A stretch of 64,000 nucleotides of DNA, taken from positions 62,001-126,000 of the forward strand of contig NZ_LR215048.1 in NCBI RefSeq assembly GCF_900660745.1, read 5' to 3'. Positions 1 to 64,000 of this stretch are shown here, piece after piece. The position numbers and the translations under genes were made by a program. The notes below the pieces were generated by a model. That model saw only the letters and a list, made by a program, of their open reading frames with translations, did no database searches and was not told the origin of the DNA. The DNA comes from Haploplasma axanthum. GTDB lineage: Bacteria; Bacillota_I; Bacilli_A; Acholeplasmatales; Acholeplasmataceae. The first letter of the stretch is position 1. Every line of letters begins with the position of its first letter.

Positions 1-592
1 TTTCCCATCCAGCTTTTGTTCTTTTATCTAGCATTGTTAATAAAACGCCTTCTATTTCTAAATTTCGGTTATTGATTTTTAAATTTTTCTGTACAATTCT
101 AATCGTATTTAATAATTGTGTTAAACCATCAATTGCTAAAAACTGACATTGAACAGGAATTAATATTGAATCTGCTGCGTAAAGAGCACTTAACGTTAAT
201 AAATTTAGTGAAGGGGGACAATCAATTATAATATATTCATAATTGTCTTTAATTTTTTGAAGTTTATCAAATAAAACAAAGTTTCTTTCTTCATGATCAA
301 TTTTTACTTCAACTGTTGCAAGTTCAATTGTTGCAGGAATTACATCAAGTTTAATTTTATCGAGTTGAATAATACTCTCTTCAATATTTTTTTCTCCTAC
401 TAGAACATTATAAATAGTCGAATACAGCATACTTCGATTAATTCCTAAACTTGTTGTCGCTGAACTTTGAGGATCCATATCAACTAATAATACTTTTTTA
501 CCATAGAAAGACAAAGATGCAGCAAGATTAACACTTGTTGTCGTTTTACCAACCCCACCTTTTTGATTTGAAATTGCAATAATTTTCCCCAT
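1..592 (-). CDS. parA: ParA/Soj chromosome-partitioning ATPase (C-terminus cut by window edge)
   Basis: This is a ParA-family Walker ATPase that works with ParB-parS in segregation of the origin region. The reading frame is open from 592 to the left edge. It opens with MGKIIAISNQKGGVGKTT, the deviant Walker A of the family with its signature lysine. LLVDMDPQSSATTSLG (Walker A') and YIIIDCPPSLN (Walker B) follow. An in-frame ATG at 601 abuts the AAAGG motif, so the ATG at 592, nine bases from GAAAGG, is the better start. It lies 16 bases after rsmG, in the mnmG-rsmG-parA order typical of origin regions. About 197 codons are visible; the remainder, and probably parB, lie outside the window. Confidence 0.95.
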   Translation of the reverse strand, partial: MGKIIAISNQKGGVGKTTTSVNLAASLSFYGKKVLLVDMDPQSSATTSLGINRSMLYSTIYNVLVGEKNIEESIIQLDKIKLDVIPATIELATVEVKIDHEERNFVLFDKLQKIKDNYEYIIIDCPPSLNLLTLSALYAADSILIPVQCQFLAIDGLTQLLNTIRIVQKNLKINNRNLEIEGVLLTMLDKRTKAGWE

Positions 593-608
593 TTCATTCA
601 TCCTTTCA

Positions 609-1304
609 TTACAATGGTTTTTTTAACATTTGTTGATACTCTCTTGGATAACCATTTATATGATTAATCTTTCTAATTAGAAAAATACTTCTCTCACCAT
701 AATCATTTGGCAACTCTAAATACATTGAATTTATTAGTTTTCCACCAGTTTTTTGAATTGCCTGTTTTGCGTCAGTTAATTCTTCTTTACCTTTTGAACC
801 CTTCATAGCAATAAACTCCCCGTTAACTTTTAACATTGGAATTGCCATTTCAGTTATCAATGTCATATTTCCAAGTGCGCGAGCTGTAACATAATCAAAC
901 TTTTCTTGATTATTTTGCCCATATTCTTCAATTCTTTGATGAGCTAGATTAACATTATCAATCCCTAGTTCTTCAACTAGTTCTGATAGAAACTTAATTC
1001 TTTTATTAGCTGAATCAATAATTGTCACTTTAAGTTCTGGAAAGATAATTTTTAAAGGTATTGATGGAAATCCAGCGCCACTCCCCATGTCACATAGACT
1101 TCCATCTTTTATATTAACAAATGGAATTAAAGTTAGAGAATCATAAAAATGTTTATAATAAACATCTTCTTTCTCAGTAATTGTTGTTAAGTTTGTATGT
1201 GTATTGTACTCTATTAGTTTATCATAATATTTTGAAAATTTTAATAGTTGTTCATCACTTAGTAAAATATTAAAACTTTTCCTGATATCTTCCTTAAAAT
1301 CCAT
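609..1304 (-). CDS. rsmG: 16S rRNA (guanine-527-N7)-methyltransferase RsmG
   Basis: It methylates N7 of G527 in 16S rRNA using S-adenosylmethionine. The 231-residue length is normal for the family. The SAM-binding loop is visible as [16 protein letters not shown] near residue 72, followed by the acidic ribose-binding residue in VTIIDS. A later TARALGNM segment is typical of RsmG. The ATG lies inside the 3' end of mnmG (11-base overlap), and its AGAGG ribosome-binding site is within mnmG, so the two are probably translationally coupled. Mutation of rsmG confers low-level streptomycin resistance in other bacteria (family knowledge). Confidence 0.96.
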
Positions 1305-3159
1305 GACTTTTACCTCTTGACTCTAAATAAATCATAAGTATTTGAATATCAGATGGATTAACCCCAATTATTCTTGAGGCTTGTCCTAGAGTTTCGGGTC
1401 TTATCTTTTCCAATTTTTCCCTAGCTTCATTAGATAAATTAGGAATTTCAGTATATTTTACATTTTGAGAAATTTGCTTATTTTCAAGTTTTAACATTTT
1501 TTCAACTTCACGCAAAGCTTTTACAATATATCCATCATACTTAATTTGAATTTCAACTTGTTCATAAACATCTTCACTATATTCATTACCCAAATAATGT
1601 TTTATATCATCTTTGTCTATTTCTGGTCGCTTTAATAAATCATGAAGAGATACCTTTTCATAAATCTTTGCTGATTGTCTTCCTTCTAAGTAATCAAGAT
1701 TTTCTTGTGTTGGATAAACATAAAATGCTTTAACTTCTTCAATTAACTTTGAAACATTTGCTTTTCTTATATTGAATTTTTCAAACGTTTCTTCATCAAT
1801 CATACCAAGTTTATATCCATGTTCAGTAAGTCTTAAGTCAGCATTATCATTTCTTAATAATAAACGATGTTCCGCACGAGATGTTAGTAATCGATATGGT
1901 TCTTTTGTTCCTTTAGTTACTAAGTCATCAATTAAAACTCCGATATATGCTTCATGTCTCTTTAAAACAAACGGTTCTTTTTCATCAACCTTTAATGCGG
2001 CATTAATTCCGGCCATTATTCCTTGTCCAGCAGCTTCTTCATAACCACTTGTTCCATTTATTTGACCTGCACAAAATAAGTTTTCAACAATTTTAGTTTC
2101 TAAGCTAGGTTTTAGTTGCAAAGGATTAATTGCGTCATATTCAATTGCATATGCATATCTAACAATTACTGCATCTTCTAATCCAGGAATAGTTTTTAAA
2201 ATTTCATGTTGAACATCTCTAGGTAAACTTGTTGATAAACCTTGAACATACCATTCATCCAAATGAATACTTTCAGGTTCTAAAAAGATTTGATGACGTT
2301 CTTTATCACTAAATCTTACAACCTTATCTTCAATAGATGGGCAATATCTTGGACCAACGCCTTCAACCACACCACCATACATTGCCGACTTTTCTAAGTT
2401 TTGATTAATAAGCTCATGCGTTTTTAAAGTAGTATGAAGTAAATAGCAGTTTTCCTTTGGTGCATTTTCGTTATAATCATCACTATAACTAAATGTATAT
2501 TTTTCTTTATCACCTGGTTGAACTGTCATTTTTGTTAAATCAACAGAATCTTTAGCTAGTCTTGGAGGAGTTCCAGTTTTTAATCTTACAATTTCAAACC
2601 CTAGTTCCCTTAATTGACTACTAATGCCTTTAGTAGTTGGATCTCCATTCGGTCCGCTCGATGTTTTTTCATGCCCAATTAGTACTGTACTTCTTAAATA
2701 TGTCCCCGTTGTAATAACAACTGTTTTAGAATAGATTTTTTTACCATCTTCTAACAAAACACCTTTAACAACATTATCTTCAATTATTAATCTATCAACT
2801 AATGCTTCAAGTAAATCTAAGTTTTCACTTTCCATTAAATGTCTTAAAACAATTTTTGGATATTCAACTTTATCTAATTGTGCTCTTAATGCTCTAACTG
2901 CAGGTCCTTTTGATGCATTAAGCATTTTTATTTGGATTTGTCCTTCATCACTTGCTTTTCCTTGTAATCCCCCAAGTGCATCAATTTCTCTAACAACAAT
3001 TCCCTTAGCTGGTCCACCAATTGATGGGTTACAAGGCAAAGAGGCAACCTTATCAAGATTGCCTGTTACTAGTAACGTTCTTTTATTCATTTTTGCTAAA
3101 GCAAGCGCAGCTTCTACACCAGCATGTCCTCCGCCTACTACGATACTATCATAAATCAT
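1294..3159 (-). CDS. mnmG: tRNA uridine-34 carboxymethylaminomethyl modification enzyme MnmG (GidA)
   Basis: This FAD enzyme acts with MnmE to put the carboxymethylaminomethyl group on wobble U34 of certain tRNAs. The N-terminal dinucleotide-binding motif [12 protein letters not shown] starts about residue 7, and the family signature [11 protein letters not shown] is present. The frame stays open upstream to a GTG at 3168. I prefer the ATG at 3159 because the protein then begins [11 protein letters not shown], the usual position relative to the Rossmann fold. That gives 621 residues, a normal length. The tkt stop codon is only a few bases upstream, so the gene is probably read from the tkt transcript. 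mnmE is not in the window. Confidence 0.96.
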
Positions 3160-3173
3160 ATTTAACACTTCTC

Positions 3174-5123
3174 TTATTTTAAGTTTTTATAAAATTCTTT
3201 CACTTTATTTGGCGTGAATCCCATTACCTCAACAACTTTATCACCATTATCACTTAAACCAAATGTTTCAATTCCATAAACGTTTGGTGTATATTTATAC
3301 CATGACATTGGACTTGCCATTTCAATAGCAACAGTTTTAACACCTTTTGGTAATACATTATTTTTATATTCTTCTGATTGTTTATCAAATAAGAATGATG
3401 AAGGCATCGATACTACTCTTACATCAATATTCTCTTTCAATAATAATTCTTTAGTTTTCATTGCAAGTTCTACTTCTGACCCAGCAGCAAGTAAAACCCC
3501 GTCAAGTTTTTCATTTTCTTTTCCAACAATATATGCACCTTTAGTTACACCGTCATAGTTTGTTGTTGGATAGTTTTCAACATTTTGTCTTGTTAAAATA
3601 ATTGTTGTTGGAGTATTTTTAGATTCGACAGCAATTTTCCATGCAGCAACAGTTTCATTAGTGTCTGCCGGTCTAATAACATTTAAATTAGGTATTGCAC
3701 GAAGTCCAACTAATTGTTCAATTGGTTGATGCGTTGGTCCATCTTCACCAACAGCAATACTATCATGTGAGAACACAAAAATTGTTGGAATATTCATAAT
3801 TGCCGCTAATCTAATTGCTGGTTTCATATAATCACTAAAGACAAAGAAAGCTCCAGTGAATGATTTTAATCCACCATGTAATGTTATTCCATTAGCAATC
3901 GCACCCATAGCATGTTCTCTAACACCATAATTAATATTTCTTCCTAGGTGATTATTTGCTTCAAAGTTTCCATCAGCACCTTTTGCTTTAGTTGATGATG
4001 TTAAATCTGCAGATCCACCAATTAAATTTAAATATTTACTTGATAAAACACTTAAAACATTCCCACTAACATTTCTTGTTGCTGATGGTTTCGTTTGATC
4101 TAATTTATCAAATTCATTTAACTCTATTTTTAAATCATTCTTAATAAATGTTTCAAAAAGTTTTGCATCTTCTGGATATTTTTCACTATATTCTGCATAT
4201 AATTTATTCCATTCTTGATGAGCATTTAAACCTCTTTTTGTAACATTTTCATGATAAAAATCATAAACATCTTGATCTATTACAAATGGTTCATTATTCC
4301 AATTTAAATTTTTTCTCAAATTAGCAACATCAGCACCCAGTGGTGATCCATGAACTGAACTTGTTCCTGCTTTTGTAGCACCAAAACCAATTGTTGTTTT
4401 TATTTCAATAATTGATGGTTTATCAGTCACTTTTTTAGCTTCAATAATTGCTTTATTTATAGCATCAGCATTCATTCCGTCTTCAATAAATGTATAATGC
4501 CAGTTTTGTGCTTCAAATTTACCTCTATGTTTTTCACTATAAGCCAAGCTAACTGGTCCATCTAACTGAATATCATTAGAATCAAATAATACGATTAATT
4601 TTCCCAATCCTAAATGACCAGCTAAACTGATTGCTTCTAAGGCAACACCTTCTTGTAAATCACCATCTCCAACAATTGTATATGTAAAATGATCAACAAC
4701 GTTGAATCCTGGTTTATTAAATCTAGCACTTAAATGCGCTTCAGCAATTGCCATACCTACAGCATTTGAAATTCCTTGTCCAAGTGGGCCTGAAGTTGTT
4801 TCAACCCCTTCAGTATGCCCATACTCAGGATGTCCGGGAGTATTACCGATTTTTCTAAAGTTTTTTAGATTTTCAATTGTTATATTATAACCAATTAAAT
4901 GGTTAATTGCATATAACATTGCCGAACCATGTCCAGCTGATAAAATAAAACGATCACGATTTATCCAATGTGGTGCTTTAACATCTACTCTTACGTGATT
5001 TGCAAAAAGAGCTTCTGCCATTGGTGCAGCACCTAATACGATTCCAGGATGTCCACTATTAGCTTCATTAATAGCGTCTACTCCCAAAAATCTAATTGCA
5101 TTAATTGCTTTTTCTTGTATCAT
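3174..5123 (-). CDS. tkt: Transketolase
   Basis: This thiamine-diphosphate enzyme of the pentose phosphate pathway transfers two-carbon ketol units between sugar phosphates. Visible motifs include the N-terminal NSGHPG, the ThDP-binding GDGDLQEG with its metal ligand, and the pyrimidine domain with [13 protein letters not shown] and [16 protein letters not shown]. The frame is open a further 27 codons upstream. The ATG at 5123 has a strong AAAGGGAGAAG site and gives the standard N-terminus and 649 residues. It follows an unknown membrane-protein gene by 19 bases and leads directly into mnmG. With little oxidative pathway visible, it probably serves ribose supply and pentose use (inference). 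Confidence 0.96.
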
Positions 5124-5142
5124 TTTTACTTCTCCCTTTAAA

Positions 5143-5802
5143 TTATTCGTCTTTTTCTTCGTCGATAATATCTCTTTCATTTTCAGATTCTTCGCCTTCT
5201 TCAAGCATCAATTCATCATCACCAGTATCAACGTCATTTTCATCTTCTTCAAATTTAAAGTATTCTTTATAGTACTCTTCTTGATCTTTTAATAACTGAT
5301 TGAATTTTTCTTCAGTTAAAACTTCTCTAATTTTTGTTTGTGCTGCCAAATTCTTTTGACGAATAAGTTTATTAATACGTGATGTATGAACCATATTTAA
5401 GATTAACACCCCAAATAAAGCAACAATCACACCAGTAGTTAATTGTTCTTTAAACCAAATACCAAAAACAAGTAATACAACAAGCGAAATTGACATTGAA
5501 ATTAGTAAGAACATTTTAGACATTCTACTGTTTATACTTCCAACTTCATCTAAGAAATCAATCCAAATCCCATTAACTTCACTCGTAAAAAAATAACTTA
5601 CTTTTTCATAAAATCCTTTTTCAACTAATAAACGATAATTATTTCCATCTGAAGTCCAAATATAAAAACGACCTCTTGATACATATTGTGATAAATATGG
5701 AGTATCATTCATATAGAAAAACTCAACTTTTTTCCCACTTAATTCTTGTGTTTCAAATGGTTCACCTGTTAATGAACGATAAACTTTATAACTAATTTTC
5801 AT
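5143..5802 (-). CDS. Uncharacterised two-helix membrane protein with acidic tail
   Basis: I do not recognise this family. The 219-residue protein has a soluble N-terminal part of about 95 residues rich in aromatic residues (FYIW, YFFTSEVNGIWIDF). Two adjacent hydrophobic segments follow near residues 97-117 and 120-137. A charged, possibly coiled segment and a strongly acidic C-terminal tail (repeated D and E from about 185) complete it. No signal peptide or catalytic motif is evident. It sits between the SRP RNA gene and tkt; in Bacillus the equivalent place after the SRP RNA is held by dnaX. A membrane-anchored accessory role is only a guess. Confidence 0.75.
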   Translation of the reverse strand: MKISYKVYRSLTGEPFETQELSGKKVEFFYMNDTPYLSQYVSRGRFYIWTSDGNNYRLLVEKGFYEKVSYFFTSEVNGIWIDFLDEVGSINSRMSKMFLLISMSISLVVLLVFGIWFKEQLTTGVIVALFGVLILNMVHTSRINKLIRQKNLAAQTKIREVLTEEKFNQLLKDQEEYYKEYFKFEEDENDVDTGDDELMLEEGEESENERDIIDEEKDE

Positions 5803-5880
5803 GTAACTCTACCTCCGATTTAATAATATTATAACATTATTAATTTTATTATATGTGAAAAAACATTATTTTTCATATTA

Positions 5881-5990
5881 AATCCCCATCAAGCATCACC
5901 ACCCACATAGAGAGAGTGCTTATGGCTGCTTCGATCAAGACCTGACCAGATTCACACTTCCCTATTGAATGATGATGCTTGATGGGGATT
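5881..5990 (-). ncRNA. ffs: Signal recognition particle RNA (small bacterial type, about 110 nt)
   Basis: The minus-strand transcript contains GGTCAGGTC and GAAGCAGCC, the two sides of the conserved helix-8 (Ffh-binding) hairpin. The ends are an exact 18-bp complementary pair (5881-5898 with 5973-5990), which closes the long hairpin expected of small SRP RNA without an Alu domain. The RNA starts four bases after the tadA stop codon, matching the tadA-scr synteny seen in Bacillus. The six bases at the apex read TTGATC where many bacteria have CGGAAG, so the tetraloop is not the usual GGAA form. The ends are inferred from the pairing. Confidence 0.88.
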
Positions 5991-5993
5991 CAT

Positions 5994-6455
5994 TTACTTT
6001 TTTCTTCGTAATTTTTTAAAAAATTCTTTCAATAATTGTGAGCTTTTTCCACCATCGTCTACATACTCACAATTAACCTTATGATTAAAAGGTAACTCGA
6101 ACATTTCTATTATACTATTTGAAACACCATTTTTCAAGTCATAAGTTGCAAAGTAACAATTCTTAACCCTTGATTGAATCATTGCTCCACCACACATAGG
6201 ACATGGTTCCATAGTTACAAAAACACTTGTATCTTCTAATCTCCAAGAACCAATCTTTTTTGCTGCTTTTTTCATAGCAAGAAATTCAGCATGTCCTTCA
6301 ATTAATTGCTTCTTTTCTCGATTATTATGAGCCCTAGCAATTATCATTCCATCTAAGACTACAACTGCTCCTACTGGAACTTCATCTTTTTTATATGCTT
6401 TTAAAGCTTCTTTATAGGCTTCATTCATAAAGAATTCTTTTTGTTTTTCATCCAT
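5994..6455 (-). CDS. tadA: tRNA-specific adenosine-34 deaminase TadA
   Basis: It converts A34 to inosine in tRNA-Arg(ACG). The zinc-dependent deaminase signature is complete: HAEFLAM supplies the zinc-binding histidine and catalytic glutamate, and PCPMCGGAM supplies the two zinc-binding cysteines. At 153 residues it has the family length. The gene lies two bases after the AlkD-like gene and is followed directly by SRP RNA; the latter neighbour supports TadA over a cytidine or guanine deaminase. The lysine-rich C-terminus (KKLRRKK) fits tRNA binding. Confidence 0.93.
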   Translation of the reverse strand: MDEKQKEFFMNEAYKEALKAYKKDEVPVGAVVVLDGMIIARAHNNREKKQLIEGHAEFLAMKKAAKKIGSWRLEDTSVFVTMEPCPMCGGAMIQSRVKNCYFATYDLKNGVSNSIIEMFELPFNHKVNCEYVDDGGKSSQLLKEFFKKLRRKK

Positions 6456-6457
6456 TA

Positions 6458-7171
6458 TTATTTAACCTTATATTTCAAAAGCATTTCTTTATCTTCTTTT
6501 GTCACTCTAAAACTATCACGACATTTTTGAATTGCTTTATTAATTGTAAATTTATTTAGTTTATGATTTTCTAAATAATTTAGCGTTTTTTCACGATTAA
6601 AGATAAACAAATAAGAAACAATCCATGCATTCATCATATTAACATAATAATGCTCTTCGTTGCTAAACTGATCTAGAAGAGCATATACTTTATCAACATA
6701 TTCATCTTCTTTAACATATGAAAGCATAACATTCAAACCAACTCTTTTTAGAAAAGGTTCTTCCTTATTTGCATAATATAATCCTAGTTGAAATAATTCT
6801 TCTTTATTAGTATCTAGAAAATTCTTAAATGGTATTAAATCACAAGTTGCCCAGTTATCAATTTTATAAACTAAAATATCTAAATACTTTTTAAATTCTT
6901 CAAAAGACTTTAAATATCCAATTAAAACTCCATAAACTACAGTCATTTCATGATTATCAAATGATTTTAAATCAAGGTAGTCTTTAAAATTAGTTTTACT
7001 CATTTCCTTAGCAAGTTTATTAAGAATTGGTGTTGGTATAGCAAGAACTTTATAATCAGTATTAACAATCTTTTTTGTCCATTCAATCTTTTCTTTTTTA
7101 CTTTGTGATTCTAAATATTTTTTTAACTCTAAAAGCGAATTATTATTCCAATTGATATTAGTTATTATCAT
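6458..7171 (-). CDS. DNA alkylation repair protein, AlkD-like HEAT-repeat family
   Basis: This is a 237-residue all-helical protein of the DNA alkylation repair (HEAT-like) family, whose members excise N3- and N7-alkylpurines. Characteristic stretches are visible: DNWATCD in the middle, RVGLNVMLSY, YYVNMMNAWIVSY and NKAIQKCRDSFRVT near the end. The W and D of WATCD are spaced as W109 and D113 of AlkD, residues needed for base excision, so catalytic activity is plausible. It overlaps tdk by four bases (ATGA) and precedes tadA by two, forming a tdk-alkD-tadA-SRP RNA cluster. Confidence 0.85.
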   Translation of the reverse strand: MIITNINWNNNSLLELKKYLESQSKKEKIEWTKKIVNTDYKVLAIPTPILNKLAKEMSKTNFKDYLDLKSFDNHEMTVVYGVLIGYLKSFEEFKKYLDILVYKIDNWATCDLIPFKNFLDTNKEELFQLGLYYANKEEPFLKRVGLNVMLSYVKEDEYVDKVYALLDQFSNEEHYYVNMMNAWIVSYLFIFNREKTLNYLENHKLNKFTINKAIQKCRDSFRVTKEDKEMLLKYKVK

Positions 7172-7752
7172 TTTTCTTTCCCTGGAACTTGATGATTATT
7201 TCTTGATCTTGGTTCATATGATTCTGTTGCTCCAATTAATACGATTGGATCGTCATATTTTGCTGGTTCACCATTTATCAATCTTTGTGTTCTTGTTGCA
7301 GGCATTCCACTTACTGAGCATATTGCTGTAAGTTTTGTAACAAACTCTGCAATAGCAAGCAATTGTGGCATCGGACCAAAAGGATCACCTTTAAAATCGC
7401 GATCTAATCCTCCTACGATAACTCTTATACCTTTATCTGCTAGTTTATCAGCAATCTTCACTATACCTTCATCAAAGAATTGTGCTTCATCAATTACGAC
7501 TACTTCGACATCATTTTCTAAATAATCAAAAATCTCTGAACTATTTTTTATATTGATTGCTTGTTTTTGATTTTTATTATGGGAAACAATTGCTGTTTCA
7601 CTATAACGATCATCAACTGCAGGCTTAAAAATTAAATACTTTTGTTTAGCATATTCTAAACGATTTATTCTTCTAATTAATTCTTCAGTTTTCCCAGCAA
7701 ACATTGGCCCACAAACCACTTCAATATATCCATGATTACAAATTTGGTACAT
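7168..7752 (-). CDS. tdk: Thymidine kinase (type II) with degenerate zinc site
   Basis: It phosphorylates thymidine to dTMP with ATP. The P-loop GPMFAGKTEEL (about residues 15-25), the catalytic DEAQFF (glutamate near 89) and the lasso segment TRTQRLINGEP are all present, and 194 residues is the normal length. The C-terminal zinc site is unusual: family members read CxxC and RCRxHH, whereas this protein reads CSVSG (second cysteine replaced by serine) and RSRNNH (cysteine to serine, histidine to asparagine). Only one cysteine and one histidine of the site remain, so zinc is probably not bound. It follows the rpmE terminator. Confidence 0.95.
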   Translation of the reverse strand: MYQICNHGYIEVVCGPMFAGKTEELIRRINRLEYAKQKYLIFKPAVDDRYSETAIVSHNKNQKQAINIKNSSEIFDYLENDVEVVVIDEAQFFDEGIVKIADKLADKGIRVIVGGLDRDFKGDPFGPMPQLLAIAEFVTKLTAICSVSGMPATRTQRLINGEPAKYDDPIVLIGATESYEPRSRNNHQVPGKEK

Positions 7753-7778
7753 AAGTTATCCCTCCACTATTATTATAG

Positions 7779-7803
7779 AAAAAAACGTGACATTTGTCAC
7801 GCT
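7779..7803 (-). terminator. Intrinsic terminator after rpmE
   Basis: On the minus strand GCGTGACAAATGTCACG forms a GTGACA/TGTCAC hairpin followed by a run of Ts. It lies eight bases beyond the rpmE stop codon and would separate rpmE from tdk. Confidence 0.8.
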
Positions 7804-7810
7804 CATAAAA

Positions 7811-8035
7811 TTATTTTTTTTCTGATTTATCTTTATTAAGTCCATAACGACGATTGAATCTATCAACACGTCCTTGTGCTTGAATAAAAGTTTGTTGTCC
7901 TGTGTAATATGGATGACATTTTGAGCATGTATCAACTTTGATTTCTCCTAATGTTGATCCAAGTTCAAATTCTTCCCCACATGTAGAACATGTAACTTTT
8001 GCTATTTTATATTCTGGTTGTATACTTGTTTTCAT
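7811..8035 (-). CDS. rpmE: 50S ribosomal protein L31 (zinc-binding type)
   Basis: Large-subunit ribosomal protein of 74 residues. It has the zinc ribbon of the C+ form of L31: CSTC at residues 16-19 and CSKC at 37-40. The conserved [25 protein letters not shown] block follows in part. The retained cysteines mean it can serve as a zinc store, as in Bacillus (family knowledge). It is transcribed alone from a good promoter at 8098-8126 and ends in a terminator. Confidence 0.96.
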
Positions 8036-8049
8036 TTCTTTGTTTCTCC

Positions 8050-8088
8050 TTCCGCCATAGTTATAAATAAACCATGATAAGTTTTTTT
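8050..8088 (-). promoter_or_regulatory. Possible L31 leader hairpin in the rpmE 5' UTR
   Basis: The rpmE leader contains CATGGTT and AACTATG, which pair (one G-U wobble) around a seven-base AT loop just before the GGAAGGAG ribosome-binding site. L31 autoregulatory leaders of this size are known in several phyla. No family consensus was checked here, so the assignment is tentative. Confidence 0.35.
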
Positions 8089-8097
8089 ACACGCGTT

Positions 8098-8126
8098 ATT
8101 ATAGCATTCTATTAAATCTTAATCAA
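8098..8126 (-). promoter_or_regulatory. rpmE promoter
   Basis: On the minus strand TTGATT (8121-8126) and TATAAT (8098-8103) are separated by exactly 17 bases, and the -10 box is preceded by TGC (extended form). It overlaps the 3' end of the Gx transporter gene. A start near 8091 would give a leader of about 55 nt. Confidence 0.7.
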
Positions 8127-8129
8127 GTG

Positions 8130-8651
8130 TTATTCATTATTATCTTGTTTGTTCCTAATATTAAGTAAAAACTTTTCAGCGATTATTCCATTAATAAGTC
8201 CTGTTACAATTCCAATTGGAATCATTAAAAATAAATAATAAACTATTTTATCCGATCCTAAAACATAAATACCAACAATAATCTGACCAACTTGATGAGA
8301 TATAGAGCCTAATAAACTTACAAGGCTAACCCCAAGTTTAACTTGTTTTGTTACAGCCATTACGGTTATTGCTAATACTCCACCTGCAAGTCCCATATAA
8401 AAAGTCGGTCCAAGCCCTCCAGATAACAGTGCAGTTAAAAATATTCTTAATAAAGTTACTAGTAATGCTTCTTTATATGAATATAAATACAAAACAACAA
8501 GTGTTATTAGGTTAGCTAATCCAAGTTTTGCCCCTGGCACCGGAATTATTTGTAAACCAGATTCGATAATACTAAGGATTATCGCTGCAGCTGTTAAATT
8601 AGCTAATAAAACCATTTTTTTTATACTACTTTTTTTCTTAGATGGTGTCAT
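8130..8651 (-). CDS. Gx transporter family (HepI-like) membrane protein
   Basis: This integral membrane protein of about 173 residues belongs to the family annotated as Gx transporter or heptaprenyl diphosphate synthase component I. The sequence shows about five hydrophobic segments and the conserved IIPVPGAKLGLANLIT and GGLGPTFYMG motifs. The frame stays open upstream to a TTG at 8675. I prefer the ATG at 8651, 11 bases after GGAAG, which overlaps apbE by 14 bases. It is the last gene of the rnf operon. In other Bacillota this family often sits beside ApbE, NusG_II and FMN-binding proteins, so a role in redox or quinone chemistry is suspected but unproven. Confidence 0.82.
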   Translation of the reverse strand: MTPSKKKSSIKKMVLLANLTAAAIILSIIESGLQIIPVPGAKLGLANLITLVVLYLYSYKEALLVTLLRIFLTALLSGGLGPTFYMGLAGGVLAITVMAVTKQVKLGVSLVSLLGSISHQVGQIIVGIYVLGSDKIVYYLFLMIPIGIVTGLINGIIAEKFLLNIRNKQDNNE

Positions 8652-10203
8652 CAAAATTAGGACTTCCATTTCCAAAACTTATTTTTATATTATTAGGAAC
8701 ACAAACTAATTCCATACCAGTTGATTCTCCTAAATTACTACAAATGTTTTTTGGACTTTGTTCCTCAATTATTTGCATACTATGTTTTTCAAAATCATAA
8801 CGAACTACTAATTCTTGTCTTATACCATCAATTTCATAGTCACCTAATATAGTTATTGTTTTATTCTCTAGATTAATAATAGGATAAGTTTTGTTATTAT
8901 ATTCCGGAATACCTTCTTGATTATTTTCAGTTTCAACTTTCTGTTCAGTAAAATGAACTACAGCTAAAACTTTATCTCTATAAACAACATAAGCATTTTG
9001 ATATTTTGATTTTTTAAATGCTTTGCTAATCATAAAAAATCCTAAAAAAGCAATTATGATTACTCCGCTAATTATTAACCATTCTTTAACTGATGTTTTC
9101 AAAATATCATCATCTCCTTCAATTGTTGAAAAGATATCCTTTGATACGGTATTTATAACTGTTCCATTGGTCTTAAACAATAAATATTCTATATTACTAT
9201 TTTCTTGAATCCATTTTTCTCTTACTTGATCATCCATTGAAAATAATGCTGTTGTAAGTGCATCTGCATACCCAGCATCATCACTAATCAAAGTAATAAG
9301 TCTGTTATAGTCTTCAGGCATTTTTGTTTTTGGTGAAATGATATGATGGTATATTCTACCATTATATTCAACACCTTGTGCTGTATCACCACTTGTTGTA
9401 ATACTACTATTTTTCATTTTAGCTCTTCCATATATTTCAGCGTTACCATTTGTAACTCCAACATTAAAATATTTATCATTTGTTGTTGGATTTTCACCAT
9501 ATGATAGTGAACTATTACTTCCAGTAACTTTGAAATATTTAAGACCTTTTTCTGTTAAATAATTAGATGCTAATTGCACAACATAGCCTTTTGCAAGAGC
9601 ACCTAAATCAATTTTAACTCCATCTTTAATAGTAATATAGAATTTATCGTTTTCTGTTTCTAAGATAATCCCATTTTTTATTATTGGAATTTCTTTTACT
9701 TCATTAATAAACTTTTCAAATTCTTCATTAGTCAATTTCTCATCTAATTCAATCAACCATTTCCATTTATCAATTATTTTTCCAATTGAGATATCAAAAT
9801 ATTCATCTGTTAATTGTTTTATGTTCTCAGCAAAAATTAGTATATCATATAATTCTTTACTAATCTCTAATTTTGTATTCGGATTATCATTGATTGTATT
9901 AACATTAACTAAATTTTCATATTTTTTATAAATACTAGATTCAGTTAAATCAATTTTAAAATTTGATGTTAAGTAATGATACTTATTAAATAATTCAACA
10001 AAATACTCATCAAGTTCATTTTCAGAAAACAAAATATTTTCTTTATTCACAACAACAGCAATTGACGTTGACATTGAGTCATAGTATTTCGCAAAATCTT
10101 TTTCATTTTTTAACTCATTTGCGCTAGTTTTAATTGGTGTTAATATTGTAAATATAAACAATAAAGAAACTATTGTTATAATACTTACGAATTTTTTAAT
10201 CAT
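8638..10203 (-). CDS. ApbE-type FAD:protein FMN transferase fused to a NusG_II domain
   Basis: ApbE enzymes transfer FMN from FAD to a threonine of FMN-binding domains outside the membrane. This 521-residue protein has an N-terminal signal anchor (hydrophobic about 5-22) and an ApbE domain to about 355. Visible motifs are DISIGKIIDKW, KIDLGALAKGY, the SSITTSGDTA block and HHIISPKT, with the metal-binding DAGYADALTTALF. A transmembrane helix follows at about 373-392. The C-terminal domain, with the PKNICSNLG...ELVCVPN pattern, resembles NusG domain II. The fusion places the flavinyltransferase in the operon with its likely substrates RnfG1, RnfG2 and RnfD. The start overlaps the rnfA stop by one base. 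Confidence 0.88.
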   Translation of the reverse strand: MIKKFVSIITIVSLLFIFTILTPIKTSANELKNEKDFAKYYDSMSTSIAVVVNKENILFSENELDEYFVELFNKYHYLTSNFKIDLTESSIYKKYENLVNVNTINDNPNTKLEISKELYDILIFAENIKQLTDEYFDISIGKIIDKWKWLIELDEKLTNEEFEKFINEVKEIPIIKNGIILETENDKFYITIKDGVKIDLGALAKGYVVQLASNYLTEKGLKYFKVTGSNSSLSYGENPTTNDKYFNVGVTNGNAEIYGRAKMKNSSITTSGDTAQGVEYNGRIYHHIISPKTKMPEDYNRLITLISDDAGYADALTTALFSMDDQVREKWIQENSNIEYLLFKTNGTVINTVSKDIFSTIEGDDDILKTSVKEWLIISGVIIIAFLGFFMISKAFKKSKYQNAYVVYRDKVLAVVHFTEQKVETENNQEGIPEYNNKTYPIINLENKTITILGDYEIDGIRQELVVRYDFEKHSMQIIEEQSPKNICSNLGESTGMELVCVPNNIKISFGNGSPNFDDTI

Positions 10204-10766
10204 TAGAATATACCTGAAAGACCCATAAATACCATAGCTATTAATCCTAATGTAACTAATAATATCGGAATCCCTCTAAATGCTTTTGGTAAGCCTGGTA
10301 AATCAAGACGAGGCTTAATCATAAATAACATTAACGTAACTAATATATATCCTAAACCTAAACCAATAATATTTGCAACAGCACCTAAATAAGTTTGATT
10401 AGTTGCAACCAATAAACTAGAAACTACGATAACCGCATTGAATGGAGCAAATAACTCTAGTTCATTTGTTACCTCCTCTTCAACTTTTAATTTCTTTGAT
10501 AGTGCATTTACACCAAGTGTTATATTTGCTGCAACAAGCACTGTTATTATAATTGTTAGAAAAGTCCAACTTTCTGGTTCTAATAAAAATTTAGAAATTG
10601 GATAAACTATTACTCCTGTAAAAAGAGAAATAATAAGTGTTTTAATTCCAATAACTAAAACTTTTCTTAAAGAAACATCTTTCCCTAAAAATGGAAACCC
10701 TACTAAACTAGATAATAATATATTACTTAAAAAAACTGCTGAAAAGATAATCGCTATATATGTCAT
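10203..10766 (-). CDS. rnfA: Rnf electron-transport complex subunit A
   Basis: Six-helix membrane subunit of the Rnf complex. Matches include the N-terminal FSAVFLSNILLSSLVGFPFLG and ITLGVNALSKK, with the cytosolic ELFAPFNAVIVVSS region. In RnfA and RnfE together such helices hold a membrane-embedded iron-sulfur centre. The single conserved cysteine seen in many RnfA proteins is not obvious here (the usual CP region reads SLVGFPF), so that centre should be examined. The protein is 187 residues, near the usual 190. It overlaps rnfE by four bases. Confidence 0.9.
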   Translation of the reverse strand: MTYIAIIFSAVFLSNILLSSLVGFPFLGKDVSLRKVLVIGIKTLIISLFTGVIVYPISKFLLEPESWTFLTIIITVLVAANITLGVNALSKKLKVEEEVTNELELFAPFNAVIVVSSLLVATNQTYLGAVANIIGLGLGYILVTLMLFMIKPRLDLPGLPKAFRGIPILLVTLGLIAMVFMGLSGIF

Positions 10767-11398
10767 GCTCTTTCTCCTTTCTTATTTAATCCTAATTGAA
10801 TTGCTGCTAGTAATAATCCTAAAATGATTATTGCGCCTAAAGGTTCATTAATGATTGATATTGCGTTTTTACTAAACAGATTAACATTAAATGATATTTC
10901 ACTATAGTTTCCAAATACAATCATTCCTGTTCCAATTACTTCTCTAAGTATTGAAACAAATAACATAATAATTACTAAACCTATAAATGATTGAAGTGAA
11001 TTAACTAGTGATTTACCAACATTTTTCTTTTCATTATCTGCATTTAACATATATGGTAATGAACTAACTGCAAATAGATATATAAACAATTCATAATCTT
11101 TAGCAAAATTCACAAAAAATGCATTAGCAAGAATTGCTACAAATGCTGAAACCCCAACAACTGAAACAATTACTACAATCCAATTAATATCATTTGGAAC
11201 TATTTTCTCAATTAATTTAAATACTAGCGTAACTAATATTATAAATATAGCATACAACAATAAATAAATTAGTGTTGCTTCAATTGATTTTGTAACAAAT
11301 AAACCTGGAAGCAATGCTAAAACTAATAATGTCATTGATTGATCATTAACGTCTTTTATATTAAAAATATTTAATAAGTTTTTATTTTTTAATTGCAT
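10763..11398 (-). CDS. rnfE: Rnf electron-transport complex subunit E
   Basis: Membrane subunit paired with RnfA. Five or six hydrophobic helices are evident in 211 residues. Family features are the N-terminal LVLALLPGLFVT (where many homologues have a cysteine in LGLCP) and the C-terminal SILREVIGTGMIVFG. As in RnfA, the canonical cysteine of the intramembrane iron-sulfur site is missing from the expected place. It starts two bases after rnfG2 and overlaps rnfA by four bases, so the complex is tightly co-expressed. Confidence 0.88.
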   Translation of the reverse strand: MQLKNKNLLNIFNIKDVNDQSMTLLVLALLPGLFVTKSIEATLIYLLLYAIFIILVTLVFKLIEKIVPNDINWIVVIVSVVGVSAFVAILANAFFVNFAKDYELFIYLFAVSSLPYMLNADNEKKNVGKSLVNSLQSFIGLVIIMLFVSILREVIGTGMIVFGNYSEISFNVNLFSKNAISIINEPLGAIIILGLLLAAIQLGLNKKGERA

Positions 11399-11400
11399 TT

Positions 11401-12732
11401 TTATTTACCTCCTATTAATATACTTAAATCACTAAACATTGATTTAACTAGTGTAATAGAATTTGTAGATCCCGATATATCTTCTTGACTGTTAACTGCA
11501 CTAACTAAAGTTTTATTTTCTACTAATCCATTTAAAAATGTAATAGTTCTTTCTTTAAATCTAGCACCCGTGTGACCATATTCAATAACGTTGATTGCAA
11601 CAATTTTATTTTCTAAATCAATCATCACTTCTAATTCGATTTTGCCTTCACTACCATCTGTATACATACCTGTTTTTTCAAGACGATATATTGAACCAAC
11701 TTCAGCATTATCTAAAGTAACACTTTGGTGTTGTTTAACACTATTAGTTGGATTTAGAATATCATTTTCAGATACTATAACTCCTTCACCAAAAACTTTT
11801 TCATATTTGTTAAGTGGTTTAGTAACATCTGTTTCAACAAACGTAGCTAAATCTACTAATAACGCTTTTAACGTGTTTCTTGAATTTGTTGCTCCTGTAA
11901 TATCAGTTTGATAATTAACAACTTCAGAAACAGTAATCTTCTTAGCTATTAGTTCATCAAAGAAATCTAATACTTTTTTCTTGAATGTTCCACCCGAATG
12001 TTTATATTCAACTTCTTCATACCCAAGAATTGTTCCATCAACATCTAAAATAACATTGAATGAAATCTTTGCTTCTTCATCTCCATTATAAACACCCGTT
12101 TTTTCAACTAAGTAAACATTAGCTACCCATTCACCATTTACTAAAACAGCTTTTTTAGATTTTACACTCTCATTTGGAATAATTGTTATATCATCTAAAA
12201 CATAATTATCACCAAAAAGCTTTGTATAAATAGTTTCAGTATCAACAATAAATCCTGATGCATAACCAATATCACTTAATAATTCATCAACGGTTGATAA
12301 TGAAAAAGTAACTGTTGGAGCAGTAAACTCTCCATTCACTTTTGGTTCATTAATATTTGATCCTTTAAATGTTCTAAGATATTGTTTTGTAAGTTTAGCA
12401 CCAATTGATTGATCAACATCACCATCAATACCAATTATTTGACCTTTTTCATCAATAGCAACATAAACCGTTATTTTACCATATTGATTATTTTTAGTTG
12501 CTGTATATTTTTTTCCTAATTTTTTATTACCAACAAAACTAAAAAGTTCATCAACAGCCTTAATACTTTCTGGCATATCTTTGTATTCAACACTTACTTC
12601 TTTAACTTTTTCACCAATCATTTTATCAAAACTTGATGTTGGAACGAAGAACGAATAAACAACTATAAATGCTATCGAAATAACTAATAAAATTCCACTA
12701 CAAATAAGTAACCATTTATTTTCTTTAGTCAT
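11401..12732 (-). CDS. RnfG2: enlarged RnfG with three FMN-binding-like domains
   Basis: RnfG carries covalent FMN on a threonine and passes electrons at the outer membrane face. A single domain in about 200 residues is usual; this protein has 443. After one anchor helix (about 8-29) come three related domains. The first (60-160) has a degenerate site, APTVTFS near 138-144, apparently lacking the glycine. The second has DITGATNS at 277-284 and the third DISGSTNS at 418-425, both good ApbE targets (T282, T423). Domains two and three repeat an EKTG.Y...EYKHSGG pattern. Two flavins are expected, possibly three. The gene arose by duplication with RnfG1. Confidence 0.85.
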   Translation of the reverse strand: MTKENKWLLICSGILLVISIAFIVVYSFFVPTSSFDKMIGEKVKEVSVEYKDMPESIKAVDELFSFVGNKKLGKKYTATKNNQYGKITVYVAIDEKGQIIGIDGDVDQSIGAKLTKQYLRTFKGSNINEPKVNGEFTAPTVTFSLSTVDELLSDIGYASGFIVDTETIYTKLFGDNYVLDDITIIPNESVKSKKAVLVNGEWVANVYLVEKTGVYNGDEEAKISFNVILDVDGTILGYEEVEYKHSGGTFKKKVLDFFDELIAKKITVSEVVNYQTDITGATNSRNTLKALLVDLATFVETDVTKPLNKYEKVFGEGVIVSENDILNPTNSVKQHQSVTLDNAEVGSIYRLEKTGMYTDGSEGKIELEVMIDLENKIVAINVIEYGHTGARFKERTITFLNGLVENKTLVSAVNSQEDISGSTNSITLVKSMFSDLSILIGGK

Positions 12733-12733
12733 T

Positions 12734-13675
12734 TTATCTATCTCCTTCTACAAAAATTGCAAGTTCATTTAGCATTGATTTTAAAATTATTCTTGAATTT
12801 GTTGATCCCGTCACTTCTGTAACATGACTATCAACAGCAGATATTAAAACTTTTTCATTTACTAATTCATTGAAAAATGCTAGTACATTTCTCTTATAAG
12901 TTCCACCTGTATGTTTATATTCAACTTCTTCATAACCAAGAATTTCGTTATTTAAGCCTAAAATCACATTAAAGGATATTTTATCTTCCATACCATCTGT
13001 ATACATTCCGGTTTTCTCAATTTTATAAACTCTTGCTTTTTCTACGTCATTAACTAAGATTTTTCTTACTTCTTTCACAGTAGCATTTTCTTCAATTTCA
13101 ATTATTTCAAATTTAAAATCATCGCCAAATAATTTTTCATATACATTTTTTTCTTCTTCAGGGGCATCAATCTTGTACGCCTCTTTAACATCATTTAATA
13201 TTTTGTTAACTGCTTCATTTGATCTTGTAACACCCGTTACATCAACATTTGAAACTGGATCCAATATTGAAGACCCTTTTAATCCACTTATATATGCAAT
13301 TGTTTTATCAACACCTAATGTTTGATTAACGATTGCTTTTATACCTAAGATTTTACCTGTTGTATCTAGTGATAAGATAATTTCAATATTTCCGTAATTA
13401 TTTGTTGTATTTGTTGAATATAACGTTCCAATTACTGTTCCACTTGCATTTTTTGCAATTTTTTTATCAGTTATTGTTACAAGTGAACTAGGAACTTCAA
13501 CAGTTTCGATTTCAGAAATATTTTCTAATACTTCAGTATATTTTTTGATTTCTTGTTTCATTATATTGTTACTTCGAGTATTTTTTAATAGTAAACTACT
13601 ACCAATTAAAACTCCTAAAATAACAAAAATAAAGCCAAGCATTACCAGTATATTTTTGACATTTAAATTTTTCAT
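12734..13675 (-). CDS. rnfG: RnfG1: RnfG with two FMN-binding domains
   Basis: This is the first of two adjacent RnfG paralogues. It has one N-terminal membrane anchor (about 8-30) and then two outward-facing FMN-binding domains in 313 residues. Predicted flavinylation sites are DVTGVTRS at 145-152 (T150) and EVTGSTNS at 287-294 (T292, with E instead of D at the first place). Its second domain is closely similar to domain two of RnfG2, including KIEKTGMYTDG and VEYKHTGG. It overlaps rnfD by four bases and precedes RnfG2 by one. ApbE encoded in the same operon is the likely modifying enzyme. Confidence 0.88.
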   Translation of the reverse strand: MKNLNVKNILVMLGFIFVILGVLIGSSLLLKNTRSNNIMKQEIKKYTEVLENISEIETVEVPSSLVTITDKKIAKNASGTVIGTLYSTNTTNNYGNIEIILSLDTTGKILGIKAIVNQTLGVDKTIAYISGLKGSSILDPVSNVDVTGVTRSNEAVNKILNDVKEAYKIDAPEEEKNVYEKLFGDDFKFEIIEIEENATVKEVRKILVNDVEKARVYKIEKTGMYTDGMEDKISFNVILGLNNEILGYEEVEYKHTGGTYKRNVLAFFNELVNEKVLISAVDSHVTEVTGSTNSRIILKSMLNELAIFVEGDR

Positions 13676-14718
13676 AGTGCAAAACCTCCAACCCCAGCAA
13701 ATACTATTAAGGCTAGAACCACAATACTAACTGAATATGCGATAATAAATTTTTTAGTATAAATATTTGTTGTCCATTTTTTATAATCAATTAACGGAAC
13801 AAATGCATTTGCGATAACAATTGCAAATACCATTCCTTCTGGATATGATCCGAACAAACGAATAGCTGCAACAAGTAGTCCAATTATAAGTCCAAATATT
13901 AATCTTCCTGGTCTTGTATATGGTGATGTTATTGGATCAGTTGCCATAAATACTAGTCCAAATAATAAACCACCTGATAATATATGGAATAATGTATATT
14001 TGATTGTTTCATTAAATCCATATCCTAAACCTAATCCAGCAACACACATAAATAAGGCAAAACTTAATAACCCTGCCAATATAACACGATAATCTGCAGA
14101 TCTTCTAATAATTAAATAAGCTCCCCCAATTAAAATTGCTAAAGCACTTATTTCACCTGATGAACCTGGAACATTTCCTAAAAATAAATCAAGGAATGAA
14201 TATGACTTTAAAACATCAGCATATGGTGTTGATAATGCTGTTGCTCCAGCTATATCATCTAATCCTTGGTATACAAAGAAACTTGCAAATGTTAAACCTA
14301 CAAATACTCTTCCAATACCTGCTGGGTTAAATATATTTTTACCTAGTCCACCATAAATCATTTTTCCAATTAAAATTGCAAACACAACACCAATAATAAT
14401 CACATAAAAAGATATATTACTTGGAAGTGTTAGTAAAAAAATTAATGCTGTAATAATTGGTGGAACCACATTATTAACTGTATATTTTTTAAATCTTTCT
14501 TTCCATGTTTCATTTTTTTCTTTCATTAAGCCAAATGCTAATGCCTCTAATCCAACTGCTAAGACACTCGCCAATAAAGCTCTTAATACAAAATCAAATT
14601 TAAATCGATATATTGCAAAAGCGATAACTGGAATTAATGCAATTAGAACATCAACCATCATTCTCTTAGTGCTTGTCGCTTTTCTAATATATGGACTAGT
14701 TTTTACTACTGCTTGCAT
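13672..14718 (-). CDS. rnfD: Rnf electron-transport complex subunit D
   Basis: Multi-spanning flavoprotein that is central to ion movement by Rnf and Nqr complexes. The 348 residues show about nine hydrophobic helices. DIAGATALSTPY near residue 163 is the covalent FMN site, a threonine in the GAT motif. Other conserved blocks are KNIFNPAGIGRVFVG and MATDPITSPYTRPGRL. The N-terminal SPYIRKATSTKRMMVDVLIALIP is also typical, in part. It sits one base after rnfC and overlaps rnfG1 by four bases. Confidence 0.95.
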   Translation of the reverse strand: MQAVVKTSPYIRKATSTKRMMVDVLIALIPVIAFAIYRFKFDFVLRALLASVLAVGLEALAFGLMKEKNETWKERFKKYTVNNVVPPIITALIFLLTLPSNISFYVIIIGVVFAILIGKMIYGGLGKNIFNPAGIGRVFVGLTFASFFVYQGLDDIAGATALSTPYADVLKSYSFLDLFLGNVPGSSGEISALAILIGGAYLIIRRSADYRVILAGLLSFALFMCVAGLGLGYGFNETIKYTLFHILSGGLLFGLVFMATDPITSPYTRPGRLIFGLIIGLLVAAIRLFGSYPEGMVFAIVIANAFVPLIDYKKWTTNIYTKKFIIAYSVSIVVLALIVFAGVGGFAL

Positions 14719-14719
14719 C

Positions 14720-16027
14720 CTAAATTCCCTTCTCTCTTAAGTATTTCTTTGAATCACGCATGTATTGTGTTAAATGAATCTTTGATGGACAAACAAATGA
14801 ACATAATCCACATTCAATACATTTATTAACTTTTAACATTTCTAATCCTTCAGCATCTCCAAGTTTCAACGCATTCATAATTTGAACTGGTTCAATCTTT
14901 ACTGGACATGAGTAAACACATGCAGCACAATGGATACATGGTTCTTCAAAGTAATCAACATTATTAAAAACAATCATTGATGTTATTGTATGTGTAATCA
15001 TAACATCATCAGTAGTAGTGTTTGATCCCATCATTGGTCCACCAAGAACAAGTGTTTTTGGTATTTCAACATCTAAGTAACCACCAGCAATTTGAACTAA
15101 ATCAGTAATTTTTGTTCCAATTCTTGCTCTAAAACTTGTATTCTTAATTCCATCTCCACTTAATGTAAAGAATCTTTCTAATACAGGCATACGATGTTTA
15201 ACAGCTTGGTATACACTTGCTAATGTAGAAACGTTAAAAATTAACACTCCGTATTTTGCAGTTAATGCACCTTGTGGAATTGTAACTCCAATAGCACTTT
15301 TAACAGTTTCTAATTCCCAACCTTGTGGATAATAATTACCTACTTCAGCAACTTCAATATTAACCCCAGGATATTCTGTTAAAGCAAAATCCAATACTTC
15401 TTTAATTTCTTTATATTTCTTTTTAATAGCAATAACACCTTTTTTAGCCTTCATTGCTTGCATTACATAAATCAATCCTTTGATTAATTCATGTGGACTA
15501 TTTAACATTAATTCATAATCACTTACTAAGAATGGTTCACACTCAACACCATTGACAACAATCGTATCAATTTCTTCTTTAGTGTTTAGTTTAATATAAG
15601 TAGGAAACCCACTTCCACCTAAACCAACTAACCCCATTTCTTTAGCAATTTCAACTAACTCTTCACGTGTTAAATTTTTAATCTCTTCATCAGTTCTATC
15701 TTTCACTGACTCATGAAGTTCATATTTTTGATCATTCTTTAAGATTACACAATCAACTAACTTCCCAGTTTGATCGTGATGTTTCTCAATACCAACAATT
15801 TCACCACTTGCTGTAGCATGAATTGGTTGTTCAAAAAATGATCCTTTTCTTGTTCCAATTACTTCGCCAACTTTAACAAATTGTCCGCCTAAAACACAAG
15901 TTTCACCAACTGGGCATCTTGCATTAGTAATTGGATAATACAAATACTCGGCTTCCTTATGATGTAAAATAGGTAATTTTTTTAATTCTTTTTTACCATC
16001 AGGAATAATCCTTGTTTTTGTTATCAT
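14720..16027 (-). CDS. rnfC: Rnf electron-transport complex subunit C (NADH-binding, 2 x [4Fe-4S])
   Basis: Peripheral cytosolic subunit holding FMN and NADH sites and two [4Fe-4S] clusters. The glycine-rich nucleotide loop is [12 protein letters not shown] near residue 135. Two ferredoxin motifs follow near the C-terminus: [12 protein letters not shown] and [12 protein letters not shown]. The presence of these clusters distinguishes it from NqrA. The 435-residue length is normal for compact Gram-positive RnfC. The gene overlaps glyA by four bases (ATGA) and begins the rnf part of the operon. Confidence 0.96.
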
Positions 16028-17283
16028 TTAATACTTCCTCCTTTTCTTTCAAACAATGGATATTTTTCCATCATTTCGATTACTGTTTTTTTAATTTCTT
16101 CAATTCTATTTATATCATCACGATTAACTAATGCGTTATTAATTAAATTTGCAATAATAACCATTTCTTTTTCTTTCAAACCTCGTGTTGTTACTGCTGG
16201 ACTTCCAAGACGAATTCCACTTGCATTATGCGGTTTTTCTTGGTCAAAAGGAATAGTATTTTTGTTAACCGTAATATTAACTAAACCTAAAACTCGTTCT
16301 GCTTCTTTACCTGTAATTCCTAATTTAGATTTAACATCAATTAAGACTAAGTGATTATCTGTTGTTTCACTAACAATTCTGTATCCTAATTTTTTCATTT
16401 CATTAGCTAATGTTTTAGCATTTTTAATAACTTGTTCTTGATATGTTTTAAAACTATCATCTAATGCTTCTCCAAAAGCAACCGCCTTAGCACCAATAAC
16501 ATGCATTAAAGGACCGCCTTGTACTCCTGGGAATACTGCACGATTAATCTTCTTAGCTATTTCATCATCATTTGTAATTATGATTCCACCGCGTGGTCCA
16601 CGTAGCGTTTTATGCGTAGTTGATGTAATAACATGAGCATAAGGAACTGGTGATGGATGAAGTCCAGCAGCAACTAAACCTGCAATATGTGCCATATCAA
16701 CCATAAGATAAGCACCAACTTCATCAGCAATTTCTCTAAATTTTTTAAAATCAATAATTCTTGAATATGCACTTGCTCCTGCAACAATCAATTTAGGCTT
16801 TACTTCAAGAGCAATCTTTCTAACATTCTCCATATCAATCATTTCTGTTTCTTTATCAACACCATAAAAAGCGGACTTATAAAATTGTCCTGAAAATGAT
16901 AAATGATATCCATGTGTTAAATGTCCACCTTCATTAAGTGACATCCCCAAGATTAAATCTCCTGGTTCTAATAACGCACCATAAGCAGCCATATTTGCTT
17001 GAGAACCTGAATGTGGTTGAACATTTGCATGTTTTACATTATAAAGTTTTTTCAATCTTTCAATCGCTTCAGTTTCAATAATATCAACAAATTCACAGCC
17101 GCCATAATATCTTTTTCCAGGATATCCTTCAGCATATTTATTTGTTAGTATTGTTCCTTGCATATTTAAAACATCGTCTGAAACAAAGTTTTCAGATGCA
17201 ATTAATTCAATATGTGTTTTTTGTCTATTTTCTTCTTTTTTCAAAGCTTCAAATACTATATCATTCATATTCATTTTTTCCAT
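16024..17283 (-). CDS. glyA: Serine hydroxymethyltransferase
   Basis: PLP enzyme interconverting serine and glycine with tetrahydrofolate, the main source of one-carbon units. The PLP lysine is in [13 protein letters not shown], and [15 protein letters not shown] and the N-terminal [11 protein letters not shown] are all present. The length of 419 residues is standard. Its TGA stop overlaps the rnfC start codon, so glyA heads the rnf operon, an unusual partnership. FolD (18729-19577) acts on the same folate pool. A GTGGGG site precedes the chosen ATG. Confidence 0.97.
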
Positions 17284-17331
17284 AAAAATACCCCACTTCG
17301 TTAGTCTATATTATAACATAATATAAATATT

Positions 17332-17369
17332 AAAAAAAGGTAGTTTATAATTAAGCCTACCTTTTTTTC
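17332..17369 (-). terminator. Terminator after yebC (symmetrical, could act both ways)
   Basis: AAAAAGGTAG and CTACCTTTTTTT pair around a short loop between the yebC stop and the glyA start. The T-run lies on the minus strand, and an A-run on the other side gives a T-run for the plus strand too. Confidence 0.8.
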
Positions 17370-17372
17370 TAA

Positions 17373-18095
17373 TTAATCTTCAATTATAGCGTTGTTATAA
17401 ACATCTTTAACATCATCTAATTCATCTAACATTTGTGTTAAACGATTAAATTTATCAATATCATCTTGTTCTGCTAATTTAACTTCAGTAGTTGGTACCC
17501 ACATTATTTCGTCTGTAACAAAATCAATGTCTTTTTTTGCTTCTAATAATGCCGTTCTAATATTACTATAGTCACTTACACTACCATAAACTGTTACACC
17601 ATCTTCATCAGCTTCAATACTTTCAACTTCAATATCATTTTCAATAACTACTTCAAGTATTTCATCCTCTGTAACATCTTTAATAGCAAACACTGATTGA
17701 TGATTAAACATATGAACAACAGATCCACTTACACCAAGTTTTGAACCAGTCTTAGTAAAACAATTTCTAACTTCTGAAATTGTTCTATTAACATTGTCTG
17801 TTAAACACTCAACAATAAATAATGTATTTCCAGGTCCAAATCCTTCATAACGAACTTCAGAATAGTTGTCTTCACTTCCACCCTTAGCTTTTTCAATCGC
17901 TCTTTTAATAATATCTCCTGGAACTTGTTCCTTCTTTGCTTTTTCAATAATTCTTTTTAATTCTAAGTTTGCATCTGGATCAATTCCATTTTTAGCAGCC
18001 ATATAAACTTCTCTTCCATACTTAGAATATACTCTTGTTTTTGCAGCAGCAGTCTTTGCCATTGCTTGTTTTCTTACTTCAAACGCTCTTCCCAT
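17373..18095 (-). CDS. yebC: YebC/PmpR-family protein
   Basis: This 240-residue protein belongs to the YebC/TACO1 family. Members act as transcriptional regulators or, as more recently reported, as factors easing translation of proline-rich stretches. The N-terminal MGRAFEVRK and SKYGREVYMAAK and the internal VECLTDNVNRTISEVR, with GSVVHMFNHQSVF, are family hallmarks. The gene stands between ppa and the rnf operon and ends in the 17332-17369 hairpin. Target genes cannot be told from the sequence. Confidence 0.93.
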   Translation of the reverse strand: MGRAFEVRKQAMAKTAAAKTRVYSKYGREVYMAAKNGIDPDANLELKRIIEKAKKEQVPGDIIKRAIEKAKGGSEDNYSEVRYEGFGPGNTLFIVECLTDNVNRTISEVRNCFTKTGSKLGVSGSVVHMFNHQSVFAIKDVTEDEILEVVIENDIEVESIEADEDGVTVYGSVSDYSNIRTALLEAKKDIDFVTDEIMWVPTTEVKLAEQDDIDKFNRLTQMLDELDDVKDVYNNAIIED

Positions 18096-18124
18096 TTCTT
18101 ACACCTTCTTATAAAATATAAAAT

Positions 18125-18655
18125 TTATTTACCAAATTTTTCTTCGTAATTCTTAATTGATTGCTCAATAATCTTTTCTGCTTCTTTTCTTCCTTCTATA
18201 TCTAGAATATATGTCTCTTTACCTTCTAACGCCTTATAAGTTTCGAAGAAATGTCCCATTTCAGTTAGTAAATGTTGCGGAATTTCACTTATATCTTGAT
18301 ACTGATTCATTGATGGATCACTTTGTGGAACAGCGATGATTTTTTCATCAACTTCATCAGAGTCAATCATCTTCATAACTCCAATCGGATAGCATGCAAC
18401 CAAACTCATTGGTTCAATATCTTCTTGACATAAAACTAAAACATCCAGTGGGTCATTATCCCCAGCATATGTTCTTGGTATAAAACCATAGTTAGCAGGA
18501 TAGTGTGTTGACGTAAATAAAATACGATCTAAAATAATCATTCCTGTTTCTTTATCAAGTTCGTATTTTTTCTTACTTCCTTTGCTAATTTCAATTACAG
18601 TAATGAAATTATCTTTCTTTATACGATCCTTTCGTATGTCGTGCCATACATTCAT
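18125..18655 (-). CDS. ppa: Inorganic pyrophosphatase (family I)
   Basis: It hydrolyses pyrophosphate to phosphate, pulling biosynthetic reactions forward. The metal-binding signature DNDPLDVLVL, the substrate-binding KKKYELDKETG, and THYPANYGFIPRT are present. At 176 residues it matches the soluble homohexameric bacterial class. It is 29 bases upstream of yebC on the same strand, with no terminator between, so the two may be co-transcribed. Confidence 0.96.
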   Translation of the reverse strand: MNVWHDIRKDRIKKDNFITVIEISKGSKKKYELDKETGMIILDRILFTSTHYPANYGFIPRTYAGDNDPLDVLVLCQEDIEPMSLVACYPIGVMKMIDSDEVDEKIIAVPQSDPSMNQYQDISEIPQHLLTEMGHFFETYKALEGKETYILDIEGRKEAEKIIEQSIKNYEEKFGK

Positions 18656-18704
18656 TTATTTCACCCTTTCAACATCATTTTTTATTTTACCATTTTTTTC
18701 ATTA

Positions 18705-18732
18705 AAAAAACACTATTTTTATTAGTGTTTAT
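18705..18732 (-). terminator. Terminator after folD
   Basis: On the minus strand AAACACTA and TAGTGTTT pair around ATAAAAA and are followed by a T-run, overlapping the last bases of folD. Confidence 0.8.
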
Positions 18733-19577
18733 TTTTTATTGTTGTTTAATCTACTAACTTTGTAAGTATTTTCTAATAATGCATTAATTGTCATTGGACC
18801 AACTCCCTTTGGAACCGGTGTAATAAAACTTGCTTTTTTAGAAACATTTTCAAAATCAACATCCCCATATAATTTTCCATCTACACGATTAATTCCAACA
18901 TCAATAACAACAACATTATCTTTAACCATCTCAGCTTTTAACATTCCAGCAACACCAACAGCCATGACAATCAAATCAGCATTTTTAGTGTAAAAACTAA
19001 TATCCTTTGTTTTACTATGACAAATTGTGACAGTTGCATTTCTATCTATCAACATCTTAGCAATTGGAAGTCCAACAATTTGACTTCTTCCCACAACAAC
19101 AGCATTTAAACCTTTAACATCAATCTTATATTCATCTAAAAGATTAATTATACCTTGTGGTGTTGCTGCATATGTAGCATCTATATTTTGAAATAGTTTT
19201 CCTTGATTAACAATTGTAAAACCATCAATATCTTTTTTATTCTCAATTAAATTAATAAACTTTTTTTCATCCAAATGTTTAGGTAGTGGTAGTTGCAATA
19301 AAATTCCATCTACACTTTTATCATTATTTAATTTTTCAATAAGAGATTCTAATTCTTGTTCACTTGTCTCTCTAGATAACTCTATTAATTCAGTATCAAT
19401 AAGAACTTTTGCAGAAGCTTTTATTTTTGAGTTAACATATATTTTACTTGCTGGATCATTACCAACTAAAATAATTACTGACTTTGGTTTTTTTAACCCT
19501 TCATTTATTTCTTTTTCAATTTTTTCTTTCAACAATTCATTTCTATTATTCGCTATTTTTAATCCATCAAGTATCAC
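18729..19577 (-). CDS. folD: Bifunctional methylene-THF dehydrogenase/cyclohydrolase FolD
   Basis: It oxidises 5,10-methylene-THF and hydrolyses the product to 10-formyl-THF, connecting the GlyA reaction with purine and formyl-Met synthesis. The active-site region near KIYVNSKIKAS, the motif DGILLQLPLP, the NAD(P) site VVGRSQIVGLP and the C-terminal PVPKGVGPMTINALLENT are clear. The start codon is GTG at 19577, nine bases after a good GGGAG site. The length is 282 residues. The gene is flanked by terminators on both sides and appears to be monocistronic. Confidence 0.96.
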   Translation of the reverse strand: MILDGLKIANNRNELLKEKIEKEINEGLKKPKSVIILVGNDPASKIYVNSKIKASAKVLIDTELIELSRETSEQELESLIEKLNNDKSVDGILLQLPLPKHLDEKKFINLIENKKDIDGFTIVNQGKLFQNIDATYAATPQGIINLLDEYKIDVKGLNAVVVGRSQIVGLPIAKMLIDRNATVTICHSKTKDISFYTKNADLIVMAVGVAGMLKAEMVKDNVVVIDVGINRVDGKLYGDVDFENVSKKASFITPVPKGVGPMTINALLENTYKVSRLNNNKK

Positions 19578-19593
19578 TTAAATCAACTCCCTA

Positions 19594-19624
19594 TAAAAAA
19601 ATAAAAGTGTTTTTAAAACACTCT
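19594..19624 (-). terminator. Terminator after pflA
   Basis: Minus-strand AGTGTTTT and AAAACACT pair directly and are followed by TTTATTTTTTT, three bases beyond the pflA stop codon. It would end the pflBA transcript. Confidence 0.8.
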
Positions 19625-19626
19625 TA

Positions 19627-20376
19627 TTATATCATAAATTTATAATTCTCTTTTAAAATTTTCTCTGCATGTCTAACAAGTTCTTTACTTGGTTCTTTTG
19701 TGTCTGGGAGTGGATATTCTAATCCCATTTTTTTCCACTTCATAATTCCTGCTGTATGATAAGGAAGAACATCAGTTCCAACAATATTTGTTAGTCCATC
19801 TATAAACTCTCTTAACTTAATTAAATACTCATCTTGACTATTTATTTCAGGCAATAAAACATGTCTAATAACTGTTGGGACTTGCTTTTTATCTAAATAT
19901 TTTGCAAACTCCAAAATATGAGTATTTGGAACACCAACAAGCCATTTATGAATTTCATTATCAATATGTTTTATATCTAATAACACTAAATCAGTATATT
20001 TAAGTAGCTCATCATAAACCGGAATCATCTTTTCATTAAATACCCCTGCAGATGTATCAAGGCAAGTATGAATACCTTGCTTTTTAGCATCTTTAAAGAG
20101 TTCAATTAGAAAATAAATTTGAAGGGTAGCCTCACCGCCACTAACGGTAAGACCACCTTTCTTGTAAAAGTTTCTATATTTATTGTAATCTTCTAAAATT
20201 TCATCAACCGTCATTAATTTATTATCATCGGTTTCCCATGAATCACGGTTGTGACAAAATTTACATCTTAATTGACATCCTTGTAAAAAGAGTACATAAC
20301 GAATGCCAGGTCCATCGAAAGCACCTAATGTTTCAATGGAATGAACGTTACCAAGTCTTGGATTAAAATCCTTCAT
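19627..20376 (-). CDS. pflA: Pyruvate formate-lyase-activating enzyme
   Basis: Radical SAM protein that installs the glycyl radical on PflB. The cluster-binding motif CQLRCKFC (CxxxCxxC) is near residue 33, followed by HNRDSW. The SAM-binding [13 protein letters not shown] is also clear. The 249-residue length is normal. It overlaps the 3' end of pflB by 14 bases, which implies coupled expression. Both enzymes need anoxic or microoxic conditions. Confidence 0.96.
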
Positions 20377-22627
20377 GGAAAGTTCTACTCATAACTTCAC
20401 GTTTTTGTTCATCAGTTAAGTTAGAGAAGTTTACTGCATATCCTGAAACACGGATTGTTAAGTTTGGATATAATTCTGGATTATCATAAGCTGCTTTTAA
20501 TGTTTCTCTTGTAAACACGTTAACATTTAAATGATATCCTTTTGAACTAAAGTATCCATCTAACATATTAACTAAGTTAGTTACTTGAACGTCATCAGCT
20601 AATACAACTGTTCCTTCAACTTCAACTTTCTTACCTAATGCTTTTGGGATTATTGTAAATGTATTTGAAATACCATCTCTAGCATTTTCAAATGGAATTT
20701 TAGCAACACTCATTAATGATTTTAAAGCACCTGATTTATCTCTACCATGCATTGGGTTAGCACCTGGAGCAAATGCTTGTCCAGCTCTTCTTCCATCAGG
20801 AGTATTTCCTGTATTTTTACCATATACAACATTTGATGTAATAGTTAATACACTCATTGTTGGAATTGATTCACGGTAAGTATAATTGCTTCTAATCTTG
20901 TCCATAAACACGTTAACAACTTTAACTGCTAATTCATCAACACGATCATCATTATTACCATATTGTGGATAATCTCCAATTACTTCATAATCAGTAATTA
21001 AACCACTTTCTTCATCATATAACGGAACAACTTTAGCATATTTAATTGCTGATAATGAGTCAGCAACCACTGATAAACCAGCAATACCTGTTGCAAATGT
21101 TCTCTTAACTTCAACATCATGTAAAGCCATTTCTAATTTTTCATATGCATATTTATCGTGCATATAGTGAATAATATTTAATGCGTTAACATAAACTTCA
21201 GCAAGTTCATCCATAGTCTTATCAAATCTAGCCCAAACAGTATCAAAATCTAGAACTTCTGCTTTTAAAACATCTTGTTTAGTTTTAACAAATACTTGGT
21301 CTCCTGAAATTTCATCACGTCCACCATTTAGTGAATATAATAATGCTTTAGCAAGGTTTGCTCTTGCACCAAAGAATTGCATTTCTTTACCAACAGCCAT
21401 TGGTGATACACAACATGCGATAGCATAATCATCACCATGTTTTGGTCTCATTAACTCATCATTTTCATATTGAATTGATGATGTATCAATTGAAACTTTA
21501 GCACAGAAATCTTTAAATCCTTCTGGTAATTTATCGCTCCATAGAACTGTTAAATTTGGTTCAGCTGAAGTACCTAAATTATATAATGTTTGTAAGTATC
21601 TGAATGATGTTTTAGTAACTAATGATTTACCTTCTAATGAAATACCACCAAGACTTTCAGTTACCCATGTTGGATCTCCTGTAAATAATTGATTATATTC
21701 TGGAGTTCTAGCAAATCTAACCATTCTTAATTTCATAATGAAATGATCAACTAATTCTTGAGCTTCAACTTCATTAATTCTTCCTAATTCTAAATCTCTT
21801 TGAATATAAATATCAACGAATGTTGAAGTTCTACCTAGAGACATTGCTGCACCATTTTGTTCTTTAACTGCAGCTAAATAAGCTAAGTATAACCATTGAA
21901 TAGCTTCTTGAGCATTTTCAGCTGGTCTTGATAAATCAAATCCGTATTCATTACCTAATTGAATCAATTCTTTTAATGATCTAATTTGGTCAGTTATTTC
22001 TTCTCTTAATCTGATTTTATCTTCAGTCATAGGGAATGTGATTAATGCTTGTTCTGCTTGTCTTTGTTTGATTAAGAAGTTAATACCATATAAAGCAACT
22101 CTTCTGTAATCACCAATTATACGTCCACGTCCATATCCATCAGGTAATCCTGTAACGATATGTGATTTACGAGCACGTCTAATTTCTGGAGTATAAGCAT
22201 CAAATACACCTTGATTATGAGTTTTTCTTACATCAGTATATAATTTTATTGTTTCTTCATCAACATGATATCCATATGCTTCAGCAGCTTTTGTTGCAAC
22301 ATTTATACCACCATTTGGGAAAAATCCTCTTTTTAATGGGGCATCAGTTTGTAAACCAACAATTTTTTCAATTTCTTTAACTAAATATCCAGGTCCATGT
22401 GAAATAATTGTAGATGCAACTTTTGTATCTAAATCAATAACTCCACCTTTTTCTTTTTCAAGTTTTAACAAATCAATAAATACTTGATTCAATGTTTTAC
22501 TATCTTCAGTAACTGAAGCTAAAAATGAACCATCTCCTGTATATTCTTTGTAGTTTTTAATAATAAAATCTCGAACGTCGACTTTCTTTGTCCAATCGCC
22601 TTCGACAAATCCTTTCCATGCAGACAT
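20363..22627 (-). CDS. pflB: Formate acetyltransferase (pyruvate formate-lyase)
   Basis: Glycyl-radical enzyme converting pyruvate and CoA to acetyl-CoA and formate. The catalytic cysteine pair is in [10 protein letters not shown]. The glycyl-radical site is the C-terminal [12 protein letters not shown]. The 754 residues match typical PflB, and the N-terminal [21 protein letters not shown] block, visible in part, separates it from glycerol dehydratase-like relatives. It has a strong AAGGAGGAAA site. Acetyl-CoA could feed PduL (43723-44292) for ATP via acetyl phosphate. A promoter with a CcpA-site-like palindrome lies upstream. Confidence 0.97.
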
Positions 22628-22684
22628 ATAAATTTCCTCCTTGATAATTTTATATATTTATATATAAACAGTCTTCGTATCTTC

Positions 22685-22728
22685 ATTATATACCTAAACC
22701 ATTTTTTTATGCAATGAAAACGTTTTAC
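22685..22728 (-). promoter_or_regulatory. pflBA promoter with adjoining cre-like palindrome
   Basis: On the minus strand TTGCAT (22709-22714) and TATAAT (22685-22690) are 18 bases apart upstream of pflB. The plus-strand bases 22715-22728, TGAAAACGTTTTAC, match 12 of 14 positions of the catabolite-responsive element TGWAANCGNTNWCA and touch the -35 box. Whether a CcpA exists in this genome is unknown. Confidence 0.5.
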
Positions 22729-22784
22729 CAAATTATACTTTTTACAACATTCACATAATCATATTAACCTGTGTTTAATAAGCT

Positions 22785-22934
22785 TTATGCTAATCTTTCA
22801 AATGTAATAATCAGTTCAACAAGTTCAGTTTCTAAAACATTAACAGAAATAACTTTCCAATTATTTTTAGCCATTAGGTTCATTACTTCTTCTGCATCTT
22901 TTTCTAATGCTCTCATCACTTTATATTCACTCAT
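22785..22934 (-). CDS. Small DUF4177-like protein (49 residues)
   Basis: This short gene encodes MSEYKVMRALEKDAEEV at its start, then NNWKVISVNV and LVELIITFERLA. The EYKV start, the central W-KVISV and the terminal ITFER resemble small DUF4177-type proteins of one helix and a few strands; their function is unknown. The ATG overlaps the mfd stop by one base (TAATG), and AAGGAGG at the end of mfd supplies the ribosome-binding site, so it is translated together with mfd. Length, codon use and signal spacing support a real gene. Confidence 0.75.
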   Translation of the reverse strand: MSEYKVMRALEKDAEEVMNLMAKNNWKVISVNVLETELVELIITFERLA

Positions 22935-25900
22935 TATTTCTTTTCCTCCTTAAACATCAATTGATTATTTTTATTAATTCCTTCATAGTACGCCTCTAAT
23001 AATCTTACAACTATATATATCCAATGTTCACTAGCATTCGGATAATCTACTTTTATTTGAATTTCATCTTTCAAGTATCCAAGATTGACCTTATACTTAA
23101 ACTTATTTGAAACTTCAAATAGTTTAACTCCATCAATTTCATTAGATTTTTCTTTGTTAATAACCAGTAAAACAGCCCCCTTACTGTGACTAACTTTATA
23201 AACACCAATTCGATAAAACAATTTTTTAAGAAGCTTTTCATACATATACGTTAATAAATCAACATTCAAAGTTCCAAAACGATCTTCTAATTCCTCTTTT
23301 AAATCATTTAAATCATTAAGGTTATTTAACTTACTAACTTTTTTATGAATTTCTATTCTAACACTATCTTCATCAATATACTCTTTATCAATTGAGCGAT
23401 TAGCATAAACATCAGTAACTTCTTCTAAAGGTTTTAACTCTTCTTTATCATTTAAAACTTCATCTAACAACTGTAAATACATCTCTAAACCAACTGAATC
23501 AATAAATCCTGATTGCTCACTACCTAAAATATCACCAGCACCTCTAATTGATAAATCCTTCATAGCAATCTTATACCCACTACCGAGTTCTGTGAAATCT
23601 TCTAATGTTCTTAATCGTTTATATGCTTCATCACTTAAATCCTTATAACCATCATACATCAAATATGCATATGCTATTTTATCACTTCTACCAACTCTTC
23701 CTCTTATTTGATAAAGTTGTGAAAGTCCTAATCTATCTGCATCATGAATAATTAAAGTATTTGTATTTGGTATATCAATTCCTGTTTCAATAATTGTTGT
23801 TGATACTAAAATATCATATTCATGATCAATGAATTCACTAATTGTTCTTTCTAATTGATCTTTACTCATTTTCCCATGTCCAAAAACAATTTTCGCTTCT
23901 GGAACAAGTTTTTGAATTTTCAAAACCATTAACTCCATATCTTCAACCTTATTATACAAGTAAAATACTTGCCCACCTCTTGCTATTTCCCTTCTAATTG
24001 CTTCTTTAACAAGTGCATCTTCTCTTCTTACTACATATGTTTGAACAGGATATCTATTAAGCGGTGGTGTTTCAATCGTTTCTAAGTCTTTCAAACCTAG
24101 CATTGTCATTTGGAGAGTTCTAGGTATTGGAGTTGCACTTAGTGTTAATGTATCAACATTAACTTTAATCTCTTTAATTCTTTCTTTATGAATAACGCCA
24201 AATCGTTGCTCCTCATCAATAACTAATAATCCTAGATTTGCAAATTCAATATCCTTTGACAACAATCTATGTGTTCCAATAACAACATCAACAAATCCTT
24301 TTTTTAAGTTTTTAATTGTTTCTGTTTGTTGTTTCTTACTAACAAATCTACTCATCAATTCAACAGTTGCACCAAACTTTTCAAATCTTTCCTTAAACGT
24401 ATAATAGTGTTGTCTTGCAAGAACAGTTGTCGGAACTAAATACAGCACTTGTTTCCCATCTAAAACTGCTTTAAATGCAGCTCTTAGTGCCACTTCGGTT
24501 TTACCAAAACCAACATCTCCAATAATAAGAACATCCATTGGTTTAGGTTTCATCATCTCTTCTTTAACTCTTTTTATACTTTTGGCTTGATCTTTTGTTA
24601 ATTCATATTTAAAATCATTTTCAAATTCAATTTGCGTTTCATTATCAGAGGAGTATGCATATCCTACTGCCTCTTCTCTTAGGGCATAAAGTTTTAATAA
24701 ACGATCACTCAAATCCTTAATTTTCTTTTTAACAGCAGCTTTAGTATTCTTCCATTGTCTTCCACCCATTTTCGATAATTGTGGGACAACACCATCATTA
24801 CTGCTATACTTTAAAATTAAATCAATTTGTTCCATTGGAACATAAAGTGATTCATTATCCTTATAAATAATATATAAATAATCACGTTTTATACCTGATA
24901 AATCCATCGTTTTCAATCCCATGTATTTACCAATACCAAATTCATAATGAACAACATAGTCTCCAACTTCTAATTCTTCAACATGTCGTATTTTTGTTGA
25001 TTGGTTTAAAACGCTTCTATATTTTGCTCTTCTTGATTTCTTATTTCCGAATACACTTTCTTCATTTAAATAGATAATTTTTTCTTCATTAATAACAAAT
25101 GATCCAATTATATCTTCATCAATAAACTCATAATCTTCATATGCTTTATCTTTTAGATATGATTTTATTTCTCTAACTTCTTTACTATTAGTATTATCAT
25201 TTAAAAACAATTTATATCCTTTAAATGTATTAACTAAATCAAAATATAGCATTGCTAAATTACCACGATAATTATTAACATCCATTACATCTAACGAATA
25301 AGCATCTTTATGTAAGATACCCAAATTATCAATGTTAATATCACTTTTATTAATTTGCTTTTTATAATCAATCAAGTACCCTAATGATAAAAATGCTTTG
25401 CCATCCATTGTATGAGCATATGTTTCTAAATCATCAGCTTTTTGATTTTCATTTGTGATCATTTTATATTCATCAATTACATAAATTTTCTTGTTATCAG
25501 AAAAATCTAGAATTGATGTTTCTTCTACATTAAAAAACGGAATATAAATATTTAACATTGAAAGGTTTGTTCTATTACTAATCTTTTCAATATCTATGTT
25601 TAGTCTTTGTTGTTCCTTACTTGATAAAGTGAATTTTTCGAAATGCTTATTAATTCGCTTAATAGCATCATCTTTCATTTTTGATGTATAAAACAACTCA
25701 TGTAATGGGGCAATCTCAATTTCATTAATTGTTCCAAACGAACGTTGTGTTTCTACATCAAAGATTTTAATACTCTCTAGTAAATTGTCAAAAAAATCCA
25801 ATCTAATTGGATTTGTATTATCGCGAGTAAATATGTCAACAATTCCTCCTCGAACTGAAAAGGTTCCAGGATTTTCAACAGTATATTCATGAACATATCC

Positions 25901-26347
25901 ACTATTAACTAAATAGTTAACAAGTGAATCAATGTTATATTCATCATTAACTTTTAAGGTTAAAATACTGTTTTTATAATCATTTGGTTTAAGTTGTCTC
26001 ATCAATATTCCGTCTAATGTTGTTACAACAATAAACTTATCTTTTGATAATAACTTTTTAATCGTATATAATCGTTCACTTTGAAACTCATGGCTTCCAA
26101 GTGCCATAATTGTTGTTAGTATTTGATCAACAGGATAGAATAAAACATAATCACTTTCAATAATTTGATTTAAATAATCATAATACTTTTGAGCTTCATA
26201 TAGATTTGGTAAAACAACAAAAATAGTCTTATCGCTATTCAAGTAATCTTCTTTAATCATATATGCATTAAAGTAATCATTTGTCTTTTGATAATACTTA
26301 TTACCTAAATTTAACTTTTCAATAATATAATTTTTTATTTTTTTCAT
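22934..26347 (-). CDS. mfd: Transcription-repair coupling factor
   Basis: Mfd removes RNA polymerase stalled at lesions and recruits UvrA. The sequence has the UvrB-like N-terminal region (SVRGGIVDIFTRDN), the RNA-polymerase-interaction domain (LEVGDYVVHYEFGIGKYMG) and the superfamily-2 translocase motifs GDVGFGKTEVALR, DEEQRFGV, TLSATPIPRT and IIHDADRLGLSQLYQIRGRVGR in part. The frame opens at a GTG at 26356. The ATG at 26347 follows GGGTGG with better spacing and gives 1137 residues. It sits between pth and the 49-residue gene, as the pth-mfd pair does in many Bacillota. Confidence 0.97.
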   Translation of the reverse strand: MKKIKNYIIEKLNLGNKYYQKTNDYFNAYMIKEDYLNSDKTIFVVLPNLYEAQKYYDYLNQIIESDYVLFYPVDQILTTIMALGSHEFQSERLYTIKKLLSKDKFIVVTTLDGILMRQLKPNDYKNSILTLKVNDEYNIDSLVNYLVNSGYVHEYTVENPGTFSVRGGIVDIFTRDNTNPIRLDFFDNLLESIKIFDVETQRSFGTINEIEIAPLHELFYTSKMKDDAIKRINKHFEKFTLSSKEQQRLNIDIEKISNRTNLSMLNIYIPFFNVEETSILDFSDNKKIYVIDEYKMITNENQKADDLETYAHTMDGKAFLSLGYLIDYKKQINKSDINIDNLGILHKDAYSLDVMDVNNYRGNLAMLYFDLVNTFKGYKLFLNDNTNSKEVREIKSYLKDKAYEDYEFIDEDIIGSFVINEEKIIYLNEESVFGNKKSRRAKYRSVLNQSTKIRHVEELEVGDYVVHYEFGIGKYMGLKTMDLSGIKRDYLYIIYKDNESLYVPMEQIDLILKYSSNDGVVPQLSKMGGRQWKNTKAAVKKKIKDLSDRLLKLYALREEAVGYAYSSDNETQIEFENDFKYELTKDQAKSIKRVKEEMMKPKPMDVLIIGDVGFGKTEVALRAAFKAVLDGKQVLYLVPTTVLARQHYYTFKERFEKFGATVELMSRFVSKKQQTETIKNLKKGFVDVVIGTHRLLSKDIEFANLGLLVIDEEQRFGVIHKERIKEIKVNVDTLTLSATPIPRTLQMTMLGLKDLETIETPPLNRYPVQTYVVRREDALVKEAIRREIARGGQVFYLYNKVEDMELMVLKIQKLVPEAKIVFGHGKMSKDQLERTISEFIDHEYDILVSTTIIETGIDIPNTNTLIIHDADRLGLSQLYQIRGRVGRSDKIAYAYLMYDGYKDLSDEAYKRLRTLEDFTELGSGYKIAMKDLSIRGAGDILGSEQSGFIDSVGLEMYLQLLDEVLNDKEELKPLEEVTDVYANRSIDKEYIDEDSVRIEIHKKVSKLNNLNDLNDLKEELEDRFGTLNVDLLTYMYEKLLKKLFYRIGVYKVSHSKGAVLLVINKEKSNEIDGVKLFEVSNKFKYKVNLGYLKDEIQIKVDYPNASEHWIYIVVRLLEAYYEGINKNNQLMFKEEKK

Positions 26348-26367
26348 TTTTACCACCCAAAAGTAAT

Positions 26368-26391
26368 ACCCAAACGATTAAGTTTGGGTAT
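26368..26391 (-). repeat. Inverted repeat spanning the pth stop codon
   Basis: ACCCAAAC and GTTTGGGT pair around the TTAATC that contains the pth stop. The following minus-strand sequence (ATTACTTTTGGG) has only a weak T-run, so it is more likely an RNA-processing or attenuation hairpin between pth and mfd than a full terminator. Confidence 0.5.
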
Positions 26392-26947
26392 TGTATTTAG
26401 TCATTATATCTTTAAAATAAATATTTTTTGTAAACAAATCAACGGCACCCATTATATCAATAACTGCTGGTTTTAGTATTTCAATTTCATTTTTACTGAA
26501 TTTTCCTAATACATAGTGATCTAACGGCATACTTTTATCTAATCCAACACCAACTCTGATTCTTTTAAAATCTTGAGCACTTAGATGTCTAATAATATCT
26601 TTAATACCATTATGTCCACCATGACCATTAGTTTCTCTAACTCTGATTCTACCTAAGTCAAGATTTATATCATCGTAGATTACTAAGATATCTTCTTTAG
26701 CAATTTTATAATATTTCATAATTTTACTAAGAGCATTGCCTGATAGGTTTACATATGTTGTTGGTTTAGCAAAAACAACTTTTTCATTATTAATTTTTTT
26801 AGTTGCTATTAAAGCTTCTAAATCTTTATCATATTTAAAATCTAGCGCGTATAGATTTGCTAATTCATCTAATACGATAAAACCAACATTATGTCTAGTT
26901 AGTTCATATTTTTCTCCAATATTACCTAACCCTAAAATTAACTTCAT
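26378..26947 (-). CDS. pth: Peptidyl-tRNA hydrolase
   Basis: It releases peptides from peptidyl-tRNA dropped by ribosomes. The N-terminal LILGLGNIGEKYELTRHNVGF contains the catalytic histidine near residue 19 and the substrate asparagine. FAKPTTYVNLSG, VIYDDINLDLG and GHGGHNGIKDII are further signatures. The length is 189 residues. It lies nine bases after prs, in a prs-pth-mfd operon order conserved in Bacillota. Confidence 0.97.
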   Translation of the reverse strand: MKLILGLGNIGEKYELTRHNVGFIVLDELANLYALDFKYDKDLEALIATKKINNEKVVFAKPTTYVNLSGNALSKIMKYYKIAKEDILVIYDDINLDLGRIRVRETNGHGGHNGIKDIIRHLSAQDFKRIRVGVGLDKSMPLDHYVLGKFSKNEIEILKPAVIDIMGAVDLFTKNIYFKDIMTKYNTQT

Positions 26948-26956
26948 TTATATCAC

Positions 26957-27946
26957 TCACACTTTTAATACTTCTAATGTTTCAATAACATCAAATATTT
27001 GACTTATTGGTTTGTCTTCAATTATATGTCTAATTGATTCTCCTAATAAATTACCCATACTAACTTGAACTATTTTATTAGAATCAATTGCCGCTTGGCT
27101 TAATTTAATTGTATCTGTAACAACAACTTTTTTAATTGATGATGCATTAATTCTTTCTATTGCTTGACCTGAAAAAATTGGATGAGTAGCAGCAGCATAA
27201 ACCTCAGTTGCTCCATATTGTAGAAGTGCCTCTGCACCTGCAACTAATGTTCCAGCTGTATCAATCATATCATCAATAATAACAGCAACTTTTCCTTTAA
27301 CATCACCAATGATGCTCATTACTTCGGCTCTGTTTGGCTCAGGACGACGTTTGTCAATGATTGCCATTGTTGCATCTAAAATCTTTGCAAATTTTCTTGC
27401 TCTTGTTGCTCCTCCATGATCAGGTGAAACAACAACAATATTTTCTAATTGTTTTTTTCTTAAAAAATAATTTGCTAATAACGGTGCTGCTGGGAAATTA
27501 TCAATTGGAATATTGAAAAATCCTTGGATTTGCGCTGCATGTAAATCAATAGATATAATTCTATCAATACCTGCTATTTGTAACAAATCAGCAACTAACT
27601 TAGCAGTAATCGGTTGACGAGATTTAGCTTTTCTATCTTGTCTTGAATATCCGTAATAAGGCATAATAACTGTTAGACTCTTAGCAGATGCTCTTTTTAC
27701 TGCATCAGCAAAAATCAACAATTCCATTAAGTTTTCATTTGTAGGATTACTAGTTGATTGAACTACAAAAACATCACAACCACGAACACTCTCGCTAATG
27801 TTTAATCCTATTTCTCCATCTGAAAAACGAAATAATTCGATTTCACTTAGTGGAAGACCAGATGATCTTGACACCAACTCCGCTAGTTCTTTATTAGAAC
27901 TTAATGCAAACAACTTTGTTCTTTTAATTCCCATGCTCTCTGACAT
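26957..27946 (-). CDS. prs: Ribose-phosphate pyrophosphokinase
   Basis: It makes PRPP from ribose 5-phosphate and ATP for nucleotide synthesis and salvage. Motifs include the N-terminal [14 protein letters not shown], the flexible loop region [12 protein letters not shown], the metal-binding [11 protein letters not shown] and the PRPP loop [13 protein letters not shown]. The 329-residue length is slightly above the usual 315. It is the first gene of prs-pth-mfd. An AT-rich TATAAT lies upstream, but no convincing -35 box was found. Confidence 0.97.
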
Positions 27947-28040
27947 TTGTATAACTCCTTAAAATTATTGTTCTCAATTATATTATACATCAAAAACCTA
28001 ATATTAAAAATTTTTTAGTATTTAATTTACATAATAACTT

Positions 28041-28076
28041 AAAAAAAAGATAACCATTTTTTAATAGTTATCTTTA
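28041..28076 (-). terminator. Terminator after spoVG
   Basis: Minus-strand AAAGATAACTAT and ATGGTTATCTTT pair (one G-T) and are followed by eight Ts, about 30 bases past the spoVG stop codon. Confidence 0.85.
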
Positions 28077-28103
28077 AAACTCTCTATTTAGAATTTTTCT
28101 TTT

Positions 28104-28382
28104 TTAAACCGTTTCAACTTCTGCACTCTTTAATGCTTCTTCGTAAGCTGCAAAAACTTCTTTATCAATCATTGCTCTAGCTTCAATATTAATTGGGTGT
28201 GCGATGTCTCTAAACATTCCGTTAGGCATTTTCTTGCTTGGCATTGCTACAAACATGCCTTTTTCCCCTTGAAGAACTCTTACATCATGAACTACAAAAC
28301 ATTCATCAAATGTAATTGAACCCACTGCTTTTAATCTTCCTTCTGTGTTGACCAATTTGATCCTAACGTTAGTAACTTTCAT
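28104..28382 (-). CDS. spoVG: SpoVG-family RNA/DNA-binding regulator
   Basis: This 92-residue protein is a clear Spo[29 protein letters not shown] and [18 protein letters not shown] are family landmarks. Despite the name, SpoVG occurs in many non-sporulating bacteria, where it binds nucleic acids and affects surface and cell-cycle genes. It is monocistronic, between an extended -10 promoter and a strong terminator. No sporulation genes are visible in the window. Confidence 0.96.
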
Positions 28383-28415
28383 TATTATCCTCCAAAAACA
28401 ATATATTCTATATAC

Positions 28416-28421
28416 ATTATA
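28416..28421 (-). promoter_or_regulatory. spoVG extended -10 box
   Basis: TGCTATAAT on the minus strand, about 34 bases before the start codon. The TG dinucleotide makes it an extended -10 element; no good -35 is seen. Confidence 0.45.
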
Positions 28422-28522
28422 GCATATTTTACGTTTTCAGAAAGCATTTCACTCATTAATTGATTTAAATGTTAGCGGTTACTTGAAATAAAAACGACTT
28501 TTTTACACTTTTTCGGAGACTA

Positions 28523-29308
28523 TTAGGCTATTATTTTAAAATTTTTCGCCATTTTGATAAAATCATCTTTTTTTATATTTTCAGCCCTTAAATTCCCATC
28601 AATATTTAGCTTATTCAACCATAAACTTACTTTTTCTTTTTCGATTTCTTGACTAAATGATATATTATTTAATAACGTTTTTCTTTTTTGATGAAACGAT
28701 CCCTTCACTAATCTTAAAAAAATAGTTTCTTCTTCTAAGTCTAATTCACGTTCTTTTCTTGTCATTTTAAAAACAGCACTATCGACTTTAGGAATAGGTC
28801 TAAACATTTTCTTATTAACGTTCATTATTTTTTCAACATTCATATAATATTGAATAATAACACTTAATGCATTATATTCTTTATTATTAGGACTTGCAGT
28901 AATTCGGTCACAAACTTCTTTTTGGACCATTAATGTTGCAGATTTAATCATCGCCTCATCAAGTATCTTAAAAATAATTGGACTTGTTATATTATAAGGA
29001 ATATTTGCTACTACATGATATTCTTTTTCTAAATCTAGATTAACTTTTAAAATATCTTGATAATTAACTTTTAAATTAGGAAATTCACTCTCTAATTTGT
29101 TTAGATATAATTTTAAATCACTATCAACTTCATATGCAGTAACAGAACTAGCATCTAAAACTAAAAACTTAGTTAATGCTCCTTGCCCTGGTCCAATCTC
29201 TATTACATCTTTATCTTTTATATTTGCACTATCAATTATTTTTTTTAATAAATTTGTATCAGTTAAAAAGTTTTGTCCAAACTTCTTCTTCATTTTATGT
29301 CCGTTCAT
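28523..29308 (-). CDS. rsmA: 16S rRNA dimethyladenosine transferase RsmA (KsgA)
   Basis: It dimethylates A1518 and A1519 of 16S rRNA late in small-subunit assembly. The KKKFGQNFLTD start, the SAM motif IEIGPGQGALT and the target-binding motif NIPYNITSPI are all diagnostic. The length is 261 residues from the ATG at 29308; an alternative ATG five codons in also fits the family. RNase M5, its usual neighbour in Bacillota, lies instead at 40497-41030. It is transcribed divergently from troA. The 140-base gap to spoVG holds only the spoVG promoter that I can see. Confidence 0.96.
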   Translation of the reverse strand: MNGHKMKKKFGQNFLTDTNLLKKIIDSANIKDKDVIEIGPGQGALTKFLVLDASSVTAYEVDSDLKLYLNKLESEFPNLKVNYQDILKVNLDLEKEYHVVANIPYNITSPIIFKILDEAMIKSATLMVQKEVCDRITASPNNKEYNALSVIIQYYMNVEKIMNVNKKMFRPIPKVDSAVFKMTRKERELDLEEETIFLRLVKGSFHQKRKTLLNNISFSQEIEKEKVSLWLNKLNIDGNLRAENIKKDDFIKMAKNFKIIA

Positions 29309-29360
29309 CTAATCAACTACTTTCTATTCATAATAATTATACATTATTTTTGTTTTTTTA

Positions 29361-29416
29361 TTGACAACTAATTTTTGTCATGTTATACTTAAAACAGTTT
29401 TAAGGTATGCCTTAAA
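29361..29416 (+). promoter_or_regulatory. troA promoter with DtxR/MntR-type palindromic operator
   Basis: TTGACA (29361-29366) and TATACT (29384-29389) are 17 bases apart. Immediately downstream, TTTAAGG-TATG-CCTTAAA (29399-29416) is a perfect seven-base-arm palindrome over the predicted transcription start. Its form resembles operators of DtxR-family metalloregulators, and such a regulator ends this operon (34840-35487). Metal-loaded repressor there would block initiation. Confidence 0.75.
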
Positions 29417-29434
29417 TTAGAAAGAGGATAATAA

Positions 29435-30346
29435 ATGAAGAAATTAATTTTTATATTAACAACATTATTAGCATTTGCACTTGTTGGATGTAATAATAAT
29501 AAATACGAATATGTTGAAGGAAAAGTTAACATTGTTGCAACAACAACAATGTTAGGAGACTTAGCTAAAGAAATTGGTGGAGATTACGTTTCTGTTAAAA
29601 CCCTAATGGGAGTTGGAGTTGATCCACATAATTATGAAGCACGTCCAAGTGATTCTAGAGCATTAACTAAATCTGATTTAGTTGTTGTTAGTGGATTACA
29701 TTTGGAAGCGAAAATGGGAGAAATATTAGAAAAACTTCCAAATGAAAAAGTAATTGTAGTTGGAAATAGTCTTGAAGCATCAAAACTTCTAAAAGATGAA
29801 GATGGAGCAATTGACCCACACTTTTGGTTTGATATAAACTTATGGAAAGTTGCTGCTAATGCACTTGGAAATAAACTAATTGCTGTTGATAGTGAAAATA
29901 AAATCGCTTATGAAACAAGACTTAATACTTATCTTAATGAACTTGATGTTTTAGACGCTTATGTTAGATCAAAAGTTTCAGAACTATCTGAAGATAAAAG
30001 AAAACTTGTAACAGCTCATGATGCTTTTCAATATTTTGCTCATGCATATGGATTTGAAGTTCATGCAATTCAAGGAATTTCTACACAAAGTGAAGCAAGT
30101 ACAAAGGATATTCAAGATTTAGCTAAACTAGTAAAAGAATTAAATGTTAAAGCAGTTTTCATTGAAAGTTCAGTTCCAGAAGCAACTATTAGATCTGTAA
30201 TTGAAGGTGCAAAAGCTCTTGGACATACTGTTACTATTGGTGGAGAATTATATTCTGATTCATTAGGTGATAGTGCTTCAGGTACTGAAACATATATCAA
30301 AACAATTAGAGCAAACATTGACACTATTGTTAATGCTTTAAAATAA
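29435..30346 (+). CDS. troA: Metal ABC transporter substrate-binding lipoprotein, TroA-type
   Basis: Extracytoplasmic binding protein for Mn, Zn or Fe. It has a lipoprotein signal with lipobox LVGC (cysteine 19). The ligands of the TroA family can be placed at H65 (DPHNYE), H129 (DPHFWF), H195 (TAHDAF) and D275 (LYSDSLG); this spacing matches H68-H133-H199-D279 of TroA, so TroA is a better comparison than PsaA. It has 303 residues, with the long backbone helix between lobes. It is followed at 30360 by an IS110 element that separates it from the rest of the operon. Confidence 0.93.
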   Translation: MKKLIFILTTLLAFALVGCNNNKYEYVEGKVNIVATTTMLGDLAKEIGGDYVSVKTLMGVGVDPHNYEARPSDSRALTKSDLVVVSGLHLEAKMGEILEKLPNEKVIVVGNSLEASKLLKDEDGAIDPHFWFDINLWKVAANALGNKLIAVDSENKIAYETRLNTYLNELDVLDAYVRSKVSELSEDKRKLVTAHDAFQYFAHAYGFEVHAIQGISTQSEASTKDIQDLAKLVKELNVKAVFIESSVPEATIRSVIEGAKALGHTVTIGGELYSDSLGDSASGTETYIKTIRANIDTIVNALK

Positions 30347-30367
30347 TTAAAGAAGGTGACTAACTAT

Positions 30368-30480
30368 TAAAAGTCAAGTGTTATTTTAAAGAAAACACGA
30401 AAAGACCTCTATTTGCTTAGAAATGAGGTTTTACTAGTTATTACAGATGACTTTTACTTAACCGCCACAGTTTAAGTAAA
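30368..30480. repeat. Overlapping inverted repeats in the right end of the IS
   Basis: TAAAAGTCA (30368-30376) pairs with TGACTTTTA (30448-30456). TTTACTTAA (30453-30461) pairs with TTAAGTAAA (30472-30480). The two share bases 30453-30456, so they are mutually exclusive. A further GACCTC/GAGGT hairpin lies between. They could end or shield transcription at the transposase 3' side. Confidence 0.55.
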
Positions 30481-30483
30481 GAG

Positions 30484-31641
30484 TTATTTTAGAAGACTCG
30501 AATCAAAATATGTTTTAGTTGTTTCTAAGTGATGTATAACTCGAATAAGTTTCTTTGCTAGATTTACTTGCGCTACCCTATGGTGTTTACCTTCTTGTTT
30601 CTTCTTATGATAATAAGCATAAAATAAGGGGTTGTTAACCATCAATATCAAAGTTATATTGATTAAGGCGGATCGTAAATATTTGCTGCCACGTTTAACT
30701 AGTTTACCGGTAGTAGACATGGTTCCAGATTGTTTAATTGTTGAATCTAATCCAGCATATGACACCATCTGAGAAGGACTATCATAAAGAGAAATATTAC
30801 CGTATTCAGCTAGAATAATTGCTTCGGTAAGTGTTCCAATACCTTTAATACTTCCAAAGTATGTAGGATATTTCTTCATTAATTCGGTAATCCTAGATTC
30901 AATCACTTTGATATCTGTATTAAGTTTCTCAACGTAAGATATCGAAGTACTAAGTCTATCTAAATGATAGTCTTGGCTAGTACCAATTGTTTCTTTTGCT
31001 AATTCCTTAAGTTTCATAAACTTAGGATAAGAAAACTTACCCATTGATTTTTTTCTAATTTTATCATAGTGAAGATCAGTCATCTTGGCTATTTTATCTG
31101 GAGACTTAAAATAGCTTAAGATATATAAAGAAGTATCTGAATAGCCTTGTTCCTTCATAAAAGGATTAAACTCAGGGAAAATAATATCAAGTGTTTTGGT
31201 TATCATGTTGTATTGAGCAGTCCTAAATGAAATAAGTTTTGAACGTTCACGTGTTAGTGATTTTAAGGCACTTATATGATAAGATTGATGATGATAGGCT
31301 TTGTAGTCTACAGTCATCATATACTCAGAGATTAATTTTGCGTCTTTCTTATCTGTTTTTAACTTTCTTAGTGATTTAGAGTCGCTAAACTTCTTGACTA
31401 AGAGAGGGTTAATTTCCATGAATGAAAATCCATGGGAAGAAAGAAATGATTTTAAGTTATCTCCGTAATGACCTGTAGCTTCAAGGCCTATTATCATTTC
31501 ACTTTTGTTAAATGGTTTAAAGTGTTCTAATAACTCCTTAAAGCCTGATGAATTGTTTTCAAAAGAAAACGACACACTTGTTTCAGTGGCGATGAAACAG
31601 TCGTGATTGTACTTAGAGATATCTATTCCAATGTAGATCAT
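30484..31641 (-). CDS. IS110-family transposase (recombinase)
   Basis: RNA-guided DEDD recombinase. The RuvC-like domain carries the acidic residues in YIGIDISK, IIGLEATGHYG and LKTDKKDAKLI. The C-terminal Tnp20 domain has SYAGLDSTIKQSG and LVKRGSKYLRSALI, with the serine of QSG a candidate nucleophile. A coiled segment joins the two. The frame stays open 16 codons upstream, but the ATG at 31641 has GGAGG nine bases before it and starts exactly at MIYIGIDIS. That gives 385 residues, intact and with no frameshift, so the element may be active. The non-coding RNA region lies upstream, as in the IS110 rather than the IS1111 subgroup. Confidence 0.95.
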   Translation of the reverse strand: MIYIGIDISKYNHDCFIATETSVSFSFENNSSGFKELLEHFKPFNKSEMIIGLEATGHYGDNLKSFLSSHGFSFMEINPLLVKKFSDSKSLRKLKTDKKDAKLISEYMMTVDYKAYHHQSYHISALKSLTRERSKLISFRTAQYNMITKTLDIIFPEFNPFMKEQGYSDTSLYILSYFKSPDKIAKMTDLHYDKIRKKSMGKFSYPKFMKLKELAKETIGTSQDYHLDRLSTSISYVEKLNTDIKVIESRITELMKKYPTYFGSIKGIGTLTEAIILAEYGNISLYDSPSQMVSYAGLDSTIKQSGTMSTTGKLVKRGSKYLRSALINITLILMVNNPLFYAYYHKKKQEGKHHRVAQVNLAKKLIRVIHHLETTKTYFDSSLLK

Positions 31642-31664
31642 AAGTACAGACCTCCAATTAAATT

Positions 31665-31818
31665 TTTGGTACTGTGTTAAGTCCAGCAAGTCTTTATCTC
31701 ATAATCATGTAAAAAGCGTCAAAGCGCTAACTAACTATTGCTGATTAAAATAAAGACCGTGGTAAGCGTCACCTTCAAACAGTCAATGCTGTATAAATAT
31801 GTAACAAATCCACAGTAC
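31665..31818 (-). ncRNA. Candidate bridge RNA of the IS110 element
   Basis: A minus-strand TATAAT (31825-31830) predicts a start near 31818. From there GTACTGTG (31811-31818) pairs with CACAGTAC (31669-31676). Inside, GTCTTTAT (31750-31757) pairs with ATAAAGAC (31690-31697). Between these inner arms lie AATAGTTAGT (31730-31739), identical to the transposon right end, and TTACATGATT (31703-31712), complementary to its left end plus core: the donor loop. GAAGGTGA (31768-31776) is complementary to the flank beyond the right end: one half of a target loop. The order and polarity fit known IS110 bridge RNAs. The other target half is not clearly matched. Confidence 0.8.
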
Positions 31819-31857
31819 ATTTATATTATATTAAATTAGAAAGAAGGGAGTAAATAA

Positions 31858-31896
31858 TTAAGTTGTATTCTAACTAACCTAATACAATTTAATTAT
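31858..31896. repeat. Hairpin near the IS left end, before troB
   Basis: AATTAAGTTGTATT and AATACAATTTAATT pair (one mismatch) around CTAACTAACCT. In troB messages that read through the IS it would form just upstream of the start codon. Confidence 0.5.
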
Positions 31897-31907
31897 TACA
31901 TGATTTT

Positions 31908-32654
31908 ATGTATGCAATTAAAGTTGAAGATTTAACTGTATCATATGATTTAAAGCCAGTACTTTGGGATGTTGACTTAAACATCCCTTCTGGCGTTTTA
32001 ATGGCGATTGTCGGTCCAAATGGTGCTGGTAAATCTACTATGATAAAAGCAATCTTAAATCTTATTAAGCCAGTAAGTGGAACAGCTTATTTTAACGGAA
32101 AAACATATAAGGAAGAAAGAAAAAATATTGCTTATGTACCACAAAGAGGCTCTGTAGACTGGGATTTTCCTACAACTGTTTTTGATGTTGTTTTAATGGG
32201 AAGATATGGGCATATAGGTTGGATTAAAAGACCCAGTAAACAAGACGAAGTTTTAGCACTTGAAGCTTTAGAAAAAGTTGATATGTTAAAATTTAAAGAT
32301 CGTCAAATATCAGAGTTATCTGGGGGACAACAACAAAGAGTTTTTCTTGCACGTGCACTTGTTCAAGATGCGAACATCTATTTAATGGATGAACCATTTC
32401 AAGGTGTTGATGCTAAAACTGAAAAAGCAATAATCGAAATTTTAAAAACACTTAAAAATCAAGGTAAAACTGTTGTTGTAGTTCATCATGATTTAGAAAC
32501 TGTTCCAGTATATTTTGATTGGGTTGCTTTGTTAAACCTAAAAGTTATTGCTTATGGTGAAATAAAAACTACTTTCACAAAAGAAAATATTGCCAAAACA
32601 TATCGTTCTAGTACTTTAAAACAAACTGGAGATGATTTAAATGATTCTAACTAA
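31908..32654 (+). CDS. troB: Metal ABC transporter ATPase, TroB-type
   Basis: Cytosolic ATPase driving metal import. Walker A is GPNGAGKST, the signature LSGGQQQR, Walker B YLMDEP, and the H-loop is VVHHD. The 248 residues are complete. The start codon now follows ATTACATGATTTT with no Shine-Dalgarno sequence, because the IS110 element inserted between the original GAAGGTGA and the ATG. Translation and metal control of troBCDR may therefore be altered. It overlaps troC by 14 bases. Confidence 0.93.
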   Translation: MYAIKVEDLTVSYDLKPVLWDVDLNIPSGVLMAIVGPNGAGKSTMIKAILNLIKPVSGTAYFNGKTYKEERKNIAYVPQRGSVDWDFPTTVFDVVLMGRYGHIGWIKRPSKQDEVLALEALEKVDMLKFKDRQISELSGGQQQRVFLARALVQDANIYLMDEPFQGVDAKTEKAIIEILKTLKNQGKTVVVVHHDLETVPVYFDWVALLNLKVIAYGEIKTTFTKENIAKTYRSSTLKQTGDDLNDSN

Positions 32655-33696
32655 CTGGTTTTCAGAAAACTATACTTTAATCATTGTTTCAATAGGTGCA
32701 CTTCTTCTTGGTCTTTCTAGTGCCGTTTTAGGAGTTTTAAATGTTCAAAGAAAACAAGCATTAGTTGGTGATGCATTAAGTCATGCGACCCTTCCTGGTG
32801 TTGTATTAGCATTTTTATTCACAAATAGCAGAAACATGGTAACACTTTTAATTGGTGCTGCTATATCAGCATTTCTAGCAATGTTCTTATTAGAATTAAT
32901 TAAGAAGTATTCTAAAACAAAATATGACGCTAGCTTAGCACTAATTCTATCTTCTTTTTTTGGACTAGGTCAAGTTTTATTACAACTAGCTCAAGAACGT
33001 GGTAATAGAGCTGCAGGTCTTAAAAACTTTATTTTTGGGCAAGCAGCAACAATGATTAGAAGTGATGTAGTTATAATTGGTGTGATAGCAATCATTGTTA
33101 TAATTTTAGTAGCAGTTTTTTGGAAAGAATTTAAACTATTCATTTTCAATAATGAGTTTTATCAAAGTTTAGGTTTTTCATCTAGAATTACTAGTGGCTT
33201 ATTAACTTTCATGACTGTTATTGTCGTTGTTATAGGAATTAGAACAGTTGGTGTAATTCTTATGAGTGCGCTTTTAATTGCTCCAAGCGTTGCGTCAAGA
33301 CAATGGAGCAATAAATTATCTATCAATGCACTATTGGCAGGAATTTTCGGAATGATTTCAGGTCTTCTAGGTTCAATAATTAGTTCACAAAAAACTAATC
33401 TTCCTACTGGTCCAGTTATCGTTGTTGTTTTAAGTGTATTTGTTATTATTTCATTACTATTTGCTCCTAAAAGAGGTATTATTAGAAAAACATATATTGA
33501 TTATAAATATAAAAAAGATATTCATAAATATCATGATTTAATCCATATTTACAATGAACCAAAATCAAAAATCAAACTTTCAAATTCAAACAGTTTCTTA
33601 GTTGATGAAGGTTATCTAGTAGTTAATAAAGATGAAATAAAACTAACTGAAAAAGGAATTATTCATGTTGAAAAACTTTTAGGAGGTGAAGAATAA
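32641..33696 (+). CDS. troC: Metal ABC transporter permease 1 (TroC-type) with C-terminal winged-helix-like tail
   Basis: Membrane permease of the cluster 9 (Mn/Zn/Fe) ABC family. About eight hydrophobic helices span residues 10-280, with the family motif GDALSHATLPGVVLAF and GVILMSALLIAPSVASR. Beyond the membrane part a soluble tail of about 65 residues ends FLVDEGYLVVN...IKLTEKGIIHVEKLL, which looks like the last helix and wing of a winged-helix domain. Similar tails are known on some TroC/TroD proteins. The length of 351 is long compared with about 280 for plain permeases. The neighbouring troD shares the layout. Confidence 0.9.
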   Translation: MILTNWFSENYTLIIVSIGALLLGLSSAVLGVLNVQRKQALVGDALSHATLPGVVLAFLFTNSRNMVTLLIGAAISAFLAMFLLELIKKYSKTKYDASLALILSSFFGLGQVLLQLAQERGNRAAGLKNFIFGQAATMIRSDVVIIGVIAIIVIILVAVFWKEFKLFIFNNEFYQSLGFSSRITSGLLTFMTVIVVVIGIRTVGVILMSALLIAPSVASRQWSNKLSINALLAGIFGMISGLLGSIISSQKTNLPTGPVIVVVLSVFVIISLLFAPKRGIIRKTYIDYKYKKDIHKYHDLIHIYNEPKSKIKLSNSNSFLVDEGYLVVNKDEIKLTEKGIIHVEKLLGGEE

Positions 33697-34805
33697 TGTC
33701 AATGTCAATTTTTTTAATCGCTGCTTTTACTGCGATGGCATCCTCAATTGTTGGAGTTTTCCTCGTTCTAAGAAAAATGTCAATGATGACTGATGCGATT
33801 AGTCATACTGTCTTACTCGGTATCATTTTAGCGTATATGATTGTTAATGACTTATCTTCTCCTCTTTTAATCATTGGAGCAACAATCATCGGTGTTACAA
33901 CCGTCTATTTAATTGAAATGCTTGTTAAAACTAAACGAACATCTGAAGATGCAGCAACTGGTGTTGTATTCCCTCTTCTTTTCAGTATTTCAGTTATTAT
34001 TATTAGTTTAGGATTTAGAAATGTTCACATTGATGTTGATGCAGTCTTACTTGGTTCTCTAGAACTTGCAGATCAAGATTCATTATTAATTAACGGAATA
34101 AATATTGGTCCTAAATCACTATATATAATGGGAACAGTCTTTATAATAAATCTATTATTTTTCTTATTACTTTATAAAGAATTAAAAATAATTAGTTTTG
34201 ATCCAGCACTTGCTGCTGTTTTAGGATTTATGCCTGTTTTAATTCATTATTTATTAATGACACTTGTTTCGATTACAGCGGTTGCTGCTTTCAATGCCGT
34301 TGGTTCAATCTTAGTTATTTCATTAATGGTAGGACCAGCAATGACAGCACTTCTTTTTACACGAAATCTTTTCAAAACAGTAATTTTTTCAATGTTAATA
34401 GGAATATTAAATAGTTTTATTGGTTATTTAATTGCTTATAACACTGACTTAAGTATTAGCGGAATGATTTCTGTTGTTACACTTGCTGTTTTCCTTATTG
34501 TTTTATTCTTTAATCCTAAGAACGGTGTTATTTCAAAGATCATTTCTAAAAAGAAACAACGAGAAGATTTCACTCTTCTTGTCTTATTAATGCATATATA
34601 CACACATTCAGATATTTCAAGTGAAGTTAAGGAAGTTACTTTTAATAATATTAACTTCGAACTTAACTGGAAAGAAAATAAAACATATCATTACATTAAA
34701 CTAGGTATTGAAAATTTGTATCTTGAAAAACAAAATGATATCATTAAACTTACTCAAAAAGGGATTAATTTCCACAATCAAAAAATTGAGGAATTTAGTT
34801 CATAA
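33696..34805 (+). CDS. troD: Metal ABC transporter permease 2 (TroD-type) with winged-helix-like tail
   Basis: Second permease, 369 residues, probably forming a heterodimer with TroC. The family motif MTDAISHTVLLGIILAY and the late GSILVISLMVGPAMTALLF are clear. After the last helix a soluble tail from about 285 contains LLVLLMHIYTHSD and ends LYLEKQNDIIKLTQKGINFHNQ, again winged-helix-like. It follows troC with a one-base overlap. The tail may be a metal- or regulator-sensing piece; that is inference only. Confidence 0.9.
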   Translation: MSMSIFLIAAFTAMASSIVGVFLVLRKMSMMTDAISHTVLLGIILAYMIVNDLSSPLLIIGATIIGVTTVYLIEMLVKTKRTSEDAATGVVFPLLFSISVIIISLGFRNVHIDVDAVLLGSLELADQDSLLINGINIGPKSLYIMGTVFIINLLFFLLLYKELKIISFDPALAAVLGFMPVLIHYLLMTLVSITAVAAFNAVGSILVISLMVGPAMTALLFTRNLFKTVIFSMLIGILNSFIGYLIAYNTDLSISGMISVVTLAVFLIVLFFNPKNGVISKIISKKKQREDFTLLVLLMHIYTHSDISSEVKEVTFNNINFELNWKENKTYHYIKLGIENLYLEKQNDIIKLTQKGINFHNQKIEEFSS

Positions 34806-34811
34806 TTGTGT

Positions 34812-34817
34812 TATAAT
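34812..34817 (+). promoter_or_regulatory. Possible extended -10 box for the DtxR-family gene
   Basis: TGTTATAAT lies 23 bases before the regulator's start codon, at the end of troD. It could give regulator expression independent of the IS-interrupted operon. Confidence 0.4.
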
Positions 34818-34839
34818 ACCATTAACGAGGTGGTAATTT

Positions 34840-35487
34840 ATGAATCGTGCTGAAGAAGATTATATAAAAACAATTTACGAACTATCAATTAATAATGATA
34901 GTAAAATAATAAAAAATATTGATATAGCTGAAAGTCTAGGTTTCACAGATCAAAGTGTTAACGAAATGGTAAAAAAATTATCTGTTAAAGGATTCTTAGA
35001 ATTCATTCCATATAAAGGTGTTAAACTTACTGAAAAAGGCGTTAAGCAAGCGGTTAGACTTATAAGAGCACACCGTGTATGGGAAGTATTTTTAATGGAT
35101 TATTTAAACTATTCATGGCAAGAAGTTCATGAACAAGCAGAGTTTTTAGAACATGCTGGTAATGATGAACTTATTGAGAGATTATACCTATTTCTTGATA
35201 AACCTAAATACTGTGGACATGGAAATCCAATTCCTTCTCACGATGGTACATTATCTACTGTATTCAAAAAATCTTTATTTGAATTTAATGTCAATGATAA
35301 ATTCACTCTAAAAAGAGTTTTAGATGTCAAAGAATTATTATCATTCCTTGATGAACAAAATCTAAAAATTGATGATTCTTTTATAATTCAAGAAAAAAAC
35401 GAATTTAGTGGTTATACTAAACTCGTTAAAGATTCACAAGAATATATTATTACAAATAAGATTGCTAAAATGTTGTTCGGTATTTAA
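34840..35487 (+). CDS. troR: DtxR-family metal-dependent regulator (TroR/MntR-like)
   Basis: Repressor that binds operator DNA when loaded with Mn or Fe. Residues 1-70 form the winged helix (AEEDYIKTIYEL, IAESLGFTDQSVNEMVKKL, VKLTEKG). The dimerisation and metal domain follows with LIRAHRVWEVFL, VHEQAEFLEHA and CGHGNPIP, carrying the His, Glu and Cys ligands. A C-terminal SH3-like part makes 215 residues, the longer DtxR/IdeR layout. It closes the troABCDR order known from Treponema and probably acts at the palindrome 29399-29416. A GAGGTGG site precedes the start. Confidence 0.93.
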   Translation: MNRAEEDYIKTIYELSINNDSKIIKNIDIAESLGFTDQSVNEMVKKLSVKGFLEFIPYKGVKLTEKGVKQAVRLIRAHRVWEVFLMDYLNYSWQEVHEQAEFLEHAGNDELIERLYLFLDKPKYCGHGNPIPSHDGTLSTVFKKSLFEFNVNDKFTLKRVLDVKELLSFLDEQNLKIDDSFIIQEKNEFSGYTKLVKDSQEYIITNKIAKMLFGI

Positions 35488-35504
35488 AAATACTTATTCT
35501 ATAA

Positions 35505-35558
35505 ATAAAACCCTATAAGTTTCTCCAAGTAAAATTGGAAAATTATAGGGTTTTTGTT
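35505..35558. terminator. Bidirectional terminator between troR and the BMP-family ABC operon
   Basis: AAAACCCTATAA and TTATAGGGTTTTT pair across an inner TCCAA/TTGGA stem. T-runs are on both strands, so it serves the convergent troR and permease transcripts. Confidence 0.85.
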
Positions 35559-35568
35559 TTATATTAAC

Positions 35569-36546
35569 TTATCTTTCACCTTTATCGTATACTTTACCTA
35601 CTGCTTTTGGAGCTCTATTATTCTTAGAACTTATTACTAGTACAATTAAAGTTGCAATATATGGAATCATACTTAATATATTTTTATCAATATTCAAAGA
35701 CTCTAATGCTGGAAAGAATGCTATTCCTCGACTTAATGTTAAAAGTGCTGCAAAGAATATTGCACTAATTGCTACCCTTACAGGCTTCCAATTTCCAAAA
35801 ATTAGAACTGCAACTGCTAAGAATCCATACCCCGAAACTGATGCACTAAATTCTGTTGTATATGCAGTAACTAAATAAAACCCTCCTAAAGCTGCTAAGG
35901 CCCCTGAAATTCCAACTGCAATAAATCTTACTCTTTGAATATTTATTCCTGCAGCATCTGCTGCATGTGGATTTTCCCCACAAGCTCTAAGTCTTAAACC
36001 AAATCTTGTTTTATATAAAAACACGATACTTACAACAAGAATAATTATCCCCATATAAAAACTTGCATTAATGTTTTTAAAGAATATGTCACCTAAAATG
36101 GGAATCTTGGATAGTACTGGAACTTCACTAATCTTAAAGATATCCCCATGCACTGGTAATTTGTCAGAACCAGCAGCCGCCCCTAATGATAAACTCATTG
36201 TTAGGAATAAAGCAAGCGCAGGTGTTAATGTATTAATTGCCGTTGCAGAAATTATTTGATCTGCATTCATTTTAATTGAAGCAACTGCATGTATCATACT
36301 AAATAACACTCCAATTAAAGCAACTATTAAAGATGTTATTAAAAATAAAACAAATGGTCCTCCTACTGATTTTGCAGAAACATTATTCATAAATAAGATC
36401 CCAACAAATGCTCCAATAATCATTAAACCTTCTAATGCAATATTTGTAACACCACTTCTTTCAGCAAAAAGGCCACCAATTGCCGTAATTATTAAAGGAA
36501 TACCAACTGCTAAAACCAAAGCAATATAAGAAACTAAATTACTCAT
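35569..36546 (-). CDS. nupQ: BMP-family (nucleoside) ABC transporter permease 2
   Basis: Membrane permease of the BmpA/NupNOPQ class, related to sugar permeases of the RbsC type. It has about nine hydrophobic helices in 325 residues. The N-terminal GGLFAERSGVTNIALEGLMIIGAF and the central GENPHAADAAGINIQRVRF are typical. It overlaps the partner permease by eight bases. Members of this family import guanosine and other nucleosides. It is the last gene before the shared terminator. Confidence 0.9.
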   Translation of the reverse strand: MSNLVSYIALVLAVGIPLIITAIGGLFAERSGVTNIALEGLMIIGAFVGILFMNNVSAKSVGGPFVLFLITSLIVALIGVLFSMIHAVASIKMNADQIISATAINTLTPALALFLTMSLSLGAAAGSDKLPVHGDIFKISEVPVLSKIPILGDIFFKNINASFYMGIIILVVSIVFLYKTRFGLRLRACGENPHAADAAGINIQRVRFIAVGISGALAALGGFYLVTAYTTEFSASVSGYGFLAVAVLIFGNWKPVRVAISAIFFAALLTLSRGIAFFPALESLNIDKNILSMIPYIATLIVLVISSKNNRAPKAVGKVYDKGER

Positions 36547-37678
36547 GACTTAATTCCTCCTTTTTAATTACTTTTTCTTTTTTCTTTTTTTCAATCCGTT
36601 TCATCAAATACGCTCCAATAAAACTAGATATTGCTATCATGTATATTATTACTGCAACAATAATATTTGTTATTTCTTTATCAAAACCTGCAAATTGCAT
36701 ATTTAATGCCCCTTGTTTAATAAATGCAATAAATATTCCACTAAATATTGTTCCAATCGGACTGCTTTGTGCAATTAATGCAACGGATATTCCCTCAAAT
36801 CCAATCGGGTTAACATCTGCATATGGTCTAAAATAATCCGGATTTTGTGGTAGATAATTAAGTGCCGCTGCAGCTCCAGCAATTGCTCCTGAAATTGCCA
36901 TTGCAAGAATTATATTCTTTTTAACATTTATTCCCGCATATTTACTTCCATCAACTGAATTCCCAACAGCAACCAATTCATAACCTACTGTTGTCTTTCT
37001 TAAAACAATTGATGATATTACAGCAAGTCCAATAGCAATCAATATTCCCATATCGATATATGAACCTGGAAAAATAACATTTAATCCTAATCTTGGAACA
37101 TTTGCTGTTGGATAAATCGTATTTATTGCTGTTATACCTGAATCATATACCTTTGGATTATACACTAGCATAACGCACAGGTATACGGCAATGTAATTCA
37201 TCATAATTGTTGTTATAACTTCATTTACATTGAATTTAGCTTTTAGAATTCCTGGAATAACTCCCCATAGTCCTCCTGCGATTATTGCTGCTATAAATGC
37301 AATAATAAAATGCAGTACAATTGGTGCTTTAATTATATTTGCAACATATAATGCCGCAATTCCACCAACCATAAATTGTCCTGAGGCACCAATATTGAAA
37401 AGCCCTGTTTTAAATCCAAACCCTACTGCTAAACCAATAACAATTAGCGGTGTAGCTCTAAAGAGTACATTTCCAAATGCTCTTGGAGTCCTAAATCCTG
37501 ATGTCAACAACAATGAAAGACCTCTAAAAGCACTAGCAGGTTTAATAATTAACATAATAATAAAACCAATAAGAATCCCTGTAACAATTGACATTAAAAC
37601 AAATAAAAACTTTTTATTTAAAACAGCTTTTTTAGTTTTCAAGATAAAATCATTTATTTTTTTATCATTTTTTTCCAT
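36539..37678 (-). CDS. nupP: BMP-family (nucleoside) ABC transporter permease 1
   Basis: Partner permease, 379 residues, with a basic cytosolic N-terminus (KKINDFILKTKKAVLNKK) and about ten hydrophobic helices. GFKTGLFNIGASGQFMVGG and GNSVDGSKYAGINVKK match the family. It ends with a lysine-rich cytosolic tail (KRIEKKKKEKVIKKEE). It overlaps the ATPase gene by 14 bases. The substrate is probably nucleosides, judged from the BMP lipoprotein in the operon. Confidence 0.9.
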   Translation of the reverse strand: MEKNDKKINDFILKTKKAVLNKKFLFVLMSIVTGILIGFIIMLIIKPASAFRGLSLLLTSGFRTPRAFGNVLFRATPLIVIGLAVGFGFKTGLFNIGASGQFMVGGIAALYVANIIKAPIVLHFIIAFIAAIIAGGLWGVIPGILKAKFNVNEVITTIMMNYIAVYLCVMLVYNPKVYDSGITAINTIYPTANVPRLGLNVIFPGSYIDMGILIAIGLAVISSIVLRKTTVGYELVAVGNSVDGSKYAGINVKKNIILAMAISGAIAGAAAALNYLPQNPDYFRPYADVNPIGFEGISVALIAQSSPIGTIFSGIFIAFIKQGALNMQFAGFDKEITNIIVAVIIYMIAISSFIGAYLMKRIEKKKKEKVIKKEELSHE

Positions 37679-39209
37679 TTGATTTTACCTCCTTCTTTGT
37701 TCCTAACATATAGCGTCCAACTTCTTCTTTATTAACTTTTTTAGGATTAAGTTCCGCTTGTATCTTTCCATCATAAATAACTAAAATTCTATCAGCAATG
37801 TTCATAACTTCATCAAGTTCTAAAGAAATAACTAGAATAGCTTTTCCATTATCACGCTCTTCAATCAATTTACTATGCACATATTCCATAGCACCAACAT
37901 CTAATCCTCTCGTTGGTTGTGAGGCAATTAAAAAGTCATGTTCTTTGCTTGTTTCTCTCGCAATAATCACTTTTTGTTGATTTCCACCTGACATTGATCT
38001 AACTATTGTCTTCTCGCCCATACTTGACCTAATATCAAAATCATTAAGTAATTTTTTTGCGTAATTTGTTATATTATCGAAATTTAAGAAACCTTTATTT
38101 TGATATATATCTTTATAAAAACTATTTGATACCATATTAAGTTCCATACTATAGTCTAGAATTAATCCATGTTTTTGTCTATCTTCTGGTATATGGGACA
38201 TACCGGCATCATTTCTTTTTCTTATACTATATTTAGTAATATCAGTATCATTTAAATAAATTTTTGAACCCTGATCATGTACTTCAAGTAATCCTGAAAT
38301 TAGTTGTACTAATTCCGTTTGTCCATTTCCTTCAATACCAGCAATACAAACAATTTCTCCTGACCTAACTTCAAAATTAATATCTGTTAAAATATTTTTT
38401 GTTTTATCTCTATTAGTTAAATTAAGATTTGAAACTTTTAAAACTACGTCTTTTGGTTTTGAAACACTTTTCTTAACTTCAAAATTAACTTCTCTACCTA
38501 CCATCATTTCAGCTAACTTTTCAACCGACGCTTTTTTAACATCAACGGTTCCTATATATTTTCCTTTACGCAAAATAGTACAATTGTCTGCAATATCCTT
38601 AATCTCATTAAGTTTATGTGTAATTATTATTATAGATTTGCCTTCTTTTGCAAATTCTCTAATAATATCAAATAACCCCTCAATCTCTTGTGGTGTTAAA
38701 ACTGCTGTTGGTTCATCAAAAATAAGAATATCAGCATCTCTATAGAGCATTTTTAAAATCTCAACACGTTGTTGCATTCCAACACTAATATCTTTAATAT
38801 ATGCATCAAGTGATACATTTAATTTATATTTATTGGATAATTCTTCAATTTTTTTTCTTGAACTTTCATATTCTAAAAATCCCTTTTTAGTAACTTCTTG
38901 TCCTAATATAATATTTTCTAAAACAGTAAAAACATCAATTAGTTTAAAATGCTGATGAACCATCCCGATTCTATAATCATTAGCAACGTTTGGATTTGTT
39001 ATAGAAACTTCTTCGTTATTAATCTTTATAACACCTGAATCACTTTTGTATAATCCAAAAAGGATCGACATTAAAGTCGATTTACCTGCACCATTTTCAC
39101 CTAAAATTGCATGAACTTCGCCTTTTTTAACTCTAAAACTAATATCATCATTTGCAACTAAAGTACCAAATGTTTTAGTTATATTTAACATTTCTATTGC
39201 ATAAGACAT
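37665..39209 (-). CDS. nupO: BMP-family (nucleoside) ABC transporter ATPase, two nucleotide-binding domains
   Basis: Tandem ATPase of about 514 residues. The first domain has Walker A GENGAGKST, signature SVGMQQR and Walker B ILIFDEPT. The second has a degenerate Walker A (GIEGNGQTE) with signature MSGGNQQK, as in RbsA/YufO proteins. The frame opens 12 codons upstream, but the ATG at 39209, nine bases after GGAGG, begins the conserved domain directly (MSYAIEMLNITKTFG). A hairpin separates it from the binding-protein gene and probably lowers its expression relative to that gene. Confidence 0.93.
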   Translation of the reverse strand: MSYAIEMLNITKTFGTLVANDDISFRVKKGEVHAILGENGAGKSTLMSILFGLYKSDSGVIKINNEEVSITNPNVANDYRIGMVHQHFKLIDVFTVLENIILGQEVTKKGFLEYESSRKKIEELSNKYKLNVSLDAYIKDISVGMQQRVEILKMLYRDADILIFDEPTAVLTPQEIEGLFDIIREFAKEGKSIIIITHKLNEIKDIADNCTILRKGKYIGTVDVKKASVEKLAEMMVGREVNFEVKKSVSKPKDVVLKVSNLNLTNRDKTKNILTDINFEVRSGEIVCIAGIEGNGQTELVQLISGLLEVHDQGSKIYLNDTDITKYSIRKRNDAGMSHIPEDRQKHGLILDYSMELNMVSNSFYKDIYQNKGFLNFDNITNYAKKLLNDFDIRSSMGEKTIVRSMSGGNQQKVIIARETSKEHDFLIASQPTRGLDVGAMEYVHSKLIEERDNGKAILVISLELDEVMNIADRILVIYDGKIQAELNPKKVNKEEVGRYMLGTKKEVKSNGKK

Positions 39210-39232
39210 TCTAACACCTCCATTTATTAAAT

Positions 39233-39259
39233 AAGGGAGATGCAACTTACATCTCCCTT
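39233..39259 (-). terminator. Intercistronic hairpin between the binding protein and ATPase genes
   Basis: AAGGGAGATG and CATCTCCCTT pair perfectly around a seven-base loop. The following bases (ATTTAATAAAT) are AT-rich, but there is no clean T-run, so partial termination or transcript stabilisation is likely, as is common after solute-binding protein genes. Confidence 0.65.
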
Positions 39260-39276
39260 GTGTTTATTAAAAAGTT

Positions 39277-40380
39277 CTATTTCGTTTCTGTTTTATCAAC
39301 AAGGGCAGAAACACTTGGGTTTCCTGCTTTTTCATTTAAGAAAGTAGCAAGTTGTGCTTTTGTGCTTGGAACAACTATCGTTTTATTTTTTAAACTATCA
39401 AAAATAGTGTTATATTGACTAGTTGTAAATGTAGTCCATTTAAATGATGTTCCAAGTGGTAATCCAACAGCATCTTCAGCAGCACCTTTAGTAATTGTAG
39501 TTCCACCTTTCCATGCATCATCAACTATTAATTCTGTTAATACTTGATCAACAGCATTTCCTAATTGCTTCATTGCTGATGAAATTACAGTATTTGATTG
39601 AGATGATTGATCAACGTCAACACCAATTACTTTTTTACTTCTATTTTCTGCTGCTTTCATAACAGCATTTCCTGCTCCACCTGCTGAGGCAAAAATTATA
39701 TCAGTATCACTTGCATACCATGATTCAGCCTTAGTAGTATGTTCTGGTTTATTATCAAAATCTCCAAGATATTCATATCTATTTGCAGGGAAAGTTATCG
39801 TTTTTTCAAGTTCATTTGCAGCATAATATGCTCCAGCAACATATCCAATACCAAACTTTTGTACAGCTGGAACTTCCATCCCACCCATAAATCCTAATTT
39901 AGTAAATCCATCTGCAACTGCTGCATATCCTGCTAAAAAGCCTGATTGCTCTTCTTGAAATAAAATATTAACTGTATTTTTCTTTGTTTCATACACAGAA
40001 TAATCATCATTATGTGGTTCACCATCAATTAATATAAAGTAAACATCTGGATAAGTTTTTTGTGCCTCAAAAATTGCTGTTTCAAATAAATAACCCGGTG
40101 TTACAATAACATTAGCGCCATTTCCAACAGCTAAATCAATTGCTTGAAGATATTCAGCTTTTGTTCCGGCAGTCGGACGATAATACTCACTTTTAACATT
40201 ATCATGCTTTTTAGTAAATGCTTCAACACCTTCCCATGTGCCTTGATTAAATGACTTGTCAGTTATTGTCCCAACATCAGTTATCATCAAAATATTCCAT
40301 TCACTCTTCTTATTATCACTACATGATACTAAAAATAATCCTAACAAAAAAACAGATACTACAGTTAGTACTTTCTTCAT
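39277..40380 (-). CDS. nupN: BMP-family (BmpA/PnrA) nucleoside-binding lipoprotein
   Basis: Surface lipoprotein that captures nucleosides for the ABC importer. Signal peptide and lipobox LVSC put the lipid on cysteine 20. Family motifs are DVGTITDKSFNQGTWEG near the start, GANVIVTPGYLFETA, and the central GFMGGMEVPAVQKFGIGY. The frame starts upstream at 40416, but the ATG at 40380 has AGGAGG and a normal signal, giving 367 residues. It leads the operon from its own strong promoter. Confidence 0.93.
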   Translation of the reverse strand: MKKVLTVVSVFLLGLFLVSCSDNKKSEWNILMITDVGTITDKSFNQGTWEGVEAFTKKHDNVKSEYYRPTAGTKAEYLQAIDLAVGNGANVIVTPGYLFETAIFEAQKTYPDVYFILIDGEPHNDDYSVYETKKNTVNILFQEEQSGFLAGYAAVADGFTKLGFMGGMEVPAVQKFGIGYVAGAYYAANELEKTITFPANRYEYLGDFDNKPEHTTKAESWYASDTDIIFASAGGAGNAVMKAAENRSKKVIGVDVDQSSQSNTVISSAMKQLGNAVDQVLTELIVDDAWKGGTTITKGAAEDAVGLPLGTSFKWTTFTTSQYNTIFDSLKNKTIVVPSTKAQLATFLNEKAGNPSVSALVDKTETK

Positions 40381-40422
40381 TTTCTTTCCTCCTAGTTTTT
40401 TGGGGTCACGGCCCACACGCTT

Positions 40423-40451
40423 AGTATATAAAATTTTACAACGATTTTCAA
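40423..40451 (-). promoter_or_regulatory. Promoter of the BMP-family ABC operon, with 5' UTR hairpin
   Basis: TTGAAA (40446-40451) and TATACT (40423-40428) are separated by 17 bases on the minus strand. The short leader then has GTGGGCCGTGACCCC, a GGG/CCC hairpin close to the ribosome-binding site. It is too small for a purine riboswitch, and no aptamer consensus was recognised. Confidence 0.65.
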
Positions 40452-40482
40452 GCGACTTACAATGTTTTTACAATTGATTAGT

Positions 40483-40512
40483 AAATAATAAAGCACCTAA
40501 CTAAGGTGCTTT
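40483..40512 (-). terminator. Terminator after RNase M5 gene
   Basis: AAAGCACC and GGTGCTTT pair at the end of rnmV on the minus strand, overlapping its stop, followed by ATTATTTACT. The stem is strong but the T-run is poor. Confidence 0.65.
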
Positions 40513-41030
40513 ACTATATCTTCTTTACTTATACTAAAATTTATTAATCGATTATATAGTGTTTTTCCATTAACATGACCAATATTAAGTTTCTTACTAA
40601 TATCATCTCTTAATAATTTACTATTTTTTTTACCTAGTAAACCAACTTCATACAAAAAAGACATTGTAATATCACTATCATTATTTTTGGTTTCTTGAAT
40701 GATATTTTTAAATACTTCTTTTATATCATCATCACTTAAATGCTCTAAACCAATCTTCTTCTTATTTTTACTATATGATATTTCTCTCTCTAAAAAAACA
40801 TGGCTTACAATACCGAGTTTACTACTAATTGTCTTTCTTATCTTTTCACCTGGATAATCAGGATCCATACATAGAATAATATCATATGTATCTTTCTTTT
40901 CAATCAACATATCAATAATCTTATCATCAATTGCTGAACCACCAACACTTACAACATTTATAAAGGGGAAAACTTGTTTCAATCTTGTAACATCATTTTT
41001 CCCTTCTACTACATATATCTGTTTTTTCAT
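40497..41030 (-). CDS. rnmV: Ribonuclease M5
   Basis: Toprim nuclease that matures 5S rRNA. The N-terminal VVEGKNDVTRL holds the catalytic glutamate, DPDYPGEKIRKTI the toprim aspartates, and KKIGLEHLSDDDI is typical of this family rather than primases. The length of 177 is normal. In most Bacillota rnmV precedes ksgA; here it is coupled by a four-base overlap to an HD-phosphohydrolase gene. Confidence 0.92.
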   Translation of the reverse strand: MKKQIYVVEGKNDVTRLKQVFPFINVVSVGGSAIDDKIIDMLIEKKDTYDIILCMDPDYPGEKIRKTISSKLGIVSHVFLEREISYSKNKKKIGLEHLSDDDIKEVFKNIIQETKNNDSDITMSFLYEVGLLGKKNSKLLRDDISKKLNIGHVNGKTLYNRLINFSISKEDIVKHLS

Positions 41031-42232
41031 TTCTTACGATAAAAAAACTTAAGATCTAATTTAGATCCACTTTGAGATAAACTTTCAATCATTTTAGATT
41101 CTTCAAAAAGAGTTTTAACACTTCCATCTTCTAATAAGATATAAATTTTATCTCCTAGTTTTGTTGCTTCATCTTTATATGTTGATTGGTATACTGTTCT
41201 TGATTCTGTAAAATAGCGTCTTTCGGTATCAGACATGTTATTTTTAATTTCACTGATTTTTTCTTCATTTTTAGAGTTAACATCTAAATATCCCCAGATA
41301 TTTCGATTTAAAAAGTCACTTGATAAAGTTTTTAATATTTCATCTTTAGCATTCAAAAAACTTGCTAGTAAACCATTAATGTAAAAATCATCAATTAAAA
41401 CATAATAATCTAAGTTATTAGGATTATTAATGACTTCTTTGAGTGCTGAAACATCAGCTTTAAACTTATATCCTTCTTCTAATAAATCTTTAATTCGTAA
41501 ATAAGTTTTTTCTAAGATTACTTCATATGCTCTTGAAACGTTATGATAATAAACTTGCCAGTACATATGATATCTACTTATTAAATAGTTTTCAATTGCA
41601 TGAATACCACTAACTTTAAAAACAACTTGTCCATTCTTAATTCTCATAACTCTAATCAATCTGTCAATATCAATATTTCCATATGCGGTACCTGTAAAAT
41701 AAGCATCACGAAGTAAATAATCTAATCTATCAACATCTAGTTGGCTAGATATTAATTGCTCAAGTAAAGGAAATTTTCCTTGTTTTAAAATTATACTTGC
41801 AATATCTAAAGCAAAATCTGCATCAACTTTATTTAAAACATTTCTTAACTCTTTATTTTCAACAATTATTCTTGCTCCAATCTTTTCATGATCAACACCA
41901 AAAATATCTTCGAATGCATGTGAATAAGGACCATGTCCTACATCATGAAGTAATGCAGCACTTAAAAATAAAAGTTTTTCTCTTTCAGTTAATGTATTTC
42001 GTAAATCAGGTACTTCTAAAAATCTATTCGCATTATGATAAACACCTAAAGAATGTGAAAATCTTGAGTGTTCTGCTCCATGATATACCATTGAAACACC
42101 AGATAATTGTCTAATTCTCCTAAGTCTTTGAAAAACCTGTGTATCGATAATTTCAGTAATTATTTCATAACTAACTGTAATATAACCATGAATAGGATCT
42201 CTAAAAACCTGTTCTCTTTCTTTTTTAATCAT
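41027..42232 (-). CDS. HD-domain phosphohydrolase (YwfO/dGTPase-like)
   Basis: A 401-residue protein of the dGTPase-like HD superfamily. The N-terminal RDPIHGYI, RLRRIRQLSG and HSRFSHSLGVYH provide the first metal histidine. LLHDVGHGPYSHAFE is the HD motif with an extra histidine, and QLDVDRLDYLLRDA holds the final aspartate. Relatives such as YwfO hydrolyse nucleotides, with the true substrate uncertain. It starts 20 bases after the VOC gene and is coupled to rnmV. Confidence 0.9.
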   Translation of the reverse strand: MIKKEREQVFRDPIHGYITVSYEIITEIIDTQVFQRLRRIRQLSGVSMVYHGAEHSRFSHSLGVYHNANRFLEVPDLRNTLTEREKLLFLSAALLHDVGHGPYSHAFEDIFGVDHEKIGARIIVENKELRNVLNKVDADFALDIASIILKQGKFPLLEQLISSQLDVDRLDYLLRDAYFTGTAYGNIDIDRLIRVMRIKNGQVVFKVSGIHAIENYLISRYHMYWQVYYHNVSRAYEVILEKTYLRIKDLLEEGYKFKADVSALKEVINNPNNLDYYVLIDDFYINGLLASFLNAKDEILKTLSSDFLNRNIWGYLDVNSKNEEKISEIKNNMSDTERRYFTESRTVYQSTYKDEATKLGDKIYILLEDGSVKTLFEESKMIESLSQSGSKLDLKFFYRKK

Positions 42233-42252
42233 TCTATTCCTCTTTCGGAATG

Positions 42253-43092
42253 TTAAAAATAGATTTTCACTTTATTAACATCCACAATATATCTTCCATT
42301 TTCATCATTTAAAATTTCTCTTTTGCTAAAACTTATTCTCTCTAATAAAGCTTCTTCTTCATCCTTTGGAACGTTTAAATGATATCCAACTAATCCAACC
42401 ATATTATCAGCACGATTCTTCGCTGTTACACCATTCCAAGTATTTAATCCAACATGGTGATGATAACCTTTATTACTCAAAAATAAAGCACTAGTTCCGT
42501 AATATAACATTTGATTAAATCCCAATGTATCAATAAAGAAATTTCCAGCATTAATTAAACTAGTTACATGAAAATGAACATGCCCCATAACAGTATCTTC
42601 AGGCATTTCAGTCCATTTTGCATTATATGCATGTTTAATTAAATCTTCATAATCCATTGCCTCTGTTGACATTACTATTTCATCATTCTCATATTTCCAA
42701 AGAGTATCTAGTCTATCTGCATAAATTTCAATCCCATTTCCATCTGGATCAGATAGATATAATGCTTCACTCACATCATGATCAGAACCACCCACAATTT
42801 TTTGATTAATAACAATAAAATGATTAATCAGTTGTCCCAAAAATCTTCTGTCTGGGAGTAATAATGCAAAATGATATAATCCCGTTGTTCTTTCTTTAGG
42901 AAGTGCATTTTCATTGTGAATTAATATAACTAATACACGTTTTTTAGTTCCTAACTCGTAAATATTTGATTTGTTATTTAATAATGTTAATCCAAGTGAT
43001 TCTGTATAAAACTTTAATGATTTATCAATATCTTTAACCATCAAAGTTACATTATCAACATATAGATTATCAGCTGTATGATATTTAGACAT
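42253..43092 (-). CDS. VOC-family protein (CatE-like, two glyoxalase/dioxygenase modules)
   Basis: A 279-residue protein with two vicinal-oxygen-chelate modules. The first has DNVTLMVKDIDKSLKFYTESLGL and LPDRRFLGQ; the second has MGHVHFHVTSLINAGNFFIDTLGF and HHHVGLNTW. The histidines of VHFHV and HHHVG and a late glutamate or aspartate could bind metal, as in catechol-2,3-dioxygenase relatives. No aromatic-degradation genes surround it, so a broad detoxification or unknown role is more likely. Function is not assigned. Confidence 0.85.
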   Translation of the reverse strand: MSKYHTADNLYVDNVTLMVKDIDKSLKFYTESLGLTLLNNKSNIYELGTKKRVLVILIHNENALPKERTTGLYHFALLLPDRRFLGQLINHFIVINQKIVGGSDHDVSEALYLSDPDGNGIEIYADRLDTLWKYENDEIVMSTEAMDYEDLIKHAYNAKWTEMPEDTVMGHVHFHVTSLINAGNFFIDTLGFNQMLYYGTSALFLSNKGYHHHVGLNTWNGVTAKNRADNMVGLVGYHLNVPKDEEEALLERISFSKREILNDENGRYIVDVNKVKIYF

Positions 43093-43164
43093 TTTTATAG
43101 TCTCCCTTCAGTAACCTCTATTAATATTTTATCACATGTATTCCATAATCTTTAGTTTGATTAC

Positions 43165-43674
43165 TTATCTAACTAGTATTTTTTGATATGCTTGTCTTTT
43201 AGCACCACTTTTTAAATAAATTATCCCACAATAAATAAACCCTTGACTTAAAAGAAAAGCTTTCATATTATGATTATCTTCATGTGTATCTACTCTTATA
43301 TTAAAAACTTCATTCTTAATACACATTCTTTCTATCTCTTCATAAATGAATCTTCCAATACCTTTTCGCATACCCTTATTAATAACCGCAATACGATGAA
43401 TGACTCCGTAGGAGGAATTATTTAGCCACTTACCTTCATGAATATTATTATAAGTTTCTTCCTCTTGAAATGACAAAACACTAGTACCAATAACTCTACC
43501 ATTATCAGAAACAACAAATGAAATACCCTTAGCAATATCATCTTTTATTACTTCTTTATTTGGATAATTATCTTGCCACTGATCAATATTATTTATTCTT
43601 AAATATTCTTTTATTTCCTCAATTATCTCAATTATTTGATCAACATCTTCATTTCTAGTTTTTCTAACAAGCAT
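43165..43674 (-). CDS. GNAT-family N-acetyltransferase
   Basis: A 169-residue single-domain GNAT. The start MLVRKTRNEDVDQIIEII, the IHRIAV strand, the acetyl-CoA loop GMRKGIGRFIYE (Q/RxxGxG/A type) and the C-terminal FLLSQGFIYCGI match the fold. The substrate cannot be told. It stands between the VOC and pduL genes. Confidence 0.87.
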   Translation of the reverse strand: MLVRKTRNEDVDQIIEIIEEIKEYLRINNIDQWQDNYPNKEVIKDDIAKGISFVVSDNGRVIGTSVLSFQEEETYNNIHEGKWLNNSSYGVIHRIAVINKGMRKGIGRFIYEEIERMCIKNEVFNIRVDTHEDNHNMKAFLLSQGFIYCGIIYLKSGAKRQAYQKILVR

Positions 43675-43685
43675 AATACCCTCCT

Positions 43686-43713
43686 AAATAAAAAGCCTGA
43701 TTTTAATCAGACC
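43686..43713 (-). terminator. Terminator after pduL
   Basis: Minus-strand GGTCTGATT and AATCAGGCT pair around AAA and are followed by TTTTTATTT, ten bases past the pduL stop. Confidence 0.8.
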
Positions 43714-43722
43714 TTACTTTAA

Positions 43723-44292
43723 CTACTTAACTAATTCTACTGTATCTCCAGTATTTAATAAAAATGCACTACCATCATCAGTATCTAGGTGACAATCTAA
43801 TCTAAATTTATCACTAACACGACATAGTACATTACCTAGTATCCCAGGTTTTACTCCACCAACTTTAATACTAACAACATCACCATCTTTAACACCAAAT
43901 TCCTTAGCTTCTTCTAATGAGAAGTGGATATGACGATCAGCTACTATTACGCCTTCACTAATTTCAACAGTTCCTTTTGGACCAACAAGTTTAGCTGCTC
44001 CACTACCTTTAATATCTCCTGATGATCTAACTGGAGCATCAAATTTTGCTCTTCTAGCATCACTAAATGATAATTCAATTTGTGTGTTTTTTCTAACTGG
44101 TCCTAAAATTCTAACCCCTTCAATTACTTTTCCTGCTGGGCTAACTACATCAATTTTTTCTTCACTTGCGTATTGTCCTGGTTGGCTAAGTTCTTTCATA
44201 GGTGTTAACTCATGACCTTTTCCAAATAATATTTCTAAATGTTCTTGACTTAAATGAGCATGTCTTCCTGATATTCCTACTGGTATTTTCAT
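43723..44292 (-). CDS. pduL: Phosphate propanoyl/acetyltransferase PduL
   Basis: It exchanges CoA and phosphate on acyl groups, replacing Pta in many Mollicutes and microcompartment bacteria. Two PduL domains are visible, with zinc-binding histidines in VGISGRHAHLS, ADRHIHFS and LDCHLDTDD. The first ATG (44298) sits almost on top of AGGAGG; the second (44292) has seven-base spacing and is preferred, giving 189 residues. No microcompartment genes are near, so it likely serves acetyl-CoA to acetyl phosphate conversion after PflB. Confidence 0.93.
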   Translation of the reverse strand: MKIPVGISGRHAHLSQEHLEILFGKGHELTPMKELSQPGQYASEEKIDVVSPAGKVIEGVRILGPVRKNTQIELSFSDARRAKFDAPVRSSGDIKGSGAAKLVGPKGTVEISEGVIVADRHIHFSLEEAKEFGVKDGDVVSIKVGGVKPGILGNVLCRVSDKFRLDCHLDTDDGSAFLLNTGDTVELVK

Positions 44293-44402
44293 TTTCATTC
44301 CTCCTATAATTCTTAACCTATTATACTACTTTAAACCTCTATCTTCAATAAAATAGTACTTATTTTTTAATATATGTTAAAATATAGTTGGAGGTAAGAG
44401 AG

Positions 44403-44813
44403 ATGACTATTTTTGAACAAATTATAAACCGTGAAATTCCAGCTTATATTATTTATGAAGATGATTTAGTTATTAGTTTTTTAGATATCAGTCAAGTAAC
44501 TAAAGGTCATACACTTGTTGTTACTAAGAAAGTTTATAAAGATATTTTTGAAATTCCTGAAGAGACTTTAAAACATTTAATCGCTGTTACCAAACACATT
44601 TCTGAAGCAATCAACAAAGCTTTAAAACCGGAAGGTATTAACCTTTTAAACAATAATGGTGAGACTGCTGGTCAAGAAGTTATGCATTATCATATGCATA
44701 TAATTCCTAGATATCAAAAGAATGATGTTATTTTCAAATTTACGAATAATATTGATTCTACTAAAAAAGAAGAATATGAAAAAAGAGCCAACGTTATTCG
44801 CGCGGCTCTATAA
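44403..44813 (+). CDS. HIT-family hydrolase (Hint-type)
   Basis: Histidine-triad nucleotide-binding protein that hydrolyses nucleotide phosphoramidates. The triad HYHMHIIPRY is near residue 95, and ISFLDISQVTKGHTLV is the nucleotide-binding beta segment. The start at 44403 follows GGAGG and gives MTIFEQI and 136 residues, better than the frame opening at 44388. The end overlaps the convergent histidine-kinase gene by 20 bases. It is the only plus-strand gene in its area. Confidence 0.93.
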   Translation: MTIFEQIINREIPAYIIYEDDLVISFLDISQVTKGHTLVVTKKVYKDIFEIPEETLKHLIAVTKHISEAINKALKPEGINLLNNNGETAGQEVMHYHMHIIPRYQKNDVIFKFTNNIDSTKKEEYEKRANVIRAAL

Positions 44814-46119
44814 TAAAGGATACTCCTTCATTGTTATTTTCAATTGTTAATTTTAAACCAAAATTATTTATTGTTCTTTGAACGATTGTCATACCTAATC
44901 CAAATTGACCTTTATGACCTTTTTCATATGGTTTAAAAACACTATTAATAAATTCTTCACTAATTGGCTCACCATCATTTGATATGGTGAGTCTTTTGTT
45001 TTTCAAAGTTACTTTAATAGCCTTTTTAGCGTATCTTAGTGCATTTTCAATAATATTACTTACAACACTATAGTAGTTATCAATCAAACCTTTGAATGTT
45101 GATTCATCTAAATCTAATGAAAATGTAATATTGTTTTGATATTTATGATTATTAACAACAGTTTCAATAACTTCCTTCATGTTAACTTCATAGTAGTCTT
45201 CTTTACTTTTTACATACTCTAGTTTATTCCATTCTAAGAGTTGTCTAACTTTCTTATTAAGAATTTGGACTTGAATTAAAATTATATCCAAATCACTGAC
45301 ATCAGTGATTCCATCTTTAATTGCTTCAGCATATGATTGAATTACTGCAATTGGTGTTTTTATATCATGTGAAATATTTTGAAGCATTTCTTGTTTAACA
45401 CTTTCGTTTTTTAAAATTTCATCTCGCATAATATCAATTGCATAAGCAAGTTCAGCTATTTCATCACTGCCTTCAACACTAACTTTATTTTTATAGTCGC
45501 TAGAACCTAAAATACTAACTTCTTTTTCTAGCTTTTTAATTCGATCAACTGTTACACTTGACCATAAAAGAATAATTGCATTACCTAAAATAATAATTGA
45601 AACAAATCCAATACTAATAATATTACTAATTGGTTCTCTTAATGAATCAGCATATGAACCATCTGACATTGTTATTAAAACATAATACTCATCATTATCA
45701 ATAGAATCATATTTAAGATAATAATCTGTATCTTTATATCTTCTATCTTCAAAATCATTGTTACTTTGCTGCAAAGCTTCTGTATTATCTAGAAAATATT
45801 TTTTAATAATCTCTTTTGCTAAATCATCACTTGCAAAATTGCGATAATCAAAACCAATTATCTCAACAATTTCATATTGATTATCAACACGATAATACCC
45901 ATAAGCATAATTAGTTGTTAGTGGATATTTCTCTTTTGGTCCATCAATAACTTTGCTTAGCGTTTCATGATATAGTCTAAAATGCTTTTCTGCTTGATTA
46001 TTTGTAAAGTTATTAATTGTTTGTCTAAAAATAATAATAAATAAAACACTCGTTATTAATGTAATTAAAGTAAAAATAACATTGATTTGTGTAGAAAGAC
46101 TAATTCTTTTCTTTTTCAT
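44794..46119 (-). CDS. Two-component sensor histidine kinase
   Basis: Membrane sensor of 441 residues. A first transmembrane helix (about 10-30), an extracytoplasmic domain of about 130 residues, a second helix (about 166-187), a HAMP-like linker, then the H-box NISHDIKTPIAVIQSYAEA, N-box NIIENALRYA and G-boxes SNDGEP and GLGMTIVQR. It overlaps the response-regulator gene by four bases. The sensory domain has no recognisable ligand motif. The next gene is convergent. Confidence 0.93.
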   Translation of the reverse strand: MKKKRISLSTQINVIFTLITLITSVLFIIIFRQTINNFTNNQAEKHFRLYHETLSKVIDGPKEKYPLTTNYAYGYYRVDNQYEIVEIIGFDYRNFASDDLAKEIIKKYFLDNTEALQQSNNDFEDRRYKDTDYYLKYDSIDNDEYYVLITMSDGSYADSLREPISNIISIGFVSIIILGNAIILLWSSVTVDRIKKLEKEVSILGSSDYKNKVSVEGSDEIAELAYAIDIMRDEILKNESVKQEMLQNISHDIKTPIAVIQSYAEAIKDGITDVSDLDIILIQVQILNKKVRQLLEWNKLEYVKSKEDYYEVNMKEVIETVVNNHKYQNNITFSLDLDESTFKGLIDNYYSVVSNIIENALRYAKKAIKVTLKNKRLTISNDGEPISEEFINSVFKPYEKGHKGQFGLGMTIVQRTINNFGLKLTIENNNEGVSFIIEPRE

Positions 46120-46772
46120 AATAACTTATATCCATACCCATAAATTGTTTCTATTTTTAATTTAGGAAGTTTTTGACGTAATCTTCTTAGTAAATCATCA
46201 ACCACACGATCACTTCCATAATAGTTTTCTCCCCAAACTTTATATAAAATTTGTTCTCTGTCAAAAGCAACATTAATATTCTTTAAAAAGAAAAGTAATA
46301 ATTCAAATTCCTTATTCGTTAATTCAATATTAACCCCATTGTCATTAATCTCACGCTTCGTAATATTAATTTCATATCCTTCATAATTTATTAACTCAGG
46401 TGATTGATTTTGAACTCCACGTCTTAAAATTGCTTTTACACGTAAAACTAACTCTTTTGGTGAGTACGGTTTAGTTAAGTAATCATCACTTCCCATTTCA
46501 AGACCAATAATCTTGTCTAAATCTTGATCTCTAGCTGATGTAAAAATAATTGAAGCATCACTATTTTCTTCTTTAATTTTCTTAATTAAATCATAACCAC
46601 TAATATCTCCTGGAAGCATAATATCAAGAATCCAAAGATCTACTTTATCTTTAATATGTTTTAAAGCTGTTTCTCCATCATAAAAAACAGTTATATCAAA
46701 GCCTTCTCGTAAAAGATATTTTCTAATAATTTCAGATAAATCTTTCTCATCTTCAACAAAATATATTTTCAT
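46116..46772 (-). CDS. OmpR-family response regulator
   Basis: Receiver domain with the acidic pocket VEDEK, phosphoacceptor D50 (LWILDIMLPG), the threonine/serine switch in FTSARD and lysine in LTKPYSP. A winged-helix DNA-binding domain follows (LTNKEFELLLFFLKN, WGENYYGSDRVVDDLLRRLR). It has 218 residues. It is partner to the kinase just downstream. The region upstream has the serS terminator and a set of TGTGT repeats that could be binding sites. Confidence 0.95.
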   Translation of the reverse strand: MKIYFVEDEKDLSEIIRKYLLREGFDITVFYDGETALKHIKDKVDLWILDIMLPGDISGYDLIKKIKEENSDASIIFTSARDQDLDKIIGLEMGSDDYLTKPYSPKELVLRVKAILRRGVQNQSPELINYEGYEINITKREINDNGVNIELTNKEFELLLFFLKNINVAFDREQILYKVWGENYYGSDRVVDDLLRRLRQKLPKLKIETIYGYGYKLL

Positions 46773-46807
46773 AAATGGTTCCTCCTAAACTTTAATAAAA
46801 AATAAGT

Positions 46808-46853
46808 TTTAAAAAAATATAAAAAAATAAGTGCGCATGAGTTTTGCACACTT
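46808..46853 (-). terminator. Terminator after serS
   Basis: Minus-strand AAGTGTGC and GCGCACTT pair (one G-T) and are followed by ATTTTTTTATATTTTTTT, about 105 bases past the serS stop. Confidence 0.75.
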
Positions 46854-46910
46854 ATTATACCACAACCGAATGTGGTTGAGAGAAAAATGAAGCACCTTTA
46901 TATTAACAAA

Positions 46911-46953
46911 GAAATGTGTATAAATTATCAAATGATTGTGTGAAATTGTGTAA
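46911..46953. promoter_or_regulatory. Tandem TGTGT repeats, possible response-regulator boxes
   Basis: GATTGTGTGA and AATTGTGTAA are adjacent ten-base direct repeats (46934-46953), and a third related copy is at 46911-46920. Ten-base spacing is usual for OmpR-type sites. They lie upstream of the serS terminator relative to the regulator gene, which weakens the idea. A CAACC/GGTTG hairpin (46863-46880) lies between. Confidence 0.3.
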
Positions 46954-46959
46954 CACGTC

Positions 46960-48234
46960 TTACTTTGTTATTTTATTAACCTTCATATAAGGTACTAAAA
47001 CTTCTGGAATTGTGATTGTTCCATCAGCATTTTGATAGTTTTCCATTACAGCAATAACCGTTCTTCCTACTGCTAATCCTGAACCATTTAGCGTATGAAC
47101 ATACTCTGTCTTACTATTTTTATCTCTTTTAAATCTAATGTTAGCACGACGTGCTTGATAATCATTAGCATTTGAAATTGATCCTATTTCACGATATTTA
47201 TTTTGAGAAGGAATCCAAACCTCAATATCATATGTTTTTGTCATTGAGAAACCTAAGTCCCCAGTTGATAAACATACAACTCGGTATGGAAGTCCTAACT
47301 TTTGAAGTACTAATTCTGATTCCTTAATCATCGATTCTAATGCATTTTTTGAATCTTCTGGTTTCGTATAGTTTATTAACTCAACTTTTTGAAATTGGTG
47401 TTGTCTTAAAATCCCTCTAGTATCTCTACCAGCTGATCCTGCTTCAGATCTAAAAGCACTTGTATAAGCTACATATTTAAATGGTAATAACGTACCATCA
47501 ATTATTTCATCTCGATATAAATTAATCATTGGAACTTCAGCAGTTGGGTTTAAATACCAATTTCTTCCTTCTAATTTAAAAGCATCTTCTTTAAACTTAG
47601 GAAATTGTCCAGTCCCATACATACTATCCTCATTAACAATATAAGGCGGAATAAATTCAGTATACCCATTTTCTAAACTGTGTAAGTCCATCATAAATTG
47701 CATTAAAGCTCTTTCTAATCTTGCTCCTAGACCTTTATAAACAACAAATCTTGCTCCTGTTATTTTAGCAGCTCTTTCAAACTCTAAAATATCAAGATTT
47801 TCTCCTAACTCAACATGATCTTTAATTGGAAAGTCAAATTCTCTTACTTTTCCATATTTGCGGAGTTCTAAGTTATCATCTTCACTCTTTCCAACTGGAA
47901 TTGATTCATCTGGAATATTTGGAGTATTAAGGAGAATATCTTTTATCTTTTGACTAATTAATTCTGCTTTTTCATCTAACTCTTTAATTTCATCGCCTAA
48001 ATGAGCAACTTCTTCAAGAACTTTTGTTGCATCTTTCTTTTCGCGTTTTAAAATTCCTATTTGTTTACTTGCTTCATTTCTAAATGCTTTTTTAACTTCT
48101 ACTTCATTAATGATATTCTTTCTTTCATCAGAAAGTGTTACTAACTCTCTTAAATAATCAAAATTTCCATTACGAGTATTTAATTTTTCAATAACGGTAT
48201 CAATATTATCAACAACATATTTTAAATCTAACAT
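46960..48234 (-). CDS. serS: Seryl-tRNA synthetase
   Basis: Class II synthetase charging tRNA-Ser. The N-terminal coiled coil (about 30-100) grips the long variable arm. Motif 2 is [21 protein letters not shown] in part and motif 3 is [18 protein letters not shown]. The 424 residues are standard. Expression is under a serine T-box leader (48251-48475). Confidence 0.97.
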
Positions 48235-48250
48235 TTTTAATTCCTCCCTT

Positions 48251-48475
48251 TTTATAATAAAAAATCCTTAGATAAATTAATATCTAAGGACGTAAATTAC
48301 GCGGTACCACCTTAGTTCTAGATTACTCTAGCACCTCATCAGTTTTTAACGGAACAAACCGGATGTGATTAGCATCACTCAAAAGTAGATTCACTAATAT
48401 TGTTTGTTTATTTTCACCAACCATAAACTCTCTTTAAAAACTAATCATTAGTTACTATTCTTTCTCAACGTGTTG
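48251..48475 (-). promoter_or_regulatory. T-box riboswitch controlling serS
   Basis: The leader has the T-box sequence AGGTGGTACCGCG (48300-48312) that pairs with the tRNA acceptor end. It is followed by a terminator stem CCTTAGAT/ATCTAAGG and a T-run (48259-48292). Upstream, GAATCTACT gives a TCT serine codon (48387-48389) in the expected specifier loop. Uncharged tRNA-Ser would favour the antiterminator and read-through into serS. Confidence 0.92.
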
Positions 48476-48493
48476 TAATTATTATAAACTTTA

Positions 48494-50707
48494 TTAATTG
48501 TTTTGTAAAGCCCTATTGTTTTTAAGAAGTGGATAGATTTTATCATCACTTACTAATAAATCACTTAATCTTTTAAAATACTTAATTTTATTTATTTGTT
48601 CTAAATCAACTTCTGTAGTTTTCGGATATTTTTTCTTTAGGTTTCTAAGTGAAATCAAATATGGTTTATAATCTAAATCATTAATCTTTCTAACATCATC
48701 TAAAATTAAATCTTGAATTCGATTATCAATTACATATGTTGGTTCACTACTTAACCCATGAACACCGAAATATATATCATCTTCAGTAAATAAACCAAAT
48801 AAATCTCCAATTGTTCTATATAAATCAACATGTCCACGCGCTAGTTTTTGATTCCCAACTAATAATCCTTTATTGATTCCAGTTTCTTCATCAACTACAT
48901 TACTTGGTGCATATATAAAAGCAATCGTTTGTTGAAGCATTCTTCTTTCTTCTAGAAGAGAAACATCTCTATTAAATAAAATACTTAAATCACCATTCTT
49001 CAAACTACTACCATGATCACTATAAAATACATAAACTGTATTACTATCTATCTTAGATTCATTTGTTTCAATATCAAAGAAATATGACATAATAACTTCA
49101 TCTAAATATTTTGCAAATTCAACATAACGCTTTGTTATACCATGCATCTTATTATAATTATTTATATTAAAAGCTTGCTCTGTAAACGGATTAAACATAA
49201 ATGGTGTATGTGGAGTCATAAATATTGAGAATACCATGCTTTTTTTACTTGCGAGGTTATCAGCAGCAATTGTATCCATTGTTACATCTGCAAGTTCATA
49301 TTCACTTGGCCAAGGACTTACAGTTTTTTTACCTCGATATAGTGGTTGTTCTTCCATTCTATATTTCAAGAAATCTTTTGAATTATCAAAACTTCTACCC
49401 GAATTATTTTTAGCAAAATCATCAATCGTATAATAATTATTAAATCCAATTAATGCTTCCTTATCTTCAGTTCCAAGATAGACTCTATCACGATTATAAA
49501 AATTTGCATGATCAGCATGAATTACGTGTGAATTATAACCTAACTCATTAAACCTTTTTGGTAATGTATCAATTTGATAATTATTCTTTTCATAATCACG
49601 ATAAAATGTTGAATATCCATTCATATATAATCCCGTTAAAACTGAAGCTTCAGCATCAGAACTAACTCCCATACCTACCGATGTATAATAATTTTCAAAA
49701 ACAAAACTTTCTTCAAACAATTTATTTAAAAAATGAAATCTTTCTCTAATTTCTGGTATTTCCCATAAAAAGTAGTTCAATGATTCTAAGTGAACTAAAA
49801 CAATATTTTTATCTTTTAAAACACCAGTTAGCGAATCTTCATTATTTAAGTTTAATAATTCAGTATTCTTTAAAATACTATTTTCTAATGATAAACTATT
49901 TGAATATACCTTATCATCAATAAAATTCTTATAATTAGCTTTATTTTTATTATATTCGCCATATGCATTAATTAAATCAGTATCACTTTCTAGTTCAAGA
50001 GTCTTACGATTATTAGTTACAAAATCAACACCTAAAAATTCAGCAACATAATAAGGATATACACCATAGTTTTGTACTCCCTTTGTACTAATTAATGATC
50101 CAATCAAAAAATCATCATTTTTTAATTGAACAACAAATGACATTGTTGAAACAAAGAATATTAAAATATAACTTAATCCACCAATCAAATATTGTTTCGG
50201 CTTAAAATTAAAAATTTTCTTTTCATGAGTTTTCTTTAATTCTTTATTAAATCTAAAAAAGTATACTAATAAAACAATTAAAGGTAAAAAAACAATAATT
50301 CGGTAATACACAAAAAGCTCAACCATAATTTCTTTAAACATTCCATTCGATATTCCTTCGGCAGGATTTTTAAATATATCAAGGGCATTTGTTGCAAATG
50401 CTGTTCCATAATATAAGTTAAAAAAACCAAAAGCAAATACTGCAAAGTTTAGAATCGAAGTCACTACCAACAATGAAATTAGTTTAGTCTTATCTTTTTT
50501 AGCGATTATAAAAACTATTAAAACTATTAATAGTAAAAAAGAAAAATTACCAAGTATTGCTGTAACTTCTCCGATAAATGTTCTAGGTAGTGGTGAAATA
50601 TATCTATTTAAGTATTGTGATGTTAAAAAATACGTATTAATTATATTTAAACCAAAAAATAGAATTATGAAAGCAATAAAAGAATCTTTCTGTTTTTTAA
50701 GATTCAT
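48494..50707 (-). CDS. LtaS-like sulfatase-fold membrane enzyme (phosphoglycerol transferase family)
   Basis: Five N-terminal hydrophobic helices (about 10-195) are followed by an outward sulfatase-fold domain, the architecture of lipoteichoic acid synthases. VLVHLESLNYF has the metal glutamate, and SDHGSS a late metal site. At the nucleophile position LtaS has threonine in GQGKTSDSE; here the aligned stretch is GMGVSSDAE, with serine. About 737 residues, a little longer than LtaS. A GTG at 50716 is an alternative start. It may place glycerol phosphate or another headgroup on a glycolipid; the exact product is unknown. Confidence 0.85.
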   Translation of the reverse strand: MNLKKQKDSFIAFIILFFGLNIINTYFLTSQYLNRYISPLPRTFIGEVTAILGNFSFLLLIVLIVFIIAKKDKTKLISLLVVTSILNFAVFAFGFFNLYYGTAFATNALDIFKNPAEGISNGMFKEIMVELFVYYRIIVFLPLIVLLVYFFRFNKELKKTHEKKIFNFKPKQYLIGGLSYILIFFVSTMSFVVQLKNDDFLIGSLISTKGVQNYGVYPYYVAEFLGVDFVTNNRKTLELESDTDLINAYGEYNKNKANYKNFIDDKVYSNSLSLENSILKNTELLNLNNEDSLTGVLKDKNIVLVHLESLNYFLWEIPEIRERFHFLNKLFEESFVFENYYTSVGMGVSSDAEASVLTGLYMNGYSTFYRDYEKNNYQIDTLPKRFNELGYNSHVIHADHANFYNRDRVYLGTEDKEALIGFNNYYTIDDFAKNNSGRSFDNSKDFLKYRMEEQPLYRGKKTVSPWPSEYELADVTMDTIAADNLASKKSMVFSIFMTPHTPFMFNPFTEQAFNINNYNKMHGITKRYVEFAKYLDEVIMSYFFDIETNESKIDSNTVYVFYSDHGSSLKNGDLSILFNRDVSLLEERRMLQQTIAFIYAPSNVVDEETGINKGLLVGNQKLARGHVDLYRTIGDLFGLFTEDDIYFGVHGLSSEPTYVIDNRIQDLILDDVRKINDLDYKPYLISLRNLKKKYPKTTEVDLEQINKIKYFKRLSDLLVSDDKIYPLLKNNRALQNN

Positions 50708-50816
50708 GTTAACCACATCTCTTTCGTAACCTTCTATTTATTATACAATATTTTCAGATTAATTTTTTCGTTTTCAACATGTTTTACACTAAATCAATCC
50801 ATAAACTGCAAATAAA

Positions 50817-51263
50817 TTAGACAAGTCTAATAATAACAACTTCATTAGTATCTTGATAATACCCTACTTCAGCATTCTTCATTGAATAATCTTCTAGTGA
50901 AAAAAAAGACAATATTGAAGATGAAAATATATATTTTGTACTCACTTTTCTTACTTTATTATCAATTTTCATTTCAACTTCAAAAGCAAATGTTCTAGCT
51001 AACCCTGTAATTACTTTTTCTAATCTTATGACTTGAATATCTGTTAGGACTACTTTTTTATATTGCATATATTTACTGATTTTATATATTATTGTTGGAA
51101 CTAATATTAATGCAAAAGTACCAAAAAAAATAGCTATTACAATTAAGATAAGTTCAAACGAAGATCCGAAAAGAACGCTTATAAGAAGAATTAATGGTGT
51201 GAAAAGCAAACATGTTGATATTATAATCCCATTTTTATAATACTTTTCATATAAATCATTCAT
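50817..51263 (-). CDS. Small uncharacterised two-helix membrane protein
   Basis: 148 residues with two hydrophobic helices (about 14-32 and 36-60), then a soluble part of strands ending in YYQDTNEVVIIRLV. No family recognised. The start overlaps the 3' end of udk by eight bases, suggesting co-translation, but no functional link to uridine salvage is obvious. Confidence 0.72.
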   Translation of the reverse strand: MNDLYEKYYKNGIIISTCLLFTPLILLISVLFGSSFELILIVIAIFFGTFALILVPTIIYKISKYMQYKKVVLTDIQVIRLEKVITGLARTFAFEVEMKIDNKVRKVSTKYIFSSSILSFFSLEDYSMKNAEVGYYQDTNEVVIIRLV

Positions 51264-51897
51264 TATTATTACCTCTTATAATATCTTTAATCTTTCCAGC
51301 AATAACATCAACAGCAACGCTATGGTTAGTATCATTTGGAATAATGATATCTGCATATCGCTTAGTTGGTTTTACATATTTATAGTGCATTGGTTTTACT
51401 GTATTTAAATATTGATCAATTACACTTTCAACTGTTCTTTGTCTTTCATTTATATCTCTTTGAAGTCTTCTTATAAATCTTACATCATCATCTGATTCAA
51501 CAAATATCTTTAAATCAGCAAGTTCTCTAATTCTTTTATCAGTTAAGACTAAAATTCCTTCAACGATAATAATTGGTTTAGGATTTACAGATTCAGTTTT
51601 ATCACTTCGATTATAACTAACAAAATCATAGATAGGTTTTTCAATACTATTTCCTTTTAATAATTCACTCAAGTGAAAATTTAATAAATTATTGTCTAAT
51701 GAATCTGGATGATCATAATTTATTTTAATTCTTTGTTCCATTGTAAGGTCATCTTCTCTATTATAATAATCATCGTGTGTGATAATGAGTACATCATGTG
51801 CACCAGCTTTTTTTAGGATATTTTTTACAACTGTTGATTTTCCTGATGCCGAACCACCAGCAACCAAAATCAAAAATGATTTCTTATTATTACTCAT
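51256..51897 (-). CDS. udk: Uridine kinase
   Basis: It phosphorylates uridine and cytidine for salvage. The P-loop GGSASGKSTVVKNIL is near residue 13, the acceptor-site HDDYYNR and YDHPDSLDNNLL follow, and RFIRRLQRDINERQR is characteristic. The ATG at 51897 has GAGGAG nine bases before it and gives 213 residues. With a nucleoside ABC importer and tdk in the window, salvage seems important to this organism. Confidence 0.95.
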   Translation of the reverse strand: MSNNKKSFLILVAGGSASGKSTVVKNILKKAGAHDVLIITHDDYYNREDDLTMEQRIKINYDHPDSLDNNLLNFHLSELLKGNSIEKPIYDFVSYNRSDKTESVNPKPIIIVEGILVLTDKRIRELADLKIFVESDDDVRFIRRLQRDINERQRTVESVIDQYLNTVKPMHYKYVKPTKRYADIIIPNDTNHSVAVDVIAGKIKDIIRGNNNE

Positions 51898-52014
51898 TAA
51901 TCTCAACTCCTCACTATTTATTATACAATAATCCTTTAACTAATATCGTAGTTTATTGATTTTTTCCTTATTATTGCTTGCTTTTTCAAATTAAAATGAT
52001 ATCATATATTTATA

Positions 52015-52028
52015 CTTGTCTAAACAAG
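52015..52028 (+). promoter_or_regulatory. Possible GntR-type operator upstream of nagB
   Basis: CTTGT-CTAA-ACAAG is a five-base-arm palindrome 29 bases before the nagB start codon, overlapping a TATACT box. Its form is like sites of GntR/NagR-family repressors of amino-sugar genes (TTGTCTAxACAA type). No such regulator gene is in the window. Confidence 0.45.
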
Positions 52029-52056
52029 ATTATAACGATACCAAAGGGGTAATAAA

Positions 52057-52779
52057 ATGGAATTATATATAAAAGATAATAAAGAAGCTGTTAATAACGA
52101 AGTTAGCTCTCTTATTATTGATTTAGTTAAAAAAAACAAGAATGCAATCTTAGGATTAGCAACAGGATCAACACCAATTGGGGTTTATAACGAATTAGCA
52201 CTTGATTATAAAAATAATAAAACTGATTATTCAAATGTTAAAACTGTGAATCTTGATGAATACATCAATCTTCCAAAAGAACATAGTCAATCATACTATA
52301 GTTTTATGAACCAAAACTTATTTTCAAAAATAAATATTAAAAAAGAAAATACATTCCTTCCTAATGGAAATGGTGAAAATCATTTAGAATCTTGTAGCGA
52401 ATATGAATTAATCCTTAAAAACCATAAACCTGATATTCAAATCTTAGGAATTGGTTCTAATGGCCATATTGGATTTAATGAACCTGGAACTAGTTTTGAT
52501 AGTACAACACATATTGTTGAACTAAAAGAAAGTACAAGATTAGACAATGCTCGTTTTTTTAATTCACTTGATGAAGTTCCAACTCATTCAATAACTATGG
52601 GTATTAAATCAATACTTCAAGCTAAAACAATTGTTTTAATTGCTTTTGGAAAGAATAAAGCAGATGCAGTTTATAAAATGATTAAGGGGCCAATAACTGA
52701 TGATTGTCCTGCTTCTATTTTACAAACTCATCCAAATGTCAAAATATTCTTAGATAAAGAAGCTGCATCATTATTATAA
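52057..52779 (+). CDS. nagB: Glucosamine-6-phosphate deaminase
   Basis: It converts glucosamine 6-phosphate to fructose 6-phosphate and ammonia. GLATGSTPIGVY binds phosphate, NLDEYINL holds the proton-transfer aspartate, and GIGSNGHIGFNEPG holds the catalytic histidine and glutamate. 240 residues, the short Gram-positive form. It is the downstream step for products of GH20 and NanE encoded at 55.7-58.1 kb. It is transcribed alone, with an AAAGGGG site and a terminator. Confidence 0.96.
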   Translation: MELYIKDNKEAVNNEVSSLIIDLVKKNKNAILGLATGSTPIGVYNELALDYKNNKTDYSNVKTVNLDEYINLPKEHSQSYYSFMNQNLFSKINIKKENTFLPNGNGENHLESCSEYELILKNHKPDIQILGIGSNGHIGFNEPGTSFDSTTHIVELKESTRLDNARFFNSLDEVPTHSITMGIKSILQAKTIVLIAFGKNKADAVYKMIKGPITDDCPASILQTHPNVKIFLDKEAASLL

Positions 52780-52803
52780 TAAAGATTTTTATACTTAAAT
52801 TCA

Positions 52804-52842
52804 TAAAAGCGATAGAATCATTGTGATTTTATCGCTTTTTAT
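52804..52842. terminator. Bidirectional terminator after nagB
   Basis: AAAAGCGATA and TATCGCTTTTT pair around an inner loop; A- and T-runs allow use by nagB and by the convergent acetyltransferase gene. Confidence 0.85.
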
Positions 52843-52895
52843 ATATTTTGATTTTACTTATAAATATGGAATAATTTTTTTATCATTCTAATATC

Positions 52896-53510
52896 TTACT
52901 TCGTTAAATAATACTCATCCTTTTTAAGATTCCAATACTTCTTATCTTCCTCTGTTATTTTTCTTATAACTTTACAAGGATTACCCACTGCTATAACTCC
53001 TGAAGGAATATCTTTTGTAACAACTGATCCAGATCCAATAACAACATTACTTCCAATTGTCACTCCTGGATTTATAACCACATTTCCACCTACCCAAACA
53101 TCATCTCCAATTACAACTTTCTTGCCAAATTCTAACTGTGTATTTCTAACATCTTTATCAATTGGATGTCCTGCAGTATATATATTCACCCTAGGAGCAA
53201 AAAACACATTGTTCCCAATTATAACTTTGTTAACATCTAATATAAGACAATCAAAGTTCGCATAGAAATTATCACCAACTTCAATATGTGCACCATAGTC
53301 ACAGAAAAAAGGTTTATTAACATTAACATTTTTTCCAATTTTACCAAATAGTTCTTTTATAATCTCACTTCTTTTTTCATATTCACCAAACTTTGTTTCA
53401 TTAAATCTATCTAATAAACTTCGACATTTCAAACTCATTTCTCCAAGTTCTTTATCTTGAGCTAGATACAACTCTCCATTTAACATCTTTTCTTTTTCTG
53501 TTATTTTCAT
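52896..53510 (-). CDS. Maltose/galactoside-type O-acetyltransferase
   Basis: Left-handed beta-helix acetyltransferase of 204 residues. The N-terminal MLNGELYLAQDKEL is the maltose acetyltransferase N-domain. Hexapeptide repeats follow (VIIGNNVFFAPRVNIYTAGHP with the catalytic histidine, then VVIGDDVWVGGNVVINPGVTIG in part). It acetylates sugars using acetyl-CoA. The gene is on its own between nagB and fda. Confidence 0.92.
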   Translation of the reverse strand: MKITEKEKMLNGELYLAQDKELGEMSLKCRSLLDRFNETKFGEYEKRSEIIKELFGKIGKNVNVNKPFFCDYGAHIEVGDNFYANFDCLILDVNKVIIGNNVFFAPRVNIYTAGHPIDKDVRNTQLEFGKKVVIGDDVWVGGNVVINPGVTIGSNVVIGSGSVVTKDIPSGVIAVGNPCKVIRKITEEDKKYWNLKKDEYYLTK

Positions 53511-53605
53511 TTTCTTTTCTCCAATTTTTTTAATTTTTCTAAACCATCTAGCATAAAATCTATTAATAGTTTAATTCATCAAATAATCTACACTCTAATT
53601 ATACT

Positions 53606-53650
53606 ATAAAAAAAAACAAGCACATCCTATTTTGAATATGCTTGTTTTAA
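53606..53650 (-). terminator. Terminator after fda
   Basis: Minus-strand AAACAAGCAtat and TGCTTGTTT pair around a loop and are followed by a run of Ts, just past the fda stop codon. Confidence 0.8.
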
Positions 53651-53658
53651 TAGTTATA

Positions 53659-54549
53659 TTATTTAATTGAAGCTTTGTAAATTGAATCAACAGCAACCTT
53701 CAAAGTTTTATCGAATTCTTCTGCTGTTTGTGCATCACTTAACCCTTCAGATAAAGCTCTTGAGAATGACGCGATTACTCCACTATTTTTAGATAATATT
53801 TCATTTGCTTTTTCTCTTGAATATCCACCTGATAAAGCTACAATTCTTACTAGTCTATGATCATTTAATAATGGTTTATATAGATTAGCAACTGTTGGAA
53901 GTGATAATTTAAAGATTACTAAAGTTCTTTTATCTAGAAGTTTTAAATTTCTTTCTAATTCTTCTAAAAGAATTGCTTCTGCTTCTTTTTTATCTTTAAT
54001 ATTAATATCAACTTCTGGTTCAATAATTGGAACTAAACCATATGATGCAATTACTTTTGCAAGTTCAAATTGTTGTTCAACAACTTCTTTGATTCCTTCT
54101 TTGTTTGCTTTCTTAATAACTGAGCGCATTTTAGTTCCAAAGATATTTCTTTCAACTGCACGTTTTAATAATAAATCTAGACCATCAATAGGTTTCATTA
54201 GTTGAACACCATTTTCATTGATTTCTTCTAAACCTTTATCAATCTTTAGAAATGGAACAATACCTTCAATATTCCATAAATAATCCGCTGTATACAAACC
54301 ATCAATTTTACGATCCATCGTGTTTTCAAATAAAATCGCACCTAAAATGTGTTCTTTTGTAAATGATGGACTCTTAATGATTCTTGTACGCATCTCGTGA
54401 ACTAATCTAAACATCTCATCATCATTACTGTATCTTGATTCATTGATACCATAAAGTTTTAATGCCTTTGGTGTACTTCCACCACTTTGATCTAAGGCAG
54501 CAATAAATCCTAGACCATTTTTCATTCTATCTAATTGTACTTGATTCAT
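53659..54549 (-). CDS. fda: Fructose-bisphosphate aldolase, class I
   Basis: Schiff-base aldolase of glycolysis. [16 protein letters not shown] near the start, [23 protein letters not shown] and [16 protein letters not shown] closely follow the 296-residue Staphylococcus class I enzyme. The frame opens at 54579, but the ATG at 54549 with AAAGGAGAGG is the true start by alignment, giving 296 residues. It follows the SGNH gene by 60 bases with its own possible -10 box, so it may be transcribed both alone and with the glycan operon. Confidence 0.95.
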
Positions 54550-54570
54550 AAAATCCTCTCCTTTAGATAT

Positions 54571-54576
54571 ATTATA
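54571..54576 (-). promoter_or_regulatory. Possible fda -10 box
   Basis: TATAAT on the minus strand 22 bases before the fda start; the -35 region is weak. Confidence 0.35.
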
Positions 54577-54609
54577 CACCTAAATTATTAAGATTTCTTG
54601 TAAAGTGAA

Positions 54610-55671
54610 TTAAAGTTCTTTATTTTTATTGTTTGTATCAAGGACTTCTCTAATTTTTTTATAGTAATATTTTGCCATTTCCATAGAACCTAAATCATTT
54701 GGATGAATTCCGTCAACAGTCATTTCTGTAAAGTGTTTCTTAAAGACTTTTGAACCATCTAAAAAGTAAATATTTTCCCCTTGTTGTTGATAGTCTTTAA
54801 CAACTTTTTTCAACCATCTTTCATAATACTTTCTTTTTTTGATTTTTTCTTTGTTATATAAATCAACTGCAAAGTGAATTCTTGAAGCAATTATAATCGG
54901 AACATTAGGATGATACACCTTATATGTTTCAATAAACAATTTTAAATTCTTTTCTAATCTATCATCAACACCAGCATTAGCTTGTGCGTCAATAATAAAT
55001 AAATCTGGATTTTCAACTCTAGCAATTGCTTCTGCAAGTTCTTTCTCACAAAAGGCAGAACCTGAGAATCCATAATTAAAAATCTCACAATCCATCCATC
55101 TTGAAATTACATTAGTATGTAACATTCCTGGTCTTGAAACACATCCACCTTGTGTAATACTAGTTCCATAAATAACTATTCTTTCTTCGTTTCTAACGTA
55201 GTTAGGAACTAAGTATGCATCATCTTCAATACCTACTTCAATTTGTTTTGCCCCCATATAGAGTGGCAAATTAAGAATTAGTTCTTTATCTTCATTTGTT
55301 TCAAATCTTCCTAAATCATATTCATATTCAGTTAGTTTAGAATTATAAACTGTTGAATTATGAAAAACATATTCGTTAAAACTTTGATTATAAACATATA
55401 AATCTAGACCACACTGACCAAGTGCTGACATATGATTCATATTAGCAACACTATCAATTACAACTTTAATATTGATTTTTGCAGAATTTGTTTTAAATCT
55501 AGCTTGTATTCCAGAACTGTTTGTAGCTAAGTAAGCAACATCTTTATTAAACTCTCTTATTTTATCTCGATCTTCTTTTAATAGTCTTCGATATCCTTCA
55601 TCTTCTAAAGCAATTGAACCATATATTTTGAAATGGTCTTCATTTTTCAAATCAATATATTTCATTTTCAT
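54610..55671 (-). CDS. SGNH/GDSL hydrolase (sugar esterase-like)
   Basis: A two-domain protein of 353 residues: an N-terminal beta domain (about 1-155) and an SGNH hydrolase. Block I with the serine is IVIYGTSITQGG; block III is IDAQANAG; the catalytic Asp-His pair is in VDGIHPND. This arrangement is that of carbohydrate esterases removing acetyl groups. No signal peptide. It starts three bases after GH20 in the amino-sugar operon, so it may deacetylate the same glycan inside the cell. Confidence 0.87.
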   Translation of the reverse strand: MKMKYIDLKNEDHFKIYGSIALEDEGYRRLLKEDRDKIREFNKDVAYLATNSSGIQARFKTNSAKINIKVVIDSVANMNHMSALGQCGLDLYVYNQSFNEYVFHNSTVYNSKLTEYEYDLGRFETNEDKELILNLPLYMGAKQIEVGIEDDAYLVPNYVRNEERIVIYGTSITQGGCVSRPGMLHTNVISRWMDCEIFNYGFSGSAFCEKELAEAIARVENPDLFIIDAQANAGVDDRLEKNLKLFIETYKVYHPNVPIIIASRIHFAVDLYNKEKIKKRKYYERWLKKVVKDYQQQGENIYFLDGSKVFKKHFTEMTVDGIHPNDLGSMEMAKYYYKKIREVLDTNNKNKEL

Positions 55672-55674
55672 ACA

Positions 55675-57384
55675 CTAAAATGGTTTAACAGAAAAAGCAA
55701 TATCATTATACTTAAGTGATAAATACTGATCTTTAATAGCTTTTTCTTCTAAAACATCTATGATATCTCCTTTTTGATAATTTTTAACTATATAAATCAT
55801 TTCTTCAAATCTAATTATTTGTGTTCCAAGTCTTGATTGAACTACTTCTAATCCAAACGTTTTATAACGGCCATACCACATTTCTTGATAATAAGCATTC
55901 AATTTTCTAACTAGTTTTATTATTTCTTGATATGTTTTTATTAATCCTTCATTTAATTCTTTATTCTCATATGATTCTAATAATGTTTTTCTTGTTTCAA
56001 GTTTTAAAAGATTAATTTTCATAATCAAAAACTCGAAAGGCGTTTTCTTTAAACTCAAATTTTTTAAAATCTCATTTTGCTTAACAATATGTTGCTCAAT
56101 TTCTTCGTAACTATTCCCCGTAAAATTATTCAAATAGATTGCTAGTAGAGGATCATCCCATAATAAACCTACTTGACTCATTATTGTTTCATTAATCTTT
56201 GTTTTGTTTATTGCTATATTATAATCATCATTAGTAATTTCTTTAAAGACTTTTTTATTTGCTATTCCTCCAAAATAAAGATCACACGATATTTCATAAA
56301 CTCCAAGCAAACTAGTCTTATGATCAGCATATGCTCCATCATCCATCCACTGTGTAAGAATAAAGTCTTTAACACTTGTTTTCAAAGTTTCTTTTAAATG
56401 CATTTTAGCTGTTCTATCTGTTTGGTATTTATCGTATGAAAATCTTGTCCAAACCCATGTTCCAGATGCGAATACTGTTTTTCTTTTTGTATCAACATGA
56501 TTTTTAAGCATTGAGGAAACAATTTTATCATTATGATTGTAATAATCCCAATAAACTAATGTAACATTTTCTGGGATTCTTGAAACTAACTTATCATCTA
56601 AAACAATATTTGAATCATAATAATATTCAATAGGACTTAAAAATCTAAAGAACATATCTGACCAAATCATTACTTCTTTAAAACCTTCTTTTAAAGCCAT
56701 TTCATTAACAATATTTAAATGGTTAGTAAATATTTCCATTGGATCTTTATAACCATTTTTTTTATAAAAAGCTCCAAATCCTAATCCAAATGTTTCATCC
56801 ATACCAACATGAATTTTATTTGTTTTAAAGTTGCTTTTTGCCCATTCAATCATTTTTTTGATTAAAGCATATGTCTTTTCTTCTTCAACAATTAAAACTT
56901 GAGATTGATCTTTATATGGTGAAGAATTTGGCCAGCGTAGAAACTGTCCATGATGACCTAAAACTTGAATTGAAGGAACTATTTCAATTTCAAATATTTC
57001 AGCATATTCAATAATCGCTTTTAATTCATCTTTAGTATATCTACCTCTCATATACCCAAAAGTTGGATATCCATCCAACTCATAAACATCTTCAATATAA
57101 AGCCAAATTTGGTTTACACCCATTAAAGCTTGTTTATAGATTAATTCTTTAATGTAAGAAAGCTTAAAAACGGCACCTCTTGATAAATCAAGCATAGTGC
57201 CAAATGAATCTAGCGTCATATGAAGTTTCTTTTTATTATTAATAAGCAAAACTAAACCTTCTGAAACTGTTTTGTAGTATAGTTTATTATCTACCACTTT
57301 TGTTTCATCACTTTTTATATATTCGCAAATATTATTTTTTATTAAAATACCTTTTCTATTTAATTCTTCAATTGCTTTCTTCAT
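55675..57384 (-). CDS. Glycoside hydrolase family 20-like beta-N-acetylhexosaminidase
   Basis: A TIM-barrel enzyme of 569 residues. The GH20 catalytic Asp-Glu pair is D196-E197 in KIHVGMDETFG. Nearby features are MGVNQIWLYIEDVY, EIEIVPSIQVLGHHGQ and a late tryptophan-rich segment (TQWMDDGAY). There is no signal peptide, so it acts in the cytosol on imported oligosaccharides. The C-terminal third is helical. It lies between nanE and the esterase gene. The sequence does not tell which linkage is cleaved. Confidence 0.87.
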   Translation of the reverse strand: MKKAIEELNRKGILIKNNICEYIKSDETKVVDNKLYYKTVSEGLVLLINNKKKLHMTLDSFGTMLDLSRGAVFKLSYIKELIYKQALMGVNQIWLYIEDVYELDGYPTFGYMRGRYTKDELKAIIEYAEIFEIEIVPSIQVLGHHGQFLRWPNSSPYKDQSQVLIVEEEKTYALIKKMIEWAKSNFKTNKIHVGMDETFGLGFGAFYKKNGYKDPMEIFTNHLNIVNEMALKEGFKEVMIWSDMFFRFLSPIEYYYDSNIVLDDKLVSRIPENVTLVYWDYYNHNDKIVSSMLKNHVDTKRKTVFASGTWVWTRFSYDKYQTDRTAKMHLKETLKTSVKDFILTQWMDDGAYADHKTSLLGVYEISCDLYFGGIANKKVFKEITNDDYNIAINKTKINETIMSQVGLLWDDPLLAIYLNNFTGNSYEEIEQHIVKQNEILKNLSLKKTPFEFLIMKINLLKLETRKTLLESYENKELNEGLIKTYQEIIKLVRKLNAYYQEMWYGRYKTFGLEVVQSRLGTQIIRFEEMIYIVKNYQKGDIIDVLEEKAIKDQYLSLKYNDIAFSVKPF

Positions 57385-57396
57385 TTTAAAGTCCCC

Positions 57397-58086
57397 TTAT
57401 TTACATGAATTAATTATCTCAACATATCTAGCTGTAATTTGTTGTGGACGTGTAATTGCTCCACCAATTACCACTGAAAAAGGATTAAACTTAAGAATTT
57501 TTTTCAAATCATTTAATTCTGTTATTCTACCTTCAGCAACAATTGGTAAACTAACACTCTTTGTTAAATCTTCAACTAATTTAAAATCAGGTTCTTTTAT
57601 TTGTGGCGAATAACTTGTATAACCAGAAAGTGTTGTAGAAATAATATCAAAACCTTTTACTTGAGCAATAATACCTTCTTCTAATGTTGATATATCCGCC
57701 ATTGCAAGTACACCATTATCATGTAAAAACTTAACTTTTTCTTCTAGACTTACGCCATCATTTTGATCTCTATCTGTCGCATCCATTGCAACAATATCAA
57801 CACCAACTTCAACTAATTCCTTAATTTCTTTTAGTGTAGGAGTAATATATCTTTCTGTATTTGGATAATCTCTCTTTATTAATCCAATAATTGGTAAATC
57901 AACAACTTCTTTGATTGCTTTGATATCCTTAACACCGTTCGCTCTAATAGCAACAGCTCCACCTACTTTTGCAGCTAAAGCCATTCTACTCATAATAAAG
58001 TCACTATGGAGTGGTTCATTTTCTTGAGCTTGACACGAAACTATTAGTCCGCCCTTAATTTTTTTCAATAATTCTTCTTTACTCAT
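57397..58086 (-). CDS. nanE: N-acetylmannosamine-6-phosphate 2-epimerase
   Basis: It converts ManNAc-6-P to GlcNAc-6-P. The N-terminal GGLIVSCQAQENEPLHS, the lysine in IGLIKRDYPN, the glutamate-containing DATDRDQNDG region and PIVAEGRI match NanE. 229 residues. No sialate lyase (nanA) or ManNAc kinase (nanK) is in the window, so the substrate could come from sialic acid or a ManNAc-containing polymer. It is between the unrecognised protein and GH20 with gaps of 1 and 12 bases. Confidence 0.94.
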   Translation of the reverse strand: MSKEELLKKIKGGLIVSCQAQENEPLHSDFIMSRMALAAKVGGAVAIRANGVKDIKAIKEVVDLPIIGLIKRDYPNTERYITPTLKEIKELVEVGVDIVAMDATDRDQNDGVSLEEKVKFLHDNGVLAMADISTLEEGIIAQVKGFDIISTTLSGYTSYSPQIKEPDFKLVEDLTKSVSLPIVAEGRITELNDLKKILKFNPFSVVIGGAITRPQQITARYVEIINSCK

Positions 58087-58087
58087 T

Positions 58088-59068
58088 TTACCTCTCCTTT
58101 AACTTCTCATCAACAAATGGAGTAATCGTAATTGATTCTCCTCCATTATTTAATTTTTTTATTTTAAATGATTCTTTATTTGGACATGCCATTTCAACTT
58201 TTCTATTTTCAGTCATTGGAACACGGCATACCATTCCTTCTATTCTTCTAAATAAATATGTGTTTTCCCATACTGCTTCTGTAACTTTTGCCTCTGTTTC
58301 TTTAACAATAAATCCCTCATTACCATATTGATCAATTGAATTAACACGTTTAAATTCTGCTTTATTAGATCCATGACCTTCTGAATAAAATAACGGACTA
58401 TAAAAAACTCTAGGTTTATCTTTAAGTTTAAATCCTTCTCTAATTTTTACATATTTTTCATTTGTTGTTTCTTCAATTAATTCTATTCTTAATTGAAGAT
58501 AATCATTAATTGGAGAATAAACAGCCATCTTAATTTTATCTCCTGGAAAATAATAAAAATCAAAGTCATGCGGATTTGCAACATTCCATGAATTGACATT
58601 ATTTCTAGTTACATTTCCATTCACGTCAAGACAATCTGAATATATGTATCTCCAAAATGGACGGTATGCAATTTTAGGAGTTCCATAGTTTAACTCTTCT
58701 TCATCACCTTTAAATCGATAACCAGAATTAAATCCTAATCCAGCATCACTTTCTGACAAAGAATGTCCACCCATATATACTGAAGGATTATCTAAAAATC
58801 TATCAAAATATACTCGTTTATCATTTCCAAATCTTGCTTGATCCGGAATAAACTCTCCAAGAGTTATTGTTCCCTCAATTCCTAGCCATGTATCCTTTGA
58901 TGAAAAAACTTTTCTATACCATGCTCCTAAAAAACAAGCAGGAGTTTCACAAACTTTTTCTTCATTTTCAATATTCTTATCATATATTGGTGCGTCAATA
59001 AAATCTCTACTATCAGCATAGTTAGAATCTCTTATTGGAATAACAATTTTTGATAAATCTTTTTTCAT
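58088..59068 (-). CDS. Unrecognised 326-residue protein, paralogue of the C-terminal domain of the 62.9-64 kb gene
   Basis: I cannot name this family. The protein is rich in aromatic residues and short strands, suggesting a beta-sandwich. Signatures shared with the edge gene are AWYRKV, IEGTI, PSVYMGGHSLSESDAGLGF, RPFWRYI, YYFPGDKI, YSPINDYLQLRIELIE, SEGHG, FKRVNSIDQYGNEG and WENTYLFRRIEG. It has no signal peptide and starts with the bare domain, so this copy is cytosolic. Its position between the FAD enzyme and nanE (one-base overlap and one-base gap) suggests carbohydrate binding or lyase/hydrolase activity on the same glycan; that is inference. Confidence 0.8.
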   Translation of the reverse strand: MKKDLSKIVIPIRDSNYADSRDFIDAPIYDKNIENEEKVCETPACFLGAWYRKVFSSKDTWLGIEGTITLGEFIPDQARFGNDKRVYFDRFLDNPSVYMGGHSLSESDAGLGFNSGYRFKGDEEELNYGTPKIAYRPFWRYIYSDCLDVNGNVTRNNVNSWNVANPHDFDFYYFPGDKIKMAVYSPINDYLQLRIELIEETTNEKYVKIREGFKLKDKPRVFYSPLFYSEGHGSNKAEFKRVNSIDQYGNEGFIVKETEAKVTEAVWENTYLFRRIEGMVCRVPMTENRKVEMACPNKESFKIKKLNNGGESITITPFVDEKLKER

Positions 59069-60630
59069 TATTTTACACCTTCTTTAAATACATAATCAGG
59101 CCACTCTAATTGTACACCTTCTAGAATTAGTTTATCCTGAAAATCTTTTATTGATTTTTTATTCTTATAGACTTCGTGTGGAGTATAGTTATTCTCTAGA
59201 CAATAACTTACAAACAAACCAGCTACTTCTCCAATATTCCATTCAATTGGATGAAGTCTATAACATCCATTAGTAACATGAGTAGTGCCAATATTTTTAC
59301 AACCTGCAATCAAGTTTTGTTTTGTTTCTGGAATTAAAGCTCCAAGTGGAATTTCAAATGGCCATGTTTCATCAAAAAAATATGTTTTAGTCTCTGTTGT
59401 CATATGAAGATCAATATGATATAAACCAACACCAACACTATCAAAATATTTAGGTTTTTTTAGCGCATAACGTTTATTAATATCTTGTTCTTTAATTGTA
59501 TACAGTGCTTTTATTCTTCTTGATTCTCTAATATACGGTGCTTTAGCAAGCCCTGTTGAAGTTCCTAATGTTTTTGGAGATAACATTATTTCAGGATAAC
59601 CAAATCCCTTTCCATCACAACGTTTTGCTTCTGTTTGTAACCAATAAATTAATGATAGTGTTAACTGTTTAGCTGCATATTTATGATATTCAATATCGTT
59701 ATTTTCAATAATATTTCCTAAGAAATAATCATTTTGCGGCCAGTTTAATAGTGTAGTTGGTAAAACATTCTCTTGATTCTTAAAATGTTTAGGTTCTAAT
59801 ATCTGACGATATGTAAACATTGCAGGAGTATTTTCGTATTCAGTCCCCTTAGTTGCGAACATACTAAATAATCGCTTACTATTAAGATCTAATCCAGCAG
59901 CATACCAACTTAAAACTGATTCATTAAAAGGCATTTGATAACTTTTAAATAAGTCATACATCGCTGGTTTTTCAATTAAATGATTTCCACCCTCATCATA
60001 ACTTATTGCTGCAACCCATGTTATTGGTTGCATATCAAGTGGATGTGCAATTTTTGGAGCATGTGGTTCATTATATTCATCAAAGGATTCAGCACCAGTA
60101 ACATATTTTGTATTTGTTATTGGTAATAAATCACCATTATCAGTTGCATCTATAAAAAACTTAGAACTAACTGTTACATATTTATCTTCTGTTAAAACAG
60201 TAATTTCATAAATTTTGAAATCATCAAAGTTTGCTTTAATAACTTTAGAATTCAACCATATATCTAAATTATTAAAAGGCTCTAACATCTCATTTAATAA
60301 TTTATGAGCTAATACAGGTTCATGAGCATTCTTACTAACCCATCCATTACCTGGATTAAAAACTTCTTTACTTTTTAATTCATCAATAATGTTTTCATGA
60401 TTTCGATAATATTCTCTTACTTTGTTACGATATTCTCGATATGTCTTTGTACATCCAGTTTTTTCAATAAAATCATGTTCATCACTAGGAACTCCTTGTG
60501 AGGTTAATTGTCCACCAATCCAATCAGTTTCTTCAATTAACAATACTTTATGATTTTTCTTTGCTAAACTATATGCACTAAGTACTCCACCTAAGCTACC
60601 GCCCACTACTACTGCATCATATTTTTTCAT
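59068..60630 (-). CDS. FAD-dependent oxidoreductase (FAD_oxidored family)
   Basis: A 520-residue flavoprotein. The dinucleotide-binding motif VVVGGSLGGVLSAYSLA starts at about residue 7, then LLIEETDWIGGQLTSQG and FIDATDNGDLLP, all typical of the FAD_oxidored family seen in polysaccharide-use loci. No signal peptide or redox-active cysteine pair. The reaction is unknown; oxidation of a sugar is plausible. It overlaps the next gene by one base. Confidence 0.88.
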   Translation of the reverse strand: MKKYDAVVVGGSLGGVLSAYSLAKKNHKVLLIEETDWIGGQLTSQGVPSDEHDFIEKTGCTKTYREYRNKVREYYRNHENIIDELKSKEVFNPGNGWVSKNAHEPVLAHKLLNEMLEPFNNLDIWLNSKVIKANFDDFKIYEITVLTEDKYVTVSSKFFIDATDNGDLLPITNTKYVTGAESFDEYNEPHAPKIAHPLDMQPITWVAAISYDEGGNHLIEKPAMYDLFKSYQMPFNESVLSWYAAGLDLNSKRLFSMFATKGTEYENTPAMFTYRQILEPKHFKNQENVLPTTLLNWPQNDYFLGNIIENNDIEYHKYAAKQLTLSLIYWLQTEAKRCDGKGFGYPEIMLSPKTLGTSTGLAKAPYIRESRRIKALYTIKEQDINKRYALKKPKYFDSVGVGLYHIDLHMTTETKTYFFDETWPFEIPLGALIPETKQNLIAGCKNIGTTHVTNGCYRLHPIEWNIGEVAGLFVSYCLENNYTPHEVYKNKKSIKDFQDKLILEGVQLEWPDYVFKEGVK

Positions 60631-60650
60631 ATTTATCGCTCTTTCTACTC

Positions 60651-61379
60651 TTAAATATTTTTCTTCAAAAATTCGTATGAATCATTCAACATTTCAGGTG
60701 TTGATTCATGACCTGTATCATACATTTTTAAAATCGTTGTTTCAGGTAATTTCTTATGTAACTCTTGACTAAATTTAGGATATACAACTTCATCTTTTTC
60801 ACCAAGCGCTAAAAATATTAACGTATTTTTTAATCTTTCGCTATTTCTTAACGGATCATGATTTTCATATTCATGAAGTCTATCCACTACTATTTCATCA
60901 GACCATTTAAATCTTTTTTGTCGCTCTTTATAATATTCAATGAATGATGGTGAGCCAACTAATGTTACTGCGGCTTTTAACTCATCAGTTATTGTTGATA
61001 AATAAAAAGTTATTCCTGACCCCATTGATACTCCATATGCATAGAAACAATCATGCTTAATACCCTTTTGTTTACTAAAAACATTTTCCCATAACATTTT
61101 TGCATCTTTTGCTGTTTGCATTTCTATATCAATAATATGTTGATATTTTTCTTCGTTCGAAATATTTGCAAACCAAGGTGCCATTCTCTCACCATGAAGA
61201 TGTGCATCAACAGCAACAACATAAAATCCTAATTCCGCTAATTTTTCACCACGTCCCATTAAAACATCTTTATTTCCAGTAAATCCATGGAAAAAGAAAA
61301 CTAATGGTTTATCTAAATCATTTTCTAATTCATATGTAACAAGTGGTATTTGTTTAATTACTTTTCTTTGAATTCTCAT
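60651..61379 (-). CDS. Alpha/beta hydrolase (esterase)
   Basis: A 242-residue cytosolic hydrolase. The oxyanion segment is FFHGFTGNK, the nucleophile S118 in YGVSMGSG, and the Asp and His are in GEKDEVV and DTGHEST. It overlaps the DUF4127 gene by four bases. In context it may remove acyl groups from the imported glycan; a general peptidase/esterase is also possible. Confidence 0.88.
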   Translation of the reverse strand: MRIQRKVIKQIPLVTYELENDLDKPLVFFFHGFTGNKDVLMGRGEKLAELGFYVVAVDAHLHGERMAPWFANISNEEKYQHIIDIEMQTAKDAKMLWENVFSKQKGIKHDCFYAYGVSMGSGITFYLSTITDELKAAVTLVGSPSFIEYYKERQKRFKWSDEIVVDRLHEYENHDPLRNSERLKNTLIFLALGEKDEVVYPKFSQELHKKLPETTILKMYDTGHESTPEMLNDSYEFLKKNI

Positions 61380-62893
61380 TTTATTTTAACCTCTAAACCT
61401 GTTTCAAACATTCTATTCCAAGGTGAATATATTTTTTTTATTTCTGGTTTAATATTTTTTAAAACTAGATTATCTTTAATAAACATCTCTAATTCTTTTT
61501 TTATTTGTTGAACGACTAAACCTTGTTTTCCATCTAGCAGAAAATAATGATTTGGTTTTACTAATGTTTTAGCAATTCTACTTCTAACTATTGAGCAATA
61601 TCCAATATCTTCTACATATCTAAGTGCTAAAAACTCAATGATTTCTTTTCGATTTGGATAAAGCCATGAAAAGATTCCTTGTGGTATAGCAGTTCCTAAT
61701 GTGTTTGAAGATGTATTCCATCCTGCATATGCAGATACTTTATATAATAAATTTTTTTGTTTTAATAATTTAAATAAATGAATATCTCCACCATTAGCAT
61801 AAGCAACATCACCAATAATAACAGGCTTATTAATAAAATTAATACAATAATCTGCAAATTCTACAAACTCTACTAACGTTCTAAATGAATCATACTCTAT
61901 CGTTCTTATATTAATACTTCCTGCTTCACGCATTTTTTCTGGTGGAGTATTAACAAGTAAAACTAAATCTGCATTTTTAAAATCATCAATTATTATTCCA
62001 CCGGCAGCTAAAACTTGATACTTAATTGTTTCTGCTAAATATCTATCTTCATATAAAGGAATAATTTGACCATCACCAACACTTGAATATTTTAAATAAA
62101 CTGTTGGCTTCTTATTTTCAAAGTTTAAAATCATTCTAGATAATAAGGTATTAGTAACTTCATCAGCCCCTGGATACATATAAACTTTAAACTCTAAATT
62201 TTTATCTTCAATCATTTTTCTGGTTTTAATTTGATCTAACGCAGTAAAACCATATGGTGATGAATCATCTTGTGGAATAATTGCAAAATCAATAACCTCT
62301 TCTGAAACTAAATTAAGAAAATCATCATTAATTTCGCCGTTAATATTTCTTCTATTAACATAGTCTTCTAAATATTCAATTGGAAGTATTTTTTTAATTC
62401 TTTCAAAATCTTTTGTTTCTTCTTCAGTTATAATCCCTAAATCTTTTTTATGTTCATAAACTCCATACAGATGAATTTCTCTTCCATGAGTTTCATAATA
62501 ATCTGGTTCCTCTTCTGAACTTGAATATTTTGGATTACGCATTAGTAGTTGATATCCATAAATTAAAACTTTTGGATTATTCTTTTTTATTTCTTTTAAA
62601 ACATTAATTCTTTTGATTAACTCATTTTTAGTATCATGATGCAATCTTGATGGAACAATACCACCATAAAGGATTGTATCTAATGCAATGACAAGCCCAT
62701 CAGCATCTTTCGATTCTTTTGTTAACCATTCTATTAATTTATTGATGTTACCTGGAGTTTTCTTATTTCCCATATATTCCATTGGAGGTGCCATAACTTC
62801 GTATGGCATCCCCTTTGTCATATATTGGTTAAAATAATAATTACAAGGTCTTTCATCAAGAGGAATAACTATAATTTTTTTCACCTTAATCAC
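61376..62893 (-). CDS. DUF4127 family protein
   Basis: A 505-residue protein of DUF4127. The start KKIIVIPLDERPCNYYF, then ALDTILYGGIVPSRLHH, RNPKYSS and QDDSSPYGFTALDQ are the conserved blocks. The fold resembles enzymes with a Rossmann-like core, but no activity is known to me. It probably belongs to the amino-sugar operon, as it is flanked without gaps by the edge gene and the hydrolase. No signal peptide. Confidence 0.85.
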   Translation of the reverse strand: MIKVKKIIVIPLDERPCNYYFNQYMTKGMPYEVMAPPMEYMGNKKTPGNINKLIEWLTKESKDADGLVIALDTILYGGIVPSRLHHDTKNELIKRINVLKEIKKNNPKVLIYGYQLLMRNPKYSSSEEEPDYYETHGREIHLYGVYEHKKDLGIITEEETKDFERIKKILPIEYLEDYVNRRNINGEINDDFLNLVSEEVIDFAIIPQDDSSPYGFTALDQIKTRKMIEDKNLEFKVYMYPGADEVTNTLLSRMILNFENKKPTVYLKYSSVGDGQIIPLYEDRYLAETIKYQVLAAGGIIIDDFKNADLVLLVNTPPEKMREAGSINIRTIEYDSFRTLVEFVEFADYCINFINKPVIIGDVAYANGGDIHLFKLLKQKNLLYKVSAYAGWNTSSNTLGTAIPQGIFSWLYPNRKEIIEFLALRYVEDIGYCSIVRSRIAKTLVKPNHYFLLDGKQGLVVQQIKKELEMFIKDNLVLKNIKPEIKKIYSPWNRMFETGLEVKIK

Positions 62894-64000
62894 CTAATTC
62901 TCTTTTGGTCGTGTTATTGCTGTTTCTGGGTGAATTGAAACACTTTGTCCACCTGTAATTGGGTTAATAGCTGTAAAAGTATATGCTGTTTGATCTGGTG
63001 CACCAATTGTAGAAGCTCTATTTTCATTAAATGGAACTCGGTATAGCTTTCCATTAATCTTTCTATGTAGGTAAACACTTTCCCAAATAGCAGTTTTCAC
63101 TTCTGTTTCAGTGTGAATTGCTGTTTTACCTTCATTGGCAACTTGGTCAATTGCATTTACTCTTTTATATGTTGCTTTAATTGTTCCACCATGTCCTCCA
63201 GATCTAAATACTGGACTAACAAAACTTTCTGGATCTTTCCAATTATTATCTTTTCTAATTTTAATTGAACTTTCTAATTTTGATTTTTCAATTACTTCAA
63301 TTTGTAATTGCAAATAATTAACACTTGGACTATATATTATTATTCTAAGTTTATCTCCTGGTAAATAATAGTATTGAGTATCACCAAAATACCAGTTTGC
63401 AATCATATTTGTTTTTGATGACCCAGTCGCTGATACAGAATATCTTCTTCCTTTAGCTAAATCATATGTTCCTTCATCTTTTTCGACAGTTGTTATATAT
63501 CTCCAAAAAGGTCTAAAAGCAAATGATCCGTTAGTAACTCGTTCATTACCATTAACTAAGACTTGTGCAGGTTTAAAACTTAATCCAACATCACTCTCTG
63601 TTGCCGCATGTCCTCCCATATAAATTGAAGGGTTATCTAAGTTTCTAAAATTAGGATCAATATTGAGTGAACTATCAAATGCACCTTCATAACGTCTAAT
63701 TTTAAGTTCTGGAAGTATAACAGTACCTTCTATTCCTACCCAATAATCTTCAGCTGATGTAACTTTATAATACCAAGCTCCACCAAAGACTTTTTGATCT
63801 GCTGGTTTTGCTGCTTCATTTTCAATTGGATTAGACCAAATTGGAAATGGTGTAATTACTTCATAAGTATCTCTTACTATTACTTGTTTGGTTAAGATTG
63901 TTGACTGATTACGTGCTTTATCAAAAACATAAAATTTAACAGTATATGTACCAGTTTTTGTTAAATCAAGTTCTGATTTATCAATTTGAATATTTCCAGT
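62894..64000 (-). CDS. Large Ig-like-domain protein with C-terminal unrecognised domain (5' end beyond the window)
   Basis: The frame is open from the right edge to the stop at 62894; an internal ATG at 63619 is not the true start. Translation from 64000 gives an Ig-like (DUF5011-type) repeat, seen as SELDLTKTGTYTVKFYVFD and QVIVRDTYEVITPFPIW. A domain of about 320 residues follows that is homologous to the whole 58088-59068 protein (AWYYKV, IEGTV, PSIYMGGHAATESDVGLSF, FRPFWRYI, YYLPGDKL, YKRVNAIDQVANEG). The Ig-like part implies secretion or surface display. Function unknown; glycan binding or cleavage fits the context. Confidence 0.82.
   Translation of the reverse strand, partial: TGNIQIDKSELDLTKTGTYTVKFYVFDKARNQSTILTKQVIVRDTYEVITPFPIWSNPIENEAAKPADQKVFGGAWYYKVTSAEDYWVGIEGTVILPELKIRRYEGAFDSSLNIDPNFRNLDNPSIYMGGHAATESDVGLSFKPAQVLVNGNERVTNGSFAFRPFWRYITTVEKDEGTYDLAKGRRYSVSATGSSKTNMIANWYFGDTQYYYLPGDKLRIIIYSPSVNYLQLQIEVIEKSKLESSIKIRKDNNWKDPESFVSPVFRSGGHGGTIKATYKRVNAIDQVANEGKTAIHTETEVKTAIWESVYLHRKINGKLYRVPFNENRASTIGAPDQTAYTFTAINPITGGQSVSIHPETAITRPKEN

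Follow-up and report, generated by a model that had tools for sequence, protein, structure and literature searches.

Neprosin (PF03080), a prolyl endopeptidase of the glutamic class with an E188/E297 dyad, is an acid protease that plants secrete (PMC9343461). For the eqolisins (G1, PF01828), the dyad of aspergilloglutamic peptidase was described as Gln B24 and Glu B110 (PMC8147669). HC7 of Bacillus cereus (8pmu, 8pn3) carries a CBM5 and is a mucinase with di-glutamate catalysis (PMC13003899). DUF1080 proteins (PF06439), or 3-ketoglycoside hydrolases, were proposed to cleave keto-glycosides by hydrolysis or elimination after LacABC-type dehydrogenases (PMC9007349). In the PDB, YncM and CPAVM1 (Bacillus subtilis) are titled as an uncharacterized protein (4hfs) and as a protease (8xai), respectively. 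ConA-like beta-sandwiches are also common in lectins and CBMs.

Described here is a real, previously undescribed protein family of about 290 residues with an outside/inside design, located in a HexNAc glycan locus of Haploplasma axanthum. The family, its two forms, its neighbourhood, its predicted fold and its conserved residues were read directly from the tools. Two copies are encoded in the window (the whole stretch of 64,000 nucleotides that was analysed), both on the minus strand, and a third lies beyond it (Table 1). Copy 1 is a standalone protein with no further domain, and its maximal 14-residue hydropathy of 0.51 gives no signal peptide. Copy 2 is cut by the window edge, and its length was read from the whole genome; it comprises a lipobox (LAAC), one Ig-like domain (PF16403, residues 67–121) and the family domain (residues 131–437). 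An earlier note on this DNA had proposed that copy 1 is homologous to the C-terminal domain of this right-edge protein, which was borne out by BLASTP (312 residues aligned at 40% identity, 218 bits, E 3e-73), and the sequence blocks named there were present in both proteins. The same note had described Ig-like repeats on copy 2, where a single recognisable Ig-like domain was found rather than several; distant relatives carried one to three (PF16403 or aBig_2). Its interpretation was supported in part, namely for an unrecognised family, two forms and a link to glycan genes, DUF4127 and FAD_oxidored.

Table 1. Family copies and neighbouring genes (window positions unless marked as contig).
Feature	Position	Strand	Remarks
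Copy 1	58088..59068	minus	326-aa cytosolic member of the undescribed family; without signal peptide
Copy 2	62894..64000, on to about 64237 outside the window	minus	447-aa surface lipoprotein
Copy 3	contig 143988-144905, about 18 kb past the window	minus, same-strand cluster	305 aa, without signal peptide
DUF4127 protein (PF13552)	61376..62893	minus	505 aa; adjoins copy 2; 527 bits
Alpha/beta hydrolase (esterase-like)	60651..61379	minus	Pfam Abhydrolase_1, weak NCBIfam PRK10566
FAD-dependent oxidoreductase (PF12831)	59068..60630	minus	292 bits
NanE, ManNAc-6-phosphate 2-epimerase	57397..58086	minus	PF04131, 225 bits; 1 base from copy 1
GH20 beta-N-acetylhexosaminidase	55675..57384	minus	PF00728 and PF18088; no signal peptide seen by eye
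SGNH esterase with GxDLY N-terminal domain	54610..55671	minus	PF14606, PF14607
Class I aldolase-like protein	53659..54579	minus	PF00274; pathway membership uncertain
NagB-like glucosamine-6-phosphate deaminase	52057..52779	plus, opposite strand	PF01182

Sensitive profile and structure searches returned fold neighbours and no known family by sequence, in agreement with the claim that the family was unrecognised. Across 25 members, Pfam gave no meaningful match (lowest E 0.042, in one member); this included the profiles of eqolisins (PF01828), neprosin (PF03080) and DUF1080 (PF06439) as well as GH16, PL7 and other ConA-like CAZyme profiles. For both window proteins, no family matching the domain was found in NCBIfam or PHROGs (best PHROG E 0.16), and searching PDB sequences with the family profile gave no convincing match. 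The family defined here is described in none of the libraries searched. A phage or structural protein had been named as the refuting case and was looked for, but no relatives were found in phages, viral contigs or PHROGs, and the best viral fold match reached a TM-score of 0.29 (by query length). A search of plasmids likewise gave no match. Relatives were present in 10 of the 101 nearest genomes and, in a sample of 395 genomes of the class Bacilli, in 21. The nearest named relatives were Haploplasma modicum and Acholeplasmataceae MAGs, as retrieved by a contig search with a single sequence, which found close relatives only.

The gene cluster runs on the minus strand. In downstream order it begins with GntR, copy 3, the phosphodiester glycosidase NAGPA, a lipoprotein-like open frame of 679 aa with an Ig-like domain, DUF624 and a 968-aa solute-binding protein (SBP). 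Next come two permeases, an NHL-repeat protein, a membrane protein that looks Yip1-like by eye, DUF5696, a second pair of permeases and a 490-aa SBP, and the last part consists of copy 2, DUF4127, the alpha/beta hydrolase, the FAD oxidoreductase, copy 1, NanE, GH20 and the SGNH esterase. Between copy 2 and GH20, neighbouring genes either overlap or are at most about 20 bases apart. A ROK kinase gene is located beside GntR. The locus combines two ABC importers and a NAGPA-type glycosidase with GH20, esterases, the FAD oxidoreductase, DUF4127 and NanE. Both importers are of carbohydrate type (each an SBP with two permeases; L004:4245-17355), and no ATPase gene was noticed between them.

Gene order was largely kept across Acholeplasmatales and rearranged in other families of Bacilli. 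In the survey of gene neighbourhoods suggested by the earlier note, both proteins that it had singled out recurred near the family: within four ORFs of 44 copies, DUF4127 was found 25 times and the FAD oxidoreductase 21 times, along with the alpha/beta hydrolase (16), GntR (16), NanE (13) and NAGPA (13). The tie to DUF4127 also appeared at the level of genomes. Among the 395 Bacilli genomes, DUF4127 occurred in 33, the family in 21 and both in 18 (Fisher p 2e-19, a value that overstates independence, as the genomes are related; the pattern spans several families). DUF4127 was present without the family in 15 sampled genomes and can therefore, for its part at least, do without the family. Its structure model was very confident (alpha/beta, pLDDT 94, pTM 0.93) and had no clear match in the PDB (best Z 8.8), for which reason no function was borrowed; a literature search found no paper on DUF4127.

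Inside and outside forms were compared across the family. Among the 22 long forms, nearly every intact one had either a lipobox or a hydrophobic N-terminus, whereas short forms (n = 25) had no lipobox in any case and lower N-terminal hydropathy (0.2–1.9). In a maximum-likelihood tree the two were split with three changes, against 16 in shuffles, and exported and cytosolic forms largely grouped apart. The exception is copy 3 with its orthologues, which are short but fall within the long forms and therefore probably lost export. Copy 3 itself is kept beside GntR and NAGPA, without a signal peptide and yet grouped with exported forms. Both forms were present in 16 of the 21 genomes surveyed; H. 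modicum and a few other genomes had a single form, so that the pair is not obligatory. H. modicum encodes the cytosolic form alone, with the order SGNH-NanE-copy1-FADox-hydrolase-DUF4127-GntR-ROK kept and transporters absent from the stretches read, which suggests that the cytosolic step can stand alone. Conserved neighbourhoods, the tree split and the joint occurrence of both forms agree with the earlier proposal that an inside and an outside form are linked to glycan catabolism. Both copies may meet the same ligand before and after import.

An AlphaFold model of copy 1 (pLDDT 84, pTM 0.85) was almost entirely beta, a beta-sandwich. Among known folds, this predicted structure best matches the sandwich of glutamic-peptidase type, a likeness that by itself shows no function. 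By VIA-align, the model was closest to YncM (4hfs; Z 16.3, 190 residues, 2.9 A) and CPAVM1 (8xai; Z 16.2), which matched over 184–190 residues at 2.7–2.9 A but showed 11–12% identity to the family, no sequence match and a length about 100 residues shorter. Neprosin (9qr8; Z 15.0, 211 residues, 3.5 A; Z 14–15 overall) resembled it in fold, but the E188/E297 dyad was not recognised in the family. Eqolisins (e.g. 1y43) ranged from Z 10.5 to 14.6, with scytalidoglutamic peptidase (2ifw) at Z 14.6 over 187 residues (3.0 A), and share with the family a GDxIxxxV strand at an equivalent place. The HC7 mucinase (Z 12.8) shares the fold and the glycan context but only 7% identity. The putative two-domain sugar hydrolase 4qhw, which we take to be a DUF1080 protein, scored Z 12.7, GH16 lichenase Z 10.9 and PL7 about 8. 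Foldseek returned the same leading families with modest TM-scores (0.36–0.45 by query length). Neither glutamic peptidases nor DUF1080-type enzymes had been foreseen by the earlier note, which had suggested a carbohydrate-binding, lyase or hydrolase family; each of these activities may still apply.

The predicted fold resembles that of glutamic peptidases, but their catalytic residues were not recognised, which makes an uncharacterised family of enzymes or of sugar-binding proteins probable. A divergent glutamic-peptidase relative cutting peptides or glycopeptides, in the manner of HC7 and neprosin, would fit the best structural neighbours (YncM/CPAVM1, neprosin and eqolisins, Z 14–16) and the likeness to HC7, a di-glutamate mucinase (PMC13003899). 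We regard it as quite improbable, given that the cytosolic copies stand among sugar genes rather than peptide genes and that the profiles do not agree and the residues, judged by hairpin geometry, appear not to. In hhalign comparisons with eqolisins (two fungal and two Burkholderiales), probabilities of 1–6% were no higher than controls with shuffled or reversed alignments could reach; the score of 20.3 was exceeded by three of 150 column shuffles and by the reversed alignment (22.7), and neither eqolisin membership nor sequence homology is therefore claimed. Likenesses of motifs noticed by eye (SIYMG/SIWVG, PGD) were not taken as evidence of homology. A search for the eqolisin family in 149 Bacilli genomes gave one weak match below the cut-off.

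For the comparison of residues, the chain B sequence of aspergilloglutamic peptidase was used, which agreed letter for letter with the PDB. Its residues 3..173 were aligned with family residues 91..316, which placed Trp B10 near Y98 (47/47). A shorter hairpin in the family puts Gln B24 near D108 (47/47), judging by the aligned ranges and hairpin geometry, not by superposition; the place of the catalytic Gln thus appears to be taken by an invariant Asp. Placed in the same way, by hairpin geometry and not by superposition, the eqolisin Glu strand corresponds to about residues 237–247, where K240, V242 and D246 show no variation and 39 of 47 sequences have E238; D246 is the sole invariant acid there, and no invariant Glu was seen. 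In total, 54 of 293 columns were at least 90% conserved, many of them polar (47 sequences, down to 29% identity), and D108, R140, N159, R210, K240 and D246 were invariant in all 47. Judged from the alignment, so many conserved polar residues would fit catalysis better than a plain binding module, although they can also serve binding. These invariant residues make the function of the family directly testable.

A non-catalytic carbohydrate-binding protein, with an outer copy that captures glycan on behalf of the SBP and an inner copy that senses or holds it, is a serious rival, if an unlikely one. The ConA-like beta-sandwich is the fold of many lectins and CBMs, the outer form carries fused Ig-like domains and is often encoded next to an SBP gene, and copy 3 lies between the GntR regulator and NAGPA. 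Such a role sits less easily with a cytosolic form that stands alone without another domain, with the very high conservation of many charged residues and with best fold neighbours that are mostly hydrolases. Equally serious is a specialised cleavage of keto-glycosides as the second step of an oxidative glycosidase pathway, in which the FAD oxidoreductase would make the keto-glycoside and the family would cleave it by hydrolysis or elimination. The oxidoreductase gene near 21 of 44 copies, often adjacent, the likeness to 4qhw and an oxidoreductase neighbour in sugar pathways, as in the DUF1080 precedent (PMC9007349), speak for this step. It was nevertheless judged improbable: PF06439 gave no match, no extracellular oxidoreductase that could serve the exported form was seen, and glutamic-peptidase-type folds outscored 4qhw. 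The family further differs from DUF1080 proteins in that its partner is a FAD_oxidored protein and that it has a cytosolic form.

The reading that we tentatively favour, at somewhat below an even chance, is that the family is an enzyme acting at two stages in the use of a HexNAc-containing, probably decorated or charged glycan; we infer catalysis, as the nearest folds to the confident model appear to be hydrolases of the open beta-sandwich kind. The lipoprotein form would sit on the outer face of the membrane beside the solute-binding protein of the ABC transporter and act on the substrate there by cutting or trimming it, or would at least hold it. The product would enter through one or both ABC systems, and the cytosolic form would work inside with the FAD oxidoreductase, DUF4127, the esterases and GH20. 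Acid/base chemistry might be provided by acids that vary little or not at all (D108, at the eqolisin Gln place, with D246, E106 or E251), and the conserved basic residues K240, R241, R136, R140, R79 and R210 could touch an anionic group. This would release ManNAc or ManNAc-6-phosphate, which NanE would turn into GlcNAc-6-P; from there, NagA and NagB would lead to fructose-6-P.

Judging from the neighbours alone, the substrate likely contains HexNAc, perhaps ManNAc. NanE occurs in the cluster of this genome and in those of many relatives; the genome also encodes NagA twice and a NagB-like protein, which is probably a downstream step. Sialic acid catabolism through NanA was considered and rejected: a search of the genome, which is 99.7% complete, found no protein with PF00701 (NanA/DapA), while one was present in 14 of 14 control genomes, and ManNAc-6-P therefore does not come from the classical NanA route. 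Because NAGPA, NanE and GH20 are present, the wall teichoic acid linkage unit (ManNAc-GlcNAc-1-P) was considered as a candidate substrate. The conserved outside/inside pair and NanE without NanA point to an uncharacterised HexNAc glycan route in Bacilli, including the wall-less Acholeplasmatales. It is conceivable, if rather doubtful, that the family represents a new carbohydrate-active enzyme family with a glutamic-peptidase fold and a different, Asp-based catalytic site, whose matched outside/inside pair serves an oxidative HexNAc-glycan pathway; with the FAD oxidoreductase and DUF4127, this pathway would supply NanE with ManNAc-6-phosphate and need no sialic acid lyase.

Other proteins were noted in passing. 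A membrane sulfatase-family protein (PF00884; window 48494-50716) has an LtaS-type-like layout and is ordinary. Large Ig-like-domain surface proteins (L103:5694-8843, L072:4107-6146) accompany the cluster and gave sub-threshold matches to the GH85 C-terminal domain. A 229-aa protein (L102:7317-8006) had no Pfam match; several distant clusters have ORFs of this size, likewise unmatched, between the SGNH esterase and DUF4127.
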